Origin: Phaeobacter piscinae
GTDB taxonomy: Bacteria > Pseudomonadota > Alphaproteobacteria > Rhodobacterales > Rhodobacteraceae
Length of the DNA: 64,000 bases
Direction: 5' to 3'
Assembly (NCBI RefSeq): GCF_002407245.1
Contig: NZ_CP010681.1
Coordinates: 1,178,001 to 1,242,000 of the forward strand
Below are positions 1 to 64,000 of the stretch, piece after piece. Position numbers and translations under genes: made by a program. The notes beneath the pieces were generated by a model. It made no database searches. It saw nothing but the letters and a program-made list of their open reading frames with translations, and was not told the DNA's origin. The first letter of the stretch is position 1, and each line of letters begins with the position of its first letter.

Positions 1-1244
1 TTGCGCCCCCTTGAATCGCGAAACGAGCAGCCCATCGCGCGGATGTTTTTATGGGTGCCGTTCTCCAGTCTGATCCGAAAATCGATAGAGTAGTTGCGAA
101 CGTGGTGCAGCGCCTCCTGAAAACCGTTGATGACGCGATCGCGGTCATTGGGATGTACCAGAGATTTCCAGACAGAGAGCGGTACCTCGCTAGAACCGAC
201 TGGATCACCATACAGTTCCCGCATTCTACGATCCCAAATCGCAATGTCAGAACTGTCCCTCATCTCCCAGATGCCGATCTTGGAGGTTTCAACAGCCATT
301 TCCAAGCGGCGGGACATCGCTTCCAGCTGACGTTCGCGCCGTTTGAGTGTCTGAATCACCGTCCGCCTTGCTGCTGACAATCGGCCGGCCAGGGCCGTTG
401 GAAAGAGAATGAAGGTACCGGCAAGAAAGATCGTAAATCGCAGTTGCCATTTGTTGTCGGCACGGTTGGGCCAGCCACCTTTGGGGCGCGCGGCAAGTTG
501 CCAGGTTCCCACCGGCAGCACTATGTCCATCAACACCGGGTCGTCCCGCAGAATATCCGGACTGCCGTAGAACTGCGCGCCGTTCGCGCCTTTTCCATCG
601 TTGCCGACGAGGGCTACGTCGATCATTAGATCAGGGTGGGTTAACCCACCCTGAGAATAGATGGCGTCGATATCGATCACGGAAGAAAGAATGCCCCAGA
701 ATGATTTGCTTTCTGGCGGCCCGACGAAGATTGGAAAACGGGCGATCATGCCCTGGCCGCCCTGCATCAGATCGACCGGACCTGCCAGAACGAGGTCACC
801 GCTGTCTCGCGCCAGTAGGGCTGCGGCGCGTTGCGCGTCGTTCTTGCGGTAATCCAACCCGATCGCCGCCTCGTTGCCTTCTATGGGATACATCAGCTTG
901 ATGATAAGATCGGGCGCTGCCGCAATGTTTCGCAAACTATCTTCTGCCGCCAGGATATGAGAAGCCAATTGAGCAAACCGCTGCTGGGTCATATCTGGCT
1001 CTGTCGACAGAACTGCCCTGAGACCGCGAACCAACTGAATATCGGCCGATAGATTGCCCTCGATCCGTGCGCGGATCAGCCCCGCTTCATATTGGACATC
1101 GGCGCGCAGTTTCTGGTCATAAATGGTGTCATTCTGAGATTCGGCAGATATGCCCGCAGCAACGATCACCACGAGGGCGACCAGCGTCGGCAGATAGGTC
1201 CGATTGTTCAGCGCCTTTATCCACGCCTTAGGCCGAATTCTCAT
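1..1244 (-). CDS. CHASE-PAS membrane sensor protein, 3' end outside the window
   Basis: Partial gene; the start (ATG at 1242-1244) is present and at least 414 residues are visible before the window edge. Residues 17-34 form a membrane helix. Residues about 40-250 look like an extracytoplasmic CHASE sensor domain, with a YEAGLIRARIEGN stretch followed by LVRGLRA. A second helix lies at 268-288, and a cytoplasmic PAS fold begins near 315 (MAVETSKIGIWEM and LVHPNDRDRV are PAS_3-like). CHASE-PAS proteins usually end in a histidine kinase or a GGDEF/EAL cyclic-di-GMP domain; which one applies here cannot be seen. A TTG directly precedes the ATG and could be used instead. It is divergent from the chemoreceptor gene at 1700. 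Confidence 0.8.
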   Translation of the reverse strand, partial: MRIRPKAWIKALNNRTYLPTLVALVVIVAAGISAESQNDTIYDQKLRADVQYEAGLIRARIEGNLSADIQLVRGLRAVLSTEPDMTQQRFAQLASHILAAEDSLRNIAAAPDLIIKLMYPIEGNEAAIGLDYRKNDAQRAAALLARDSGDLVLAGPVDLMQGGQGMIARFPIFVGPPESKSFWGILSSVIDIDAIYSQGGLTHPDLMIDVALVGNDGKGANGAQFYGSPDILRDDPVLMDIVLPVGTWQLAARPKGGWPNRADNKWQLRFTIFLAGTFILFPTALAGRLSAARRTVIQTLKRRERQLEAMSRRLEMAVETSKIGIWEMRDSSDIAIWDRRMRELYGDPVGSSEVPLSVWKSLVHPNDRDRVINGFQEALHHVRNYSIDFRIRLENGTHKNIRAMGCSFRDSRGR

Positions 1245-1414
1245 CAAAGCTACACCGGTGATTTTCGTCTACTCAAGATACACAGTCATTCCTGTCGCAA
1301 AACTGTTCAACCAATATTAATGATGCTCGAACTTTTCCACTTTGAGAGGATTTTCTCACAGGCACTAACCTGCTGGGGGGTCTGTTTGGAGAGTTTCGCC
1401 GGTTGTATCTCGGA

Positions 1415-1429
1415 TTAACCTAAAATTGA
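1415..1429. promoter_or_regulatory. Possible CtrA-type half-site pair
   Basis: TTAA, seven bases, then TTGA. The CtrA consensus in Alphaproteobacteria is TTAA-N7-TTAA, so there is one mismatch. CtrA controls motility and chemotaxis genes in many roseobacters, which suits the downstream chemoreceptor, but a single near-match is weak evidence. Confidence 0.25.
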
Positions 1430-1581
1430 GCAGGTTTTTAGGTGGCTGCCAACGGAAGGGGTACCATCTTGAGTTGAACGTATTAACGAGCGCTAGCGTA
1501 AATGCGTGTCTTTGTGATCTATAGTGAACACTTTGAAGGGTAACTAAGTTATTGTAGGCAATAATGAAATTATGAGTGAGA

Positions 1582-1609
1582 CAGGGGAGGTGCTGCTCTC
1601 CGGCCCCTG
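1582..1609. repeat. GC-rich hairpin in the chemoreceptor leader
   Basis: CAGGGG at 1582-1587 pairs with CCCCTG at 1604-1609, and an inner GAG/CTC pairing is possible. A short T run follows at about 1620. It lies 90 bases before the ATG at 1700. No gene on the + strand ends just upstream, so it is not an obvious terminator; it may be a leader structure. Confidence 0.35.
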
Positions 1610-1699
1610 ACGCGACGCATTTTTCAAAGTTAACATTTGGGCAAGGAACCTCCGATATTGATTTTTAGATCAACTTTCAATGTATGGCCGAGGGTAACG

Positions 1700-3073
1700 A
1701 TGTTTTTCAAACGTGATGCAAAGAAACAGCAAGCTGAATCGACAATGGAACGATCGATCATGGATATGATCGATCGAACTCAGGCCATGATCCAATTCGA
1801 ACCCGACGGAACGATTCTGGAGGCCAATGCGAATTTCCTGGGCGCGGTCGGATACCAGCTTGAGGAAATCCAAGGTAAGCATCACTCGATGTTCGTCGAT
1901 CCCGATTATGCCCGCAGCGACGCCTATAAATCGTTCTGGGCGGATCTGGCGGCGGGGAAATTTTTCACCGATCAATATCCGCGCGTATCAAAAGCGGGGG
2001 AGACGATCTGGATCCAAGCCACTTATGCTCCGGTTCTGGATGGCGAGGGCAATACGATCCGGGTGATCAAACTGGCCACCGACATCACCGCCCGACAGAA
2101 CAGTGTTGAAGAAATCTCCAAAGGGTTGGAAGCATTGAGTGAGGGGGATCTGAGCTACCGGGTACAGCCCTCTGACCTGCCGGATATGCGGGTACTCTGC
2201 GAGGCGTTCAACAACGCGCAGGATACCTTGAATGGCGCTGTTGAAACGGTGAAGGCGGTCGCCGATGCGGTCGGCAGTACGGCATCTGAAATCAGCCAGT
2301 CCTCTAGTGAGCTGTCGCATCGTACCGAAACCCAGGCCGCCACACTGGAAGAAACCGCCGCTGCAATTGAGGAGCTGACCTCCACAGTGCGTTCTGCCGC
2401 CGATGGCGCCCGTGAGGTTGAGGACATCGTCAGCAATGCGCGCGCAACCGCGGAGGAAAGCGGTGAAGTTGTGAGCAACGCGGTGACGGCGATGTCGCAG
2501 ATCGAGGACTCCTCCGGCAAGATCTCGCAGATCATCTCGGTGATCGATGATATCGCCTTTCAAACCAATCTGCTGGCGTTGAATGCAGGTGTTGAGGCCG
2601 CGCGGGCAGGCGAGGCTGGGCGCGGTTTTGCGGTTGTTGCCTCCGAAGTACGCGCGCTGGCGCAGCGGTCCTCTGACGCGGCGGGTGAGATCAAGCAGCT
2701 GATCAACGAGAGTTCGCAATATGTCGGCAACGGTGTAAAACTGGTAAGCCGTGCGGGTGAGGAACTGCAGAAGATCATTGGCAGCGTCAGCACGATTTCG
2801 GGCCATGTCAGCCAGATTGCAACCGGTGCGGCGGAACAATCGGTGACCCTTGTCGAGATCAACACCGGTGTCAGCCAGCTGGATCAGGTGACCCAGCACA
2901 ACGCAGCCATGGTCGAAGAGGCAACTGCGGCCAGCCAGACACTCTCCAATGACGCCAATGAGTTGACCCGCCAGATTTCCATCTTCAAGACCGGATCAGG
3001 CACCCAGAACATCGTGTCATTTGGAAGCGGCGGCACTGGAGCGCAGGGCTACGGTGTCCGTGCAACCGGCTGA
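1700..3073 (+). CDS. Soluble PAS-domain methyl-accepting chemotaxis protein
   Basis: 457 aa cytoplasmic chemoreceptor that would pass a signal to CheA/CheW. A PAS domain spans about residues 22-130 ([20 protein letters not shown]; final TDITARQ). A HAMP-like linker follows ([15 protein letters not shown], about 141-155). The MCP signalling domain spans about 200-430, with its hairpin tip around 284-320 ([13 protein letters not shown], then [20 protein letters not shown]). No membrane helix is present, so it probably senses an internal cue such as redox or oxygen, as Aer-type PAS receptors do; the ligand is not evident. I chose the ATG at 1700 because GAGGG lies just upstream; an in-frame TTG at 1637 has no ribosome-binding site. 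No C-terminal CheR-tethering pentapeptide is seen. Confidence 0.93.
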
Positions 3074-3169
3074 ATTAGGCATAAAAAGGCGGTCCATCTG
3101 AGGCGCCGTCTCTCCCATACAGAAGAACGATATGGGGAAACGTCTGTACCAAACGTCCTCAGCACATGG

Positions 3170-3210
3170 CCGCCGCACTGCACCAGCAGCTGCGGCGGTT
3201 GGTATTTTGA
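3170..3210 (+). terminator. Candidate terminator after the chemoreceptor gene
   Basis: CCGCCGCA (3170-3177) pairs with TGCGGCGG (3191-3198) across a 13-base loop and is followed by a T-rich stretch. It lies about 100 bases past the stop codon, so it is only a candidate. Apart from this, 3074-3355 holds nothing convincing; a 62-codon frame there looks spurious. Confidence 0.4.
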
Positions 3211-3355
3211 TCGCAGTGTTTTCAGGGGCTGATCAGTGGCCATTTCGGCGCTGTGCTGCCCTGGAACTGATCAGGATCAAAGACCGGTCTTCCGACACCA
3301 TGATTTATGGTGACAGATAACCAAATCTTGCCAACCCATGACCGGAGTGACCGCC

Positions 3356-3538
3356 ATGATCCGCCTAGCATCCATCCTCTATTCCCTGATCGGCAGCAGC
3401 CTTGCTGGGGCCGCTGTGATCGCGGTTCTGGTGGCCGGGCATGTCTCTGTTCCGGCTATTCTGATGGCGGCCGCTGTTGGCGCCGTTGCCGGACTGCCGG
3501 TGTCCTATCTGGTGGCCCGACGGCTGTATCAGGGCTGA
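3356..3538 (+). CDS. Small two-helix membrane protein of a Rhodobacteraceae family
   Basis: 60 aa, almost entirely two hydrophobic helices (residues about 5-27 and 30-52) with a short basic tail ending in ARRLYQG. I recognise the pattern (MIRLASILYSLIGSSLAG, then VIAVLVAGHVS) as a short family widespread in Rhodobacteraceae. From memory, databases often mislabel it CTP synthetase; it has no CTP synthase sequence and is far too short. The ATG at 3356 has GGAGTG at a good distance and is preferred over the ATG at 3338. It converges on the hydrolase gene. Function unknown. Confidence 0.65.
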   Translation: MIRLASILYSLIGSSLAGAAVIAVLVAGHVSVPAILMAAAVGAVAGLPVSYLVARRLYQG

Positions 3539-3567
3539 TCACCCCCGCGTCCTGGGCTGGGGGCCGT

Positions 3568-4326
3568 TCACGCGTCGAAGAACCCGCGGGCCGTCGCCAC
3601 AAAGGCGCGGGGATTTTCGGCGTGGAGCCAATGTCCGCAATCAGGAAGTTTGGCGAAATGGGACCGGCTGAACCGCGCCTTGATCAAAGGGCGATGTTCC
3701 GGCAGGACATAATCTGATGCCGCGCCGGACAGAAACAGCGTGCTGCCGTCCCATTGCGCTTCGGTTTCGGGAAACCCCATGATGTGAGGCATGTCGCGTT
3801 CCAGGGTGTCCAGGTTCAGGCGCCAGCGCCTGTTTGGCAGATCAAGGGACTGCGTGAAGAAACTCTGTAGGGCTTTCTTAACGCCGAGGTTGGCCAGCTG
3901 CGCCTCGGCGTCTGAGCGGCGTTCGACCTTGGCAAGATCAACCTGACGCATTGCATGGATGTACTGGATCTGGCTGTGCGTATAGGCCACCGGTGCAATA
4001 TCCGCGACCAGCAGGCGGCGCAGCGCCTGGGGGTGGTTGAGGGCGAGCGTCATCGCTGCCTTGCCCCCCATAGAATGGCCAATCATATCAACAGGCCCGC
4101 CATGCGCTGCGATTACTTCCGCCAGATCATCGGCCATATCGTGGTAACTGTGGGTCTCGGTCCAGGGACTGCTGCCATGGTTGCGCATATCGATTGCGAT
4201 GACCTCACGCTCATCGCAAAGCCGCTTGGCAATTGCGCCCCAGTTGCGGGCAGAGCCATAAAGCCCATGCGCGATCATCAGGGTGGGCTTGTCGGTCGGG
4301 GCGCCATGGCGGATCGTGTTCAGCAT
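3568..4326 (-). CDS. Alpha/beta-fold hydrolase (YbfF-like esterase)
   Basis: 252 aa, full length for the family. The oxyanion-hole motif HGLYGS is at 20-25, MRNHGSS at 47-53, and the nucleophile elbow GHSMGG at 83-88 with Ser85 as the catalytic serine. The C-terminal CGHWLHAENP carries the expected catalytic histidine. The architecture resembles the E. coli YbfF esterase and other short-acyl ester or acyl-CoA hydrolases. The natural substrate cannot be read from sequence. It is cytoplasmic (no signal peptide) and stands alone, divergent from the gene at 4471. Confidence 0.88.
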   Translation of the reverse strand: MLNTIRHGAPTDKPTLMIAHGLYGSARNWGAIAKRLCDEREVIAIDMRNHGSSPWTETHSYHDMADDLAEVIAAHGGPVDMIGHSMGGKAAMTLALNHPQALRRLLVADIAPVAYTHSQIQYIHAMRQVDLAKVERRSDAEAQLANLGVKKALQSFFTQSLDLPNRRWRLNLDTLERDMPHIMGFPETEAQWDGSTLFLSGAASDYVLPEHRPLIKARFSRSHFAKLPDCGHWLHAENPRAFVATARGFFDA

Positions 4327-4470
4327 ATCCCCGTGATAACGTCGGCATCGTCCGCTCGCCAGCCCCTTTGCGCGGGGGATTGCTGTTGTGTTTGATATCT
4401 CCGGCTGGGCATTGAGCGCACCGCAAAGCGTCGTTATTGTGCCGTTAGTTTTTCAGATCCCGGACCATCC

Positions 4471-4836
4471 ATGGCAGATACACTTCTCAGCGATATCGAA
4501 CAGGTTCAGGAACTGCTGAAAGACCGCGAACAGGCCGGCGGCGATCTTGCCTCTGCCCTGAAACACGCGCGACGCCGGTTGCCACGCCGGATCTACCGTC
4601 AGGGGATGCGGCTTGCCGAGGCGCAGCATTTGCTGGCGCACCCGAAGCTGCGGCTGACGGTTGAGCATGATCCGTTGCAGCGCGCGGCGCGAGAGGTGAT
4701 CAAGCACCTGAAGTCCATCGACCTGGCAGACCGTCGCCGCGGACGGCTACTGGATATCGTCGCCACAATGGCCTTCTCGCTAATCGTGGTTGCGATATTG
4801 CTCGTGGTGGTGCTGCGCTGGCGGGGATTTGTCTAA
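4471..4836 (+). CDS. Tail-anchored hypothetical protein
   Basis: 121 aa. The first ~90 residues are charged and helical (many Arg, Leu, Glu and Gln; likely coiled-coil), and a single hydrophobic helix at about 95-115 (IVATMAFSLIVVAILLVVVL) ends five residues before the C terminus. This is the layout of a tail-anchored inner-membrane protein facing the cytoplasm. I do not recognise a named family. It ends about 40 bases before the TetR operator, so it may or may not be cotranscribed with the stress module that follows. Confidence 0.7.
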   Translation: MADTLLSDIEQVQELLKDREQAGGDLASALKHARRRLPRRIYRQGMRLAEAQHLLAHPKLRLTVEHDPLQRAAREVIKHLKSIDLADRRRGRLLDIVATMAFSLIVVAILLVVVLRWRGFV

Positions 4837-4874
4837 GGCGTGACACCCCTTTCCCTTGCGGGCGCGGCCCGGTA

Positions 4875-4893
4875 TCTTGAACGTGGTTCAAGA
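4875..4893. promoter_or_regulatory. TetR operator O1 upstream of the tetR gene
   Basis: TCTTGAACGTGGTTCAAGA is an exact palindrome with 8-base arms around a GTG spacer. It ends 16 bases before the TetR start codon and overlaps a plausible -10 (TATCTT at 4873-4878). It shares the TTGAAC-N3-GTTCAA core with three sites downstream of the gene, indicating autoregulation. Confidence 0.8.
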
Positions 4894-4909
4894 CTGAAGG
4901 GCAGAGCGA

Positions 4910-5497
4910 ATGGCAAGCAAGGCCGAAATCCGCAAGCAAGAGTTGCGTGAAAAACTGGTGGCAGCGGCTGAGATCCGCATTCGCCGTGATGGGGCAGGGG
5001 CACTGCGGGCGCGGGATCTTGCGACGGACGCGGGCTGCGCGGTGGGCGCCATTTACAATGCCTTTGACGATATGAATGCCATTGTGATGGCGGTGAACGG
5101 GCAGACCTTTCAGGCGTTGGGGCAGGCTGTGCGGCAGTCTCTCAACGGGGCGGAAGCTGCGGCGCCGACCGAACGGCTGATCCTGATGAGCAATGCGTAT
5201 CTGGGATTCGCCGCTGAGAATACCCGGCTGTGGCGCGCCTTGTTTGATGTGCAGGCGGAGGAGACGGAGGTCCCTGACTGGTACCGCGCCGCGCTGGAGG
5301 ATCTGTTTTCAAACATTGCGGCGCCGGTTGCGGAGATTTTTCCCGACAAAACACCCCAAGATTTGGTGCTTATGGTGCGGGCGTTGTTCTCGGCCGTGCA
5401 TGGAATCGTTTTGTTGGGACTGGAAAACCGGATCTCCGGCGTGCCGGTTGACCAAATTGAGCGCATGATTTCCGAGGTGTTGTCGCGGCTTACATGA
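4910..5497 (+). CDS. TetR-family repressor of the pspA module
   Basis: 195 aa. The N-terminal TetR helix-turn-helix spans about residues 10-57 (KLVAAAEIRIRRDG, ARDLATDAGCAVGAIYNAFDDM). The C-terminal ligand-binding region is alpha-helical and diverged, as usual for the family. Palindromes with a TGAAC-N3-GTTCA core lie just upstream of its start and three times just downstream of its stop, before pspA. I infer that it represses both itself and the pspA/yiaA-like operon until an envelope-related ligand or stress releases it. The inducer is unknown. Confidence 0.9.
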   Translation: MASKAEIRKQELREKLVAAAEIRIRRDGAGALRARDLATDAGCAVGAIYNAFDDMNAIVMAVNGQTFQALGQAVRQSLNGAEAAAPTERLILMSNAYLGFAAENTRLWRALFDVQAEETEVPDWYRAALEDLFSNIAAPVAEIFPDKTPQDLVLMVRALFSAVHGIVLLGLENRISGVPVDQIERMISEVLSRLT

Positions 5498-5499
5498 TT

Positions 5500-5518
5500 T
5501 TTTGAACATCGTTCAAAA
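5500..5518. promoter_or_regulatory. TetR operator O2
   Basis: TTTTGAACATCGTTCAAAA has exact 8-base arms and an ATC spacer. It begins two bases after the tetR stop codon and sits just upstream of the candidate pspA promoter. Confidence 0.8.
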
Positions 5519-5524
5519 TAATGC

Positions 5525-5539
5525 TTGAACGGCGTTCAA
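5525..5539. promoter_or_regulatory. TetR operator O3, overlapping the pspA -35 box
   Basis: TTGAACGGCGTTCAA has exact 6-base arms and a GGC spacer. Its left arm is also the -35 hexamer of the candidate pspA promoter, so bound repressor would block RNA polymerase. Its centre is 23 bases from O2. Confidence 0.8.
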
Positions 5540-5553
5540 AAAATTTCTATACC
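5525..5553 (+). promoter_or_regulatory. pspA: Candidate sigma-70 promoter of pspA
   Basis: TTGAAC (5525-5530), 17 bases, TATACC (5548-5553). The spacing is ideal, and the predicted start near 5560 abuts operator O4. The pspA ATG follows at 5590 after a GGAGGAAACC ribosome-binding site. Confidence 0.65.
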
Positions 5554-5560
5554 CATATTG

Positions 5561-5573
5561 TGAACGATGTTCA
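5561..5573. promoter_or_regulatory. TetR operator O4 at the transcription start
   Basis: TGAACGATGTTCA has exact 5-base arms and a GAT spacer. It is the weakest of the four sites, positioned just after the predicted transcription start of pspA. Confidence 0.65.
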
Positions 5574-5589
5574 TGATATGGAGGAAACC

Positions 5590-6267
5590 ATGTTTGCAAC
5601 GATTAAGACCTTGATCCGGGGCATTGATGCCCGCGCTGAAGAGCGGTTGAGCGACAACTATGCGATTGAGCTGATTGATCAGAAGATCCGCACCGGCGAG
5701 GCCGATCTGACCCGCGCCAAACAGGCGCTGGCTGGTTTGATCCAGAAATCCCGTATGGAGACCCGTCAACTGGAGGCGGTCACAACGCGGATCAACGATC
5801 TGACGGAACGGGCCCGAGCGGCACTTGCAGAGGATCGCCAGGATCTCGCGCAGGCTGCGGCCACCGCCATTGCCGAGCTGGAAAACGAGCAAGCCATGCG
5901 TCGCCGCACCGTCGATATGCTGGAGCAGCGCAGCCTGCAGCTGCGCCAATCCGTCGAGGCCTGTCATCGCCGCCTGATGGATCTGAAACAGGGTGCGGTT
6001 GCAGCACGGGCCACCCGGAAGGCGCAAGGCGCACATATTGGCATGGCCCGGGGCGAAACCTCCGGCGACACGCTGGGGGAGGCGGAGGCGCTGATCAAGC
6101 GTGTGATGTCTGCCGAAGATCCGTTTGAGCATAGCGAAATCCTGAAGGACATCGAAACCGGGCTGAGCCATGGCACGGTGGTAGACGATCTGGCGGATGC
6201 CGGGTTCGGCGCCCCGACACGCAGTACGGCTGCGGATGTTCTGGCGCGGCTGACGCCGAAAAGCTGA
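5590..6267 (+). CDS. pspA: PspA/IM30-family envelope stress protein
   Basis: 225 aa, close to the usual PspA length. It opens with the amphipathic FATIKTLIRGIDARAEERL segment and continues as a long coiled coil (about residues 25-145: DLTRAKQALAGLI, RQLEAVTTRINDL, ENEQAMRRRTVDMLEQRS). The C-terminal part is less regular and ends in ADVLARLTPKS. PspA proteins assemble on the cytoplasmic face of the inner membrane and help keep it sealed under stress. I place the start at 5590 because GGAGGAAACC is immediately upstream. PspF-type sigma-54 activation is not evident; the operators indicate TetR control instead. Confidence 0.88.
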   Translation: MFATIKTLIRGIDARAEERLSDNYAIELIDQKIRTGEADLTRAKQALAGLIQKSRMETRQLEAVTTRINDLTERARAALAEDRQDLAQAAATAIAELENEQAMRRRTVDMLEQRSLQLRQSVEACHRRLMDLKQGAVAARATRKAQGAHIGMARGETSGDTLGEAEALIKRVMSAEDPFEHSEILKDIETGLSHGTVVDDLADAGFGAPTRSTAADVLARLTPKS

Positions 6268-6345
6268 CACATCGCCAGCGCCCAGAAATTGGCGCAGCTT
6301 TCTTAAGTATTTGAAAAACCAAGACCACCAACCGGGAGAGACCCA

Positions 6346-6630
6346 ATGACCAACGCACGCAACGACAACAACCTGATCATCACCCTCAATGTGGCCGGTG
6401 TGGCCGTGGCTTACGGGATGCTGGGGATTTCGCTCTGGCTTTCGACCGAGGTGCCGCTGGCAACCAAAGGCTTCTGGGGTATGGGCATCATGCTGCTGAC
6501 ACTGAGCCTGATCAACGTTGTGAAATACCGCTTTGACATCCGTTCAAGCGAGGACCGTATCCGCCGCATCGAAGAGGCGCGCAATGAGAAGATGCTGGAA
6601 GAGGCGTTGGCTGAGACCAAACCGCTCTGA
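6346..6630 (+). CDS. YiaA/YiaB-like two-helix inner membrane protein
   Basis: 94 aa. Two hydrophobic helices (about residues 11-33 and 38-60; LNVAGVAVAYGMLGISLWLS and FWGMGIMLLTLSLINVVKY) match the YiaAB two-helix domain. A charged helical tail (SSEDRIRRIEEARNEKMLEEALAE) probably faces the cytoplasm. GGGAGAG lies upstream of the start. It follows pspA by about 80 bases on the same strand and precedes a strong terminator, so I infer one operon: a membrane partner for the PspA-like protein. Confidence 0.8.
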   Translation: MTNARNDNNLIITLNVAGVAVAYGMLGISLWLSTEVPLATKGFWGMGIMLLTLSLINVVKYRFDIRSSEDRIRRIEEARNEKMLEEALAETKPL

Positions 6631-6658
6631 TCTGGTAGGCAGTCACAGCCCAAAAGAC

Positions 6659-6697
6659 AACCGCCGCGCACCAAGGGTACGCGGCGGTTCTTTTTTC
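6659..6697 (+). terminator. Rho-independent terminator of the pspA operon
   Basis: AACCGCCGCG (6659-6668) pairs perfectly with CGCGGCGGTT (6680-6689) across an 11-base loop and is followed by CTTTTTTC. It lies between the convergent pspA operon and glyA. Confidence 0.85.
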
Positions 6698-6708
6698 ATT
6701 CGAACGGC

Positions 6709-8007
6709 TTAGTGGTTCGGGTAGAGCGGGAAACGGGCGCAGAGGGCGGCCACTTTCTCACGTACCGAAGCCTCGACCGCAGCGTTGCCATCTTCGCCAT
6801 TGGCGGCCAGACCGTCGACAACTTCGATGATCAGATCCGCGATCTCGCGGAATTCTGCCTCTCCAAAGCCACGGGTGGTGCCCGCCGGGGTGCCAAGGCG
6901 GATGCCCGAGGTCACAGTCGGCTTTTCCGGGTCGAACGGGATGCCGTTCTTGTTGGTGGTGATATGGGCGCGGCCCAGAGCCTTGTCCACGATATTACCG
7001 GTCACGCCTTTGGGGCGCAGGTCGACCAGCATGACATGGGTGTCGGTGCCGCCGGTGACGATATCCAGACCGCCTTTGATCAGCTGATCCGCGAGGGCCA
7101 CGGCATTGGCGCGCACCTGCTTCTGATAGTCTTTGAACTCAGGACGCAGCGCCTCGCCAAAGGCCACTGCCTTGGCGGCGATCACATGCATCAGCGGGCC
7201 ACCCTGGATACCGGGGAAGATCGCGGAGTTCACCTTCTTTGCGATATCGGCATCGTTGGTCAGGATCATGCCACCGCGCGGGCCGCGCAGGGTTTTATGC
7301 GTGGTGGTGGTGGCAACATGGGCATGCGGGAAGGGGGAGGGGTGCTCACCCGCGGCGACCAGACCGGCGAAATGCGCCATGTCGACATGCAGGTAGGCGC
7401 CAACCTTATCAGCGATTTCGCGGAAGCGGGCAAAGTCGATGACGCGCGGAATGGCGGAACCACCGGCGATGATCAGCTTGGGCTGATGCTCAACTGCGAG
7501 GGCCTCAACCTGGTCGTAGTCAATCAGGCAGTCGTCTTCGCGCACACCGTAGTGAACCGCGTTGAACCATTTGCCGGACTGGTTGGGGCGCGCACCGTGA
7601 GTGAGGTGACCGCCGGAGGCCAGATCCATACCAAGGATGGTGTCGCCGGGTTTGATCAACGCCTGGAACACACCCTGGTTGGCCTGTGAGCCGGAGTTGG
7701 GCTGCACGTTTGCGAATTCACACCCAAACAGCTGCTTGGCGCGGTCGATGGCAAGGTTCTCTGCAACATCAACGTATTGGCAGCCGCCATAGTAGCGACG
7801 ACCCGGGTAGCCCTCGGCGTATTTGTTGGTCAGGACAGTGCCCTGGGCCTCCATCACGGCGGCGGAGACGATGTTTTCCGACGCGATCAGTTCGATCTCG
7901 TCGCGCTGACGACCAAGTTCATCCGTGACTGAGCCGAACAGCTCCGGATCGCGCTCGGCGAGGGATTGGGTGAAAAAACCGGGGTCGCGGGAAGTGGTCT
8001 CGGTCAT
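6709..8007 (-). CDS. glyA: Serine hydroxymethyltransferase
   Basis: 432 aa. It interconverts serine and glycine with tetrahydrofolate and supplies one-carbon units. The family motifs are clear: [29 protein letters not shown], the PLP-lysine motif [14 protein letters not shown], and the C-terminal [16 protein letters not shown]. The frame is open for 75 codons further upstream, but that extension is not GlyA-like. The ATG at 8007 has GGAG 9-12 bases upstream and gives the normal length. It is divergent from nadK with a 170-base shared promoter region. Confidence 0.98.
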
Positions 8008-8177
8008 GCTGCTGGCTCCATGAGTTGGCGTTCCATTTGTGAGATTTCCTATCGGAAACACCACAGCCCTGAAAGCCCGGAATACGACGAATTCCTTGCT
8101 GAGAGCGGCAAGACTGGCAATCTTGGGAAAGCTGTGATTGTTTCGGAACGAATTGCGTAACACCGGAAACAGATTTG

Positions 8178-8939
8178 ATGACCATGAGAATCGCCTTTCT
8201 GGCCAGCCGGGCTCCGGTGGCGCAGTCAGCACAAGCCGAAATGGTAAGACGATACGGCACTGTGCCGAAGGAAGACGCGGATGTGATTGTCGCCTTAGGT
8301 GGTGATGGCTTCATGCTGGACACGCTGCATGAGACGATTGACCTGCCCGCGCCGGTCTATGGCATGAACCGGGGCACCATCGGCTTTTTGATGAACGAGT
8401 ATAGCGCCAGCGGGCTGCTGGCGCGGTTGCAGGCTGCAGAAGAGGAAATCATCAACCCGCTGTCTATGGTGGCCATGGATGGTGAGGGGCGCAGCCACCG
8501 GGCGCTTGCCATCAACGAAGTGTCCTTGCTACGGGCCGGGCCGCAGGCGGCGAAGCTGAAAATCTCTGTCGACGGGCGGCAACGCATGGCGGAACTGGTC
8601 TGTGATGGGGCGCTGGTCTCGACGCCTGCAGGGTCCACCGCCTATAACTATTCCGCCCATGGTCCGATTCTGCCGATCGGATCCGACGTACTGGCGCTGA
8701 CCGCCATTGCTGCGTTCCGCCCGCGCCGCTGGCGTGGCGCGTTGCTGCCCAGCAATGCCACCGTGCGGTTTGACGTGCTGGAGCCGGAGAAGCGACCGGT
8801 GATGGCTGATGCGGACTCTGTCTCCTTTGCCAATATTCGCTGGGTGGAGATCGCAACCCAGACCAAGATCCGCCACAAGATCCTGTTTGATCCCGGCCAC
8901 GGACTGGAAGAGCGGTTGATCTCGGAACAATTCACCTAA
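8178..8939 (+). CDS. nadK: NAD kinase
   Basis: 253 aa. It phosphorylates NAD to NADP with ATP (or polyphosphate). The GGDG motif is at residues 41-44 within [31 protein letters not shown] and the substrate-binding [21 protein letters not shown] are present. The short form without a long N-terminal extension is typical of Alphaproteobacteria. The ATG at 8178 has GGAAA upstream; the ATG at 8184 is an alternative giving two residues fewer. Confidence 0.96.
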
Positions 8940-9256
8940 CGGGAAGAATCGCACCTTAAGGTTGTATCACGCGTTTGTGAACGCAAGTCTGGCGATTTTG
9001 TGCGATAATCGAACTCTACATAAGGCCGATGCCAGCGGAGACAGCCAAAGGGCATAGCGTCCCCGACGAGGGGCGCACGATCTACCGGGATGGCCATCGG
9101 CCCCTTATTTAAGCACCTAAACTTTGCGTTAGCCGGACTGTGCGGTGGTTGCCATCTGCGCGCGTTTGGGTCCTCGAAGGCGGGAAACGCCGGGGCGATG
9201 GTCCCGCATCCTTCGTGTGATTATTTTCGTGAACGAGTATCCGGTGGTATCGGAAT
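8940..9256. other. Intergenic region after nadK, no gene seen
   Basis: About 320 bases between nadK and the converging amidase, before the terminator hairpin. A small hairpin GCGTT-TGTG-AACGC occurs near 8972-8985 without a T run. I see no convincing coding potential; short frames on both strands lack ribosome-binding sites and family features. Confidence 0.5.
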
Positions 9257-9288
9257 ATCCGGGGTTCGGCGCATACCGAGCCCCGGAT
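9257..9288. terminator. Bidirectional hairpin between nadK and the amidase gene
   Basis: A 13-base stem (9257-9269 with 9276-9288, one G-U pair, 6-base loop) lies nine bases beyond the amidase stop codon. On the + strand it is followed by TTTCTC, and it probably ends transcription from both convergent units. Confidence 0.7.
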
Positions 9289-9297
9289 TTCTCTGCG

Positions 9298-10740
9298 TCA
9301 CCCGCTTGTATCCGACATCCGTTGCCACAGCGGGTCGCACATGCGGCCAATGCGATCCTCGATTGCGATACAGGCATCCACGGCCATATCCTCGCGCCAC
9401 CGGGGGGCTGCGATCTGCACATTGATCGGCTGTGGCCCGGATGGCAACTCGGCAAGGCGGCTTGGCACTGAGGCGGCGGGCAGGCCCAGAAAATTCATCG
9501 CATAGGAATAGACTGCACACCCCAGCACCTCATGCACACCCGCCGCCCCTTCGGTATCGCGATCGGGTCTGAAGAAGGGTTGTGGCAGGAAGGGGGTCAG
9601 GACAAGCGGGTAGCGCTGCATGAACAGTGACCAGTCTCGCGCGTATTGTGTGCGCTTGGCCATCATCTGCAGGAGCTCCACCCCGGCGAAGGGGGGGAAT
9701 TCCTGAAAATAGACTTCAAAGATATCGCGCACGGTTTGTGAGCCAGCTGCATCAACGTCGCCCTTCATCAGGGCATAGACCTCCCCCATCAGGGCGCGAT
9801 AGCCGGTGCGGCCTGCGTCGAAGACATCCGGGAGGGTGACTTCTTCGACCTGATAACCGGCATCCAACAGGGCTGCACGGGCATCTTCCAATGCGGCGTC
9901 GACCTCTGGGTGCAGATCATAGCCGTAGGTCTCCTTGGAGAAGGCGACGCGGATCGGGCCGTCCGGTGTGTCGCCACGCCAGGGCATGGGCACATGGAAC
10001 GGGTCGCGCGGATCTGGCGCAATCAGGCTGGGCATCGACAGGTGCAAATCGCAGGCGCTGCGGGTGATCAGCCCCTGGACGGACATGCTCTGCGCCAGAA
10101 TGCCCCGTTCCGCCGATTGGCTGGGATTCCATGCTGGCACCCGGCCAAGGCCGGGTTTTACCGTCACCGCACCATTGGCGGCGGCGGGGAAGCGCAAGCT
10201 GCCGCCAATATCATTGCCATGGGCCAAAGCGCCAATTCCCGCCATCACAGCGGCGCCCGCTCCACCGGAGGAGCCACCGGGAGAGATATGCCGCCCCCAG
10301 GGGTTATGGGTGCGGCCATGCAGCGGGTTATCTGTATCGGCGCGGAAGGAGAACTCAGGCGTGTTGGTGCGCCCAATCACCACTGCACCTGCGTCCTGCA
10401 AGTTCTTCACCACCGGGGCATCATCCGGTGCAATCAAATCCTTCAGTGCGCTGACCCCATTGGAGGTCGCATGCCCCGCCTGATCGACGTTAATCTTGAT
10501 CGTGACAGGGACGCCATGCAGCGGGCCACAGGGTGCGCCGCCGGCGCGTGCTTTATCCAGCTGTTGCGCGCGATCAAGGGCGTCGCTGCTCAGATCCTCC
10601 ACCACTGCATTCAGATCGGGATTAACAGCCGCCATGCGCGTGAGCGAGGCCGTGACCGCCGCCTCCGCCGTCAGGTCGCCCGCAATGGTGCGTTGGCTCA
10701 GTTCTGTCGCGCTCAATCGCCAGATGTCGCTCTGTGTCAT
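9298..10740 (-). CDS. Amidase signature family enzyme
   Basis: 480 aa. It hydrolyses an amide to an acid and ammonia. The amidase signature is complete: lysine in GVPVTIKINVD, then GRTNTPEFSF, and the Gly/Ser-rich SPGGSSGGAGAAV motif with the cis-Ser and nucleophile Ser of the Ser-cisSer-Lys triad. The start at 10740 has a perfect AAGGAGG seven bases upstream, so the longer frame to 10800 is rejected. The substrate is unknown; it is not GatA, since no gatB or gatC is nearby. It follows prpE but is separated by a terminator, so it is transcribed independently. Confidence 0.92.
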   Translation of the reverse strand: MTQSDIWRLSATELSQRTIAGDLTAEAAVTASLTRMAAVNPDLNAVVEDLSSDALDRAQQLDKARAGGAPCGPLHGVPVTIKINVDQAGHATSNGVSALKDLIAPDDAPVVKNLQDAGAVVIGRTNTPEFSFRADTDNPLHGRTHNPWGRHISPGGSSGGAGAAVMAGIGALAHGNDIGGSLRFPAAANGAVTVKPGLGRVPAWNPSQSAERGILAQSMSVQGLITRSACDLHLSMPSLIAPDPRDPFHVPMPWRGDTPDGPIRVAFSKETYGYDLHPEVDAALEDARAALLDAGYQVEEVTLPDVFDAGRTGYRALMGEVYALMKGDVDAAGSQTVRDIFEVYFQEFPPFAGVELLQMMAKRTQYARDWSLFMQRYPLVLTPFLPQPFFRPDRDTEGAAGVHEVLGCAVYSYAMNFLGLPAASVPSRLAELPSGPQPINVQIAAPRWREDMAVDACIAIEDRIGRMCDPLWQRMSDTSG

Positions 10741-10803
10741 ATAGATGCCTCCTTGCTGGCAGGGTAGGCGGGGGCATCCGAGTTGCAAGGGAAACCGCAC
10801 GGC

Positions 10804-10834
10804 AAAAAGCCGAAAACCTGTTCAGGTTTCCGGC
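10804..10834 (-). terminator. Rho-independent terminator of prpE
   Basis: Read on the minus strand, GCCGGAAACCTG pairs with CAGGTTTTCGGC (one G-U pair) and is followed by TTTTT. It lies about 50 bases after the prpE stop codon. Confidence 0.85.
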
Positions 10835-10884
10835 AACTGTTCAGTATCAGAACAAATGTGGCGCCCAGTACGGCGGGGTGCGCG

Positions 10885-12774
10885 CTACTTCGCGTAGCCA
10901 AGCCCCTGCAATGCAGTGGTGATCTCATCCAGAATAGCCGGATCGTCGATGGTCGCGGGCATTTTCCAATCGGTGCCATCAGCGATGTTTACCATGGTGC
11001 CCCGCAGGATCTTGCCGGAGCGGGTCTTCGGCAGCCGGTCCACGACGCAGGCCAGCTTAAAGGCGGCAACCGGTCCGATTTTCTCGCGCACCAGCTTGAC
11101 CACCTGCGCGACAACCTCGTCATGTGCGGTCTCACAACCGGAATTGAGGCAGAGGAAGCCGAGGGGCATCTGCCCTTTCAGACTGTCGCTGACGCCGATG
11201 ACCGCGCATTCGGCCACGTCCGGGTGGCCTGCCAGAACCTCCTCCATCGCGCCAGTGGACAGGCGGTGGCCCGCGACATTGATGACGTCATCCGTGCGCG
11301 CCATGATGTAGAGATAGCCCTCCTCATCCTTCATCCCGGCATCGCCGGTTTCATAATATCCTGGGAAGGTGGTGAGGTAGCTTTTCCTGAACCGGTCTTC
11401 GGCATTCCACAGCGTCGGCAGCGTGCCGGGCGGCAGTGGCAGTTTTACTGCAATGGCACCCAGCTCGCCCGGGGCTACAGGGTGGCCACCCTCATCAAGG
11501 ATATCGACCTCATAGCCCGGCATTGGCACGGCAGGAGAACCGAGTTTGGTTGGCAGTTCCTCAATCCCCAGCGGGTTCGCGGCAATCGACCAGCCGGTTT
11601 CTGTCTGCCACCAATGGTCAATTACCGGCACCTTCAGCTGTTCCTGCGCCCAGGTAATGGTGTCAGGATCCGCGCGCTCACCGGCCAGATAGACCTGTTT
11701 GAGGCCGCGGAGGTCGTATTTCTTGACGTATTCGCCTTTGGGGTCTTCGCGCTTCACTGCCCGGAACGCGGTGGGGGCGGTAAAGAAGCTTTTGACGTTA
11801 TGTTCGGAAATCACTCGCCAGAACGTGCCCGCATCCGGTGTGCCGATGGGTTTGCCCTCAAACACGATGGTGGTGTTGCCATGGATGAGCGGACCGTAAC
11901 AGATATAGCTGTGGCCCACGACCCAACCCACATCTGAGGCCGCCCAGAAGACATCGCCGGGATCGACGTTGTAGATGTTCTTCATCGTCCAGTTCAGCGC
12001 CACCAACTGCCCGGCGGTGTGGCGGATCACGCCCTTGGGCTGGCCGGTGGTGCCGGAGGTATAGAGGATATAGGCCGGGTGATTGCCCTCAACCGGGACG
12101 CATTCTGCGGGTTCGACGCCATATTGGAACCCGTGCCAGTTCACATCGCGGCCTTCGACCAGCTCTGCCACTTCCTGCTCGCGCTGGAAGATCACGCAAA
12201 AGTCCGGTTTGTGGGTTGCCAGCTCAATCGCGCCGTCCAGAAGGGGTTTGTAATGCACCGTGCGCCCCGGCTCCAGTCCGCAGGAGGCGGCGATGATCGC
12301 CTTCGGTGTGGCGTCATCAATGCGCACAGCCAGTTCATTGGCCGCAAATCCACCAAAGACCACAGAGTGCACAGCCCCCAGACGGGCACAGGCCAGCATG
12401 GCCTCCAGTGCCTCGGGGATCATGGGCATATAGATGATGACGCGGTCGCCTTTCTCCACCCCCTTGGCGCGCAGGGCGCCGGCCAATGTGGCGACACGGT
12501 TGCGCAGTTCAACATAGGAGATTTCGCGCTTCGTATGGGTGATCGGGCTGTCGTAGATGATCGCTGTTTGCTCGCCGCGCCCCTGTTCGACATGGCGGTC
12601 GACGGCGTTGTAGCAGGTGTTCACCCTGGCATCGGCGAACCATTCATAAAGGTCATCGCCCTTGTCGGTCAGGGCCTTGCTTGGTGGGCTGTCCCAGCTG
12701 ATCGCCTCAGCTGCCTCCATCCAGAATTGTTCCGGATTGGCCTTCCAGCCCTCATAGACCTCTGAATACGACAT
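10885..12774 (-). CDS. prpE: Propionyl-CoA synthetase
   Basis: 629 aa, the normal PrpE size. It activates propionate with ATP and CoA to propionyl-CoA. The acyl-AMP ligase core motifs are present: YILYTSGTTGQPKGV, SDVGWVVGHSY, WWQTETGWS, YYETGDAG and the adenylation lysine in PKTRSGKILRGTM. The N-terminal SYSEVYEGWKANPEQFW is typical of PrpE rather than Acs. The start at 12774 has GAGGAGG upstream. TTTGCAAA-type motifs 90-190 bases upstream suggest control by a short-chain acyl-CoA responsive regulator (see findings). Confidence 0.95.
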   Translation of the reverse strand: MSYSEVYEGWKANPEQFWMEAAEAISWDSPPSKALTDKGDDLYEWFADARVNTCYNAVDRHVEQGRGEQTAIIYDSPITHTKREISYVELRNRVATLAGALRAKGVEKGDRVIIYMPMIPEALEAMLACARLGAVHSVVFGGFAANELAVRIDDATPKAIIAASCGLEPGRTVHYKPLLDGAIELATHKPDFCVIFQREQEVAELVEGRDVNWHGFQYGVEPAECVPVEGNHPAYILYTSGTTGQPKGVIRHTAGQLVALNWTMKNIYNVDPGDVFWAASDVGWVVGHSYICYGPLIHGNTTIVFEGKPIGTPDAGTFWRVISEHNVKSFFTAPTAFRAVKREDPKGEYVKKYDLRGLKQVYLAGERADPDTITWAQEQLKVPVIDHWWQTETGWSIAANPLGIEELPTKLGSPAVPMPGYEVDILDEGGHPVAPGELGAIAVKLPLPPGTLPTLWNAEDRFRKSYLTTFPGYYETGDAGMKDEEGYLYIMARTDDVINVAGHRLSTGAMEEVLAGHPDVAECAVIGVSDSLKGQMPLGFLCLNSGCETAHDEVVAQVVKLVREKIGPVAAFKLACVVDRLPKTRSGKILRGTMVNIADGTDWKMPATIDDPAILDEITTALQGLGYAK

Positions 12775-13086
12775 GCGGTTCCTCCTCACTCATCCTTGGC
12801 AATGAGTTAGGCGCATGGACCGTCACCGGGCAAGCGCGCTGCGCGACGTCGCGTCAGATTGGCGCAAGAAATTTGCATTTTTTGCCAATTCGATGTTGCA
12901 AAGTTTTGCAAACAGGGCTCGTTCGCGGAATTAACAGCAAGATGGCGGTGGGTTTGCAAAGTCTAGCTGGTGACTGCGCGTTGTGCCCCTGGCAGAGGTC
13001 AGGTCGCAGGCGCAGTGATTCTATACGTGCGCCTGCGGGCATTTTGCGTGTTGCTGACAAGTGACCGGCAAGTCGGATGGCTGATG
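12775..13086. other. prpE upstream region, no gene seen
   Basis: 312 bases between the start of prpE and the end of maeB, both on the minus strand. The prpE-proximal half is AT-rich and carries the TTTGCAAA-like motifs listed next. Short frames on both strands lack support. Confidence 0.55.
12871..12912. promoter_or_regulatory. Candidate ScfR/PccR/RamB-type operator cluster
   Basis: Contains a TTTGCATT/TTTTGCCAA pair (12872-12888) and the tandem GTTGCAAA-GT-TTTGCAAA (12895-12912). A further TTTGCAAA lies at 12953-12960. Regulators of the RamB/PccR (short-chain fatty acyl-CoA) family are known to bind paired TTTGCAAA-like boxes and control propionate or acetate genes. Position upstream of prpE fits; assignment to that family is my inference from memory of the motif. 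Confidence 0.5.
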
Positions 13087-15375
13087 TCAGCTATAATGGG
13101 TGACTGGTGTCCCGGCGATGGCGGCCATGTTCAGCAGCCCCCGCGCGGTGATCGACGGGGACACGATATGCGCCCGGTTGCCCATGCCCATCAGGATTGG
13201 CCCGACCTCCAGCCCTCCGGCGCGCATTTTCAGGATATTGCGCACGCCGCTCGCCGCATCGGCATGGGCAAAGATCAGCACATTGGCTTCACCCTCCAGC
13301 CTTGAGTTCGGGAAAATGCGCGCGCGCAGTTCGGGATCCAGCGCGGTGTCGATATTCATCTCGCCCTCGTAGATGAAATCGCGGGGCGTCTCGTCCAAAA
13401 TCTGGATCGCAGCGCGCAGGCGGGCACCGGAATCGCAACGGGTATTGCCAAACTGAGATTGCGAACAAAGCGCAATTTTCGGCTCCAGACCGAAACGACG
13501 GACATGGCGCGCGGCACCGATGACGGTCTGCGCAATCTGTTCGGGGGTGGGTTCAATCCGCACATGGGTGTCCCCGATGAACAGCGGCCCATCCTCAAGG
13601 ATCACCAGTGACAACGCACCATGTGGCTCGTAGGTGCCGCCGCCAAGGACCTGGTTCACATAATTCATATGCCAGCGATATTCACCAAAGGTGCCACAGA
13701 TCATGCTGTCGGCCTCTCCGCGATGAACCATGATGGCACCAATTGCGGTGGTGTTGGTCCGCATGATCGCCTTGGCCAGGTCGGGCGTCACGCCTTCGCG
13801 CTGCATGACGCGGTGATAGCTGGTCCAGTAATCATAGTAACGCGGATCGTTTTCCGGGTTCACGATCTGGAAATCGGTGCCGGGACGAATACGCAGGCCC
13901 AACCGTTCGCAGCGGGTTTCGATCACTTCGGGGCGACCGATGAGGATCGGTGTCTCGGTGGTTTCTTCCAGAATGCCCTGGGCAGTGCGCAACACGCGTT
14001 CATCCTCGCCCTCGGTGAAGACGATGCGCCGTGCGGCGGCCTTTGCCGCCTCAAACACTGGTTTCATCAGCAGCGCGGATTTGAACACGGTTTGGTTCAG
14101 CTTGGCCCGATAGGCTGCAAGATCGTCTATCGGGCGTTGCGCAACGCCACTTTCCATCGCGGCCTTGGCCACGGCGGATGACACCACCCCAACAAGGCGC
14201 GGATCGAATGGTTTAGGGATGAGGTAATCGGCGCCAAAGGTCAGCTGTTCGCCCTGATAGGCGGCGGCGGCTTCGGCAGAGGTGGTCATCCGGGCCATTT
14301 CGGCAATGCCCTCGACGCAGGCGATTTGCATCTCGTCGTTGATCTCTGTCGCGCCGACATCCAGCGCCCCGCGGAAGATGAACGGGAAGCAGAGGACATT
14401 GTTGACCTGATTGGGAAAGTCGCTGCGGCCGGTGGCGATGATTGCATTGGGCGAGACCTCGCGCGCCACATCCGGCAGGATTTCCGGGTTGGGGTTGGCG
14501 AGGGCAAAAATGATCGGCCGGTCGGTCATCTTGGCGACCATCTCCGGCTTCAGCACATTCGGACCAGAGAGGCCGAGAAAGAGGTCGGCGCCGTCAATGA
14601 CCTGATCCAATGTGCGCAGATCGGTGTTTTGTGCGAAGGCCGACTTATGCGGGTTCATATCCTCGGTGCGGCCCTCATAGACCAGACCGTGCAGGTCGCA
14701 GAGCCAGATATTTTCGCGCTTCACGCCCAGTTTTACCAGCATGTTGAGGCAGGCAATGCCCGCAGCGCCACCACCGGTGGACACGATTTTGATATCCTCA
14801 AACCGTTTTCCCGCCACATGCAGCGCGTTTTTGGCGGCAGCACCCACGACAATCGCGGTGCCGTGCTGGTCGTCGTGAAAAACCGGGATGTTCATCCGCT
14901 CGCGGCAGATCTTCTCAACGATGAAGCAATCCGGGGCCTTGATGTCTTCAAGGTTGATCGCGCCGAAGGTTGGTTCCAGCGCACAAACAATATCGGCGAG
15001 CTTTTCTGGATCGCTCTCGTTCACCTCAATATCGAAACAGTCGATGCTGGCGAATTTTTTGAACAGGACGGCCTTGCCCTCCATCACGGGTTTGGAGGCC
15101 AGCGCACCGATATTGCCCAGACCCAGAACCGCCGTGCCATTGGTCACCACCGCTACCAGATTGCCGCGTGAGGTGTATTTTGCCGCATCCGCCGGATCGG
15201 ATTTGATTTCGATACAGGCCTCGGCGACGCCGGGCGAATATGCGCGCGCCAGATCCCGGCCATTGGCCATCGGCTTGGTCGCGCGGATCTCCAGCTTCCC
15301 CGGATTGGGATAGGCGTGGTAATGCAATGCGGCGTCGCGCAGGGTTTGGGTATCGGATTTCGGATTTTTGGTCAT
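13087..15375 (-). CDS. maeB: NADP-dependent malic enzyme with phosphotransacetylase-like domain
   Basis: 762 aa, the MaeB two-domain form. It oxidatively decarboxylates malate to pyruvate. The N-terminal malic enzyme half (about 1-430) has the conserved [29 protein letters not shown] and [10 protein letters not shown]. The C-terminal half (about 440-762) resembles phosphate acetyltransferase ([39 protein letters not shown]) and in this family is regulatory, usually not catalytic. GGAGCG precedes the start. It stands alone upstream of prpE; both link TCA intermediates with C3 metabolism. Confidence 0.97.
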
Positions 15376-15526
15376 CAGGCGCTCCAGAGACTATAGTTTA
15401 GTGTTAAACGACTTTTGACGTCAGGGAAACAGGCTATTCATGGCTGCTGCAGCAGGGGTGGGCAAGTGCTTGCACCTGAACACGCTTCGCCTCACTGTGG
15501 TGAAAAAGACGTCAAGGGAGCGACAA

Positions 15527-16624
15527 ATGACCGATACGATTGCGGAGCTGCGATTGCCCACGCAGGAGCTGCGGGACGATATTCCATTTTATACCAAAAC
15601 ACTTGGGATGAAGCTCGATTCCATCTACCCGGCAGATGATCCGGCGATCGGGGTGTTCTCCGGCCATGGTCTGCGGCTGCGGATCGAACGGGGCGCGAGT
15701 GAAGCCCCCGGCACCATTCGTATTCTGACAGACGATCCTGACGGGTTTGCAGAAGGCGCCCGCCGGTTGACCGCCCCCAATGGCACCAAGATCGAGATTG
15801 AGGAGCGCAACCCGCCACTGGTGATGCCGGAAACTGTTCACAGCTTCGTGGTGCGCCGACTGAAGGATCAGGCCCCTTGGATCATCGGGCGCGCTGGCAT
15901 GCACTACCGTGATCTGGTGCCGGACCGGCTGGGCGGGTCAATCATTGCCAGCCATATTCGCATCCCTGATGGGGGGCCGGTTCCGGATATGGTGCATTTT
16001 CACAAGGTCGGCTTTCAGCTGATCTTCTGCATCCATGGCTGGGTTGATGTGGTCTACGAGGATCAGGGCGAGAAGATGCGGCTGACAGCGGGCGATTGCT
16101 TCATTCAGCCGCCGGAGATCCGTCACCGGGTGCTGGAAGCCAGCGACAATGTGCAGGTGATCGAAATTGGCGTGCCCGCTGAACACGTCACCGAGATCGA
16201 TCATGAGATGACGCTGCCGACACCACATCTGAGACCAGAACGCGAATGGCAGGGCCAGCGGTTTGTCTACAACACGGCCGAGGGTGCCGAATGGGCGCCG
16301 TTCCGCCTGCCGGGGTATATCTGCCGCGACACGTCGATTGCCGAGAACACCAAAGGCGTGGCCGGGGTGCAGGTGGTGCGCCGCGGCGAGGGCGCGCCGC
16401 AGTGGGCGGCCCATGACACCGATATTCACTTCACCTTTGTAATGAATGGCACGCTGACCCTCGAAGGCCAGGGACGAGAGCCGTTTCAGCTGGAACAGGG
16501 CGACGCATTCGTCATTCCACCGGGCATGAAGACCCGGTTGAGCGCGCCTTCGGCTGATGTGGAGCTGCTTGAAGTGACCTTGCCCGGGGTGTTCAACACC
16601 ACATTGGGCGACCCATCAGCCTGA
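15527..16624 (+). CDS. VOC (glyoxalase) plus double-cupin fusion protein
   Basis: 365 aa. Residues about 1-95 look like a VOC/glyoxalase half-module (DTIAELRLPTQELRDDIPFYTKTLGMKL). Two cupin barrels follow: about 150-240 (PVPDMVHFHKVGFQLIFCIHGWVDVVYEDQG, later GDCFIQPPEIRHRV) and about 285-355 (WAAHDTDIHFTFVMNGTLTLEGQG, GDAFVIPPGMK). The histidines are those expected to hold a metal. The family occurs in roseobacters without a firmly known reaction, so I give none. The ATG at 15527 follows AAGGGAG; an upstream frame to 15440 lacks a ribosome-binding site. It is divergent from maeB. Confidence 0.78.
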   Translation: MTDTIAELRLPTQELRDDIPFYTKTLGMKLDSIYPADDPAIGVFSGHGLRLRIERGASEAPGTIRILTDDPDGFAEGARRLTAPNGTKIEIEERNPPLVMPETVHSFVVRRLKDQAPWIIGRAGMHYRDLVPDRLGGSIIASHIRIPDGGPVPDMVHFHKVGFQLIFCIHGWVDVVYEDQGEKMRLTAGDCFIQPPEIRHRVLEASDNVQVIEIGVPAEHVTEIDHEMTLPTPHLRPEREWQGQRFVYNTAEGAEWAPFRLPGYICRDTSIAENTKGVAGVQVVRRGEGAPQWAAHDTDIHFTFVMNGTLTLEGQGREPFQLEQGDAFVIPPGMKTRLSAPSADVELLEVTLPGVFNTTLGDPSA

Positions 16625-16763
16625 GGCGAGATCAGCGGATGGCGGTTTGGGCCGGATGGTGTGTTACAGTCGCCAGCATGTGCCGGGGGGGCTTTCACTC
16701 CCTCGGCAAAATCCGCTAGGGTCACCAATTCTGACCAAATGATCAAAAAATCAGGGAATCGCC

Positions 16764-17156
16764 ATGAACCTCAAAGACGCTGCCACCGCCGTTCGTGCAA
16801 ACGCACACGCGCCCTATTCCAATTTCAAGGTCGGCGCGGCGATCAGAGCGGCGTCCGGAACCGTCTATGTTGGCTGCAACGTCGAAAATGTTGCTTACCC
16901 TGAGGGGACCTGCGCTGAGGCGGGCGCAATTGCGGCCATGGTGGCTGCCGGTGAGACGCGGCTGGAGGCTGCCTATGTGATTGCCGACTGCCCGGCACCG
17001 ATCCCGCCCTGCGGGGGCTGCCGTCAGAAACTAGCCGAGTTTGGCGCCGCTGACGTGCAGGTGACGCTTGCCACAACCGACGGTCTGGAACGTGAGACCA
17101 CCATTGGTGACCTGCTTCCGGGGGCCTTTGGCGCGGATCACATGGAGCGGAGCTAA
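16764..17156 (+). CDS. cdd: Cytidine deaminase
   Basis: 130 aa, the small tetrameric class. It deaminates cytidine and deoxycytidine to uridine and deoxyuridine. Motifs: ANAHAPYSNFKVGAA, NVENVAYPEGTCAEAGAI (zinc Cys and catalytic Glu) and PCGGCRQKL (two zinc Cys). It is first of a salvage cluster, with deoA starting three bases after its stop. Confidence 0.96.
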   Translation: MNLKDAATAVRANAHAPYSNFKVGAAIRAASGTVYVGCNVENVAYPEGTCAEAGAIAAMVAAGETRLEAAYVIADCPAPIPPCGGCRQKLAEFGAADVQVTLATTDGLERETTIGDLLPGAFGADHMERS

Positions 17157-17159
17157 GCT

Positions 17160-18470
17160 ATGGATGCGCGCGCAATCATTGCCAGCCTGCGCCGGGGAGA
17201 CACCCCGAGTGACGCAGATTTACGCTGGTTCGCTGAAGGGCTGGCCAATGGCACGGTGTCCGATGCGCAGGCCGGCGCCTTTGCTATGGCGGTGTGTCTG
17301 CGGGGATTGGGCGTGGAGGCCCGCCGGGCGCTGACGCTTGCAATGCGAGACAGCGGTGATGTGTTGCGCTGGGATCTGGACGGGCCGGTATTGGATAAAC
17401 ACTCCACCGGCGGCGTCGGCGATTGTGTGTCGCTGCTGCTGGCTCCGGCCTTGGCGGAATGCGGGGCGTATGTTCCGATGATTTCGGGGCGGGGACTGGG
17501 CCATACCGGCGGCACGCTCGACAAGATGGAAGCCATTCCGGGCGTCAGCACCCAGGTGTCTGAACAGGACCTGATGGCCATGATGCAGAGCGTGGGTTGT
17601 GCCATCGTCGGGGCCACGGCGCAGATCGCTCCGGCGGACAAGCGGCTATATGCGATCCGCGATGTGACGGCCACCGTGGACAGTCTCGATCTGATCACCG
17701 CGTCCATCCTGTCGAAGAAACTGGCCGCCAGCACAGATGCGCTGGTGCTGGATGTGAAGATCGGCTCCGGTGCCTTCATGAAGACGCTGGAAGAGGCGGA
17801 GGCCCTCGCGCGCAGTCTCAGTGAGACGGCGAATGCGGCAGGGTGCCGAACCTCGGCGTTGATCACTGATATGAACCAGCCGCTGGCACCTGCCTTGGGC
17901 AATGCGCTGGAGGTGGCGGAGGTCATGCGGGTGCTGACCGGCGTGTCAGGTCAAAGCTGTGCATTGGCGGGGCTGACGGCGGCGCAGGGCGGTGTGTTGC
18001 TGGCCCATGGCGGGCTGGCGGCGGATGCCGAGGTGGGGGCTGCGATGATCCGCAAGGCGATTGCCAGCGGAGCCGTCGCTGAGCGCTTTGCCCGGATGGT
18101 GGCTGCCATGGGGGGACCGGGTGATTTTGCCGAAACCTGGCAGAGCATCCTGCCGACCGCGCCGGTGCAACGCGGCATCAAAGTGGAGCAGGCCGGCTAT
18201 GTCAGCGCCATTGATGGCGAAGCGCTAGGTCTGGCGGTGGTCCAGTTGGGCGGCGGACGCATGATCGAAAGCGATGTGGTGGACCCTGCCGTTGGGCTGT
18301 CGGAACTGGCGCCGCTGGGCCGGAAACTATCTGCAGGCGACCAGCTGGGGATCGTTCACGCAGCGGATGAGGCGGCGGCGGATGTGGCTGAGGCGCGCCT
18401 GCGCGCGGCCTATCAGCTGTCGGAGGCTGCGCCAGAGGTGCCGCCCCTGATCTACAAAAGGATTTCATAA
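17160..18470 (+). CDS. deoA: Thymidine phosphorylase
   Basis: 436 aa. It phosphorolyses thymidine or deoxyuridine to base plus deoxyribose 1-phosphate. The pyrimidine nucleoside phosphorylase signature [20 protein letters not shown] is present, as are [10 protein letters not shown] (phosphate binding) and SKKLAAS. The start has GGAG seven bases upstream, inside the end of cdd. Its stop overlaps the deoB start by one base, indicating coupled translation. Confidence 0.97.
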
Positions 18471-19690
18471 TGCCGCGCGCCTTTCTTGTGGTGATGGACT
18501 CGGTCGGGATTGGCGGTGCGCCGGATGCCGGGGCCTATTTCAACGGCGATCTGCCCGATCTGGGCGCCAACACGCTGGCCCATATCGCCCAAGCCTGCGC
18601 AGCGGGACAGGCGGAGGAGGGGCGCAGTGGCCCCCTGCACCTGCCCAATCTGGATCAGTTGGGCCTGGGGGCTGCGGTCGCCCTGGCGTCCGCTGTGCCC
18701 TGTCCGGATCTTGGGGGCGCCGGGATCACCGGGCGCTGGGGCGCGGCCCGCGAGATCAGCCGGGGCAAGGACACGCCATCGGGTCATTGGGAACTGGCCG
18801 GGCTGCCGGTGCCATGGGATTGGTGTTACTTCCCGGATCAGACACCGGCCTTTCCGGACGACTTGGTTGCACATGTCTGCGCGGCGGCAGGAACCGAGGC
18901 GATCCTTGGCAATTGTCATGCATCGGGCACTGCGATCATTGCCCAACATGGCGCCGCGCATATGCAGTCGGGTTTGCCGATCTGCTATACCTCTGCTGAC
19001 AGCGTGTTTCAGATCGCAGCGCATGAGGAGACCTTTGGTCTGGACCGATTGCTGGCGCTCTGCGAGGCGGTGGCGCCTTACCTGCATCAGATGAAAGTGG
19101 GTCGGGTCATTGCGCGGCCCTTTACCGGTACACCAGAGATCGGGTTCCAGCGCACCACCAACAGGCGTGACTATGCCATTATGCCACCTGCGCCGATCCT
19201 GACCAATTGGGTGCAGGACGCAGGCCAGCCGGTGCATGCCATTGGTAAGATTGGTGATATCTTCTCTATGCAGGGGATAGATACGCTGAAGAAAGGCGAC
19301 GATGCGACCCTGATGCAGCATCTCCTCGATGCGGTGGCTGAGGCCGAGGAGGGGAGCCTTACCTTCGCCAATTTTGTGGAATTTGACAGTCTCTATGGGC
19401 ACCGGCGCGATATCTCGGGCTACGCGAGGGCGCTGGAATGGTTCGATGGAGAAATCGGTCGATTGCTGCCACAGCTGCGGGACGGAGACCTGCTGATCCT
19501 GACTGCGGACCACGGCAACGATCCCAGCTGGCCGGGGACCGATCACACGCGTGAACAGGTGCCGGTGCTGATCGCCGGGGCCGGGGTCGGCCCCCTGGGT
19601 ACCATTGGTTTCGCGGATGTGGCGGCCACGGTTGCCGCGCATCTGAACGTGCCTGCGCAGGGGCCGGGCCGACCAGCACTCAGGACATAA
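18470..19690 (+). CDS. deoB: Phosphopentomutase
   Basis: 406 aa. It converts (deoxy)ribose 1-phosphate to the 5-phosphate, feeding the sugar into central metabolism. It belongs to the alkaline phosphatase superfamily, with metal-site motifs [15 protein letters not shown] near the N terminus, [12 protein letters not shown], and [17 protein letters not shown] near the C terminus. It overlaps deoA by one base (TAATG). A deoC aldolase is not in this window. Confidence 0.97.
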
Positions 19691-19831
19691 TGAAGCGGGC
19701 CGGTGAAAGATCCCGGCCTGTTATCCTCCGTAGTGTTTGCAGGGTTTTACGCCAATACGCGGCAAATCCGCCTTGCCTGTCCTGCGGTGCAAGGACTAAG
19801 AGAGTTTGAATTTTCCTGAAAGGAGTGCCCA

Positions 19832-20464
19832 ATGTCCGATCACCTGACCGTTGTCGATCACCCGCTGGTGCAGCACAAGCTGACCCTGATGCGCGACAAG
19901 GGCACCTCAACCGCCGGGTTCCGTCGCCTGCTGCGCGAGATCACCCAGCTGTTGGCCTATGAGATCACCCGCGAGATGCCGCTGACCACCACCACCATCG
20001 ACACGCCGATGGAAGAAATGGAAGCGCCGATCCTTGCGGGTAAGAAATTGGCACTGGTGTCGATCCTGCGGGCGGGCAATGGCATGCTGGACGGCGTTCT
20101 GGAGCTGATCCCCTCGGCGCGGGTCGGCTTTGTCGGCCTCTACCGGGATGAGGAAACGCTGCAGCCGGTTCAGTATTATTTCAAGGCGCCGGAGGAGCTG
20201 AAGGATCGTCTGGTGATCGCGGTTGATCCGATGCTGGCCACTGGCAACAGCTCTGCGGCGGCGATTGATCTGCTGAAAGAAGCCGGTGCCAATGACATCC
20301 GTTTCCTGTGCCTGCTGGCCTCGCCCGAAGGGGTGGAGCTGATGAAAGAAAAGCACCCGGATGTGCCGATTGTGACAGCCTCTCTCGATCGTCAGCTGAA
20401 CGAGAAAGGGTATATCCTGCCGGGACTGGGTGACGCGGGCGACCGGATGTTCGGGACCAAGTAG
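19832..20464 (+). CDS. upp: Uracil phosphoribosyltransferase
   Basis: 210 aa. It joins uracil and PRPP to UMP, completing salvage of the base released by cdd/deoA. The PRPP-binding loop [17 protein letters not shown] is clear, and the C-terminal [18 protein letters not shown] matches the uracil-binding end of Upp. AAAGGAG precedes the ATG. A 141-base gap after deoB, containing a weak GGCCGG/CCGGCC hairpin, means it may have its own promoter. Confidence 0.97.
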
Positions 20465-20500
20465 CCATTTGCCGTCTCGGCATGTCCTGCGTGTAGAAAC

Positions 20501-20525
20501 AGGGGCGTCCGATTGCGGGCGCCCT
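20501..20525 (+). terminator. Candidate terminator of upp
   Basis: GGGCGTCCG (20502-20510) pairs with CGGGCGCCC (20515-20523), one G-U, across a 4-base loop ATTG and is followed by TTGCTGC. The T run is poor, hence moderate confidence. Confidence 0.5.
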
Positions 20526-20671
20526 TGCTGCATTGCGGGGGGGCTCCCGGCCTGATCCGGGCCTATGGGGCGGGCTGATGCCTTTGGGAACTTTCGCTAA
20601 TTTGCGGAAACCCTGCTTTACTCAGATTCGCTTTTCAGGCATCCTGCCGCCATATATTGTGGGGCTTTCGG

Positions 20672-21985
20672 ATGACGCTTACTAGAATTATTGCAAGTGC
20701 CTTGATCGCGGCGGCCGGCTTTGGCGGGGCGCATGCGCAGTCAGCCCGCACCACCGAAGCCCCGGCTGAGTTTCCGCCTGCCTCCTTTGAGGGCAAGCAA
20801 TATGTCGACAGTCGCGGGTGTGTTTTTATCCGGGCGGGTATCGACGGCACTGTCACATGGGTGCCGCGCGTGACCCGAAGCCGCAAGCAGCTGTGTGGTT
20901 TTGAACCGACACAAGTGGCAGCCGCACCAAGCGCGCCGAAGGCGACCTCCACACCGGAACCTGAGTTGATCACGTTGCCAGCAGACCAACGCGCGAATGG
21001 CGCGGAGATCACCGTCGCAGAACAGAGCACGCCCCCGGTCGCAGCATCGACCGCGCCGCGCAGTGTCACGACCACCAAGCCACAGCGCAGCGCGGTTCGG
21101 CAGGCCAAGCCGGTGCGGACTGCGGCCTCTACCGGCCCTGTGCCGCGACAGCGCCCGCTGCTGGATGACGCCTATCGCCCGCCCGCCGCCGCGCCCACTG
21201 TCATCAGTCAGGGCTATGGCCGCTGTCCCGGTGCTTCGGCGCTGAGCCAGCAATATATCAACCAGACTGGCAATGTGCGCTGCGGCCCGCAGGGGGGCAG
21301 CAACCGCTTGTCGTCTGTTTTGGACCCCAACACCCGCGTGGTTCCCAAACATGTCTATCAGGAACGCGCGCTGAGCCGTGGTCTGAAGGTGCCTGAGGGC
21401 TATCGTCAAGCTTGGGGCGATGATCGCCTGAATCCGCGCCGGGCCGAAATGTCGCTTGGCGGCGTTCTGGCGCGTGCCAATGGCGGTGTGCCTGCTGGAT
21501 ACGTGCGGGTTGCCCGTCAGGAGCGTTACAATCCGAACCGGGGGCCGCAGGGGACCGCAATCTGGACACGCACCGTCCCGCGCGAGGGGATCCGCCGCCC
21601 GGTAGACCGGCCTGTTGTGACCCTCTCTGCAAGACAGCGGACCGATGCCGTGGCGCAGGATGATATCCTCGTCACCCGTCTGTCCACCCGTTCGCAACCT
21701 TTGGCGGGAACCACCCCGCGCCGAGAGGCCAAGGCTGCCATGTCCGCGCCTGTTGCGCCGTCCCGCTATGTGCGGGCCGCGACCCTTGCCGATGTGACGC
21801 AGGCGGAGGCGGTGGCGCAACGGCTGCGCCAAAAGGGGCTGCCGGTACGTCTGGGACGGGTCAACCGCAAGGGACAAACCTTGCAGGTGGTGCTGGCCGG
21901 GCCATTCACTGGTGGGGAGGCGGCTCAGTCGGCCCTGTCCAAAGTGCGCGCAGCAGGCTTTGCCGGGGCGCGGTTGAGCAAGTAG
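20672..21985 (+). CDS. Secreted SPOR-domain protein
   Basis: 437 aa. Residues 1-26 are a Sec signal peptide (TRIIASALIAAAGFGGAHAQ). The N-terminal part has a short conserved region with paired cysteines (SRGCVFIRAG, RKQLCGF), followed by a low-complexity Pro/Ala/Thr-rich linker of about 100 residues and a second Cys pair (GRCPGASALS, NVRCGPQGG). The last ~75 residues form a SPOR domain (ADVTQAEAVAQRLRQKGLPV ... VVLAGPFTGGEAAQSAL), which binds denuded peptidoglycan at the division septum. Function beyond septal or wall targeting is unknown. The ATG at 20672 follows GGGG; a TTG 15 bases earlier is less likely. Confidence 0.82.
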   Translation: MTLTRIIASALIAAAGFGGAHAQSARTTEAPAEFPPASFEGKQYVDSRGCVFIRAGIDGTVTWVPRVTRSRKQLCGFEPTQVAAAPSAPKATSTPEPELITLPADQRANGAEITVAEQSTPPVAASTAPRSVTTTKPQRSAVRQAKPVRTAASTGPVPRQRPLLDDAYRPPAAAPTVISQGYGRCPGASALSQQYINQTGNVRCGPQGGSNRLSSVLDPNTRVVPKHVYQERALSRGLKVPEGYRQAWGDDRLNPRRAEMSLGGVLARANGGVPAGYVRVARQERYNPNRGPQGTAIWTRTVPREGIRRPVDRPVVTLSARQRTDAVAQDDILVTRLSTRSQPLAGTTPRREAKAAMSAPVAPSRYVRAATLADVTQAEAVAQRLRQKGLPVRLGRVNRKGQTLQVVLAGPFTGGEAAQSALSKVRAAGFAGARLSK

Positions 21986-22073
21986 GCAGCAGATCAGCAG
22001 GTCGGCACACGGCACGCTGAGTGCGCGTGGTTTGCGACGTCTATGGATCCCCCTGGGAGCAACTTGGGCCGCT

Positions 22074-23084
22074 TCAGCCGCAGATGCTCTGCAATTGAAC
22101 CCAGTCACGATCATTCAGCACCGGCTGTAACTCGCGCCCGGCCATCGGGTCGGCCTCAATCAGGCCAAGCACGGTTTCACCGGTTATGTCCTGCGCATAG
22201 GCGTAGGGGCTGGAGGGCACCGCTGCGCGCGCGAACTCTGCCAGCGTCGTGGCCTCATCCGGGGTCGGGCGCGGCGCGCTGATGACGGTTTCTGCGTAAC
22301 GGTCCAAGGTCGCGCGGGTCAACTCTCCGGTTGTCAGCATCCTGAAGGTCGCCCGGATGCCCCCGGCGGCCAGCAGTTCAGCCAGCGGATCCTGTTCCAC
22401 AGCGCGGGCGCGTTCAACCAGAACGGCGCCAGCTGCGACAGCCGGATCTTCGTGATCCTCGACCAGATCACGGTTCAGCAGGACGATACCGCCAGGCAGA
22501 TAGAGGCTGCTGGCCACGCCGCTGCGCAGGATGACCAGCTGGCGTACATCCAGCCGTTCCGCCAGCCGGTCCAGAATGGGCGCGGTCTCCAGCGTGCTGC
22601 AGGCCTGACCCGACACCCGCTCAATCCGGCCGAGCAAGGCCTGCCCCAGTGCCTTGCGCTTGATATCCGGCACCACGTCGACCGTATGGGACAGTAGCGC
22701 ATTGGGCAGCCAGAACACGGCAAGCCCGGCGGCAACGGCTAGTGTCGAGAGCAGCGTAACAGCGCGCAGGCGGCCCGGGCGGGCCCGCGCGCGGGTGAGT
22801 GCGGATTGCAACCGGTTGATCGCATCCAGCATCGCCGTTTCATCTTCGGCAATCTCCAGCGTCTCGCCCTGATCCCCGTAGGGATGAAAGAGGGCCGGGA
22901 AACTGCCGGGATTTTGGCGTTCGAGTGCTGCAAGGGACCAATGCGCCAACGGCCGGTCATTCATATCGGCGATGGTCAGGGTTGCGTCCCCGACCGAAAC
23001 GATAACATCGCGCCGCTGCGCATCAGGAGCGGCGCGCCACAGGGCTGCAGCCTCAAGCCGTTGATATTCCCGCAATGCCGTCAT
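22074..23084 (-). CDS. Membrane protein with a degenerate M48-like peptidase domain
   Basis: 336 aa. A cytoplasmic N-terminal segment (1-105) is followed by one membrane helix (about 108-126, VTLLSTLAVAAGLAVFWLP). The region 140-250 follows the M48 metallopeptidase pattern: LYLPGGIVLLNRDLVEDHEDP (195-214) matches the family's PGG-x-I/V-x-V-x-R-G-L strand. The next helix, where HExxH is expected, reads VERAR (223-227), so both zinc histidines are absent while the Glu position remains. I infer a catalytically dead homologue, perhaps a scaffold. It converges on the SPOR gene with 88 bases between. Confidence 0.7.
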   Translation of the reverse strand: MTALREYQRLEAAALWRAAPDAQRRDVIVSVGDATLTIADMNDRPLAHWSLAALERQNPGSFPALFHPYGDQGETLEIAEDETAMLDAINRLQSALTRARARPGRLRAVTLLSTLAVAAGLAVFWLPNALLSHTVDVVPDIKRKALGQALLGRIERVSGQACSTLETAPILDRLAERLDVRQLVILRSGVASSLYLPGGIVLLNRDLVEDHEDPAVAAGAVLVERARAVEQDPLAELLAAGGIRATFRMLTTGELTRATLDRYAETVISAPRPTPDEATTLAEFARAAVPSSPYAYAQDITGETVLGLIEADPMAGRELQPVLNDRDWVQLQSICG

Positions 23085-23197
23085 GAAAAACGATGCACCC
23101 TTACCGCTAATTGTTCACAGATCAAATAGCACGGCGATCCGGGCGTCAGCAAATGACTTTGCGACAGTTCCGCCCGCGCGTGCTTTATGAACCCATG

Positions 23198-24826
23198 TCA
23201 GAGTGCCTTGGCCTGCTGGCGCAGTTCAAATTTTTGGATTTTCCCGGTCGAGGTTTTCGGAAGCTCCTGAAAAATCACCTGTTTTGGGGCTTTGAAACCT
23301 GCCAGTGTTTCGCGGGCAAAGCGGATCAGATCGGCAGGGTCCACGGTTGCGCCTGGCTTCAGTTCGACAAAGGCGCAGGGCACCTCGCCCCACTTATCGT
23401 CGGGTTTGGCGACCACGGCTGCAAGGTTTACATCCGGGTGCCCCATCAACACGCCCTCCACCTCAACCGAAGAGATATTCTCGCCCCCGGAGATGATGAT
23501 ATCCTTCGCGCGGTCGGCGATCTGGATGTAGCCATCCGGGTGCTGCACGGCGATATCACCTGAGTGGAAATATCCGCCTTGGAAGGCTTCGGCGGTGGCA
23601 TCGGGGTTCTTCAGATAGCCTTTCATGACCGAGTTGCCGCGCATGACGATCTCGCCCTGATCTTGGCCGTTCATCGCGATCTGCTGCATGTCATCGGACA
23701 TGACCGTGATATGATCCATCATCGGGAAGGCGACGCCTTGACGGGCCTTGATTGCGGCACGGCCCTGCTGGTCCAGCGTATCCCAGCTGTCGCCTTTCCA
23801 CAGGCATTCGGTGACGTGGCCGTAGGTTTCCGTCAGCCCGTAGACCTGTGTGACATGAAAGCCGAGAGCCTCGATTTTCTCCAGTGTCGCGGGGGCGGGC
23901 GGGGCGCCTGCGGTAAAGACCTCAACCGTGTGATCGAACTGGCGACGGTCTTCCTCGGCGGCGTTCACCAGCATATTGAGCACGATGGGCGCGCCGCCGA
24001 AATGGGTCGCGCCTTCGTCGGCGATTGCATCGTAGATCGCAGGCGCGGTGATATCGCGACAGCAGATCAGCGTGCCCCCCAGAACCGGCATCATCCAGGT
24101 GTGGTTCCAGCCGTTGCAATGAAACAGGGGCACAATGGCAAGGTATTTCGGCTGCATCACCATGCGCCAGGAAATCACCGTGCCCATCGTCATGAGATAT
24201 GCGCCGCGATGGTGATAGACGACACCTTTGGGTCGACCCGTGGTGCCGGAAGTATAATTCAGCGCAAGGCTTTCCCATTCGTCCTGCGGCATGATCCAGT
24301 CGAAATCATGGGCCGCAGCGGCGAGAATATCCTCATAGACGGGATAGCGGCCTGATGCGGGGTAGCTGGCTTGATCATCCGGGACCTCAATGATCAGCGG
24401 TCCCGGTCCATCGCAGGCGGCCTTCGCCTCCTCAGCGAGGGTGAGGAATTGGCTGTCGACCAACACCACCTTGGCCTCTCCATGATCGAAGATATAGGCG
24501 ACTGTGCCGACATCGAGGCGTGTGTTGATGGTATTCAACACAGCGCCACAGGCAGGCACCCCGAAATGCGCCTCGGCCTGGGCCGGCAGGTTTGGAATCA
24601 GCGTGGCGACGACGTCACCGGGGTGGACACCCATCCCGGCCAGAGCTGAGGCCAGCCGCGTGCAGCGGTCGTAATAGGCGGCATATGTCTTGCGATGAGT
24701 GCCGTAGACCACGGCAGGCACATCGGCAAACACATGTGCGGCGCGACGCAGATGTGACAACGGTGTCAGCGGCACATAGTTGGCGGCTGTTTTTTCCAGT
24801 CCTGACTCGTCCGACATCCAGCCCAT
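23198..24826 (-). CDS. Acyl-CoA synthetase (AMP-forming), DmdB/medium-chain type
   Basis: 542 aa. It activates a carboxylic acid through an acyl-adenylate to its CoA thioester. Motifs: ALNYTSGTTGRPKGVVYHH, the A5 motif QVYGLTETYGH, YFHSGDIAV, and the C-terminal lysine in LPKTSTGKIQKFELR. The sequence resembles ligases for short or medium fatty acids and, in marine roseobacters, DmdB (3-methylmercaptopropionate-CoA ligase); the acid cannot be assigned. The start at 24826 has GAGGAGG five bases upstream, so the open 40-codon extension is rejected. Confidence 0.9.
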   Translation of the reverse strand: MGWMSDESGLEKTAANYVPLTPLSHLRRAAHVFADVPAVVYGTHRKTYAAYYDRCTRLASALAGMGVHPGDVVATLIPNLPAQAEAHFGVPACGAVLNTINTRLDVGTVAYIFDHGEAKVVLVDSQFLTLAEEAKAACDGPGPLIIEVPDDQASYPASGRYPVYEDILAAAAHDFDWIMPQDEWESLALNYTSGTTGRPKGVVYHHRGAYLMTMGTVISWRMVMQPKYLAIVPLFHCNGWNHTWMMPVLGGTLICCRDITAPAIYDAIADEGATHFGGAPIVLNMLVNAAEEDRRQFDHTVEVFTAGAPPAPATLEKIEALGFHVTQVYGLTETYGHVTECLWKGDSWDTLDQQGRAAIKARQGVAFPMMDHITVMSDDMQQIAMNGQDQGEIVMRGNSVMKGYLKNPDATAEAFQGGYFHSGDIAVQHPDGYIQIADRAKDIIISGGENISSVEVEGVLMGHPDVNLAAVVAKPDDKWGEVPCAFVELKPGATVDPADLIRFARETLAGFKAPKQVIFQELPKTSTGKIQKFELRQQAKAL

Positions 24827-24995
24827 TTCGGCCTCCTCAAGATGATTCATGCGTCGTTGGTTCAAGATATTGCGCATAGTTGCAAGCAAGGGAAGGCATA
24901 AGGCAGTTTTGTTTTTCAATGACAGCGGGCGACCACGCTGCCACACCGTGTCAGTCCGGGTTTTCTTCGGCGAATAAACCGCTTAGCTTGGCGCC

Positions 24996-25661
24996 ATGAT
25001 CCTGTCACCCGGCCGTTCCTACGTCTTTGTGCATATTCCGAAGACCGGAGGCACCGCGTTGTCGCTGGCGCTGGAGGCGCGGGCCATGGCGGATGATATG
25101 ATGCTTGGCGATACCCCCAAGGCAACACGCCGCAGGCGCCGTCTCAAAGGGGTCAAAACGCATGGGCGGCTTTGGAAACATTCGACATTGGCGGATATCG
25201 ACGGGCTGGTCCCTGCGGCGGATCTGCGCCGCCTTTTTGCCTTCACGCTGGTGCGCAACCCTTTTGACCGGGTGCTGAGCCTCTATCACTGGCTGCGTGC
25301 GCAGAGCTTTGATCACCCGTCAGTGCCGCTGGCGAAGACGCTGGATTTTGTCGATTTTGCCTGTCATCCCAAGATGCTGGCAGCGTTTCGCGCCACCCCG
25401 GCGCGCGCCTATATGCGGCGTGCGGACGGGGTGGAACAATGCGCCTGCTATATCCGGCTTGAGCATTTCGCGCAGGACGCCGCACCCCTGTTCGATCACC
25501 TGGGGTTTGAGCTGCGCCTGCCCGTGGCCAATGTCTCTGATCGCCCGCGCGGCTGGCAAGCGGCCTATACAGATGCGGCACGTATGGCGGTGGCAGAGGC
25601 CTGTGCAATGGATCTTGCCCAGTTTGAATACTCTTTTAACGATTCACCGATAGACCAGTAG
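24996..25661 (+). CDS. Sulfotransferase family protein
   Basis: 221 aa. The PAPS-binding loop FVHIPKTGGTALS is at residues 11-23, and the 3'-phosphate-binding segment LVRNPFDRVLSLYHW lies near 85-99; together they define the Sulfotransfer_2 type. It would transfer sulfate from PAPS to an acceptor, likely a carbohydrate or surface polymer, but the acceptor cannot be read. There is no signal peptide or membrane helix. It is divergent from the acyl-CoA synthetase gene. Confidence 0.85.
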   Translation: MILSPGRSYVFVHIPKTGGTALSLALEARAMADDMMLGDTPKATRRRRRLKGVKTHGRLWKHSTLADIDGLVPAADLRRLFAFTLVRNPFDRVLSLYHWLRAQSFDHPSVPLAKTLDFVDFACHPKMLAAFRATPARAYMRRADGVEQCACYIRLEHFAQDAAPLFDHLGFELRLPVANVSDRPRGWQAAYTDAARMAVAEACAMDLAQFEYSFNDSPIDQ

Positions 25662-25825
25662 TCGAGAGATGGAATCACGGGGTTTTCGAAGCCTCAGCCA
25701 AAATGGCGCAGCTTTGATCCGAAATCGTGAACAGCTCTCCCGCAGGTCGGCTCTTGTCGCCTGTCGGACGGGTAACGTGACGGGTCATGCAGAACGTATG
25801 GCTGCCTTGGTGAAAGGGAAAACCG

Positions 25826-26515
25826 ATGCTGGATTGGCTGCTGAAACGCAAGCTCTCTCCGATGGCCGAGGCTCTGGCGACAGAGTATCCGTTGGTCGCA
25901 GCCGGACAGGGCGGGATCCTGTCTGGCACGCATGTGGCCTCACATCTTGGCTGGCGCCCGATTGAGGCCCTGGCCGTGGGCGATATGGCCCTTACCTTTG
26001 ACCATGGGATGCAGCCCATCGTCGATATTCACCGCGAGACGCTGTTGCTGACCAGCGGTGCCCCCAATCCACTGACATGTCCGGTCTATATTCCGCAGGA
26101 TGCGCTGAACAATCGCGCGCCGCTTTGGGTGATGCCGAACCAGGGAATTCTGATCGAAAGCGATCTGGCCTGTGACGGGCAGGGCGATCCCTTTGTGGTG
26201 GTGCCAGCCTGCGCGCTGGAGGGCTATCGCGGGATCCGCCGCGCGGAACCAGAGACCCGGCTTGAGATCGTCGTACCGCGTTTTGCACAGGACGAAGTCA
26301 TCTATCTAGAGGCGGGCCTGCTGGGGTTCAGCGTCTCACCGCGTGACCTGCTGTCGTTCGACACAAGCGCGCAGCCGGATCTTTATCGCGTGCTGCAGCC
26401 CGAGACAGCCCGAGAATTGGTGATCGATATGATCACAGAGGAAAGCGTCTGGGCCACGACCCTGCCGGTTGGGCCGGGCGGTCATGGCGCGGCAGAATAT
26501 GCCGCGATGGTCTAA
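25826..26515 (+). CDS. Solitary Hint (hedgehog/intein-like) domain protein
   Basis: 229 aa. The stretch GGILSGTHVASHLGWRPIEA followed by LAVGDMALTFDHG (about 29-61) matches the opening of a Hint_2 domain, and WVMPNQGILIESD (about 105-118) the second conserved block. In self-processing Hint domains the first residue is Cys or Ser and the second block reads SPQHR-like; here both are altered, so cleavage activity is doubtful. There is no signal peptide and no adjoining RTX or adhesin region, which many roseobacter Hint proteins have. A terminator follows. Confidence 0.75.
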   Translation: MLDWLLKRKLSPMAEALATEYPLVAAGQGGILSGTHVASHLGWRPIEALAVGDMALTFDHGMQPIVDIHRETLLLTSGAPNPLTCPVYIPQDALNNRAPLWVMPNQGILIESDLACDGQGDPFVVVPACALEGYRGIRRAEPETRLEIVVPRFAQDEVIYLEAGLLGFSVSPRDLLSFDTSAQPDLYRVLQPETARELVIDMITEESVWATTLPVGPGGHGAAEYAAMV

Positions 26516-26542
26516 ACCGCCGAACACAGACTGCGTCGACCA

Positions 26543-26574
26543 AGGCCGCCATCCCATCCGGAGGCGGCTTTTTT
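26543..26574 (+). terminator. Rho-independent terminator of the Hint gene
   Basis: GCCGCC (26545-26550) pairs with GGCGGC (26563-26568) across 12 bases, followed by TTTTTT. It lies 30 bases after the stop codon. Confidence 0.75.
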
Positions 26575-26600
26575 CATGTTCTTCATCGGATGTCTTGACG

Positions 26601-26630
26601 AGAAAAAGCGGCACCCAAGGGCGCCGCTTT
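26601..26630 (-). terminator. Rho-independent terminator of the fad operon
   Basis: Read on the minus strand, AAAGCGGC pairs with GCCGCTTT across a 10-base loop, followed by TTCTC. It lies about 30 bases after the fadJ stop codon. Confidence 0.75.
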
Positions 26631-26658
26631 CAGATGCGATTGGACTGCGGTGGCCTGA

Positions 26659-28860
26659 TCAGGCGGCCTTCTCGGCCTCAGGATTGAAGCGGCCATAGAA
26701 GGTCTGACCTTTCTCCGCCATCTCCCGCAGAAGTGGCGGGCAGGTGAAGCGCTCACCGTATTTCGCGGTCAACTGATCGCAGCGCTCAGCCGCATAGGGC
26801 GTGCCGATGATGTCGAGCCAGCTCAGCGGACCACCGGACCACGGCGCAAAGCCCCAGGCCAGAATAGCGCCTACGTCGCCTTCGCGAATGTCCATCAGAA
26901 CGCCTTCTTCCAATGCGCGCACGGCTTCCAGAACCTGTGCAAACATCAGGCGTTCCTGCACCTCGATCAGATCGGGCTGCTCTTCGGCCTGCGGGTATTT
27001 CTCCTGCATGCCCTTCCAGTAGCCCTGACGCTTACCCTTGTCGTCATAGTCGAAGAAACCAGCGTTGGACTTGCGCCCCAGACGGCCCTGTTCTTCCATC
27101 CAGAAGATCAGGTCATCCGCTGCACTCTCCGGATAGGCATCACCCATCGCCGCCTTGGTGGCGCGCGCAATTTTGGCGCCCAGATCGATCGAGGTCTCAT
27201 CGGTCAGTTGGATCGGCCCAACGGGGAAGCCCAGCTGACGTGCAGCATTGTCGATCAGCGCCGGGGCGACGCCCTCGGTGATCATCCGTGCGCCTTCGTT
27301 TACGTAAGGGATGATGCAGCGGTTGCAGTAGAAGAACCGGGCATCATTGACCACGATCGGTGTCTTGCGGATCTGACGCACATAATCCAGCGCCTTGGCC
27401 ACCGCGCGGTCACCGGTTTTCTCACCTTTGATGATTTCCACCAGGAACATTTTCTCCACCGGCGAGAAGAAGTGAATGCCAATGAACTGTTCCGGGCGCA
27501 CCGAGGCCTCCGCCAGATCCGTGATCGGTAGGGTCGAGGTGTTGGAGGCGAAGATGCAATCCTCAGGGATGATCGCCTCGACCTTTTTGGTCATCTCGGC
27601 TTTGACGCCGGGATCTTCAAACACCGCCTCAATGATCAGATCACAGCCTTTGAGCGTGTCCAGATCCGGGGTTGCGGTGATGCGTGACAGCATCGCCTCT
27701 TTCTTCTCGGCGGTGACTTTGCCGCGCTTGATGCCCTTATCGAGATAGCTCTCGGTATAGGCCTTGCCCTTGTCGGCGGCGTCCTGATCACGGTCAACCA
27801 GCACAACCTCCATGCCCGCCTGAGCGGAGACCAAGGCGATGCCTGCCCCCATCATGCCAGCACCCAGAACGCCGATTTTCTTCACGGACTGATCCTCGAT
27901 GCCCGCAGGACGCACGGCGCCTTTTTCCAGCGCTTCCTTGTTGAGGAAGAGCGAGCGGATCATCGCCTCGGAGGAGGGGTTCATCAGCACATGGGTGAAC
28001 CAGCGCGCCTCGATCTTCAGCGCGGTGTCAAAGGGCACGAGCGCGCCCTCATAGACGGCACTCAGCAGGGCCTTGGCCGCCGGGAAGGCGCCGAAGGTCT
28101 TGCCATGCACCATCGCAGCGGCACCAAGGAAGGTCATGAAGCCCGCAGGATGATACGGCGCGCCACCGGGCATCTTGTAGCCCTTCGCATCCCAGGGTTT
28201 GACGATATCGGCGTCTTTCGCCTCCAGAACCCAGGCGCGCGCAGCGGCCAGCGGATCTTCGACAACCTCGTCGATGATGCCAGCGCCCTTGGCTTTCTTG
28301 GGGTCAACCAGCTTGCCTTCCAGCAGGAAGGGAGCCGCTGCCATGGCGCCCATCTTGCGCACCAGACGGGTGGTGCCACCAGCACCGGGGAAAATGCCAA
28401 CCATGATCTCCGGCAGGCCGATCTTGGCCTTTGGATTGTCGGCGGCAAAGATGCGATGCGTAGACAGCGGCAGTTCCAGACCGATGCCAACGGCAGTGCC
28501 GGGCAGGGCTGCTGCAACCGGCTTGCCACCCTTGTTGGTCTTGGGATCCATGCCGGCACGCTCGATCTTGCGCAGACCTTCGTGCATTTTCATGATGCCT
28601 TCGAACAGGCCCCGCGCGGGCTCGTCACCGGCATCTTCTTTCATCTTGGCCAGCACATTAAGGTCCATGCCACCGGCAAAGTCTTTCTTGCCAGAGGTGA
28701 TCACGATGCCCTTGACCGCGTCATCGGCCAGCGCGTCATCGACCAGACCGTCGAGGTCGATCATGGCTTGGCCGTTGAGCACGTTCATAGTCTTGCCGGG
28801 GCAGTCCCAGGTGATGATGGCGACGCCGTCGGCGTCTTTTTTCATTGTGAAATCAGACAT
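26659..28860 (-). CDS. fadJ: Fatty-acid oxidation complex alpha subunit
   Basis: 733 aa multifunctional enoyl-CoA hydratase/3-hydroxyacyl-CoA dehydrogenase of beta-oxidation. The crotonase half (about 1-300) has GKKDFAGGMDLNVL and LPEIMVGIFPGAGGTTRL. The dehydrogenase half carries the NAD loop KIGVLGAGMMGAGIA (about 328-342) and the catalytic His region IGIHFFSPVEKMFLVEII. A second C-terminal dehydrogenase repeat follows. AGGAGAAG lies upstream of the ATG. It is the last gene of GST-fadA-fadJ, 23 bases after fadA. Confidence 0.96.
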   Translation of the reverse strand: MSDFTMKKDADGVAIITWDCPGKTMNVLNGQAMIDLDGLVDDALADDAVKGIVITSGKKDFAGGMDLNVLAKMKEDAGDEPARGLFEGIMKMHEGLRKIERAGMDPKTNKGGKPVAAALPGTAVGIGLELPLSTHRIFAADNPKAKIGLPEIMVGIFPGAGGTTRLVRKMGAMAAAPFLLEGKLVDPKKAKGAGIIDEVVEDPLAAARAWVLEAKDADIVKPWDAKGYKMPGGAPYHPAGFMTFLGAAAMVHGKTFGAFPAAKALLSAVYEGALVPFDTALKIEARWFTHVLMNPSSEAMIRSLFLNKEALEKGAVRPAGIEDQSVKKIGVLGAGMMGAGIALVSAQAGMEVVLVDRDQDAADKGKAYTESYLDKGIKRGKVTAEKKEAMLSRITATPDLDTLKGCDLIIEAVFEDPGVKAEMTKKVEAIIPEDCIFASNTSTLPITDLAEASVRPEQFIGIHFFSPVEKMFLVEIIKGEKTGDRAVAKALDYVRQIRKTPIVVNDARFFYCNRCIIPYVNEGARMITEGVAPALIDNAARQLGFPVGPIQLTDETSIDLGAKIARATKAAMGDAYPESAADDLIFWMEEQGRLGRKSNAGFFDYDDKGKRQGYWKGMQEKYPQAEEQPDLIEVQERLMFAQVLEAVRALEEGVLMDIREGDVGAILAWGFAPWSGGPLSWLDIIGTPYAAERCDQLTAKYGERFTCPPLLREMAEKGQTFYGRFNPEAEKAA

Positions 28861-28883
28861 ATCTTCTTCTCCTGCCGCCTGGG

Positions 28884-30095
28884 TTACACGCGTTCAATGA
28901 TGGTGGCCGCGCCCATGCCGGACCCGATGCAAAGCGTGGCAAGGCCGGTTTCACGGTCGCTGCGCTCCAGCTCATCCAGCAGCGCGCCGAGGATCATCGC
29001 ACCGGTGGCCCCCAGCGGGTGGCCCATTGCGATGGAGCCTCCGTTGACGTTCACCTTGTCGTGGTCCACGCCAAAGGCCTGCTCAAACCGCATCACGACA
29101 CTGGCGAAGGCCTCATTGACCTCAAACAGGTCGATGTCGCCAATTGCCATGCCATTGTCGCGCAGGATTTTTTCCGTAACAGGCACGGGACCGGTCAGCA
29201 TGATGGTGGGGTCGGTGCCGATCTTGGCTGTTGCTTTGATGCGCGCGCGCGGCTTCAGGCCCATCGCCTCGCCGAATTCCTTGTCGCCAATCAACACAGC
29301 AGCGGCGCCATCCACGATACCGGAGGAGTTGCCGGCGTGGTGAATGTGATTGATCCGCTCCAGATGTGGATACTTCAGCATTGCGATCTTGTCGAAGCCG
29401 GGCATCTGCTCACCCATCATCTGGAACGCAGGGTTCAGACCGCCCAGCGACTGCATATCGGTGCCGGGGCGCATGTATTCGTCGTGGTCCAGGATGGTCA
29501 GCCCGTTGATGTCACGCACAGGTACGACGCTGCCAGCAAACCGGTTGTCGTCCCATGCAGCCTTGGCGCGGCGCTGGGATTCCATTGCCATTGCATCAGC
29601 GTCATCACGCGAGAACCCGTATTCGGTGGCAATGATATCCGCTGAAATCCCCTGTGGGACGAAATAGTTGTCGATTGCGATAGCAGGATCAACTGCGATG
29701 GCGCCACCGTCCATGCCCATGGGCACGCGGCTCATGGATTCCACGCCACCCGCGATATAGGCGTGACCGGCACGGCCACGGACCTGGTTGGCGGCCATGT
29801 TCACCGCTTCCAGACCGGAGGCGCAGAAGCGGTTGATGGAGACACCGGGGATCGATTCATCCAAGTCAGACGCCAGAACAGCGGTCCGCGCCAGGCAGGC
29901 GCCTTGCTCACCGACTTGGGTGACATTGCCCCAGATCACATCCTCAACCGCGTGACCTTCGAGGTTGTTGCGGTCTTTCAGAGCGTTGAGAGCCACTGCC
30001 GACAGCCGCGCGGCTGTCACTTCATGCAAGGACCCATCCTTGCGACCCTTGCCGCGCGGGGTGCGCACGGCGTCATAGATATAGGCTTCGGTCAT
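28884..30095 (-). CDS. fadA: Acetyl-CoA C-acyltransferase (3-ketoacyl-CoA thiolase)
   Basis: 403 aa. It cleaves 3-ketoacyl-CoA with CoA, the last step of beta-oxidation. The acyl-enzyme cysteine is in SINRFCASGLEAV (about residue 91), the GGVESMSRVPMG and NVNGGSIAMGHPLGATGA blocks are present, and the second active Cys is in LCIGSGMGAA. GAGGAGA precedes the ATG. It forms the beta partner of FadJ in the same operon. Confidence 0.96.
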   Translation of the reverse strand: MTEAYIYDAVRTPRGKGRKDGSLHEVTAARLSAVALNALKDRNNLEGHAVEDVIWGNVTQVGEQGACLARTAVLASDLDESIPGVSINRFCASGLEAVNMAANQVRGRAGHAYIAGGVESMSRVPMGMDGGAIAVDPAIAIDNYFVPQGISADIIATEYGFSRDDADAMAMESQRRAKAAWDDNRFAGSVVPVRDINGLTILDHDEYMRPGTDMQSLGGLNPAFQMMGEQMPGFDKIAMLKYPHLERINHIHHAGNSSGIVDGAAAVLIGDKEFGEAMGLKPRARIKATAKIGTDPTIMLTGPVPVTEKILRDNGMAIGDIDLFEVNEAFASVVMRFEQAFGVDHDKVNVNGGSIAMGHPLGATGAMILGALLDELERSDRETGLATLCIGSGMGAATIIERV

Positions 30096-30105
30096 ATCAG
30101 TCTCC

Positions 30106-30744
30106 TCAGGCTCGGTCCGACGGGTTGCCGGGCATTAGATCGTAGGGGGCTTTCCAGCCCGGTTGTGCGCTCAGCCGTGACAGCCAAGCGTCAATATTCG
30201 GCCACTCGGCTCGTTCGAAGCCGAAGGGTTCGGGGTAATAGAGATAAGAACAGCAGGTCAGATCGGCGTTGGTGAGGCCGTCGCCCACGATCCAGTTGCG
30301 TCCCTCAAGGTGTTTGTCCAGGATCGCATAAGCCGCCTTCAGCCGACCTTGCAGGAAGGCGATTACCTCCTGCGGGCGTTTGTCAGCGGGCAGGAAATTC
30401 ATCAGGAAGCGGCAGAGCCCGGCGTTGGAGGACAGTTTGTGATTGTCCCAAAGCTGCCAGCGCAATATCTCGCGCGCCTCTTCCGGTGTCTTGCCTCCGA
30501 ATTTGCCATAGGTATCTGACAGATACTGCTGGATCACACCAGACTGGCTGAGCGTCAGATCTCCGTCGACCAGAACCGGGCATTCTCCCATGTCATTTAC
30601 GTCGCTGCGAAAGGCCTCGCCGCGTGTGGTGCCGCTGAAGAAATCGACAAAGACCGGCTCCCAAGCGATCCCGCCGAGTTCAAGCGCCAGCGCGGCCTTG
30701 TAGGAATGGCCGCTCTCACCAAAACAATGGAGTTTGATGCTCAT
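30106..30744 (-). CDS. Glutathione S-transferase family protein
   Basis: 212 aa. N-terminal thioredoxin-like fold (SIKLHCFGESGHSYKAALAL; CPVLVDGDLTLSQSGVIQQYL with the Ser that contacts the gamma-glutamyl group) and an all-helical C-terminal domain (about 90-200, with GDGLTNADLTCCSYL). It starts after AGGAAGGAC and is ten bases upstream of fadA, so it heads the fad operon. Substrate unknown; a role in detoxifying or isomerising beta-oxidation intermediates is only a guess from context. Confidence 0.88.
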   Translation of the reverse strand: MSIKLHCFGESGHSYKAALALELGGIAWEPVFVDFFSGTTRGEAFRSDVNDMGECPVLVDGDLTLSQSGVIQQYLSDTYGKFGGKTPEEAREILRWQLWDNHKLSSNAGLCRFLMNFLPADKRPQEVIAFLQGRLKAAYAILDKHLEGRNWIVGDGLTNADLTCCSYLYYPEPFGFERAEWPNIDAWLSRLSAQPGWKAPYDLMPGNPSDRA

Positions 30745-30771
30745 GACATGTCCTTCCTGTTGCCGGAGCGC

Positions 30772-30792
30772 GTGGGGGTTTCACACCCCCAC
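30772..30792. repeat. G/C hairpin upstream of the GST gene
   Basis: GTGGGGGT (30772-30779) pairs perfectly with ACCCCCAC (30785-30792) over a 5-base loop. There is no T run on either strand. It sits between an acyl-CoA dehydrogenase gene and the GST gene, both on the minus strand. Confidence 0.55.
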
Positions 30793-30800
30793 ACCCCCGT

Positions 30801-30822
30801 GGAGTATTTGTGGAAAGATGAC
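30801..30822 (+). repeat. Short intergenic repeat, copy 1
   Basis: 22 bases beginning GGAGTATTTG and ending AAGATGAC. It matches the reverse complement of 30958-30979 at 20 of 22 positions. A similar GGAGTATTT-x-GGAAAGATGA-x string is, from memory, frequent between genes in Rhodobacteraceae. Role unknown. Confidence 0.7.
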
Positions 30823-30837
30823 GGAGTGTTCACTCCG
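30822..30837. repeat. Perfect short palindrome next to the repeat
   Basis: CGGAGTGTTCACTCCG has 7-base arms and a 2-base centre, immediately after repeat copy 1. It could be a protein-binding site or part of a cruciform. Confidence 0.5.
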
Positions 30838-30957
30838 CGTTAACAGTGGTGACGCGACGATGGCAGTGCGGGACAGGCTGGAGAGCCGATGCTCGTGAAA
30901 GGTGACGGCGCGCCGACCCATTAGGCGGAGAGCTCGGGGGGAGGCGCGTCTCATCCT

Positions 30958-30979
30958 GTCACCTTTCCCCAAATACTCC
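30958..30979 (-). repeat. Short intergenic repeat, copy 2 (inverted)
   Basis: Reverse-complement counterpart of 30801-30822 with two substitutions. The two copies bracket about 135 bases in which I see no gene. Confidence 0.7.
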
Positions 30980-31025
30980 CGCCGGAGGCATCCGGCACTG
31001 TCAGTATGGCCTGCCGTTTGCCGTG

Positions 31026-32177
31026 TCACAGGGACCTCGCAATCAGTTCTTTCATGATTTCATTGGTGCCGCCATAGATCCGCTGGACGCGGGCATCTGC
31101 CCACATCTCCGCCACAGCATACTCCTGCATAAAGCCATAGCCACCGTGCAGCTGAACACACTCATCAAGCACATCGCCCTGTGTGTCAGTGATCCAGAAT
31201 TTCGCCATCGCGGCCTTCTCGACGGTCAACTTGCCCTGGAGATGTTCGACCATACATTCGTCCAAGAAGGCCCGCGCGACCTTGGTTTTGGTCTGGCACT
31301 CGACCAGCTTGAACCGGGTGTTCTGAAACTGGGTGAGCGGACCGCCGAAGGCTTCGCGCTCCTTGCAATAGGCGATGGTGCGTTCCACGGCGCCTTCCAT
31401 CGCGCCAACTGCGCCACAGGCAATGATCAGCCGTTCCTGAGGCAGCTGTTGCATCATCTGGTAGAAGCCCTGGCCCTCGGTCCCGCCCAGGATATTCTCT
31501 GGCGCGATTTCCACATTGTCAAAGAACAGTTCCGATGTATCGGCGGCATGGAGGCCCACCTTGTCGAGGTTGCGGCCACGGCTGAACCCATCAGCGCCAT
31601 CGGTTTCCACAGCCACCAGAGAGATGCCTTTGGATCCTTGCGAGGGGTCGGTTTTCGCGGCAACCAGGATCAGGTTGGCGTGCTGGCCGTTGGTGATGAA
31701 GGTTTTCTGACCGCTCAGCCGATAGGCGTTGCCGTCTTTGACGGCCTTTGTCTTGATGCGCTGAACATCCGACCCGGTGGAGGGTTCTGTCATTGCCAAG
31801 GCGCCGACCAGCTCGCCGGTGATCATCTTGGGAAGCCAGCGTTGTTTTTGCTCTTCGGTGCCATAGGCCAGCACGTAATGCGCGACGATGCCTGAGTGGA
31901 TGCCGTGTCCCCAGCTGGCGAGATTGGCACGGCTGCCTTCGATCAGGATTGCGGCCTCATGGCCAAAATCACCACCGACACCGCCGTATTCTTCCGGTAC
32001 GGAGGGGCAGAGCAGGCCAAGCGCGCCGGCTTCATTCCAGGTGGAGCGATCCATCATCCCCTGCTTGCGCCAGGTCTCGAATTTTGGCGCCCATTCACGC
32101 GTGATGAACTGCGCTGTCATATCAGCCAGCATCTGGTGCTCGTCGGTCATCCAGCTGGAGTGTTGCTCTGCGCTCAT
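31026..32177 (-). CDS. Acyl-CoA dehydrogenase
   Basis: 383 aa, standard FAD-dependent acyl-CoA dehydrogenase that introduces the alpha,beta double bond. [14 protein letters not shown] (FAD/substrate), [12 protein letters not shown], and the C-terminal [18 protein letters not shown] with the catalytic Glu are all present. The length and YGGTNEI ending fit the short/branched-chain type. The ATG at 32177 has GGGGAG upstream; the frame stays open to 32243 but without support. The 70-aa gene at 32456 lies just upstream on the same strand. Confidence 0.94.
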
Positions 32178-32243
32178 GGGGCTCCCCTTGGTGTCTGTAT
32201 CGTGCCTTGTGGCATCTGTTGTCTGCTGGTGGCGCGTGCCCAC

Positions 32244-32456
32244 CTATCGTTTGCGGTCCTCAAGCTCGGCATTGAAGAGCCGCAGCCGGTGGGTGAGGTT
32301 GTCGCTGTCTGTCACGCTGTCGAAATTCTCAAAGAGAAAGGACAGGGCCTCACCTTCGTCGAGGCCAGCCTCCTGCGAGAATTTTCGCAACCGGCGGTAA
32401 CCGTCTTCGGTCATAGCGACCGGCAGGCGGCGTGTGAGGCGAAAGCGTTTGGGCAT
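32244..32456 (-). CDS. Small basic hypothetical protein
   Basis: 70 aa with a strong GGAGGAGAG ribosome-binding site. The first ~35 residues (KRFRLTRRLPVAMTEDGYRRLRKFSQEAGLDEGEALSFLFENF, given here in two parts: a basic strand and an amphipathic helix pair) recall ribbon-helix-helix DNA-binding proteins; the rest is helical and charged. It precedes an acyl-CoA dehydrogenase by 66 bases, so they are probably cotranscribed. A regulatory role is inference only; no named family recognised. Confidence 0.65.
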   Translation of the reverse strand: MPKRFRLTRRLPVAMTEDGYRRLRKFSQEAGLDEGEALSFLFENFDSVTDSDNLTHRLRLFNAELEDRKR

Positions 32457-32591
32457 GGTCTCTCCTCCGATTGCGGCACACCGAAACGTGTCCGGAGCGC
32501 CAGTCTGCTATATCGGCCCCGATGTCAGAAAACCGGGGCAGGTCACGGAGCCCCCTGTGACAAAAGGGCTCCGATCTGCGTAAATCGCGGC

Positions 32592-34373
32592 TCAGAACTG
32601 GTCTGCGTCCAGCGCCATAACGGTGTCGCCACCGGTCTGAATGCGGCTGAGGTGCAGCGCGGTCGCAGGCAGTCGGCGTGCCATGTAATAGCGCCCGGTC
32701 GCGATTTTTGTCTCGTAGAACGCGGCGTCAGAAGACCCGGCGTCAAGCTCAGCCTGCGCGGCTTTCGCCATCTCAGCCCACATCAGGCCGAGGCAGACAT
32801 GGCCAAACATATGCATGAAGTCATAAGAGCCGGAGAGCGCGTTGTTCGGATTGGTCATGCCGTTTTGCATGAAGTACATGCCAGCGGCCTGCAGATCCTT
32901 CGACGCAGCTTTCAGAGGTTCAATGAACTCCTTGCTGTAAGCTTCGGAGATATCGCCGTTTTCCTTGCAGAAACCTTTGACCATCTCAAAGAACGCCATG
33001 ACGTGTTTGCCACCGTCCTGCGCCAGTTTGCGGCCAACCAGATCCAGAGCCTGAACGCCATTGGCGCCCTCATAGATCATCGCGATACGGGCGTCGCGGG
33101 TGTACTGGGACATACCCCATTCTTCGATATAGCCGTGACCACCGTAGATCTGCTGCGCCTGAACGGTCATGTCGTAGCCCAGATCGGTCAGGAAACCTTT
33201 GATCACCGGGGTGAGCAGCGAGATCAGCCCATCTGCGTCCTTATCCTCGGCGCGGTGTGCCTGGTCGATCATCTGCGCGCCCCAAAGGATGAAGGCACGG
33301 GCGCCTTCTGCGAAGCTTTTCTGATCCATCAGGTTGCGGCGAATGTCCGGGTGCACGATCAGCGGGTCAGCCGGGCCATCCGGGTTTTTCACGCCGGTGA
33401 CATCGCGCCCCTGCAGACGGTCCTTGGCGTATTCCAGGGCATTTTGATACGCGGCCTCGGCCTGTGCCAGACCTTGCATGCCCACGCCGAGACGGGCCTC
33501 GTTCATCATGGTGAACATGGCGCGCATGCCCTTGTGCTCGCTGCCGAGCAGGTAGCCGGTGGCGCTGTCGTAGTTCATCACACAGGTTGAGTTGCCGTGG
33601 ATGCCCATCTTTTCTTCGATCTTACCGACCGACACGCCGTTGCGATCGCCGAGCGAGCCATCGTCCTTCACGATGAATTTCGGAACGATGAACAGCGATA
33701 CGCCCTTGATGCCCTCGGGGCCGCCGGGGATCTTGGCCAGCACCAGATGGATGATGTTGTCGGCCATGTCGTGATCGCCGGAGGAGATGAAAATCTTCTG
33801 GCCGGTGATCTTGAAGCTGCCGTCATCCTGCGGTTCTGCCTTGGTGCGCATCAGGCCCAGATCGGTGCCGCAATGCGGTTCGGTCAGGTTCATGGTGCCT
33901 GTCCACTCGCAGGAAACCATCTTCGGCAGGTAGGTGTCTTTCTGCGCGTCGGTGCCATGAGCGAGGATTGCGGACGCCGCCCCATGGGTCAGACCCTGAT
34001 ACATGGTGAAGGCCTGGTTCGCGGCAGAGAACATCTCGCCCACGGCGGTGCCCATGATATAGGGCATGTTCTGGCCACCGTATTGCTCCGGCATGTCGAG
34101 ACCGGTCCAGCCGCCTTCCTTCACTTGCTCAAACGCGGCCTTGAACCCGGTCGGGGTATAGACCACGCCGTTTTCCAAGCGGCAGCCCTCGGTGTCACCT
34201 ACGGTGTTCAGCGGGTGCAGCACTTCGCTGGAGATCTTGCCGGCCTCTTCCAGAACGGCGTTGGTGAAATCGGCATCCAGCTCGTCGTAGCCGGGGATGG
34301 CCTTTTCAGAGATCTTCAGAACATTGTGCAGAATGAACTGGGTGTCTTTGATCGGGGCGGTATAACTGGGCAT
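32592..34373 (-). CDS. Large acyl-CoA dehydrogenase with C-terminal extension (DmdC-like)
   Basis: 593 aa, about 200 longer than ordinary acyl-CoA dehydrogenases. It has the N-terminal helix of this subgroup ([17 protein letters not shown]), [17 protein letters not shown], the catalytic block [17 protein letters not shown] (Glu in YEGANG) and a C-terminal helical domain. This is the type that includes DmdC, 3-methylmercaptopropionyl-CoA dehydrogenase of DMSP breakdown, and long-chain enzymes; the substrate cannot be settled. The ATG at 34373 follows GAGGA. It lies 80 bases after a MerR gene on the same strand, probably its regulator. Confidence 0.9.
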
Positions 34374-34453
34374 CGCGGTCCTCGCTGTGGTTCTGCGGTG
34401 TCTGTCTGGATCGCCTCTCCCGCAACCGGGACAGGCAAGCATGGGGCCGGGAT

Positions 34454-34855
34454 CTATTCCGCGGCTTCTTGTTTGGCGGTCATTGAGGCGATCACGCGAT
34501 CCCCCCAACGCAGTTGCTCTTTCAAGTCGTCAATCGCCTCGTTCAGTTCATCGCGCTGGCGCTCCATATCGGCGAGACGCTCGCAGGCGATGTCATAGGT
34601 GCGGGTCAGCTGTGTCAGCTGCTGGTCGCCCATATGATAGAGGTTCAGAAGTTGCCGGATTTCCTCGAGGCTGAAGCCAAACCGCTTGCCACGCAGGATC
34701 AGCTTCAGCCGGGCCTGGTCGCGTTTGGTAAAGAGGCGTTTCTGACCCTCGCGGATTGGAAACAACAGCTCTTTGGCTTCGTAAAACCGCAATGTGCGCG
34801 GCGTTACGCCGAACTCATCGCACATCTGGCGGATGGTCTTGGTTTCATCGGTCAT
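34454..34855 (-). CDS. MerR-family regulator of acyl-CoA genes
   Basis: 133 aa. Winged HTH of MerR type ([25 protein letters not shown], residues about 9-33; [20 protein letters not shown]) and a coiled-coil dimerisation helix (about 85-120). It has no cysteine cluster for metals. It resembles LiuR-type regulators of branched-chain and fatty acid catabolism. It sits directly upstream of the DmdC-like dehydrogenase, and repeats 70-140 bases upstream of its start are candidate operators. Confidence 0.9.
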
Positions 34856-34924
34856 CGTCGTAACTCATAACTGCTGGGTTGTGAGACTAAGGTGAGCAGC
34901 TTGCCCGGCGTTTACAACAGTTAG

Positions 34925-34940
34925 TTGACGTTGACGTAAG
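34925..34940. promoter_or_regulatory. Candidate MerR/LiuR-type operator
   Basis: TTGACGTTGACGTAAG, an imperfect palindrome. It resembles the TTxACGTxxACGTAAx type motif reported for LiuR-family MerR proteins (recalled, not searched). It lies 70-85 bases upstream of the MerR start. Confidence 0.5.
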
Positions 34941-34943
34941 TTG

Positions 34944-34997
34944 AACGCTGCGTCACTTCGAGAGGTGACGTAGGATCCGGTGGAGTGACGCAGCGTT
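34944..34997. repeat. 14-base perfect inverted repeat in the MerR promoter region
   Basis: AACGCTGCGTCACT (34944-34957) and AGTGACGCAGCGTT (34984-34997) are exact reverse complements separated by 26 bases; the spacer also holds GTGACG (34965-34970). No T run follows, so it is not an obvious terminator; it may be a second operator pair. Confidence 0.65.
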
Positions 34998-35157
34998 ATC
35001 TCGTTTGTGCCGCAACGGGTTGCCCTGTGAAATAGGGGTATATTGAAGTTTTACGGGCATAATCGGCGCGGAATTTGCGTCTATTATGTTCGATTAATTT
35101 GACTGAAGTCGCCGCGCTGCGATCATAAAATCGGGGTGTGATTTGGGTGGAATCACA

Positions 35158-35186
35158 AAACGCCCCACCAAACTGGCGGGGCGTTT
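35158..35186 (-). terminator. Terminator of the second merR gene
   Basis: AAACGCCCC (35158-35166) pairs with GGGGCGTTT (35178-35186), 11-base loop. On the minus strand it is followed by TGTGATT after the AT-rich stem end. It lies about 40 bases after the stop of the MerR gene at 35229. The rest of 34998-35157 is AT-rich with no gene seen. Confidence 0.7.
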
Positions 35187-35228
35187 CGGGTGGTAAGCCG
35201 ATGATAGGTTCCCCCACAGGGGCAACGG

Positions 35229-35606
35229 TCAGGCGTCCTGCGACAGCAGGCTCAGCGTCGTGGCGCGCAGGTCGTGAAGCTCCTGCAGGGCCTCGTCCAG
35301 CTGCTCGCGCTGCTTGCGCAGCTCCCCCATCTGGCGGTCGGCCATTTCGACAAACGCGCGGTTTTGCGCCTCATCGCCCTCATTCTCATAGATCAGCAGC
35401 CATTGGCGGATCTCTTCCAGCTGAAAGCCGAACTTACGTCCACGCATGATCAGCTTCATCCGGGCGCGCTCACGGGCGCCATAAAAGCGGGATCGACCTT
35501 CACGGTCGGGCTGCAACAATTCGATGTACTCATAGTAGCGAAGCGTGCGCGGGGTCACGTCGAATTCGCTGCACATCTCCTTGAATGACAATTTCTGTTC
35601 GGTCAT
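35229..35606 (-). CDS. MerR-family regulator (second copy)
   Basis: 125 aa, clearly related to the MerR protein at 34454 (shared DVTPRTLRYYE and KLIMRGRKFGFQLEEIRQ). HTH at about residues 6-30, recognition of the wing thereafter, coiled coil about 80-115. The ATG at 35606 has GGGAGAA upstream; a TTG two codons earlier is less likely. It is divergent from the thioesterase pair, which it may control. Confidence 0.9.
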   Translation of the reverse strand: MTEQKLSFKEMCSEFDVTPRTLRYYEYIELLQPDREGRSRFYGARERARMKLIMRGRKFGFQLEEIRQWLLIYENEGDEAQNRAFVEMADRQMGELRKQREQLDEALQELHDLRATTLSLLSQDA

Positions 35607-35722
35607 TCTCAATTCTCCCTTACCCGCAAACTAAGCGCAACCGACAGGGGGTTCAACCGCTGGGCTTGCTCTTCGGCCAAGGTATGGCTGATAAAGAGGA
35701 AATCAAAACAACAGGGGGCCTC

Positions 35723-36145
35723 ATGGTCGACAAGACGCGATTTGCGCGACAGTTCATAGAAGCCATTCCTCACGCGCAGGAGCTGGGGATGAGGTTGACG
35801 GAACTGGGGGAGGGCACCGCCGAGATTATCATGCCCTATGATGAGAAGCTGATTGGGGATCCGGAAACTGGAGTTATTCATGGGGGGGCTGTATCGGCGC
35901 TGATGGATACCTGTTGCGGCGCTGCGGTGATGTGCCATCCTTCGGGGCCAGGGGGAACTGCAACCATTGATCTGCGCATTGATTACATGCGCGCGGCAAC
36001 TCCCGGACAACGGATCCTGACCCGTGCCACCTGTCATCACATGACCCGCAATGTCGCCTTTGTGCGCGCCACCGCCATGGACGAGGACGAGGCAAACCCG
36101 GTCGCGACCGCTGTTGGCGCCTTTACAGTGGAGAGCAAGTTTTGA
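35723..36145 (+). CDS. PaaI-type hotdog thioesterase
   Basis: 140 aa from the ATG at 35723, which has AGGGGG upstream; an ATG at 35684 is possible but AAGG there is too close. The hotdog-fold motif IHGGAVSALMDTCCGAAV is present, followed by TIDLRIDYMRAA. It hydrolyses acyl- or aryl-CoA thioesters, probably releasing CoA from dead-end catabolites. Its end overlaps the next thioesterase (TTGA). Confidence 0.85.
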   Translation: MVDKTRFARQFIEAIPHAQELGMRLTELGEGTAEIIMPYDEKLIGDPETGVIHGGAVSALMDTCCGAAVMCHPSGPGGTATIDLRIDYMRAATPGQRILTRATCHHMTRNVAFVRATAMDEDEANPVATAVGAFTVESKF

Positions 36146-36708
36146 GCCGCCCCCGTCCCGAACCCGTCCAAGTGGTGAAACAGCGGCGCGATGCAGCGCT
36201 CGCCGCCCTTGTGGCGTCCGTGCCCTATGCGCGCTTTCTCAACATCACATTTGACCGCCGAGGGGATGAGCTGACGGCCCAGTTGAATTTTGACCACAAA
36301 CTGATTGGGAACCCATTTCTGCCTGCCATTCACGGTGGCGTGACAGCCGCGTTTCTGGAGATGACAGCGGTCATGACGCTGACCTGGGCTAACCTCTGGG
36401 AGCGCATCGAAAGCGGCAGTCTTGATGTTGAGGAATTGGCCGCTGGTAAGCTGCCGCGCCAGCCCAAGACCATTGATTTCACTGTGGACTACCTGCGGTC
36501 TGGCCTGCCGAGGGATGCCTATGCACGGGCCACGGTGTCGCGGTCTGGTCGTCGCTATGCCTCGGTCCATGTGGCGGCTTGGCAGGATCACCGGGACAAG
36601 CTTTTTGCTCAGGCAACGGGCCACTTTCTGATGCCGCAGGAGGCGGCCACGCACTCCTCGGCCTCGCCGGAATTTGTGGCGGATGCTGCGCCGGGCGATA
36701 AGGCCTAG
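36142..36708 (+). CDS. Second hotdog thioesterase
   Basis: 188 aa, starting with TTG that overlaps the preceding stop by four bases, so its translation is probably coupled. Hotdog motifs: AIHGGVTAAFLEMTAVM and TIDFTVDYLRSG, the same fold as the upstream protein. It differs by an inserted charged loop (about 92-112) and a longer C terminus. The two may form a heteromer. Confidence 0.8.
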   Translation: MSRPRPEPVQVVKQRRDAALAALVASVPYARFLNITFDRRGDELTAQLNFDHKLIGNPFLPAIHGGVTAAFLEMTAVMTLTWANLWERIESGSLDVEELAAGKLPRQPKTIDFTVDYLRSGLPRDAYARATVSRSGRRYASVHVAAWQDHRDKLFAQATGHFLMPQEAATHSSASPEFVADAAPGDKA

Positions 36709-36714
36709 GCACAG

Positions 36715-38046
36715 ATGACAAGCGTTGCCGCCGAAGGGGCCAAGCCGATCACCCATAAGCGCGTGTTGAAAATCGCGCTGCCGATCGTGCTGTCGAATGC
36801 CACCGTCCCGATCCTGGGTGCGGTGGATACCGGCGTGGTTGGCCAGATGGGGCAGGCGGCACCAATTGGCGCGGTTGGCATCGGGGCGGTCATTCTGGCG
36901 ACGATCTACTGGATCTTCGGATTTCTACGGATGGGCACCACAGGGCTCGCTGCGCAGGCGCGCGGTGCTGGCGACTGGGCCGAGACAGGCGCGCTGCTGA
37001 CCCGGGGCATCCTACTGGCCTTCGCTGCGGGCGCCGTATTTATCGTCGGACAGGCTGCTGTGTTCTGGGGCGCCTTTGCGCTGGCGCCAGCCAGTGCCGA
37101 GGTCGAAGGGCTGGCGCGGGCCTATCTGGAAATCCGGATTTGGGGCGCACCGGCGACCATTGCGCTTTATGCGGTGACCGGCTGGTTGATCGCGGTGGAG
37201 CGGACGCGCGGGGTCTTTGTGCTCCAGATCTGGATGAATGGCCTCAATATCCTTCTGGATCTGTGGTTTGTGCTGAGCCTTGGCTGGGGCGTTGAGGGTG
37301 TCGCCGCCGCGACCCTTATTGCGGAGTGGAGCGGCCTTGCGCTGGGGCTTTGGCTGTGTCGTGATGCCTTTGCGGGACGTCAGTGGCGCGACTGGGCGCG
37401 GGTCTTTGATCCGGTTCGCCTCAAGCGTATGATGCAGGTGAATGGCGACATCATGGTCCGCTCTGTCTTGCTGACCGGATCTTTCACCACCTTCCTGTTC
37501 ATTGGGGCCGATCTGGGCGATGTCACGCTGGCGGCCAATCAGGTGCTGCTGCAATTTGTTGAAATCACCGCCTTCGCGCTAGACGGTTTTGCCTTCTCCG
37601 CAGAGGCGCTGGTCGGCAGCGCAGTGGGGGCCAAGGCGCGGATGCAGCTGCGGCGCGCGGCGGTTGTGGCCAGCCAATGGGGCGTTGGCGGCGCAATTGC
37701 GCTGGGGCTGCTCTTCTGGCTTGGCGGTGGGTGGCTGATTGACGTGATGTCCACGTCTGAGGAGGTGCGCGCGGCGGGGCGTGATTATTTGATCTGGGCG
37801 GCCATCCTGCCGCTGATCAGCGTCGCCAGCTATATGTTTGACGGCATTTACATCGGTGCCACCTGGACCCGAGATATGCGGATCGCGATGCTGCAATCAG
37901 TGGCAATCTACGTCGTTGCGCTTGTTGTTCTGGTGCCAACACTGGGCAACCACGGGCTCTGGGCGGCGCTGATGGTGCTGAATTTGGCGCGCGGCACCAC
38001 GCTTGGTCTGCGCTATCCACGACTGGAGGCGCAGGTCGGCAGCTAG
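36715..38046 (+). CDS. MATE-family efflux transporter
   Basis: 443 aa, inner membrane, about 12 helices in two MatE repeats (about 15-175 and 240-400; first repeat starts KIALPIVLSNATVPILGAVDTGVVGQMG). The sequence is closest in style to the DinF/NorM group that exports cationic compounds with Na+ or H+ exchange. It begins seven bases after the thioesterase stop and is probably cotranscribed. Substrate unknown. Confidence 0.92.
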   Translation: MTSVAAEGAKPITHKRVLKIALPIVLSNATVPILGAVDTGVVGQMGQAAPIGAVGIGAVILATIYWIFGFLRMGTTGLAAQARGAGDWAETGALLTRGILLAFAAGAVFIVGQAAVFWGAFALAPASAEVEGLARAYLEIRIWGAPATIALYAVTGWLIAVERTRGVFVLQIWMNGLNILLDLWFVLSLGWGVEGVAAATLIAEWSGLALGLWLCRDAFAGRQWRDWARVFDPVRLKRMMQVNGDIMVRSVLLTGSFTTFLFIGADLGDVTLAANQVLLQFVEITAFALDGFAFSAEALVGSAVGAKARMQLRRAAVVASQWGVGGAIALGLLFWLGGGWLIDVMSTSEEVRAAGRDYLIWAAILPLISVASYMFDGIYIGATWTRDMRIAMLQSVAIYVVALVVLVPTLGNHGLWAALMVLNLARGTTLGLRYPRLEAQVGS

Positions 38047-38080
38047 CGCGGCGGGCCTTTCTCACAACTCCAACAGGTGG

Positions 38081-38422
38081 TCAGAGGAGCGCAGTGAGAC
38101 TCTCGGTTGGACGACCGATGATTGCGGTTTCCTCGGTGATTGCGATGGGACGCTCAATCAGGATCGGGTGGGCCGCCATCGCTGCAACCAGGCGCGTGTC
38201 GTCATCGGTCGTGCTGAGGTTCAGCTCTTTGAAGATCTTCTCACCCTTGCGCATCATATCGATTGCGCGAACACCAAGCTTGGCCTGAACCGCAGTCAGC
38301 TCAGCCTCTGACGGGGCATCATTGAGATAAAGCCGCACGGTCACCGTCGCGCCGCGTTCTTCCAGCAGGGCAAGGCCCGCACGGGATTTGGAGCAGCGCG
38401 GGTTGTGCCAATAGGTGATCAT
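38081..38422 (-). CDS. arsC: Arsenate reductase (glutaredoxin-dependent ArsC type)
   Basis: 113 aa thioredoxin-fold protein. The N-terminal [15 protein letters not shown] holds the single catalytic Cys (residue 10), and HPILIERPI supplies the substrate-binding arginine. The family also includes YfgD-type proteins with unproven arsenate activity; no arsB, acr3 or arsR is adjacent. It overlaps the pyrD stop by four bases and ends the DUF952-pyrD-arsC operon. Confidence 0.85.
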
Positions 38423-39477
38423 AGCCAGTCTCCTCTTTTACTGCCAACGGCCTCAGCGACGTTGGAGAACCCGTCTCGCGCCAGCAGCTGATCCAGCCCC
38501 CGCGCGATGTCACCGGCCAGAGACAGCCCTGCATAGACCATGGCGGTATAGAATTGCACTGCCGAGGCGCCGGCGCAGATCTTGGCATAGGCCTGCTCGG
38601 CATTGGAGATGCCGCCGACGCCCACCAGCGGCACACGACTGTCGAGCAGCTCAGACAGCTGCGCCAGAACACGGGTGGATTTCTCAAACAGTGGCGCACC
38701 AGACAGCCCGCCCGCTTCATCGTGATGGGCGCTGTTCAGCCCTGACCGCTCAAGGGTGGTATTGGTGGCAATCACCGCATCAATCCCGGTTTCAATCGCC
38801 ACCTCCGCAATGTCTTCGATCCCGGCGCGATCAAGGTCCGGGGCGATTTTCAGGAACACAGGCACCCGCCGATCCAACCCGTCGCGGGTCTCGATCACGC
38901 CGTTGAGCAGGGCCGAGAGCGCCGCCTTGCCCTGAAGGTCGCGCAGTTTTTCGGTGTTGGGAGAGGAGACATTGACCGTGGCGAAATCCAGATGCGCGCC
39001 GCAATGGGCCAGCACCTTGGCAAAATCTGCTGCGCGGTCGCTGCTGTCCTTGTTGGCGCCAAGGTTGAGGCCGATCACAGCATCCTTTGGGCGGGCCGCG
39101 AGGCGCTGACCGATCACGGTCATGCCCTCATTGTTGAAGCCGAACCGGTTGATCGCGGCCTGATCTTCGGTCAGGCGGAACAGGCGTGGCTTGGGGTTGC
39201 CGGGTTGGGGCCGGGGGGTGGCGGCGCCTACTTCAATGAACCCGAAACCGGCCTGGCTGAGCGGGCGCAGCGCCTCTGCGTTTTTGTCAAAGCCGGCAGC
39301 CAACCCAACCGGGTTGGGCAGATCAAGGCCCGCGATCCGCGTCGTAAGCCGCGCAGATGTGACCGGGCCAGGCGTCGGCGTCAGACCCATTTTCAGCGCC
39401 TTGATCGACAGGCCATGGGCAGCCTCTGGATCACAGCGGTGCAGCGCCGCAAGGGCGAGACGTTCGGTCAGGCTCAC
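38419..39477 (-). CDS. pyrD: Quinone-dependent dihydroorotate dehydrogenase
   Basis: 352 aa, class 2, bound to the inner membrane by its N-terminal helices. It oxidises dihydroorotate to orotate in pyrimidine synthesis. Motifs: [36 protein letters not shown] (catalytic Ser) and [15 protein letters not shown]. It overlaps DUF952 upstream and arsC downstream by four bases each. Confidence 0.97.
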
Positions 39478-39812
39478 GCCATGTCCTCCGGGAATTGATG
39501 CGTGCCATCAACCAGCAGCAGCGGCTTGGCCCAGAGCACGTCCTCCATGGTCATCTTGCGATAGAGATGCGGGAACTCGGCCCCACCGCGCGAGACCTCC
39601 CAGCGCAGGTCAGAACTAAGATGACCGGCCTCTACCGCGATCAGCCACAGTCCGTCAGCGCCTGCAAAATGTTTGGCCGCTGTTTCCTGCGATTGGCTGG
39701 CGGTGGAGAAATGAATGTAGCCATCGCTGAGATCGATCGGGGCGCCGAGGGTCTCGCCCTCTGTCTGCAGGGTGGTCCATTCGTCGGTGCGGAAGATTTT
39801 ATAGATCAGCAT
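39474..39812 (-). CDS. DUF952 family protein
   Basis: 112 aa, cytoplasmic. The family block [26 protein letters not shown] and FPHLYRKM is clear. Function unproven, though the fold is related to ADP-ribosyltransferase-like proteins. The ATG at 39812 gives the family length; 45 codons upstream are open but overlap the divergent gene. First gene of a coupled operon with pyrD. Confidence 0.85.
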
Positions 39813-39964
39813 GGCGCGGTGATGCCCTGCGTGTCCGGCTGAATCAAGGCCGAATATGGTGCCTGTTGACGCAAGGGCAGTGGGGTGGTGGATTTTTCCC
39901 CTTTGACTGCGCCCGCGTTTCCCCGCACCATTCGCCCAATAGAACAATAAGGGAGTATGTTTTC

Positions 39965-41542
39965 ATGATGACGCGTTTTTTGACGTCTGTTGCCGCGCTT
40001 GGCCTGACGGCGGGGGTCGCCGCAGCGGATTACAAGCTGACCATTCTGCACACCAATGACTTCCACTCGCGGTTTGAGCCGATCAGCAAATATGACAGCG
40101 GCTGCCGCGAAGGCGACAATGCCGAAGGCAAGTGCTTTGGTGGATCCGCGCGTCTGGTGACCGCGCTTGCAGATGCGCGCGCGCGCAGCAACAACAGCAT
40201 TCTTGTGGATGGGGGCGACCAGTTTCAGGGGTCGCTTTATTATACCTACTACAAGGGCAAAGTTGCCGCCGAGATGATGAACAAGCTGGGCTATGACGGT
40301 ATGACCGTTGGCAACCATGAGTTCGACGATGGGCCTGAGGTGCTGCGCGGCTTTATGGACTCTGTTCAGTTCCCGGTTCTGATGTCCAATGCGGATGTCA
40401 GCGGTGAGCCCGCACTGGCGGATGTGCTGAAGAAATCCACCGTGATCGAGCGCGGTGGTGAGAAGATTGGTCTCATTGGTCTCACCCCTGAAGATACGCC
40501 TGATCTGGCCAGCCCGGGCAAGAACATCACCTTTACCAATCCGGTAGATGCGGTGCAGGGCGAAGTCGATAGGCTGACAGCCGAGGGCGTGAACAAGATC
40601 ATCGTGCTCAGCCATTCGGGCTATGCAGTTGATCAGCGGGTCGCGGCCGGTACCACGGGGGTTGATGTAATCGTCGGCGGCCACAGCAATACATATCTCT
40701 CCAACACCTCGGACAAGGCGGCAGGCCCATATCCGACCATGGTGAATGACGTGGCCATCGTGCAGGCCTATGCCTATGGCAAGTTCCTGGGCGAACTGAA
40801 CGTGACCTTCGACGATGCCGGAAATGTCATTGAGGCGGTGGGTGAGCCGCTGATTATGGACGGTACCGTTACTGAGGACGAAGGCACCGTTGCCCGTATT
40901 GCTGAGCTGGCCAAACCGCTGGATGAGATCCGCAACAAGGTTGTTGCAGAGAGCGCAGAAGCGGTTGACGGCGACCGCAACAATTGCCGCGTTCAGGAAT
41001 GTCAGATGGGCAATCTGGTGGCCGATGCCATGCTTGACCGGGTGAAGGATCAGGGCGTCAGCATCGCCATCGCCAACTCTGGCGGGATCCGCGCCAGCTT
41101 GGAACCCGGTGAGGTCACCATGGGCGAGGTCCTGACGGTGCTGCCGTTCCAGAACACGCTCTCGACCTTTGAAATCACCGGTGAGGAGGTGATTGCGGCG
41201 CTGGAGAACGGGGTAAGTCAGGTTGAAGAGATCAAGGGCCGCTTCCCGCAGGTCGCCGGTCTGAAGTTCACCTGGGATCCCACGGTTGCCCCTAATGAGG
41301 GCCGCATTCAGGATGTCATGGTTGGCGAAGGTGACAGTTTCGCACCGATTGATCCGGCCAAGACCTATGTGGTTGTCACCAACAACTACGTTCGCAATGG
41401 CGGCGACGGTTACAAGGTCTTCGCGGGTGACGACAAGAACGCCTATGACTTCGGCCCGGATCTGGCTGACGTGATGGCAGAATATCTGGTCGAAAATTCG
41501 CCCTATAAACCCTACACCGACGGCCGCATCAGCCAGAAGTGA
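39965..41542 (+). CDS. Secreted 5'-nucleotidase/metallophosphatase (UshA-like)
   Basis: 525 aa. Signal peptide 1-22 (TRFLTSVAALGLTAGVAAA), so periplasmic. Metallophosphoesterase motifs: LHTNDFHSRF, DGGDQFQGSL, VGNHEFDDG and VGGHSNTYL. The C-terminal half is the 5'-nucleotidase substrate domain (NSGGIRASLEPGEVT; TNNYVRNGGDGY). It dephosphorylates nucleotides outside the cytoplasm for uptake of phosphate and nucleosides, a source for the cdd-deoA-deoB-upp genes. AAGGGAG precedes the start, and a strong terminator follows. Confidence 0.92.
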   Translation: MMTRFLTSVAALGLTAGVAAADYKLTILHTNDFHSRFEPISKYDSGCREGDNAEGKCFGGSARLVTALADARARSNNSILVDGGDQFQGSLYYTYYKGKVAAEMMNKLGYDGMTVGNHEFDDGPEVLRGFMDSVQFPVLMSNADVSGEPALADVLKKSTVIERGGEKIGLIGLTPEDTPDLASPGKNITFTNPVDAVQGEVDRLTAEGVNKIIVLSHSGYAVDQRVAAGTTGVDVIVGGHSNTYLSNTSDKAAGPYPTMVNDVAIVQAYAYGKFLGELNVTFDDAGNVIEAVGEPLIMDGTVTEDEGTVARIAELAKPLDEIRNKVVAESAEAVDGDRNNCRVQECQMGNLVADAMLDRVKDQGVSIAIANSGGIRASLEPGEVTMGEVLTVLPFQNTLSTFEITGEEVIAALENGVSQVEEIKGRFPQVAGLKFTWDPTVAPNEGRIQDVMVGEGDSFAPIDPAKTYVVVTNNYVRNGGDGYKVFAGDDKNAYDFGPDLADVMAEYLVENSPYKPYTDGRISQK

Positions 41543-41580
41543 GTGACGGCAGCGGCTGCGCTGCTTATCAAAGTAAACTG

Positions 41581-41617
41581 GACCGCGCCATATATCTGGC
41601 GCGGTCTTTGTTTTTTT
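41581..41617 (+). terminator. Rho-independent terminator of the 5'-nucleotidase gene
   Basis: GACCGCGCCA (41581-41590) pairs perfectly with TGGCGCGGTC (41597-41606) over a 6-base loop and is followed by TTTGTTTTTTT. Confidence 0.95.
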
Positions 41618-41642
41618 GCCTTTGTTGGGGCATAAGACGGTT

Positions 41643-41951
41643 ATGGACCACCCGCTGATTGACCTTATCAATGCCCGCATCGAGAAGGCGGAGGCCGATG
41701 GCGCTTTTGACAATTTGTCAGGGGCAGGCAAGCCGTTGCGCCACGTCGATGACCCGGAGAACGCGCTGGTCAATCGCTTGGTTCAGGAGAGTGGCGGGGT
41801 GCCGGAATTTGTCAGCTTGTCCCGGACGCTGTCCGATCTGCGACAGCAGCTGATCGACACAGGCGACCGGACAAAGCGTCAGGACATCATGAAAGAGATG
41901 TCCATGCTTGAGGCCCGTATTGATCTGGCACGTAAGGCTTATGGAAAATAG
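41643..41951 (+). CDS. DUF1992 (DnaJ-C28-like) domain protein
   Basis: 102 aa. The family signature is clear: HPLIDLINARIEKAEADGAFDNLSG (split: catalytic status unknown) with GAGKPL and a C-terminal helical segment LEARIDLARKAYG. In eukaryotes the domain occurs in DNAJC28; the bacterial function is unknown. The ATG at 41643 matches the usual start of the family. Confidence 0.8.
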   Translation: MDHPLIDLINARIEKAEADGAFDNLSGAGKPLRHVDDPENALVNRLVQESGGVPEFVSLSRTLSDLRQQLIDTGDRTKRQDIMKEMSMLEARIDLARKAYGK

Positions 41952-42052
41952 CGCTCCATCGGTGGATATTTGCTGGTAGGGGCCGGTCGGGCCATCCAGT
42001 CGTTCGTAATTTGCCGATATTATTCGGCCCCTTGGGCGTTATGGGAGTTTAG

Positions 42053-42544
42053 TTAGTCGTCTTTCAGCGGTGCTGCCGGCGCCCGGTGCGGTGCGCGGCG
42101 CAAACGGTCGCCGACCTGCGTAGCCTTCGTCAGTAGTGTGGTCATCTGCACCTGCTCGGCGGGGCTGAGGCCGGTCAGAATATCGGTCTGCAATTCCTCA
42201 ACAATCGGCAGGGCGCGGCGCAGCAGAGAATGCCCGCTGTCGGTCAGCGTCACCACCCGAGCGCGCCGATCCGTCGTTGAGACATCGCGCTGGATCAGCG
42301 CCTTGGCTTCCAGCCTGTCAATCACCTTGCCAAGCGTCGCCCGATCATAGGCTATGCGGGCGGCAATCGTCGCCTGATCTACACCGGGTTCATGGGCCAC
42401 GGCTTCGATAGCGGCAAACTGAACCGGGGTCAGGTCTATGTCATTGCGTGCCATATGGTCCGCAAACAGCGCTACAGATATTTGGTGCAATCGCCGGATC
42501 AGATGGCCCGGGAACTGCAAGGTATCTACCGGTGGCTCTGGCAT
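42053..42544 (-). CDS. MarR-family transcriptional regulator
   Basis: 163 aa. Winged helix-turn-helix with LTPVQFAAIEAVAHEPGVDQ, TIAARIAYDRATLGKVIDRL (recognition helix, about residues 60-79) and the wing STTDRRARVVTLTDSG. MarR proteins dimerise and respond to small phenolic or oxidant ligands; the ligand is unknown. It is divergent from mnmH with 166 bases between, in which I find no clear palindrome. Confidence 0.92.
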   Translation of the reverse strand: MPEPPVDTLQFPGHLIRRLHQISVALFADHMARNDIDLTPVQFAAIEAVAHEPGVDQATIAARIAYDRATLGKVIDRLEAKALIQRDVSTTDRRARVVTLTDSGHSLLRRALPIVEELQTDILTGLSPAEQVQMTTLLTKATQVGDRLRRAPHRAPAAPLKDD

Positions 42545-42710
42545 GTCCTACCTCCCGTTGGACAAAAGGATCCCGTGCACATCCGGCAGGGTCGGGTGCG
42601 GTGGAACAAAAGATAGAATTTCAAACGAATCTTCGAACCATAATAAAATGTTTACAGGGCGAAGGGAATGCGACTTTTCCTTACGTCCGTGGCGCTGTAG
42701 ATCATCGGAT

Positions 42711-43772
42711 ATGACCATTCGTTTTACATCGCTATCCGAAATACTTGAACAGGACTACGATTGTGTCATTGACGTGCGGAGTCCCGCCGAATTTGCCGAG
42801 GATCACTGGCCGGGTGCCATCAACCTGCCGGTTCTGGACAATGAAGAACGCGCCGAAGTCGGAACGATCTACGTTCAGCAAAGCCCGTTTTTGGCGCGCA
42901 AAGTGGGTGCGGCCAAAGTGTTTCGCAATGCCGCTGATCATGTTGAACAGCGGCTAAGCCATCATTCCGGTTCCTGGCGGCCACTGGTCTATTGCTGGCG
43001 GGGTGGTCAGCGCTCGGGCAGCTTTACCTGGTTGCTGCAACAGATCGGTTGGCGCGCCGATGTGGTTGAGGGCGGCTATCAAAGTTACCGCCGCCTGGTG
43101 AATGACTATCTATATACTACCGAACTGCCGCATCGTTTTGTGGCGCTTGATGGCTATACTGGCACCGCGAAAACCGACATTCTGAAACGGGTTCAGTCCC
43201 TTGGTGGGCAGGTTTTGGATCTGGAAGGGCTGGCGCATCATCGCGGCTCACTGCTGGGCGATCACCCGACGCCGCAGCCGAGCCAGAAGGCGTTCGAGTC
43301 TGAAATAGCTGGCCAGTTGGCGCGGATGACACCGGATCGCCCTGTACTGGTGGAGGCAGAATCCAGCAAAATTGGTGCGCGGATCATTCCGCCGCGACTG
43401 TGGTCAGGAATGAAACGCGCCCCGAGAATTGAGATTGAGGCCTCCATTGCTGCGCGCTGCCGCTACCTGTTGGCGGGGTACGACGACATCCTGTCCAATG
43501 GTGACATGCTGCGTGTCCGGTTGGATGGGTTGCGCGCGCATCGCTCCAACGCTGTGGTCGATGGCTGGTTGCAGTTGATTGATGCAGGCGACAAACCAGC
43601 GCTGACGGAGGCGTTGATGGTGCAGCATTACGATCCGGCCTATCAGACTGCGCGCCGGAGCATTGGTGCCGATGTTGTCGCGACACTTCGGGCCGGGGAT
43701 CTTGGGGAGGCTGATCTGGACCGGCTGGCCGCCGATCTGCTTGGTGAACTTGATCAATTGTCGCTTGGATAA
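42711..43772 (+). CDS. mnmH: tRNA 2-selenouridine synthase
   Basis: 353 aa. It replaces the sulfur of 2-thiouridine at position 34 of Lys, Glu and Gln tRNAs by selenium through a geranylated intermediate, using selenophosphate. The N-terminal rhodanese domain has Cys95 in VYCWRGGQRSG, and the P-loop GYTGTAKT (148-155) is present. The open frame extends 91 codons upstream, but those residues are not MnmH-like. The stop lies 36 bases from the convergent selD stop. Confidence 0.94.
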   Translation: MTIRFTSLSEILEQDYDCVIDVRSPAEFAEDHWPGAINLPVLDNEERAEVGTIYVQQSPFLARKVGAAKVFRNAADHVEQRLSHHSGSWRPLVYCWRGGQRSGSFTWLLQQIGWRADVVEGGYQSYRRLVNDYLYTTELPHRFVALDGYTGTAKTDILKRVQSLGGQVLDLEGLAHHRGSLLGDHPTPQPSQKAFESEIAGQLARMTPDRPVLVEAESSKIGARIIPPRLWSGMKRAPRIEIEASIAARCRYLLAGYDDILSNGDMLRVRLDGLRAHRSNAVVDGWLQLIDAGDKPALTEALMVQHYDPAYQTARRSIGADVVATLRAGDLGEADLDRLAADLLGELDQLSLG

Positions 43773-43808
43773 CCTCCCGTGCCGGAGGTCTGCAACGCTA
43801 CACCCACC

Positions 43809-45968
43809 TTAGGCGAGGGTAATCGCGCCTGCCGTATCTGACATATGGCCGATGATGGTGGCATTTGGGGCATGGGTGCGCAGTTGCGGCAACAGGGCTT
43901 CTGCCTGCCTCATGGGGAGTGCAGCCAGCAGGCCGCCGGCCGTTTGCGGATCAAACAACAGATCCTGCACGCCACCGGTGGAAATCTCCGGCAACTGGGC
44001 GGCGTTTTCCGCAAACAGAGAGGACCGGATCCCCCGCGCCGACAGGGCAGCCGCACCGGGCAGATAGGGGATCGCATCAAGACGAAGCTCAGCGCCGAGC
44101 TTGGATGCCTCACATATCCCAAGGAGATGCCCCAGCAACCCGAACCCGGTCACATCCGTCATCGCATGGGCACCGCACAGCAGCTCAGCAGCCTGGCCTT
44201 GCGGCTGGCTCATGGAGGTCAAAGCCCCCGCCACGACCGCCCCATCAGCAGCCCCGGTCATTTCAGCGGCCATGATCACACCGGTGCCAAGCGGTTTGGT
44301 CAGGATCAGCGCATCTCCGGGCTGCGCCCCGGCCAGGGTGATGGGCTGTCTGTGACAGAGCCCGGTGACACTAAACCCGATGGTCAGCTCATCCCCGACA
44401 GAGGTGTGGCCGCCAACGATATCGGCCCCCGCGTCGCGGATGATCTCACCGGCGGCGACCATGATTTCATGCAGGGTCCGGGCCTGCAGCTCCGGTGACA
44501 GTTTCGGCAGGATCAGATTGGCGGTTGCGGCTTGCGGCGCGGCGCCCATGGCCCAGATATCGCCAAGCGCATGCACCGCCGCGATCCGCGCCATCACAAC
44601 AGGGTCCGCAGTAAAAGCCCGCAGGTGATCGGTGCTGAGAACCTGTTGCTGCCCACCAGTCATCAACAGCGCTGCATCATCACCGGGCAGGGGCGTGATA
44701 TCCGCGCGCCGCACCTCTGGCGCTGAACTGAGCGTGGCCTTCAGCGCGCGGGCGCCAACCTTCGCGCCGCAGCCACCGCACATCGGCTTTTCTCCAAGTA
44801 CCTCGGGCAGGTCATGGGTGTGTTCCGGGGGCAAATCCGGGGTTTCCATCTGCGGAAGGTCGCGGAACTGCGCCATGAAGGTCTGATCAATGTGGTCTTT
44901 CCACCGCCAGATCCAACTGCCGGAGAAGGTCTGGCCGAACCGTTCGCCCACGGCACTCTTGTCGCCCATGGAGATCAGTTTCAGATAGTCCTTTTGCGGT
45001 TGATACTGGCGCAGCGGATCCTTGGTCAGGCTGGCACGCAAATTGTGGTAAAGCACCGGCGCCTGACGCACCGCGTAAACCCCGGCCTTGGGGCGCGGAT
45101 CCGTGCTGAAGTGGGCGCAGTCGCCGCTGGCAAAGACACCTGTCTGGCTGGTTTGCAGGGCGCTGTCCACGCGGACAAAACCATGCTGCAGGTCCAAACC
45201 GCTATTGGAAAGCCAGGCATACGGGCGCGCGCCCGCCGCGCCTGTTGTGAAATCGGAGCGGATGGCCCGGCCATCATCCAGCACCACATGGGCGGCTTCA
45301 ATCTGTGTGATCGTAGCCTGCTCAATCACGGTAACACCCAAATCATGCAGCGCTTTTCGCAGCCGGGCCTGAGCTTTGCTGCCTGCGTCATCAAGGATGG
45401 TGCCACGGTCAATCAGCGTGGCCTGGGCCAGTCGCCTGCGGGCGCGCAGGGCATGGGCCATGGAGAGGATCAGTTCCACCCCGGCCACGCCACCGCCGAT
45501 CACCGCAACATGGGCCGGGCCATTTCCCTCAAGATATGTAGCCCAGCTGGCGGCAAAGCGGCCCAGCGGCTTGGCCGGGATCGCGTGGTCCTTGAACCCG
45601 GCCATGTCCGGCATCGCGGACGTGATGCCGAGATTGATCGCTGCAACGTCGTAGGCAATAGGCGGGCGGCCTGCGACATGTACCTGTCGGGCGTGTGTAT
45701 CGATGTGTTCCGCAGCCCCGAGAATAAGCCGCGCACCTGCGAAGCGCGCCAGCTTCACCAGATCAATGTCCAGCGCGCCCCGATCATAGTGCCCGGCGAC
45801 GAAGCCGGGCAGCATCCCGGAGTAGGGCGCGGTGGGGCCGGGGTTGATCACGGTCAAACGCGCACCTGCCAGGGGGCGCATTCCCCATTTGCGCAGCACC
45901 AGCGCATGCGTGTGCCCGCCGCCGATCAACACCACGTCTTTGGTCTGGGGGAGGGGGGCTGCATGCAT
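43809..45968 (-). CDS. selD: Selenide, water dikinase fused to an NADH-dehydrogenase-like domain
   Basis: 719 aa in two parts. Residues 1-385 form a pyridine-nucleotide-disulfide oxidoreductase domain (FAD loop VLIGGGHTHALVL 13-25; NAD loop VAVIGGGVAGVELI 154-167; SGDCAHF). Residues about 395-719 are SelD, which makes selenophosphate from selenide and ATP: GGCGAKVGARAL carries Cys400 and Lys403, aligning with E. coli Cys17 and Lys20; GDDAALLMTGG, ADIVGGHT and the C-terminal LLFDPQTAGGLL follow. It supplies MnmH encoded opposite. Confidence 0.96.
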   Translation of the reverse strand: MHAAPLPQTKDVVLIGGGHTHALVLRKWGMRPLAGARLTVINPGPTAPYSGMLPGFVAGHYDRGALDIDLVKLARFAGARLILGAAEHIDTHARQVHVAGRPPIAYDVAAINLGITSAMPDMAGFKDHAIPAKPLGRFAASWATYLEGNGPAHVAVIGGGVAGVELILSMAHALRARRRLAQATLIDRGTILDDAGSKAQARLRKALHDLGVTVIEQATITQIEAAHVVLDDGRAIRSDFTTGAAGARPYAWLSNSGLDLQHGFVRVDSALQTSQTGVFASGDCAHFSTDPRPKAGVYAVRQAPVLYHNLRASLTKDPLRQYQPQKDYLKLISMGDKSAVGERFGQTFSGSWIWRWKDHIDQTFMAQFRDLPQMETPDLPPEHTHDLPEVLGEKPMCGGCGAKVGARALKATLSSAPEVRRADITPLPGDDAALLMTGGQQQVLSTDHLRAFTADPVVMARIAAVHALGDIWAMGAAPQAATANLILPKLSPELQARTLHEIMVAAGEIIRDAGADIVGGHTSVGDELTIGFSVTGLCHRQPITLAGAQPGDALILTKPLGTGVIMAAEMTGAADGAVVAGALTSMSQPQGQAAELLCGAHAMTDVTGFGLLGHLLGICEASKLGAELRLDAIPYLPGAAALSARGIRSSLFAENAAQLPEISTGGVQDLLFDPQTAGGLLAALPMRQAEALLPQLRTHAPNATIIGHMSDTAGAITLA

Positions 45969-46027
45969 TGTTGTCGTCCACCGGTCTGCGCAGGGTCACC
46001 CGGACAGGCTGCGCCCCGGATGAAAGA

Positions 46028-46049
46028 CCCCCGCCGAAAGGGGCGGGGG
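46028..46049 (-). terminator. Terminator of the Mrp antiporter operon
   Basis: CCCCCGCC (46028-46035) pairs with GGCGGGGG (46042-46049) over a 6-base loop; on the minus strand TCTTTC follows. It lies just after the mrpG stop codon and upstream of selD. Confidence 0.7.
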
Positions 46050-46057
46050 GTGTTTGG

Positions 46058-46438
46058 TCAGACCTCAGGCCCGATCACTTCGTTCTCGGGCTTCTTATGG
46101 GTCGCCCAGATTTTGTCCTCGCCTGCGTCCGGCAGGCTGTCCGGGGTGTCATGGCGGTGGATATGTACCTTGGCAATGAAATTTGCCGTGATCGGGGCGG
46201 TCAGGAACAGGAACAGAGTGATCATCAGCTCATGCACCGACAGATGGTGCTCATAAACCGCTGCATGGGTCATGGAGGCCAGAAGCACACCGCCGACGCC
46301 CAGCGTTGTTGCCTTCGTTGGCGCATGCAGCCGCGACATGCGGTCGTTGAGTTTCAGCAGGCCGAATGAGCCGACGATACCGAACACCCCGCCGATCACG
46401 AGAAACCCGGCAATGACGATGTCAAAGAATTGGTCCAT
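46058..46438 (-). CDS. mrpG: Monovalent cation/H+ antiporter subunit G
   Basis: 126 aa with three membrane helices (about 6-28, 40-58, 65-90). IAGFLVIGGVFGIVGSFGLLKLNDRMSRLHAPTKA is typical of MnhG/PhaG (shown here only as key part: LLKLNDRMSRLHAPTKATTLG). The last gene of the Mrp operon, nine bases after mrpF. The subunit is needed for assembly of the whole Na+/H+ antiporter complex. Confidence 0.93.
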   Translation of the reverse strand: MDQFFDIVIAGFLVIGGVFGIVGSFGLLKLNDRMSRLHAPTKATTLGVGGVLLASMTHAAVYEHHLSVHELMITLFLFLTAPITANFIAKVHIHRHDTPDSLPDAGEDKIWATHKKPENEVIGPEV

Positions 46439-46447
46439 GGTCTCTCC

Positions 46448-46717
46448 TCACTCGATGATATTGCCGCGCAGGATGAACCGCGCATAGGCCACAGTGGAGA
46501 CAAATCCCAGCATGGCGATGATCATTGCCGCCTCAAAGAAGATCTCAGTCCCAAGCGCCAAGCCATAAAGCACCATAAGCGCGATCGCGTTGATGAACAT
46601 GGTGTCCAGGGCGAGGATCCGGTCAGCAACATCCTCGGCCGAGACGACCTTCCAGAGGTTCATCAGCAGCGACAATGCAAAGCAGACGAACGCAAAAATT
46701 GCAGCAGTTTCGATCAT
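46448..46717 (-). CDS. mrpF: Monovalent cation/H+ antiporter subunit F
   Basis: 89 aa, three helices. ADRILALDTMFINAIALMVL and FFEAAMIIAMLGFVSTVAYARF match MrpF/PhaF; MrpF is often implicated in Na+ or cholate efflux within the complex. The ATG at 46717 overlaps the mrpE stop by four bases; a longer upstream frame is an antisense-like extension into mrpE and is rejected. Confidence 0.93.
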   Translation of the reverse strand: MIETAAIFAFVCFALSLLMNLWKVVSAEDVADRILALDTMFINAIALMVLYGLALGTEIFFEAAMIIAMLGFVSTVAYARFILRGNIIE

Positions 46718-47211
46718 TCGAAGATCTCCTTCAGGCGACGTTCGTAGCGGTCTTTGATGTCGTCGCGCACCGCCTCCGGATCGGGCGCATCCAGGCAATG
46801 CACCAGCAGCGCATGGCCCTCGGCCGAAAGGTCCGCCGATACGGTCCCCGGGGTCATGGTGATTGTTGCGGCCAATACCGTGATCGCCTCGGGCGTGCGC
46901 AGCTCCAGCGGCACAGTCACCCAATTGGGGTGACGGCGGGAATTGGGTTTGAACAGCACGATCTTGGCGACCACCAGATTGGCAACCACAATATCGTAAA
47001 GCACGATGAGGACATAGCCGATGATCTTCATCGGGCCTTTCATCTTCAGCTGTTGCGGCCAGTAGGGCTGCGTCAGGAAGGGGATCAAAACCCCCAGCAT
47101 GAAGCCAAAGACCAAGGAGTTCAGAGACCAGCCGTTGACCAGCAGCAGCCAGGTCACAGTCAGCACCAGTGTTAGGATCGGGTGCGGCAGTATGCGGCGC
47201 ATCAGCTTCAT
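46714..47211 (-). CDS. mrpE: Monovalent cation/H+ antiporter subunit E
   Basis: 165 aa with two or three N-terminal helices (about 10-45, 60-85) and a soluble C-terminal domain (TVLAATITMTPGTVSADLSAEGHALLVHCLD, of which ITMTPGTVS is the family hallmark). Overlaps mrpD and mrpF by four bases each. Confidence 0.94.
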   Translation of the reverse strand: MKLMRRILPHPILTLVLTVTWLLLVNGWSLNSLVFGFMLGVLIPFLTQPYWPQQLKMKGPMKIIGYVLIVLYDIVVANLVVAKIVLFKPNSRRHPNWVTVPLELRTPEAITVLAATITMTPGTVSADLSAEGHALLVHCLDAPDPEAVRDDIKDRYERRLKEIFE

Positions 47212-48776
47212 TTTGAGGCCCCCCCGAGGACGGTTTCGATATAGGCGGTCGGCGTGAACAGCTGGGCCGCGGTTGCATCGGCATAACGCGTCATCGGCCC
47301 GGCAAAGACGGTGAGCATTACAAGTGCGGTCATCAGGGCAAAGCAGACAACCAGCGGCAGAACCGGTGCCGCCGCAGGGGCTGCGGTTGCCTCACCGTCC
47401 AGAAGATCGTCGTCCTCAGCATTTGCGACTGCATCAGGATCAACATCGCTGTCCGGCAAACCATGGCTTTTCCAGAAAATCAGCGTGCCGGCACGGGCGA
47501 GGCCTATGATCGTCACGAGAGAGCCGATCAGGATTACCGCCCAGATCCACCAGACCAGATCATGATCCCGGGCGGCGTCCATCACCAGCAGCTTGCCAAT
47601 GAAGCCGGAGAGCGGCGGCATCCCCGCCAGCGCAATCGCAGCAACAAAGAACATCACAGACAGCAGTCCGCTCTGCGGCATCAACCGCATCGCCGCAACC
47701 GCGCCGCCCTGACGCTCCATCACCTGATCGGCTATCAGGAACATCAGTGCTGTCGCTAGCGTAGAATGGACAATGTAGTAGAGCGCCGCGCTGGTGGCAG
47801 CCGGGGTAAACAGCGCGATTGAAATCAGCAGCGTGCCCATCGATGTGATCGCGCCAAAGGCCACCAGCCGTCCGATCTCACGAGAGCCGAGGACACCAAC
47901 AGCCCCGACCGCAAGCGTCAACAGCGCCGCAGGCAGCAGCCAGTCGCCAACCAACCCTTCGGTGATTGCGACGTCCGGGCCAAAAATCAGGGTGTAGACG
48001 CGCAGGATCGAATAAGCGCCGACCTTGGTCATGATCGCAAACAGGGCAGCAACAGGCAGGGGCGCATGGCTGTAGGAGGCCGGCAACCAAAAATGCAGCG
48101 GCAGAACCGCAGCCTTGATCGCAAAAACCAAGAGCAGCATCACTGCGCCCACTCTAAGAAGCGCGGTTTCTTCGGCGGACATCTCGGCCACACGGACCGC
48201 CAGATCCGCCATGTTCAGCGTGCCGGTGACGGCGTAGATGGTGCCGAGGGCAAACAGAAACAGGGTGGAGCCCAAGAGGTTATAGACCACATATTGCACC
48301 CCGGCCTGAAACCGTTTGGCACCGCCTGCGTGGATCATCAGCCCGTAGGAGGCAATCAGCAGCACCTCGAAGAACACAAACAGGTTGAAGGCATCCCCGG
48401 TCATGAAGGCCCCCAGAATGCCCATGATCTGGAACTGGAACAACGCGTGGAAATTAGCACCACGGGAATCCCAACCGGTGCCAATCGCATAAAGCACCAC
48501 CGCCAGCGCCAGCACCGAGGTGAGGACGATCATCATCGCCGACAGCCGATCCAGCACAAGCACGATCCCAAAGGGGGCAGGCCAGTCGCCCAATTCATAG
48601 ACCTGCACGGTGCCATCTGCCGCTTGCGCGGCCAGCGCCAGCGTCAGGCACAGTACCAGCACGCTGCTGGCAACGGAAAAAATCCGTTGCAGATCCAGAT
48701 GGTAGCGCAGCACCATGATAATGAAGGGTGCGACAAGGGCCGGCAGGACAATCGGCGCAATCACAAGGTGGTTCAT
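47208..48776 (-). CDS. mrpD: Monovalent cation/H+ antiporter subunit D
   Basis: 522 aa, 14 predicted helices, homologous to complex I subunit NuoN/NuoM (proton-conducting antiporter-like module). FFEVLLIASYGLMIHAGG carries the key Glu of the first half-channel, and KAAVLPLHFWLPASYSHAP the lysine region. A charged, poorly conserved insert near the C terminus (DSDVDPDAVANAEDDDLLDG) is unusual. Overlaps mrpC by four bases. Confidence 0.95.
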   Translation of the reverse strand: MNHLVIAPIVLPALVAPFIIMVLRYHLDLQRIFSVASSVLVLCLTLALAAQAADGTVQVYELGDWPAPFGIVLVLDRLSAMMIVLTSVLALAVVLYAIGTGWDSRGANFHALFQFQIMGILGAFMTGDAFNLFVFFEVLLIASYGLMIHAGGAKRFQAGVQYVVYNLLGSTLFLFALGTIYAVTGTLNMADLAVRVAEMSAEETALLRVGAVMLLLVFAIKAAVLPLHFWLPASYSHAPLPVAALFAIMTKVGAYSILRVYTLIFGPDVAITEGLVGDWLLPAALLTLAVGAVGVLGSREIGRLVAFGAITSMGTLLISIALFTPAATSAALYYIVHSTLATALMFLIADQVMERQGGAVAAMRLMPQSGLLSVMFFVAAIALAGMPPLSGFIGKLLVMDAARDHDLVWWIWAVILIGSLVTIIGLARAGTLIFWKSHGLPDSDVDPDAVANAEDDDLLDGEATAAPAAAPVLPLVVCFALMTALVMLTVFAGPMTRYADATAAQLFTPTAYIETVLGGASK

Positions 48777-49126
48777 GCGTCTTCTCCTGCTTTCGCATCG
48801 TCGTCGCTGAGGTTGATCCGGTCATCCTGCGACGACAGATAGGCCCCAAGCGCGATCATCACGACAACGGCAGTCATGCCAAAGGAGATCACGATCGCGG
48901 TGAGCACCAGCGCCTGCGGCAGTGGATCGGTATAGGCCACCTCTTCGTATTTGTTGAGGATCGCTGGCGCGTTGGTCATCAGACGGCCCGTGGCAAACAG
49001 GAACACGTTCACCGCATAGGACACCAGCGACAGCCCAAGAATAACGGGAAAGCTGCGACGGCGCAGGATCAGGTAGATGCCGGCCGCGGTCAGAACGCCC
49101 ACGGCCGAAGCGACTAGAATTTCCAT
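48773..49126 (-). CDS. mrpC: Monovalent cation/H+ antiporter subunit C
   Basis: 117 aa, three helices, homologous to complex I NuoK. GIYLILRRRSFPVILGLSLVSYAVN and DPLPQALVLTAIVISFGMTAVVV are the usual blocks. It starts after the mrpA/B stop with two bases between. Confidence 0.94.
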   Translation of the reverse strand: MEILVASAVGVLTAAGIYLILRRRSFPVILGLSLVSYAVNVFLFATGRLMTNAPAILNKYEEVAYTDPLPQALVLTAIVISFGMTAVVVMIALGAYLSSQDDRINLSDDDAKAGEDA

Positions 49127-49128
49127 AA

Positions 49129-51990
49129 TCAGCCCTCGTTCTCGGTCTTGGCCACATCATCGCGGGCCGGGTTGATATCCATCGCATGGGTGCTGTCGGT
49201 CCCAGGCTGCCAGGCAAAGCGCGACAGGCTCTCCAGCGCCAGCAGAACCGCGCCGACGACGGCCAGGAACACGCCGAGATCAAACAGCGCCGCAGTGGCC
49301 CATTCGAACTCCTCCAGCGGTGCCCAATGGATGTAGCCAAAGGCGCTGGTCAGGAATGGTTGGCCACTGAACCACGACCCCATGCCGGTTGCGGCGGCAA
49401 TCAGCACGCCGGACCCGATGATGCCATGGTAGGGGTAGCGCTGCCGCTCGGTCGCCCAGGCAAAGCCAGACGCCATATATTGCATGATGACAGCAATCGC
49501 TGCGATCAGACCGGCGATAAAGCCACCGCCGGGCAGATTATGCCCCCGGAAGAAGATATAGGCCGCCACCATCAGTGCCAGCGGCATCATCACGCGGGTC
49601 GCCACCACCATCATCATCGGATGGGAGTCACCGGCCTGTGGCAGATCCGGTTTGCGGTTCAGCAGATAGGCCCGCACGCGGGTGCCCAAGACCGCTTCGG
49701 TCAGGGCAAAAATCACCAGTGCAGCAATCCCCAGCACGATGATCTCGCCAAAGGTGTCAAAGCCCCGGAAATCGACCAGGATCACATTGACCACATTGGT
49801 GCCGCCGCCGCCCTTGTAGGAGTTCTCAAGGTGAAAGCCGGAAATCGTCTCGCCGATGAAATCACGGGTCATGAGGGCATAGATCAGCCCGCCGACGCCC
49901 AGACCTGCGATGCTGGCAATGGAGATATCGCGCAGACGGGCACCGCCGGAGCTTTCGACCGGGGTTTCTTTCGGCATGAAGTTCAACGCCAGCAGCATCA
50001 GGATGATAGTGACCACCTCGACCGAAATCTGCGTCAGGGCGAGATCCGGGGCCGACATGTAGTTGAAGCCCATGGAGACCACGAGACCAACAACACCAAT
50101 CAGCACCAGTGCCAGCAGGCGATTTCGGTGCATCGCGACAAGGAAACCAGTGGCGATCAACAGGCTCGCCCAACCGAGGATCGGAATCAGGCCCGCATCC
50201 TGAAGGGTTCGTGTCGGGGCGGCCAATGTGCCGGATTGATAGGCGTAGTAGGACAGCACCGCCGTGAAGGTGATCATGATCCCGCCATACCGCGGCATAG
50301 AGCCATTGTGCATCCCGTCGGTGATCCCGCGCGCGAGGCGGGTCAGGGCAGCAATCAGCGCCTCGAAAATCACCTTTGCCTCAGGGCGCGGAGTGGCATT
50401 CCACAGACGCATCAGTGGCTTGTGCAGCATCAGCAGCACCACACCGCCAACAACCGCGACCATCGACATATAGAGCGCCGGGGTAAACCCGTGCCAGAGT
50501 TTCAGAGAGTAATAGGGCAGTTTCTCGCCACCGATGACCGCAGAGGCCGCTGTGGCCACAAGTGGCCCGACAATCTTCGCCGAGAACAGGCCGATCAGCA
50601 CCACCAGACCGACGAGGAACGCAGGCGCCAGCCACATACCGGCACCCGGATCATGCGGGGTCGCCGGATAATCATCTCGTTTCGGACCGAGGAACACATG
50701 GGCGATAAACCGGAACGAATACGCCGCAGAGAACAGCGCCCCCAGCAGCGCGAGGCCAGGCACCAGATAATGTGAGCCAGCCCAGGCCGTGTGCACGGTT
50801 TCCTCAAGCATCATTTCCTTGGACAGGAAGCCGTTGAAGGGCGGAATGCCGGCCATCGACAGCGCTGCAACCGTCGCAATGGCAAAAGTGATCGGCATCA
50901 GGTGCCGCAGGCCGCCAAGACGCTTGATGTCACGTGTATGGGCCTCGTGGTCGACAATGCCGGCACTCATAAACAACGCCGCCTTGAAGGTCGCGTGGTT
51001 GATGATGTGGAACACTGCGGCCACCGCCGCAAACTTGGTGCCAAAGCCCAAGAGCATGGTGATCAACCCCAGATGGCTGACGGTTGAAAACGCCAGAAGC
51101 GCCTTCAGATCATCCTTGAACAGGGCGATGATCGCACCCAGCACCATGGTGATCAGCCCGGTTGTGGCAACGATATAAAACCACTCAGGCGTGCCGGCCA
51201 GAACGGGCCACATCCGCGCCATCAGGAACAGACCTGCCTTCACCATCGTGGCAGAGTGCAGATAGGCCGATACCGGGGTAGGCGCCGCCATTGCGTGGGG
51301 CAGCCAGAAATGAAACGGGAACTGGGCTGACTTTGTGAACGCGCCGATCAGGATCAGGATCAAGGCGGGCAGATAAAGCGGCGAGGCTTGGATGACCTCC
51401 TTCGCGCCGAGGATGACGGTCAGGTCATAGGATCCAACGATATTGCCGAGGATCAGCATGCCACCGATCATGGCCAGACCACCCGCACCGGTGACAGTCA
51501 ACGCCATGCGCGCGCCCTGGCGCCCTTCCGGCAGATGTTTCCAGTAACCGATCAGCAGAAAGGAGCTGAGCGAGGTGAGTTCCCAGAAAATCAGCAGCAA
51601 CAGGATGTTATCGGATGTGACAATACCCACCATCGCGCCCTGAAACAGCAGCAGATAGGTGTAGAAATTGCCCATCGGATCTTCGCGCGACAGGTAAAAC
51701 CGCGCATAAAGGATGATCAGCAGGCCAATACCAAGGATCAACCCCGCAAAGAGGAAGCCTAGCCCGTCAAGAAAGAAGTTGGCGTTCAGCCCCAGGGCGG
51801 GCAGCCAGTCGAATTGCGCCTGAATGACCTCCCCGCGCATCACCGCCGGGGCGTGCAGCATCAGTCCGATGAATGCGAGCAATGTTGTCAGGCCTGCCGC
51901 CGATGCCGAGGCATTGCGCCCGGCACGGATCAATAGCGCGGGGAATACCGCGCCCAGAAAGGGCAGGGCTGCAATCAGGAACAGGGACAC
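49129..51990 (-). CDS. mrpA: Monovalent cation/H+ antiporter subunit A fused with subunit B
   Basis: 953 aa. The N-terminal ~780 residues are MrpA, related to complex I NuoL (FWELTSLSSFLLIGYW, QFPFHFWLPHAMAAPTPVSAYLHSATMVKAG, HVFLGPKRDD). The C terminus (about 800-945; MMVVATRVMMPLALMVAAYIFFRGHNLPGGGFIAGL) is MrpB. Fusion is usual in group-2 Mrp/Pha systems of Alphaproteobacteria. I choose the GTG at 51990 because GGAGGAGA lies between it and an ATG 21 bases upstream. First gene of the operon; the complex exports Na+ (or K+) for H+, giving salt and alkali tolerance. Confidence 0.95.
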   Translation of the reverse strand: MSLFLIAALPFLGAVFPALLIRAGRNASASAAGLTTLLAFIGLMLHAPAVMRGEVIQAQFDWLPALGLNANFFLDGLGFLFAGLILGIGLLIILYARFYLSREDPMGNFYTYLLLFQGAMVGIVTSDNILLLLIFWELTSLSSFLLIGYWKHLPEGRQGARMALTVTGAGGLAMIGGMLILGNIVGSYDLTVILGAKEVIQASPLYLPALILILIGAFTKSAQFPFHFWLPHAMAAPTPVSAYLHSATMVKAGLFLMARMWPVLAGTPEWFYIVATTGLITMVLGAIIALFKDDLKALLAFSTVSHLGLITMLLGFGTKFAAVAAVFHIINHATFKAALFMSAGIVDHEAHTRDIKRLGGLRHLMPITFAIATVAALSMAGIPPFNGFLSKEMMLEETVHTAWAGSHYLVPGLALLGALFSAAYSFRFIAHVFLGPKRDDYPATPHDPGAGMWLAPAFLVGLVVLIGLFSAKIVGPLVATAASAVIGGEKLPYYSLKLWHGFTPALYMSMVAVVGGVVLLMLHKPLMRLWNATPRPEAKVIFEALIAALTRLARGITDGMHNGSMPRYGGIMITFTAVLSYYAYQSGTLAAPTRTLQDAGLIPILGWASLLIATGFLVAMHRNRLLALVLIGVVGLVVSMGFNYMSAPDLALTQISVEVVTIILMLLALNFMPKETPVESSGGARLRDISIASIAGLGVGGLIYALMTRDFIGETISGFHLENSYKGGGGTNVVNVILVDFRGFDTFGEIIVLGIAALVIFALTEAVLGTRVRAYLLNRKPDLPQAGDSHPMMMVVATRVMMPLALMVAAYIFFRGHNLPGGGFIAGLIAAIAVIMQYMASGFAWATERQRYPYHGIIGSGVLIAAATGMGSWFSGQPFLTSAFGYIHWAPLEEFEWATAALFDLGVFLAVVGAVLLALESLSRFAWQPGTDSTHAMDINPARDDVAKTENEG

Positions 51991-52254
51991 GTGCGGTTCT
52001 CCTCCATGCACAGGGCCAGATCGTTTGCTGCCTAAGCAATTTTTCGCAACTGTGCCAGCCCCGACCGCGCCTGCAAACCCTGCAAAAGCGGCGATCAGGT
52101 TAGTTTTTTGCGCGCCGCACCGGTTTGATGCGATCTGGTGTCAGGTTGACAAGAACTTGATCACCATGCGGGATGTCTCATGCTGAACACTATGCAGGAA
52201 CCTGCTAGGTCTTGGATCATGTAGGACGACGCCTGCAGTGAGGGGAGAGGCCAG

Positions 52255-52818
52255 ATGTCGCATTCTCAATCAAAACGGTCAGATAATTCCAACCCTCAGT
52301 CCGAAGGCGGCGACGACACTCCACAAATCACTTCGGGGCTGGGCGGTTCGGTGATCTCGCGGCGTAAGTTCCTGCGCGCCGGTCTGGCTTTTGGCGGGTT
52401 GGCCTTTGCGGGTGTCGGTGGATATGTCTGGTGGCGCCGCCAGCCCCCAGACCATGATTTGCCGCGTCTGACGGTGGAGGAGGCCTTTGCAAAAGCCAAG
52501 GCAGATGAGTTGATCCTGGTGGATATCCGCACCCCGCGCGAATGGCGGGCGAGCGGGGTGCCCGTTGGCAGCCATCAGATTGATATGCGGCGCGACGATT
52601 TTCTGGCGGCGCTTGATCAGGTTACCGGCGGCAATCGCAGTGCGGCGCTGGCGCTGATCTGCGCCCGCGGCGTGCGTTCGGCCCGTGTGACCCTGGCGTT
52701 GGATGCGGCGGGGTATTCCAATGTCATGGACGTACCGGAGGGCATGCTTGGCTCTGCCGCTGGTCCGGGCTGGTTGCGCAGCAATCTACCCGTCGCCCGC
52801 TGGACGGGGCAGGGCTGA
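52255..52818 (+). CDS. Tat-signal rhodanese-like protein
   Basis: 187 aa. The N-terminal 34 residues are hydrophilic, then ISRRKFLRAGLAFGGLAFAG (34-53) forms a twin-arginine signal or anchor. The rhodanese domain spans about 70-175: LVDIRTPREW, and the active loop ICARGVRSAR with Cys136. It probably transfers or senses reactive sulfur at the periplasmic face. Its stop overlaps the next gene by one base (TGATG). Confidence 0.85.
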   Translation: MSHSQSKRSDNSNPQSEGGDDTPQITSGLGGSVISRRKFLRAGLAFGGLAFAGVGGYVWWRRQPPDHDLPRLTVEEAFAKAKADELILVDIRTPREWRASGVPVGSHQIDMRRDDFLAALDQVTGGNRSAALALICARGVRSARVTLALDAAGYSNVMDVPEGMLGSAAGPGWLRSNLPVARWTGQG

Positions 52819-53690
52819 TGCGGCCCGCGATTGTGCGCGCTGGTCGCTTGTGCTTGGGTCTTGCTGTGGCGCTGTCCGGTATCTCACTCGCATCTGTGGC
52901 CGTGGCTGAATGTGGCCCACGGGGTGATGCCTGTCAGATAAAAGACGGGGGTTATCATATCGTCCTGCCTGACACGCCACCTGACACGCATCCCGGCGCG
53001 GCAATCCCGGCAGTGATGTTTCTGCACGGATATGGCGGCTCGGGCGAAGCCGCCCTGCGCAATCAGGCGATGGTCGATGGTCTGACCGGGCGCGGCTATG
53101 CGGTCATCGCACCCACGGCGCTGCCCCGCAATCCCGGCGGCCCCCGCTCTTGGGCGTTTTTGGCTGATTTCGGTGGCCGTGACGAATCTGCCTTCTTCGA
53201 CGCAGTCCTGGAAGATGCCGAAAAGCAGTTTAACATCGACCGAGAGTCGATTGTATTATCAGGATTTTCCGCAGGTGCCTTCATGGTCAGCTATCTCGCG
53301 TGTTCGTCACCTGATCAGTTCCTTGCCTATGCAACGGTGTCGGGCAGTTTCTGGCGGCCTCAACCAGAGAGCTGCGCAGGCCCAATCCGCCTGATGCATA
53401 CTCATGGATGGGCGGATGAGGTGGTGCCGCTGGAAGGGCGCTACCTTGGAAACAGGCGCTTTCAGCAGGGCGATATCTTTGCCGGGCTGGAGTTGTGGCG
53501 GGATACCAACGGGTGCGACACACATGCGCCAAGCCGCAGTTGGTCCGCTGGCGGTCAACTGCGGCGTCGCTGGGACTGCGGACCGAACGCGGATATCGAA
53601 TTGGTGCTGTTTGCGGGCGGTCACCGGGTGCCACGGGATTGGGCCAACTGGCTGGTGGATTGGGTCGAGAACAGCGCACTGTCGCAATGA
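52818..53690 (+). CDS. Secreted poly(3-hydroxybutyrate) depolymerase-like esterase
   Basis: 290 aa. Signal peptide 1-30 (LGLAVALSGISLASVAVA). Alpha/beta hydrolase of the LpqC/PHB-depolymerase type: HGYGGSGEAA (70-79, oxyanion region), nucleophile GFSAGAF with Ser151, and a C-terminal AGGHRVPRDWANWL with the catalytic His. It lacks a substrate-binding domain, so oligomer or small-ester hydrolysis is more likely than granule degradation. Coupled to the rhodanese gene; the reason for this pairing is not evident. Confidence 0.85.
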   Translation: MRPAIVRAGRLCLGLAVALSGISLASVAVAECGPRGDACQIKDGGYHIVLPDTPPDTHPGAAIPAVMFLHGYGGSGEAALRNQAMVDGLTGRGYAVIAPTALPRNPGGPRSWAFLADFGGRDESAFFDAVLEDAEKQFNIDRESIVLSGFSAGAFMVSYLACSSPDQFLAYATVSGSFWRPQPESCAGPIRLMHTHGWADEVVPLEGRYLGNRRFQQGDIFAGLELWRDTNGCDTHAPSRSWSAGGQLRRRWDCGPNADIELVLFAGGHRVPRDWANWLVDWVENSALSQ

Positions 53691-53737
53691 GGCAACAGGT
53701 TTCGCGGTCATATTGATGTCGATATTTCAATAAAAAT

Positions 53738-53769
53738 ACCCTGAGAAATTTCCTAAAATCTCTCAGGGT
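53738..53769. terminator. Bidirectional terminator between the esterase and opgH genes
   Basis: ACCCTGAGA (53738-53746) pairs with TCTCAGGGT (53761-53769), 14-base AT-rich loop. Minus-strand transcripts from opgH run into TATTTTTATTG; the + side has TTACG. Confidence 0.8.
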
Positions 53770-53796
53770 TTACGTATTCACACAATTTCGGGCGTG

Positions 53797-55707
53797 TCAC
53801 TCAGCTGCAGTGCGATGCGTCGGCACGGTCTCCAATGCCATGCGCAGCCGATTGCGTCGGGCGCGAGCGATGCGGGTGATGCGGGGTTCTTTGTGGACTT
53901 CGCGTGTTGCCAGAAGGGCCTTGGCAAAGCGCTGCAACGGCACACCAGAGAGCGCCGACAGCGGCACCGCCAGCACCAGCGATAGCGCGATCGGCAGCAG
54001 CCAGACAGAGACCACACCCGCCAGAATACCGCTCCAGAGGGCAATCCCGCTGACAGTTTCCAGCGCATGGCACGTTATCAGCGTCCGCCAGGAATAGCGG
54101 CCACCGTCGCGTGCCTGTGGCGACCAGCCTTTTTGCAGGCCGAAGGTGGTGCGCAGCACAGCAATCATCTGTTGTACCATCAAGATTGGCGCATAAAGGA
54201 TCGCAAGTAGGATTTCCACGAACAGCGACAGGGTAAACCGACCCGCGCCACCATATTCGGAGAACCGGCTGCCGGTCATCGGCAGGGCAACAACAGCCAG
54301 CAATTTTGGCGCCAGCAACATGGCATAGATCAGCAGGATCACCAGCACATGGCGTGGCTCTGACATGTCGGGCCAAGACGGCATCAGCGGATTGGTTTCG
54401 CTGAAGTAGGTGAGGACAGAGGCCTCTTCGCCGCGTCCGATCAGTGCCCAGATCACCAGCAACGCGAACCAGACCGGTGCCATCAGATAACCGATGGCCC
54501 CATGCAGCAGATGGAACCGCGACAGCGCGCGAAAGCCCTTGGCGTTCAAGAGGTTCAGGTGCTGCAGGTTGCCCTGACACCAGCGCCGGTCACGTAGCAC
54601 GTGATCAATCAACGTCTGCGGTGTTTCCTCGTAGGAGCCACGGATACGCGGCAGGAACTGAACACTCCAGCCTGCGCGCCGCAGAAGGCCCGCTTCGACG
54701 AAGTCATGGCTCATGATCAGCTTCTCACCGCCAAAGACCGAGCGCAGCGGCGGCAACCCTGCGCAGGCGGCAAAGGCGCGGGTGCGGATGATCGCGTTAT
54801 GACCCCAATAATTGCCCTCGTGGCCAGCCCAGCGGGCCAACCCTTCGGCGAGTGCGAGACCGTATACGCCATTGGCAAATTGCTGCATTCGGCCAAAGAC
54901 TGACTGCGCGCCGATCAGCTGCGGGTAGCTCTGAATGAGGCCCGCGCCGGGATCGCGGGCCAACGCGTCCGCCAGATGGGCGATGGCGCGTCCCGTCATC
55001 AGGCTATCGGCATCCAGCACCAGCATGGCGTCCCAGCCCGCGCCCCAGCGGCGCACCCAATCGGCGATATTGCCAACCTTGCGGCCCGCGTTATCTTCGC
55101 GGCGGCGATAGTAAAGCTGGGTTCCGGCAGGCAGCATCGCACGCAGAGCCTCTACGCTGGCGCGTTCCTGCGCGGCGATGGCGTCATCGCGGGTGTCGGA
55201 CAGGATGAACATTGCATAGTCATGAACCCCGCCACGGGCATGCAGTTCTTCCAGCATCGACTGGGCATTGCCCAGCACATACCAGGGCACCTCATTGTAG
55301 ATCGGCATCAAGAGCGCGACCTTCATCCGCTGCGGGCGGCCTCGTCCCAAGGCGCGTGGCCGTTGCGAAAGACCCCAGAGGCCTAGAAGAACGGTCGAGA
55401 CCGAAAAGCAGATCCAGAAAAAGTTGAAGGAAATCAGCACCAGAAGCGCGATTTCCAGGGTGGAGAACCCGTCAGCAGCAAACCAATCCTTCATCCCCCA
55501 GGTCAGCAGGCCAGTTGCCGCCATCGCCGGGGAAAAGGCCAGCACCCGCCAGAGCGCGACCTGCCCTTGCGTTGCCTCACCCGTCTGTGCGGATGTGGGG
55601 ATCCGGTCAGCAAGAGCAGGGCAGGCCTGATCCTGAAAATAGGCGCCGAAGTTCTGCTCTGGCATGGCCAGTGGCTGTTCCGGCGGGGTCAGTGAAAAAT
55701 TGGTCAT
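53797..55707 (-). CDS. opgH: Glucan glucosyltransferase OpgH/MdoH
   Basis: 636 aa inner-membrane GT2 glycosyltransferase that polymerises the beta-glucan backbone of osmoregulated periplasmic glucans from UDP-glucose. N-terminal and C-terminal membrane helices flank a cytoplasmic catalytic domain: ALLMPIYNEVPW, LVLDADSLMTG (DxD) and RDRRWCQGNLQHL (QxxRW-type region). It is shorter than the enterobacterial ~850-aa form, as usual in Alphaproteobacteria. The ATG at 55707 overlaps the opgG stop by four bases. Confidence 0.94.
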   Translation of the reverse strand: MTNFSLTPPEQPLAMPEQNFGAYFQDQACPALADRIPTSAQTGEATQGQVALWRVLAFSPAMAATGLLTWGMKDWFAADGFSTLEIALLVLISFNFFWICFSVSTVLLGLWGLSQRPRALGRGRPQRMKVALLMPIYNEVPWYVLGNAQSMLEELHARGGVHDYAMFILSDTRDDAIAAQERASVEALRAMLPAGTQLYYRRREDNAGRKVGNIADWVRRWGAGWDAMLVLDADSLMTGRAIAHLADALARDPGAGLIQSYPQLIGAQSVFGRMQQFANGVYGLALAEGLARWAGHEGNYWGHNAIIRTRAFAACAGLPPLRSVFGGEKLIMSHDFVEAGLLRRAGWSVQFLPRIRGSYEETPQTLIDHVLRDRRWCQGNLQHLNLLNAKGFRALSRFHLLHGAIGYLMAPVWFALLVIWALIGRGEEASVLTYFSETNPLMPSWPDMSEPRHVLVILLIYAMLLAPKLLAVVALPMTGSRFSEYGGAGRFTLSLFVEILLAILYAPILMVQQMIAVLRTTFGLQKGWSPQARDGGRYSWRTLITCHALETVSGIALWSGILAGVVSVWLLPIALSLVLAVPLSALSGVPLQRFAKALLATREVHKEPRITRIARARRNRLRMALETVPTHRTAAE

Positions 55708-57227
55708 TTGGTCCACCGGTATAGCCAGACTTCCGAGGCAGGCTGACCTTCCTTGCGCAGCTCTGCGCGCAGTTCGACATGATCGCGCTCGCCCGGATCA
55801 AAGGCAAACGCCAGCCGCAAACCACCGGTTTCCGGGTTTTCCTGCAATACGCCTTCGGTCGGGGTGACATGGGGAGAGGTGATATGCGCCTCAAGATCAT
55901 CCACACCGCCCGCAAACATCGGGTGGGCGGCAAAGTCGATGGTCATGATGCGACCAGGATCCCCGAAGATCCGCGCGCCAGCCGCCGTGTTGATCACCTG
56001 TGGCACAGATAGGTCCGGACCATCGCCCCAGGTCAGGCGGTAGTCGATATTGATTTCGGAACCGGGCGCGTAACTCTCACGTGGGCGCCAATAGGCAACG
56101 ATATTGTCGTAGATTTCTTTGTCGGCCGGGATTTCCACCAATGTGACCGCGCCCTTGCCCCAATCGCCCTTCGGCTCCACCCACAGCGCCGGGCGCTGGT
56201 GATAATGGGCCTCCAGATCCTCGTAGTCCGACAGCAGCCTAGGGCGCTGCATCAGGCCAAAGCCACGCGGGTTTTCATCGACAAAGGAAGACAGTTGCAG
56301 CGTTTTCGGGTTGGCCAGCGGTCGCCATAGGGTTTCGCCATTTCCGTTGACCACCAGCAACCCATCGCTGTCATGGACTGCGGGGCGGAAATCATCAAAC
56401 CGGTTGCGGTTGGTCTGATCGAAGAGGAACATCGACGTGAGTGGTCCAAGCCCGATATTGTCCAGCTCTTCGCGGGCAAAGAGGCGCGCCTCGACCTCCA
56501 TCACGGTGTTCTGACCGGGCAGGATATCGAATCGGTAGGCACCAGTGACCGAAGGGGAATCCATCAGGGCATGGACCACCATATTCTTTTGTCCCGGTAC
56601 TGGAGCTTCGAGCCAGAACGATATGAATTCAGGGAATTCTTCGCCTTTTGCGGAGGCCGTGTTCACGGCCAGCCCCCGTGCCGACAGCCCATAGGTATGG
56701 GCGGCCCCGATGGCGCGGAAGTAACTCGCCCCTTGAAAGACGCAGAACTCGGTTTTCTTGCCCGGTTCTTTCAGATCGGTGCGCAGGCGAAAGCCGGAAT
56801 AGCCAAGGCTGTCGTCAATGCTGAGATCAGGCGCCTTATCGGTTTTGTCAAACAGGGACAGATCAAAGGCCACCGGCTGTGCCAGGCCATTTTCGACGGT
56901 GAAAATCTCTACCGGGCGGGGGAAGTAGAGCCCCGGCAGGAAGAAATCAACGTTGTAACTGCGCGGGGTTTTCGACCAGAGCGCGTCACGGCTGCGGAAC
57001 CAGCGGGTCTGATAGTCCTCATAGCTTTGCTCCTGCCAGTCCTGCGGAACGCTGGCGCGGGGCGCATAGGGGGCGGCTGCGAGATCGCGGGCAAGGGACA
57101 CCACGGTTTCGCGCGAAAAGGCAGGGCCACCCGTCGCCAATGCGGGCGATGTCAGCGCCCCAAGCGCAAACGGAGCGGTGCTGGCCAGGGCCGTTGCCAG
57201 AAAGGTGCGTCGCGAAAATGCTCTCAT
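55704..57227 (-). CDS. opgG: Periplasmic glucan biosynthesis protein OpgG/OpgD
   Basis: 507 aa. Twin-arginine signal: SRRTFLATALASTAPFALG (5-23), so export is probably by Tat, the behaviour of E. coli OpgD rather than OpgG. The mature protein is the MdoG beta-sandwich (FSRETVVSLARDLAAAPY, FFLPGLYFPRPVEIF, SRLTWGDG). It shapes or branches the nascent glucan in the periplasm. I choose the ATG at 57227, which overlaps the opgC stop by four bases; an ATG five codons earlier is possible. Confidence 0.92.
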   Translation of the reverse strand: MRAFSRRTFLATALASTAPFALGALTSPALATGGPAFSRETVVSLARDLAAAPYAPRASVPQDWQEQSYEDYQTRWFRSRDALWSKTPRSYNVDFFLPGLYFPRPVEIFTVENGLAQPVAFDLSLFDKTDKAPDLSIDDSLGYSGFRLRTDLKEPGKKTEFCVFQGASYFRAIGAAHTYGLSARGLAVNTASAKGEEFPEFISFWLEAPVPGQKNMVVHALMDSPSVTGAYRFDILPGQNTVMEVEARLFAREELDNIGLGPLTSMFLFDQTNRNRFDDFRPAVHDSDGLLVVNGNGETLWRPLANPKTLQLSSFVDENPRGFGLMQRPRLLSDYEDLEAHYHQRPALWVEPKGDWGKGAVTLVEIPADKEIYDNIVAYWRPRESYAPGSEINIDYRLTWGDGPDLSVPQVINTAAGARIFGDPGRIMTIDFAAHPMFAGGVDDLEAHITSPHVTPTEGVLQENPETGGLRLAFAFDPGERDHVELRAELRKEGQPASEVWLYRWTK

Positions 57228-58495
57228 CTCTTGGTTTTCCATGGATGCGATTTGAACCAGGCAGCGATATAGGCGCAGCCAATGATCAGGCCAAACCCTG
57301 TGAGGTTGAAAAATGCGGTTGTCAGGACAGACCGGTCCGTCAGGTCCATGGCAAAGCCAAGGAGCCGTGCCAGTGCCATTGAGAAGACAAAGACCGCAAG
57401 CGATTGCTGACCGACCTTGGTGATCAGCGACAGGAGCACGGCCCAGATGCGAGCCGCCGTTGACTGGCCGGATGCGATCAGGCGTCGACCACCTTCACCG
57501 GCGATCACCCAACCGAGATAGGCCAGCGACAGGAAGTGGCCAAAGCGCAGCAGGCCAAAGTCGGTTTTCTCCCGCCATTCCGCCGTCTGTTTCCAGGTGG
57601 GACGGATGAGGTCGGCAAGATCCTGGTTCCAGGCCTCGACCCAGAGAAAGACCTTCCAGGACCCAAACGGGGCCAGCAGGACGAGGTAGGCTGCGGCCAC
57701 GACCACCAGCACACGGGAAACGGGCGGGGCTGGCAGCCAGCCCTTCATGAAGGCAAAGCCGGTAAAGAACAAAAGCTGCCAGCCAAAGGGATTAAAGAAC
57801 CATTCCCGGCTGGACCAGGGTTCAGCCGAGAGCGACAGCCCATCCGGTCCAAGGCCGATCATATAGGGGTTGGCGAGTAGCCAGATCCCTACTGAGGCTG
57901 CAGCCACAGCCCAGATCCCGATGCGTTCCAGCCCCATCATCAGCGGCATCAGCGCCAGAACAACCAGATACATCGGCAGGATGTCGAAATAGTTCGGCAC
58001 ATAGCTGAGCGTCATCAACCCGACCAGCTGCGGCACCGGGTTTTCAAAGAACGGGCGCAGATTAAGCGAGGCGATATAGCTTTTGTCGAAGCTGCCATAG
58101 AGATCCAGAGCCGCCATGCTGGTCGCGATAAACACAAACAGCCCGATATGAGCCCAGAACACCTGCCAGCAGCGAAACAGAACCCGTGCGCTGCCCATCA
58201 GCCATCCCTGACGGCCAAAGGTACCGCCGAAGGCGATGGCCGAGGCCATGCCGGAACAGAACACAAAGATCTCTGTCGCGTCTGAGAAGCCAAACCGCGC
58301 CGGGATCCATCCTGTCCAGCGGTTGCCGGGGATATGGGCGCAGAGGATGATGAACATCGCTATGCCCCGGTAGAAATCCAGACGTGGATCACGGGGTGCA
58401 CGCGGTTGCACGTCCGATTGCGGGGCAACCGGGCGATTGGCCACTGGTGTGGTCTCGGTGCCCTTGGCACCGGGAAAGGGCGAGATGGTCGCCAT
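57224..58495 (-). CDS. opgC: OpgC-type membrane acyltransferase
   Basis: 423 aa with about ten helices. RLDFYRGIAMFIILCAHIPGN at 38-58 (split motif; conserved R and H) and ATEIFVFCSGMASAIAFGG mark the OpgC_C acyltransferase_3-like family that adds succinyl or other acyl groups to periplasmic glucan. It lies between the TPR gene (23 bases upstream) and opgG (4-base overlap). Confidence 0.93.
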   Translation of the reverse strand: MATISPFPGAKGTETTPVANRPVAPQSDVQPRAPRDPRLDFYRGIAMFIILCAHIPGNRWTGWIPARFGFSDATEIFVFCSGMASAIAFGGTFGRQGWLMGSARVLFRCWQVFWAHIGLFVFIATSMAALDLYGSFDKSYIASLNLRPFFENPVPQLVGLMTLSYVPNYFDILPMYLVVLALMPLMMGLERIGIWAVAAASVGIWLLANPYMIGLGPDGLSLSAEPWSSREWFFNPFGWQLLFFTGFAFMKGWLPAPPVSRVLVVVAAAYLVLLAPFGSWKVFLWVEAWNQDLADLIRPTWKQTAEWREKTDFGLLRFGHFLSLAYLGWVIAGEGGRRLIASGQSTAARIWAVLLSLITKVGQQSLAVFVFSMALARLLGFAMDLTDRSVLTTAFFNLTGFGLIIGCAYIAAWFKSHPWKTKR

Positions 58496-58518
58496 AGGTT
58501 GTCGTGTCCTTACTTCGG

Positions 58519-59883
58519 TTATTCTGCCGGGACGCTTTGCGCGCCTGGCGCACCACGTCCGGCAGCAATCAGGGCGCGGCGCGCCTGGGCATAGCTGTCT
58601 TCGGCGCCACCTCGCTGGGCCCGCCGTTCGTTGAGAATAGCCTCCACCGCATCCAGACGGCCCGCCCGGAGGCCTGCATCAATGGTCACGCGTTCAAAGA
58701 CGTCCCGCTGGGCATGGCTGCCACCGGCCAGTTGCAGCGAACTGCGGCCCGTCGCCAGATATCCAAAGGCCTCGCTGTAGTTGCCTTCGCCAAACGCCTC
58801 CAGCCCGAGCGCGAGACCACATCCGGGCGTTGCCATGCGGGCATCGCTTTCACTTGCGCCGCGACGGGCGTCGGCATGAATGCGCTGTACCAGCTGACCG
58901 GTCTCAAGTTTGCGATCATCCCCAACCAGCGCCAGCAGATAATGCATGTCAGCAAAGATCAGACAGCCATCCTCGGTGCGGTTGGCGCAAAGTTCGGCCA
59001 GTTCTTCCCAGCGGTCGCCAATGGCCACGCCTTCCAATTCCAACCGCATCAGCAGTGAGGTGGCGTTGGAGATGTCGCGGTAATCGTCGGTTTTATCCTT
59101 GCGGATCTCATGATCATAGAGCGCCAGAACCTGTTCGGTTTGGCCTTGATCCAAGTGCATTAGCGCTTTGTGCCACCAGACGTGGTAGCGGAAATTGTTG
59201 CAATGTGCCCAGGCCTCCTCGCGCCCGGTGAGCCAGTCCAACCCGGCGCGTGAATTGCCTGTCATGTCATGCACATGGGCCACGGCGTGCAGGCCCCAGG
59301 CATCATCCGGCGCCATCCAGAGCGCCTGTCGGCCAGTCGCGTCGGCCAGATCATAAGCGCCGGTCTCCTCAAGCGAGAAAGCATGACAGCCAAGCAGATA
59401 TCCCCGCCCGGCGTGATCAGGCGCATAGGCAGGCAATACGCGTTCAATGGATCGACGCATGCCCGTGCTGTCACCGAGAATGAAGCGGATCGCATGGCTC
59501 AGTTTCATCGCCAGCGCATCCTCCGGGTGGCTGCGCAGCACCGTCTCCATCTCGGCAATTGCAGCGGAGGGACGCCCCTCTAGCCAAGCTCCGAGTGCTG
59601 CAATGTAGTGACGCTCGCGCGGGAGGGCGCCGTCTTCGGTGGCCCTGGCGGCGGCATAGGCGTCATGGGCGGCCTGCATCAGCTCTGCCCGGCCCAAGAG
59701 CAGGACAAACATGCCCTTGGCAGCCTGCGCCAGTGCAAACTCCGGGGCGGTGTCCAGCAGGGCACCGAGATGCGTTGGCGCCGCAGCGGCATGTGACAGA
59801 ACCCCCATCTGTACGGCGTTCCAGTTCTCAAGGGCTGCGGCGTCTGTCAGACTGGTCTCTTGGCCGAATATATCTTGCATCAT
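58519..59883 (-). CDS. Tetratricopeptide-repeat protein (TTC38-like)
   Basis: 454 aa from the ATG at 59883 (GGA upstream; a second ATG follows directly). Several helical TPR-like units (FALAQAAKGMFVLLLGR, HYIAALGAWLEGRPSAAIAEMETVL, DDAWGLHAVAHVHDMTG, RYHVWWHKALMHLDQGQ) match the TTC38 family found in bacteria and animals. No signal peptide. It heads the opg operon, but its role in glucan synthesis is unknown and may be unrelated. An 84-codon upstream frame is rejected for lack of support. Confidence 0.82.
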   Translation of the reverse strand: MMQDIFGQETSLTDAAALENWNAVQMGVLSHAAAAPTHLGALLDTAPEFALAQAAKGMFVLLLGRAELMQAAHDAYAAARATEDGALPRERHYIAALGAWLEGRPSAAIAEMETVLRSHPEDALAMKLSHAIRFILGDSTGMRRSIERVLPAYAPDHAGRGYLLGCHAFSLEETGAYDLADATGRQALWMAPDDAWGLHAVAHVHDMTGNSRAGLDWLTGREEAWAHCNNFRYHVWWHKALMHLDQGQTEQVLALYDHEIRKDKTDDYRDISNATSLLMRLELEGVAIGDRWEELAELCANRTEDGCLIFADMHYLLALVGDDRKLETGQLVQRIHADARRGASESDARMATPGCGLALGLEAFGEGNYSEAFGYLATGRSSLQLAGGSHAQRDVFERVTIDAGLRAGRLDAVEAILNERRAQRGGAEDSYAQARRALIAAGRGAPGAQSVPAE

Positions 59884-60256
59884 CGTTTGTCCGATCCGTG
59901 TCAAAAACGAAAGCAGTGGCGCTTTGTCGTCGAGCCTAAAGCACGCTATCGCGTCTCGCGATGCCCGCTCGCGGTTTGGTGAAGTGGCGTGTGCAATCTC
60001 GTGGGAATAGGGAGCCAACCATGTCGATTGGCAGCGATTTCCCGCATTTTTACCAATCTGGCAAGCCTGGGATGCCTGGCTTTGGCCGAAGATCGCCAGT
60101 TTCTGTAACACTCGGCCAGATCCTGCCGGTTGCAAATGACCAACCGGACTGTTTTCCGCGATTTCCTAAGGGGATAGGAGTGGCGTTCCCCTCAATCCCT
60201 CTGCGTTGATGCAGGTGGATTGAGGGGGCACCGATGCCGCGCCGTCGCGATCAGTG
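59884..60256. other. Intergenic region upstream of the TPR-opg operon
   Basis: 373 bases between the TPR start and the CoA-transferase stop. It must hold the opg operon promoter. It contains the large hairpin at 60188-60227 and no convincing gene. Confidence 0.55.
60188..60227. repeat. Large nested hairpin downstream of the CoA-transferase gene
   Basis: CCCCTCAATCC (60188-60198) pairs perfectly with GGATTGAGGGG (60217-60227); inside the 18-base loop CTGC (60201-60204) pairs with GCAG (60211-60214). It lies 30 bases after the CoA-transferase stop and may end that transcript, but no T run follows on either strand. Confidence 0.6.
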
Positions 60257-61477
60257 TCAGCGGCTCTCTTCGTTAAAGGGGTTCGTTGCCGTCGAAAGAA
60301 GGTCGGTGCTGTCGCCACAGGTTGGTGGCGCGTGCCGATAGGTGACCGGCGTGCGCGAGAATTTCAGCGGGTTGCCCAACAGCCTGACAGGCCCGGCAGC
60401 AGAGGTCATCTCAATTGTCATTTCGCGGGCCGCAACTTGATCGCTGGCAAAAACCTGATCCAGCGTTTGCACCGGCCCGGCGGGCACTTTGCGGGCCTCC
60501 ATCGCGGCGATCACTGCGTCGGTGCTGTATTGGCGGAGAGCAGGCACCAGAATATCGGCCAGCGCATCGCGGTTCTGCAACCGAGCCGGATTTGTGGCAA
60601 AACGCGGATCCCGCGCCAGCCCATCCAGCCCGAGAAAGGACAGGAATCGGCCAAATTGCGCGTCGTTGCCCACCGCCAGAATCACATGCCCGTCAGAGGT
60701 TTCATAAAGCCCATATGGCACAATGCTCGGATGCTCATTGCCGCGCCGTTTCGGGGCGGTCCCTGTATTGAGCGTGGCGACACCTTCGTTGATCAGCCAG
60801 GCGATCTGTGCATCAACAAGCGCGATATCAACCTGCTGGCCCTCGCCGGTCTGCTCCTTGTGACGCAGGGCAGCCAATATGCCGACGCAGGCATACATGC
60901 CGCACATCACATCGGCGATGCCGACGCCGACCTTCACGGGGCGCCCGTCCGGTTCACCGGTCAGCGACATGATCCCGCCGTAGCCCTGCGCCATCAGATC
61001 ATAACCGGGCTTCTGCGCGTTGGGGCCGGTCTGCCCGTAGCCCGAGATGGACCCATAGACGAGATGCGGAAACTCTGCATGCAGGCTGTCGTAATCGAGC
61101 CCGTATTTGGCCAGCCCGCCGGGTTTGAAGTTCTCTAGCAGAATATCTGCTTCGGCGGCGAGGCGGCGGATCACCTGCTGCCCCTCGGCGGTAGAGATAT
61201 CCACCTCGACGGAGCGCTTGTTGCGGTTCGCGGCCATGAAATAAGCTGAAAGATCGGATTGCTGACCCTCGGCATCGACCACATAGGGTGGTCCCCAGTG
61301 GCGGGTGTCATCGCCGCCGCTCTGCGGATTTTCCACCTTCAGCACGCTGGCGCCCAGATCGCCCAGCATCTGGGTGCAGGTTGGCCCCGCCAAAATGCGA
61401 GAGAGGTCCAGCACCTTGATGCCTGTGAGGGGTCCGTGGGGCAGTTTGCCGTCGGTGGTCGGATCAGATGAGCCCAT
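60257..61477 (-). CDS. CaiB/BaiF family CoA-transferase
   Basis: 406 aa class III CoA-transferase. Motifs: GIKVLDLSRILAGPTCTQMLGDLGA, NRNKRSVEVD, and the catalytic Asp in KPGYDLMAQGYGG. It moves CoA between carboxylates such as formyl/oxalyl or other acyl pairs; the donor is unknown. The ATG at 61477 has GGGAGG seven bases upstream (ATG 61480 is also possible). It overlaps the TPP enzyme by 14 bases, so the two are translationally linked. Confidence 0.92.
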   Translation of the reverse strand: MGSSDPTTDGKLPHGPLTGIKVLDLSRILAGPTCTQMLGDLGASVLKVENPQSGGDDTRHWGPPYVVDAEGQQSDLSAYFMAANRNKRSVEVDISTAEGQQVIRRLAAEADILLENFKPGGLAKYGLDYDSLHAEFPHLVYGSISGYGQTGPNAQKPGYDLMAQGYGGIMSLTGEPDGRPVKVGVGIADVMCGMYACVGILAALRHKEQTGEGQQVDIALVDAQIAWLINEGVATLNTGTAPKRRGNEHPSIVPYGLYETSDGHVILAVGNDAQFGRFLSFLGLDGLARDPRFATNPARLQNRDALADILVPALRQYSTDAVIAAMEARKVPAGPVQTLDQVFASDQVAAREMTIEMTSAAGPVRLLGNPLKFSRTPVTYRHAPPTCGDSTDLLSTATNPFNEESR

Positions 61478-63125
61478 CATAGGCCTCCCGGTCAAATTCT
61501 GCAGCAATAACGGTGAAATGTTTGGCCTGCTGCGCCTCATTCATGGCGGCGCGCAGGCCGTCTCGGTCGCGAACGCGCACACCGTTACCGCCAAAGGCAC
61601 GGCCCATGGCGGCAAAATCATGCAGGCCAAAATCAACACCGGCATTGTCGAGGCGGCGCTGGCGTTGTTTGAGGTCAATCAGCGCAAGGCTCGCATCGAC
61701 AAACACCACGAAAATCGGGGCCACCCCCAGTTCCGCCGCAGTGGACAACTCCCCCGCGACCATGAGGAACCCGGCATCGCCGGAGAAGCTGACAACCGTG
61801 CGCTGCGGCTCGGCCAGTTTGCGGCCAATGGCCATCGGCACCGCGCAGCCCATGGTGCAAAGGCCCGAGGATTGGATCAGCGCGCGGGGCTCCTGACAGC
61901 GCCACATTTGCGAGAGCAAAATCCGATGTGCGCCGCTGTCCGCCGTGGCGAGCGTATCGACGGGCAGGGCTGACTGACATTCTGCGATGATCGCGGCGGG
62001 GCCCCAGTCGGCATCTGCCGCAAATGCCGCAGCAAGGGCGCCGCGAGCCGCCTCCGGCTGTCCGTCAGGCCATCTCGCCTGTGCTTGGGCCGCATCATCC
62101 GTTAGCTGCGCGCCGAGGGTCAGTGCCCGCAGGCTGGGGGCGAGGCCTGCCACAACAGTCAGGCTGGCGCTGTGCATGTAATGGGTGTTGTCTTCGGCGC
62201 AGATGTCGATCACCCGCTGGCGGCTGCAATCCCAGGCGTTGCGCCAGCCCGGGCGCATTTCAATCGGGTCATAGCCCAGCGCCAGGATCAGATCGGCCTC
62301 CCGCACCAGCGGCAGCAGGTGGCGATCCGCAAGAGGCGACAGCCCGGCACCGCCGAGGCAAAGGGGGTGATCCTCCGGCAGGATACCCTTGGCCTTGTAA
62401 CTGGTCACAAACGGGATCTGGTAATGTTCAAGAAAGGCGCGCAGGCTTGCCCCGGCGTCTTCGGCAACAGCATCAAGACCGATCACCGCAAGGGGGCGGT
62501 CTGCCTCCGCCAGCCATGCGCGCGCCTGCGCCAGGTCAGCGGGCTGGGGCTGCGTGGCTCTGGCAGGCGCGAGGCAGGGGCGGTGAGTGCCGGCAGGGGC
62601 ATCAGCGACGGAAATCGGCACATCGATATGCACCGGCCCGTTGCGTGGCTGGGTTGCAATGCGCAGGGCCTTGTCTGCTATCACACCGGCGGCCTCTGCA
62701 TCAAGGCGATAGCTGGCTTTGGTGATTGGGGCGAACACTGCCTGATGATCCAGCACCTGATGGGTGTAGGTCGCAGCCTCGACCGCATCGACGCAGCCGG
62801 TCAGCACCAGCATCGGCACGCGGTCCTGATGGGCATTGGCCACCACGTTCACCCCGTTCAGCGCGCCGGGGCCAAGGGTGGCGACCAGAATAACCGGCGC
62901 GCCATCGCTGTGATGCGCACCTTCGCCCATGAAACCGGCGCTGTTTTCATGCTTGGCGAGGTGAAAGCTGATCCCCGCCTTGGTCAGGGCATCGACAAGG
63001 GTCAGAACCTCACCGCCGGGCATGCCGAAGGCGTGGCGGCATCCCGCCGCATATAGCCGCTGTGCCAGCACATCGGCGGCGCGCAGTGGGTCAGTGGCCG
63101 CGGCTGCGGAATTGGTTTCAGTCAT
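61464..63125 (-). CDS. Thiamine-diphosphate enzyme of the acetolactate synthase family
   Basis: 553 aa with the three-domain TPP fold. Catalytic Glu60 in HLAKHENSAGF, central domain with QPADLAQARAWLAEADRPLAVIG, and the TPP/Mg motif SGDAGFLMVAGELSTAAELG, where the usual GDG is GDA. Pairing with a CaiB/BaiF transferase recalls oxalyl-CoA decarboxylase/formyl-CoA transferase, but oxalyl-CoA-specific residues cannot be judged. It may be a 2-hydroxyacyl-CoA lyase, sulfo-substrate or ALS-like enzyme. Confidence 0.82.
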   Translation of the reverse strand: MTETNSAAAATDPLRAADVLAQRLYAAGCRHAFGMPGGEVLTLVDALTKAGISFHLAKHENSAGFMGEGAHHSDGAPVILVATLGPGALNGVNVVANAHQDRVPMLVLTGCVDAVEAATYTHQVLDHQAVFAPITKASYRLDAEAAGVIADKALRIATQPRNGPVHIDVPISVADAPAGTHRPCLAPARATQPQPADLAQARAWLAEADRPLAVIGLDAVAEDAGASLRAFLEHYQIPFVTSYKAKGILPEDHPLCLGGAGLSPLADRHLLPLVREADLILALGYDPIEMRPGWRNAWDCSRQRVIDICAEDNTHYMHSASLTVVAGLAPSLRALTLGAQLTDDAAQAQARWPDGQPEAARGALAAAFAADADWGPAAIIAECQSALPVDTLATADSGAHRILLSQMWRCQEPRALIQSSGLCTMGCAVPMAIGRKLAEPQRTVVSFSGDAGFLMVAGELSTAAELGVAPIFVVFVDASLALIDLKQRQRRLDNAGVDFGLHDFAAMGRAFGGNGVRVRDRDGLRAAMNEAQQAKHFTVIAAEFDREAYDGLI

Positions 63126-63206
63126 GAAATCTGCCCTTCGTGAACCTGTCCCGCCAAATTGCCGGAACCGGGCAATGTTGCAAGCCTCCTCACGGGGGTG
63201 TGAGCG

Positions 63207-63740
63207 TCAAGGTGCCGGCTGCACAGCCTTTTGCGCAATAGCCTCAAGATGTTGGTCCAGCTCTATTGCGATGTCTGCGAGCTCTGGCCCGCCCTCCGCC
63301 AGATAGGGGGCAAAGACATGGATGGCGGTTTTGTAGGAGAGAGTGGCGTCACCGTTGTCCTCTTCGGTCACATAAAGTCGGATCGGTGCCTCGATCATTG
63401 CGGCAGTCGAGCGGCGCAAAACCCGCACCGCATAGTCGTTATTGAAGACGCCGATCACCCGATTGCCGGGAATGGTGATGCCGCGCGCGGCGGCGGCCTT
63501 GGTCGGGCCTGCTTGGGTGACAACAACCAGTCCCTGTGACTTGGTGGCCGTGATTACGTCGCGGACCAGCTGCGCATAAGGTTTGGTGGTGTGATGTACG
63601 GCCCAGCCAGGACGGTTGGTGAGCGGGCCTGCTGCGACGACAGCCGTCTGCAGCAATGCGAGGCCTGTCAGGACGACGACGGCAGCTGCGCGTTGCAGCG
63701 ACATCCTGCTGAGCCGGATCAGATCCCTAACCATTGCCAT
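63207..63740 (-). CDS. DUF302 domain protein with signal peptide
   Basis: 177 aa. A Sec-type signal (about 8-36; RAAAVVVLTGLALLQTAVVAA) directs it out. The mature DUF302 core: YAQLVRDVITATKSQGLVVV, GVFNNDYAVRVLRRSTAAMIEAPIRLYVTEE and the DATLSYKTAIHVF pattern. DUF302 proteins often adjoin sulfur-oxidation or thiosulfate transport genes; the YeeE/YedE gene next to it fits. GAGGGAG precedes the ATG at 63740. Confidence 0.83.
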   Translation of the reverse strand: MAMVRDLIRLSRMSLQRAAAVVVLTGLALLQTAVVAAGPLTNRPGWAVHHTTKPYAQLVRDVITATKSQGLVVVTQAGPTKAAAARGITIPGNRVIGVFNNDYAVRVLRRSTAAMIEAPIRLYVTEEDNGDATLSYKTAIHVFAPYLAEGGPELADIAIELDQHLEAIAQKAVQPAP

Positions 63741-63833
63741 GAACTCCCTCTGTTGCCGACAGTCTATGACGTCTGCAGGTGTTCTCCCGGTCACATTTTT
63801 GTGGTCACCGACAGGCTCCTGGGCCGACGCTCG

Positions 63834-64000
63834 TCAGGCCGCGCGGCGAAACCCGGTGATCAGCTGGCGCAGCCCCACGGCTGCTCCGGCGAAGATCGAA
63901 AGGAAGGTCACCGGCGCCGACAGCGACAACAGGGAAAACGCACTCAGCCCCTGGCCAATAGTGCAGCCCATGGCCAGCACGGCGCCTGTCCCCATGATTG
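63834..64000 (-). CDS. YeeE/YedE family transporter, C-terminal fragment (5' end outside)
   Basis: Only the last 55 codons are in the window. They read MGTGAVLAMGCTIGQGLSAFSL followed by SAPVTFLSIFAGAAVGLRQLITG (two membrane helices). The GC-x-IGQGLS motif with Cys is a hallmark of YeeE/YedE sulfur-compound (thiosulfate, TsuA-like) permeases. The N-terminal part lies beyond the window end. Confidence 0.78.
   Translation of the reverse strand, partial: IMGTGAVLAMGCTIGQGLSAFSLLSLSAPVTFLSIFAGAAVGLRQLITGFRRAA

Follow-up and report, generated by a model that had tools for sequence, protein, structure and literature searches.

In many groups of bacteria, membranes are protected by PspA-type proteins, and the classical Psp circuit relies on PspF and sigma-54. 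The locus analyzed here lies in a 64,000-nucleotide stretch of the Phaeobacter piscinae genome (the window) and raises the question of how a PspA-family gene is controlled when its immediate upstream neighbor encodes a TetR-family regulator. The control of PspA has been worked out for few circuits only, as is also the picture given by the article text of a 2024 survey of the PSP response (PMC11237479). The three genes concerned are the following.

4910-5497, plus strand: tetR, TetR-family regulator of 195 aa with a TetR_C_33 C-terminal domain
5590-6267, plus strand: pspA-like gene of the PspA/IM30 (ESCRT-III) family, 225 aa, the sole PF04012 match in the genome
6346-6630, plus strand: yiaA-like gene, 94 aa, YiaAB two-helix domain, assigned from profile score and gene order in relatives

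The label PspA, given to the second gene in the first-pass annotation, holds for the family and fails for the equivalog: the protein scores 55.3 bits against PF04012 (gathering score, 33.9) but 21.4 bits against the PspA equivalog model TIGR02977, for which the cut-off is 242.95. A structure model built on an alignment of 37 PspA rows chosen from pspA-relative loci (pLDDT, 74; pTM, 0.56) has the long helical hairpin fold of Vipp1/PspA, and the top 15 Foldseek rows are all Vipp1/PspA (query TM, 0.34 to 0.55), with an E value below 0.001 for the first only (6e-4). The YiaA-like protein reaches 25.3 bits against PF05360, for which the gathering score is 26.6. Relatives of pspA were collected by scanning named species genomes with the PspA protein, and yiaA lies downstream of pspA in every one of the 80 loci kept (best 80 of 148); judged from sequence, the two probably form one operon. 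Neither PspB nor PspC is present in the pspA operon, where the next gene is YiaAB-like and the following long frame is on the other strand. Between yiaA and this convergent gene, a 14-pair hairpin with a T-rich tail (6659-6689) is reported for the minus strand; visual inspection shows a plus-strand T run as well, and the hairpin is possibly a shared terminator.

In the regulator, the C-terminal ligand domain is assigned with 44.8 bits against TetR_C_33 (cut-off, 26.8). TetR_N scores 20.6 bits, under its cut-off of 24, and the fold is clear in a structure model based on 35 TetR rows chosen from pspA-relative loci, so that a TetR-type N-terminal helix-turn-helix is judged to be present. The model matches lipid-binding (FasR and FadR) and drug-binding (QacR and EthR) TetR proteins about equally, and the lipid-binding repressors FasR and FadR (Bacillus and Thermus) are among the closest known systems to this TetR. 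A close relative has been solved as PDB 3CJD, a putative TetR regulator from Jannaschia sp. CCS1; its title gives no function, operator, or target, and our search found no paper naming it.

Around these genes, the first-pass annotation had placed four palindromes that share a TGAAC-N3-GTTCA core, three of them with the longer form TTGAAC-N3-GTTCAA, and both the positions and the longer forms were confirmed. They are listed with the promoters predicted from sequence; the palindromes have no strand.

4850-4878, plus strand: predicted tetR promoter, TTTCCC-N17-TATCTT, with its -10 overlapping operator 1
4875-4893, no strand: operator 1, TCTTGAACGTGGTTCAAGA, perfect arms over 19 bp, overlapping the predicted tetR -10 and start
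5500-5518, no strand: operator 2, TTTTGAACATCGTTCAAAA, perfect arms over 19 bp, at about -60 to -42 if the start is near 5560
5525-5539, no strand: operator 3, TTGAACGGCGTTCAA, perfect arms over 15 bp, its left half forming the predicted pspA -35
5525-5553, plus strand: predicted pspA promoter, TTGAAC-N17-TATACC, with TTG retained in loci that have no exact operator 3
5561-5573, no strand: operator 4, TGAACGATGTTCA, perfect arms over 13 bp, at the predicted transcription start

These sites are rare. The core has four exact copies in the window, where 100 shuffled sequences averaged 0.03 and never exceeded 1, and five in the whole genome of 4,129,511 bases (reversed control, 2), with the fifth copy lying within a carboxypeptidase Taq (M32) gene. 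The longer 15-mer has three places in the genome at 0 mismatches and, in a list ordered by mismatch that passes from 0 directly to 2, none elsewhere at 0 or 1; allowing 2 mismatches gives 70 places versus 44 for the reversed control. As far as sequence matches tell, strong operator sites in P. piscinae are seen at the tetR-pspA locus only, and weaker ones may lie elsewhere. A wider regulon within this genome is unsupported, the 15-mer having no further places at 0 or 1 mismatch.

The placement of operator 1 on the tetR promoter and of the other three at the pspA promoter, as first described, agrees with the promoters predicted here. A generic sigma-70 scan of positions 4800-6760 returned zero promoters at its threshold; that threshold demands a final T, which TATACC does not have. 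At the tetR promoter, there is weak conservation, T-rich and TAT-like, at -29 to -26 and -6 to -4 relative to the site core. At the pspA promoter, a natural experiment supports the earlier proposal that operator 3 doubles as the -35 box. Among the best 80 of 148 relatives, 29 loci have two exact sites 55 to 59 bases apart upstream of pspA and no exact site in the middle, the best middle match having 3 to 6 mismatches in 27 of them and one mismatch in 2. By eye, TTG is nevertheless retained at -35 in all 29, often as TTGACC, TTGATC, or TTGCAA, and the -35 element thus appears to outlive the decay of the operator.

The same geometry accounts for spacing. The steps of 23 bases between operators 2 and 3 and 35 bases between operators 3 and 4, read earlier as a sign of cooperative binding, are correct as centre-to-centre distances, and among the best 80 of 148 relatives the 50 three-site loci have 23 (38 loci), 22 (11), or 21 (1) for the first step and 35 (26), 36 (20), or 34 (4) for the second. 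We reject the cooperative reading as an inference from spacing, although binding may still be cooperative: the 35-base step arises because the sites occupy -35 and +1, and distances of 23, 35, and 58 bp correspond to 2.2, 3.3, and 5.5 helical turns at 10.5 bp per turn, none a whole number.

Conservation of the motif at orthologous loci was one of the two points on which the first-pass annotation had staked its reading. Among the best 80 of 148 relatives, exact sites are found within 160 bases upstream of pspA in 80 of 80 loci, three in 50 loci and two in 30; tetR is upstream of pspA in 79 of the 80, and 78 of these 79 have an exact site upstream of tetR. Elsewhere in the 645,041 bases of these 80 loci the motif occurs once, and the reversed control occurs once over the whole loci. 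The centre triplet follows R-N-Y in 206 of 210 pspA-promoter sites from the same 80 loci. As PspA identity within this set falls to 50%, the sites persist while the genes diverge.

A draw of 100 genomes, spread evenly over the Rhodobacteraceae, removes the bias of these best 80 of 148 toward closest relatives. A PspA/IM30 gene is present in 22 of the 100, at least two exact sites lie upstream of pspA in all 22, and a tetR orthologue adjoins pspA in 21, which fits well with the suggestion of the first-pass annotation that a TetR protein may control a PspA/YiaA module. The exception (G118) has pspA with sites, and the TetR closest to them, some 1.6 kb downstream, is only distantly related (30%).

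The association also emerges when the motif alone is followed. A blind search for two cores 8 to 12 bases apart in 295 Rhodobacteraceae genomes, with the reversed pattern as control, yielded 50 places in 47 genomes and none for the control. The expectation that matches would occur only beside tetR-pspA pairs stood in part: 44 of the 50 places adjoin a PspA-family gene (5 of the 44 read from pspA-relative loci), but the others do not. Nine of the 44 have a divergent tetR-pspA pair, for which three sites in the common gap serve both genes, with no separate tetR site. Within the 100-genome draw, the tandem stands beside pspA in 18 of 22 genomes with PspA and is present in 1 of 78 without it (G013; Fisher P = 4e-15); a nineteenth PspA-bearing genome (G085) has a tandem, but elsewhere than at pspA. 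The four genomes without a tandem at pspA comprise two with no exact operator 3 and two with no exact operator 2. A class-level draw of 385 genomes contains 7 with the tandem, namely 3 of 5 Rhodobacteraceae and 4 of 380 others. One of these four (L222) has divergent tetR and pspA-yiaA with three sites, another (L227) has a weakly similar TetR and three sites adjoining another gene, and the last two (L221 and L223), in which the centre differs, resemble chance matches or repeats.

Sequence comparison thus shows the sites, the geometry of the promoters, the order of the genes, and the joint occurrence of genes and sites; a one-component TetR-type control circuit for the PspA/IM30 operon is, in our judgment, very probable. 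Three of its elements are inferred: binding by this TetR, repression, and the operon structure of the targets. A TetR dimer would bind the TGAAC-RNY-GTTCA palindromes; through operator 1, which overlaps the tetR promoter, it would regulate its own gene, and through operators 2 to 4 it would cover the pspA-yiaA promoter at three places, namely upstream at about -60 to -42, over the -35 element, and around the start. Sites on the -35 and the start have the layout of repression by polymerase exclusion, and bound repressor would accordingly be expected to exclude RNA polymerase. When the membrane is stressed, a ligand that is probably a small hydrophobic molecule might be made or set free and then fill the C-terminal pocket, whereupon TetR would let go and PspA and the two-helix membrane protein would be made. 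Both the hydrophobic character of the ligand and the nature of the signal are a guess.

It is conceivable that TetR instead acts as an activator, or as both, with site 2 helping polymerase and the promoter-proximal sites tuning its action. The outer sites hold their distance of 55 to 59 bases even in the 29 loci that have no exact operator 3, and the stretch between operator 2 and the pspA -35 is AT-rich, as this would suggest. However, a protein bound on the -35 and at +1 would stand in the way of polymerase, the AT-rich stretch could equally well be an UP element occluded at site 2, and two of the 22 PspA-bearing genomes (L236 and L237) have no exact operator 2. We consider activation very unlikely.

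Hardly probable either is a different regulator, such as a TetR paralogue or a LexA-like repressor, that reads the sites while tetR is merely a regulated neighbor. Gram-positive LexA boxes resemble GAAC...GTTC, which lends this idea some appeal, but none of the LexA spacings GAAC-N4-GTTC, GTTC-N7-GTTC, and GAAC-N7-GAAC is found in positions 4841-5600. A case for another reader comes from Ruegeria sp. ANG-R (L039, 3900-4001), in which tetR and operators 1 and 2 are gone, pspA, yiaA, and operators 3 and 4 are kept, and the best TetR match anywhere in the genome is 22% identical; this may reflect a recent loss of tetR or another reader of the two remaining sites. Against it, tetR and sites co-occur in 21 of 22 PspA-bearing genomes, and copies of tetR with no pspA in the flanks retrieved still own a site (L208 in G161 and L209 in G246). 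That the palindromes, with their 3-base centres, are RNA hairpins or repeats with no regulatory role is a negligible prospect, as the predicted pspA start comes only after sites 2 and 3, the centre varies within the R-N-Y pattern, and the core precedes both genes and is almost absent elsewhere.

Repression by TetR, the reading preferred here, would place the locus outside the PspF/sigma-54 scheme, as first proposed. No GG-N10-GC signature of sigma-54 is present in the 92-bp gap upstream of pspA (5498-5589), and a loose sigma-54 pattern with 3 mismatches occurs in the window at chance level (348 versus 353). PspF exceeds the TIGR02974 cut-off in none of 25 Rhodobacteraceae genomes; it does so in 2 of 41 genomes in all, both of other families, and in 1 of 14 control genomes. 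Matches to the PspF model under the cut-off were found in 15 of the 25 (P. piscinae, 217.9 bits versus 443.55) and are presumably other NtrC-type regulators.

Comparison with known systems places this arrangement in context. Enterobacterial Psp (PspF, sigma-54, PspA, PspB, and PspC) likewise combines PspA/IM30 and a small membrane protein with dedicated local regulation, but PspF and sigma-54 act there, whereas here a TetR would act on a -35/-10 promoter, and the partner is PspB/PspC there and YiaAB-like here. In the article text of the 2024 survey, which covers PspF, LiaRS, and ClgR systems and includes alphaproteobacterial PspF variants, LiaRS-LiaH of Bacillus and ClgR-PspAMN of mycobacteria likewise have PspA homologues under regulators other than PspF, although these are a two-component system and a Cro-type helix-turn-helix regulator, in contrast to the TetR here (PMC11237479). 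The string "tetr" has no occurrence in that text, supplements and web app aside, and no TetR control is seen there. In the open-licence literature, with regulon databases such as RegPrecise outside its scope, our search found no report of TetR control of pspA among the titles listed, nor a paper bringing together PspA, TetR, and YiaA or linking YiaAB with phage shock; as far as these searches reach, the proposed TetR-controlled PspA operon is a new regulatory variant of a known response. A study of a roseobacter proteome (PMC6308992) notes PspA as relevant under 8 of 16 conditions, heavy metal stress among them.

The operator is also found before other genes, some of them envelope related. At three of the six tandem places away from pspA, the gene that follows encodes a membrane protein of one kind, as judged by eye. 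In the same list we give the operons in which a distant TetR (about 30% identical) is joined by a small secreted-looking protein and a DUF2145 protein, with an operator upstream. Pfam and NCBIfam scans of such targets covered chosen genes only.

L146:1755-1824, L149:3709-3744, and L155:2957-3026: operator array before the membrane protein, which has no Pfam match in any of the three and no NCBIfam match at L149 and L155
L177:6244-8093, L168:3065-4943, and L169:6784-8705: TetR-DUF2145 operon, assigned by Pfam for L168 and L177 and by resemblance for L169

Two genomes (G028 and G236) have the array both before this membrane protein and at pspA. Of the other tandem places, one (L147:3722-3755) precedes the gene of a predicted DUF2339 membrane protein in G084, a genome with a divergent tetR-pspA locus as well, one (L156) precedes a small protein with, by eye, a lipoprotein-like start, and L150 is the sixth. 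The TetR-DUF2145 operon comes after pspA-yiaA in G118 (L177). At L166:5276-7219, a TetR about 30% identical is divergent from a fatty acid hydroxylase gene, and two TGAAC-N3-GTTCA sites lie 35 bases apart, between or at the gene starts. Among 33 chosen TetR loci, the pattern [AS][VLA]G[AGNST][IL]Y in the recognition helix fits the site-linked regulators inspected; as it also occurs in the TetR at L171, where 8 kb contain no exact site, the helix pattern is not sufficient. On sequence grounds, it seems that a subfamily of TetR repressors with envelope-related roles uses this operator and that pspA is its main target in the Rhodobacteraceae. In one genome with no PspA/IM30 gene (G032, L170:4442-5109), a tetR orthologue 54% identical has one operator, which also departs from the expected pairing with pspA; the TetR can therefore exist without a pspA target, and pspA is not its only possible role.

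More speculatively, the PspA/ESCRT-III response might have been rewired throughout the Rhodobacteraceae to a TetR that senses a membrane-derived hydrophobic molecule in place of the PspA-PspF switch, and in some lineages the operator might have spread to DUF2339, multi-helix membrane, and secreted DUF2145 genes to form a small envelope-stress regulon. We hold this wider scenario tentatively and think it rather doubtful as a whole.

The proposed circuit can be read in its entirety from DNA (regulator, four operators, promoter, and targets), and it is found again and again in a family to which common marine bacteria belong. What signals to PspA where there is no PspF can be put to a direct test with a single protein, a 100-bp DNA, and a screen of ligands; for a close TetR relative, a crystal structure (3CJD) is already deposited, and Ruegeria sp. 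ANG-R provides a natural strain with no tetR. Upstream of tetR, the window also holds a 121-aa open reading frame (4471-4836) with a C-terminal hydrophobic stretch and no Pfam match; absent from Loktanella loci, it precedes tetR in many Phaeobacter, Ruegeria, and Leisingera loci.
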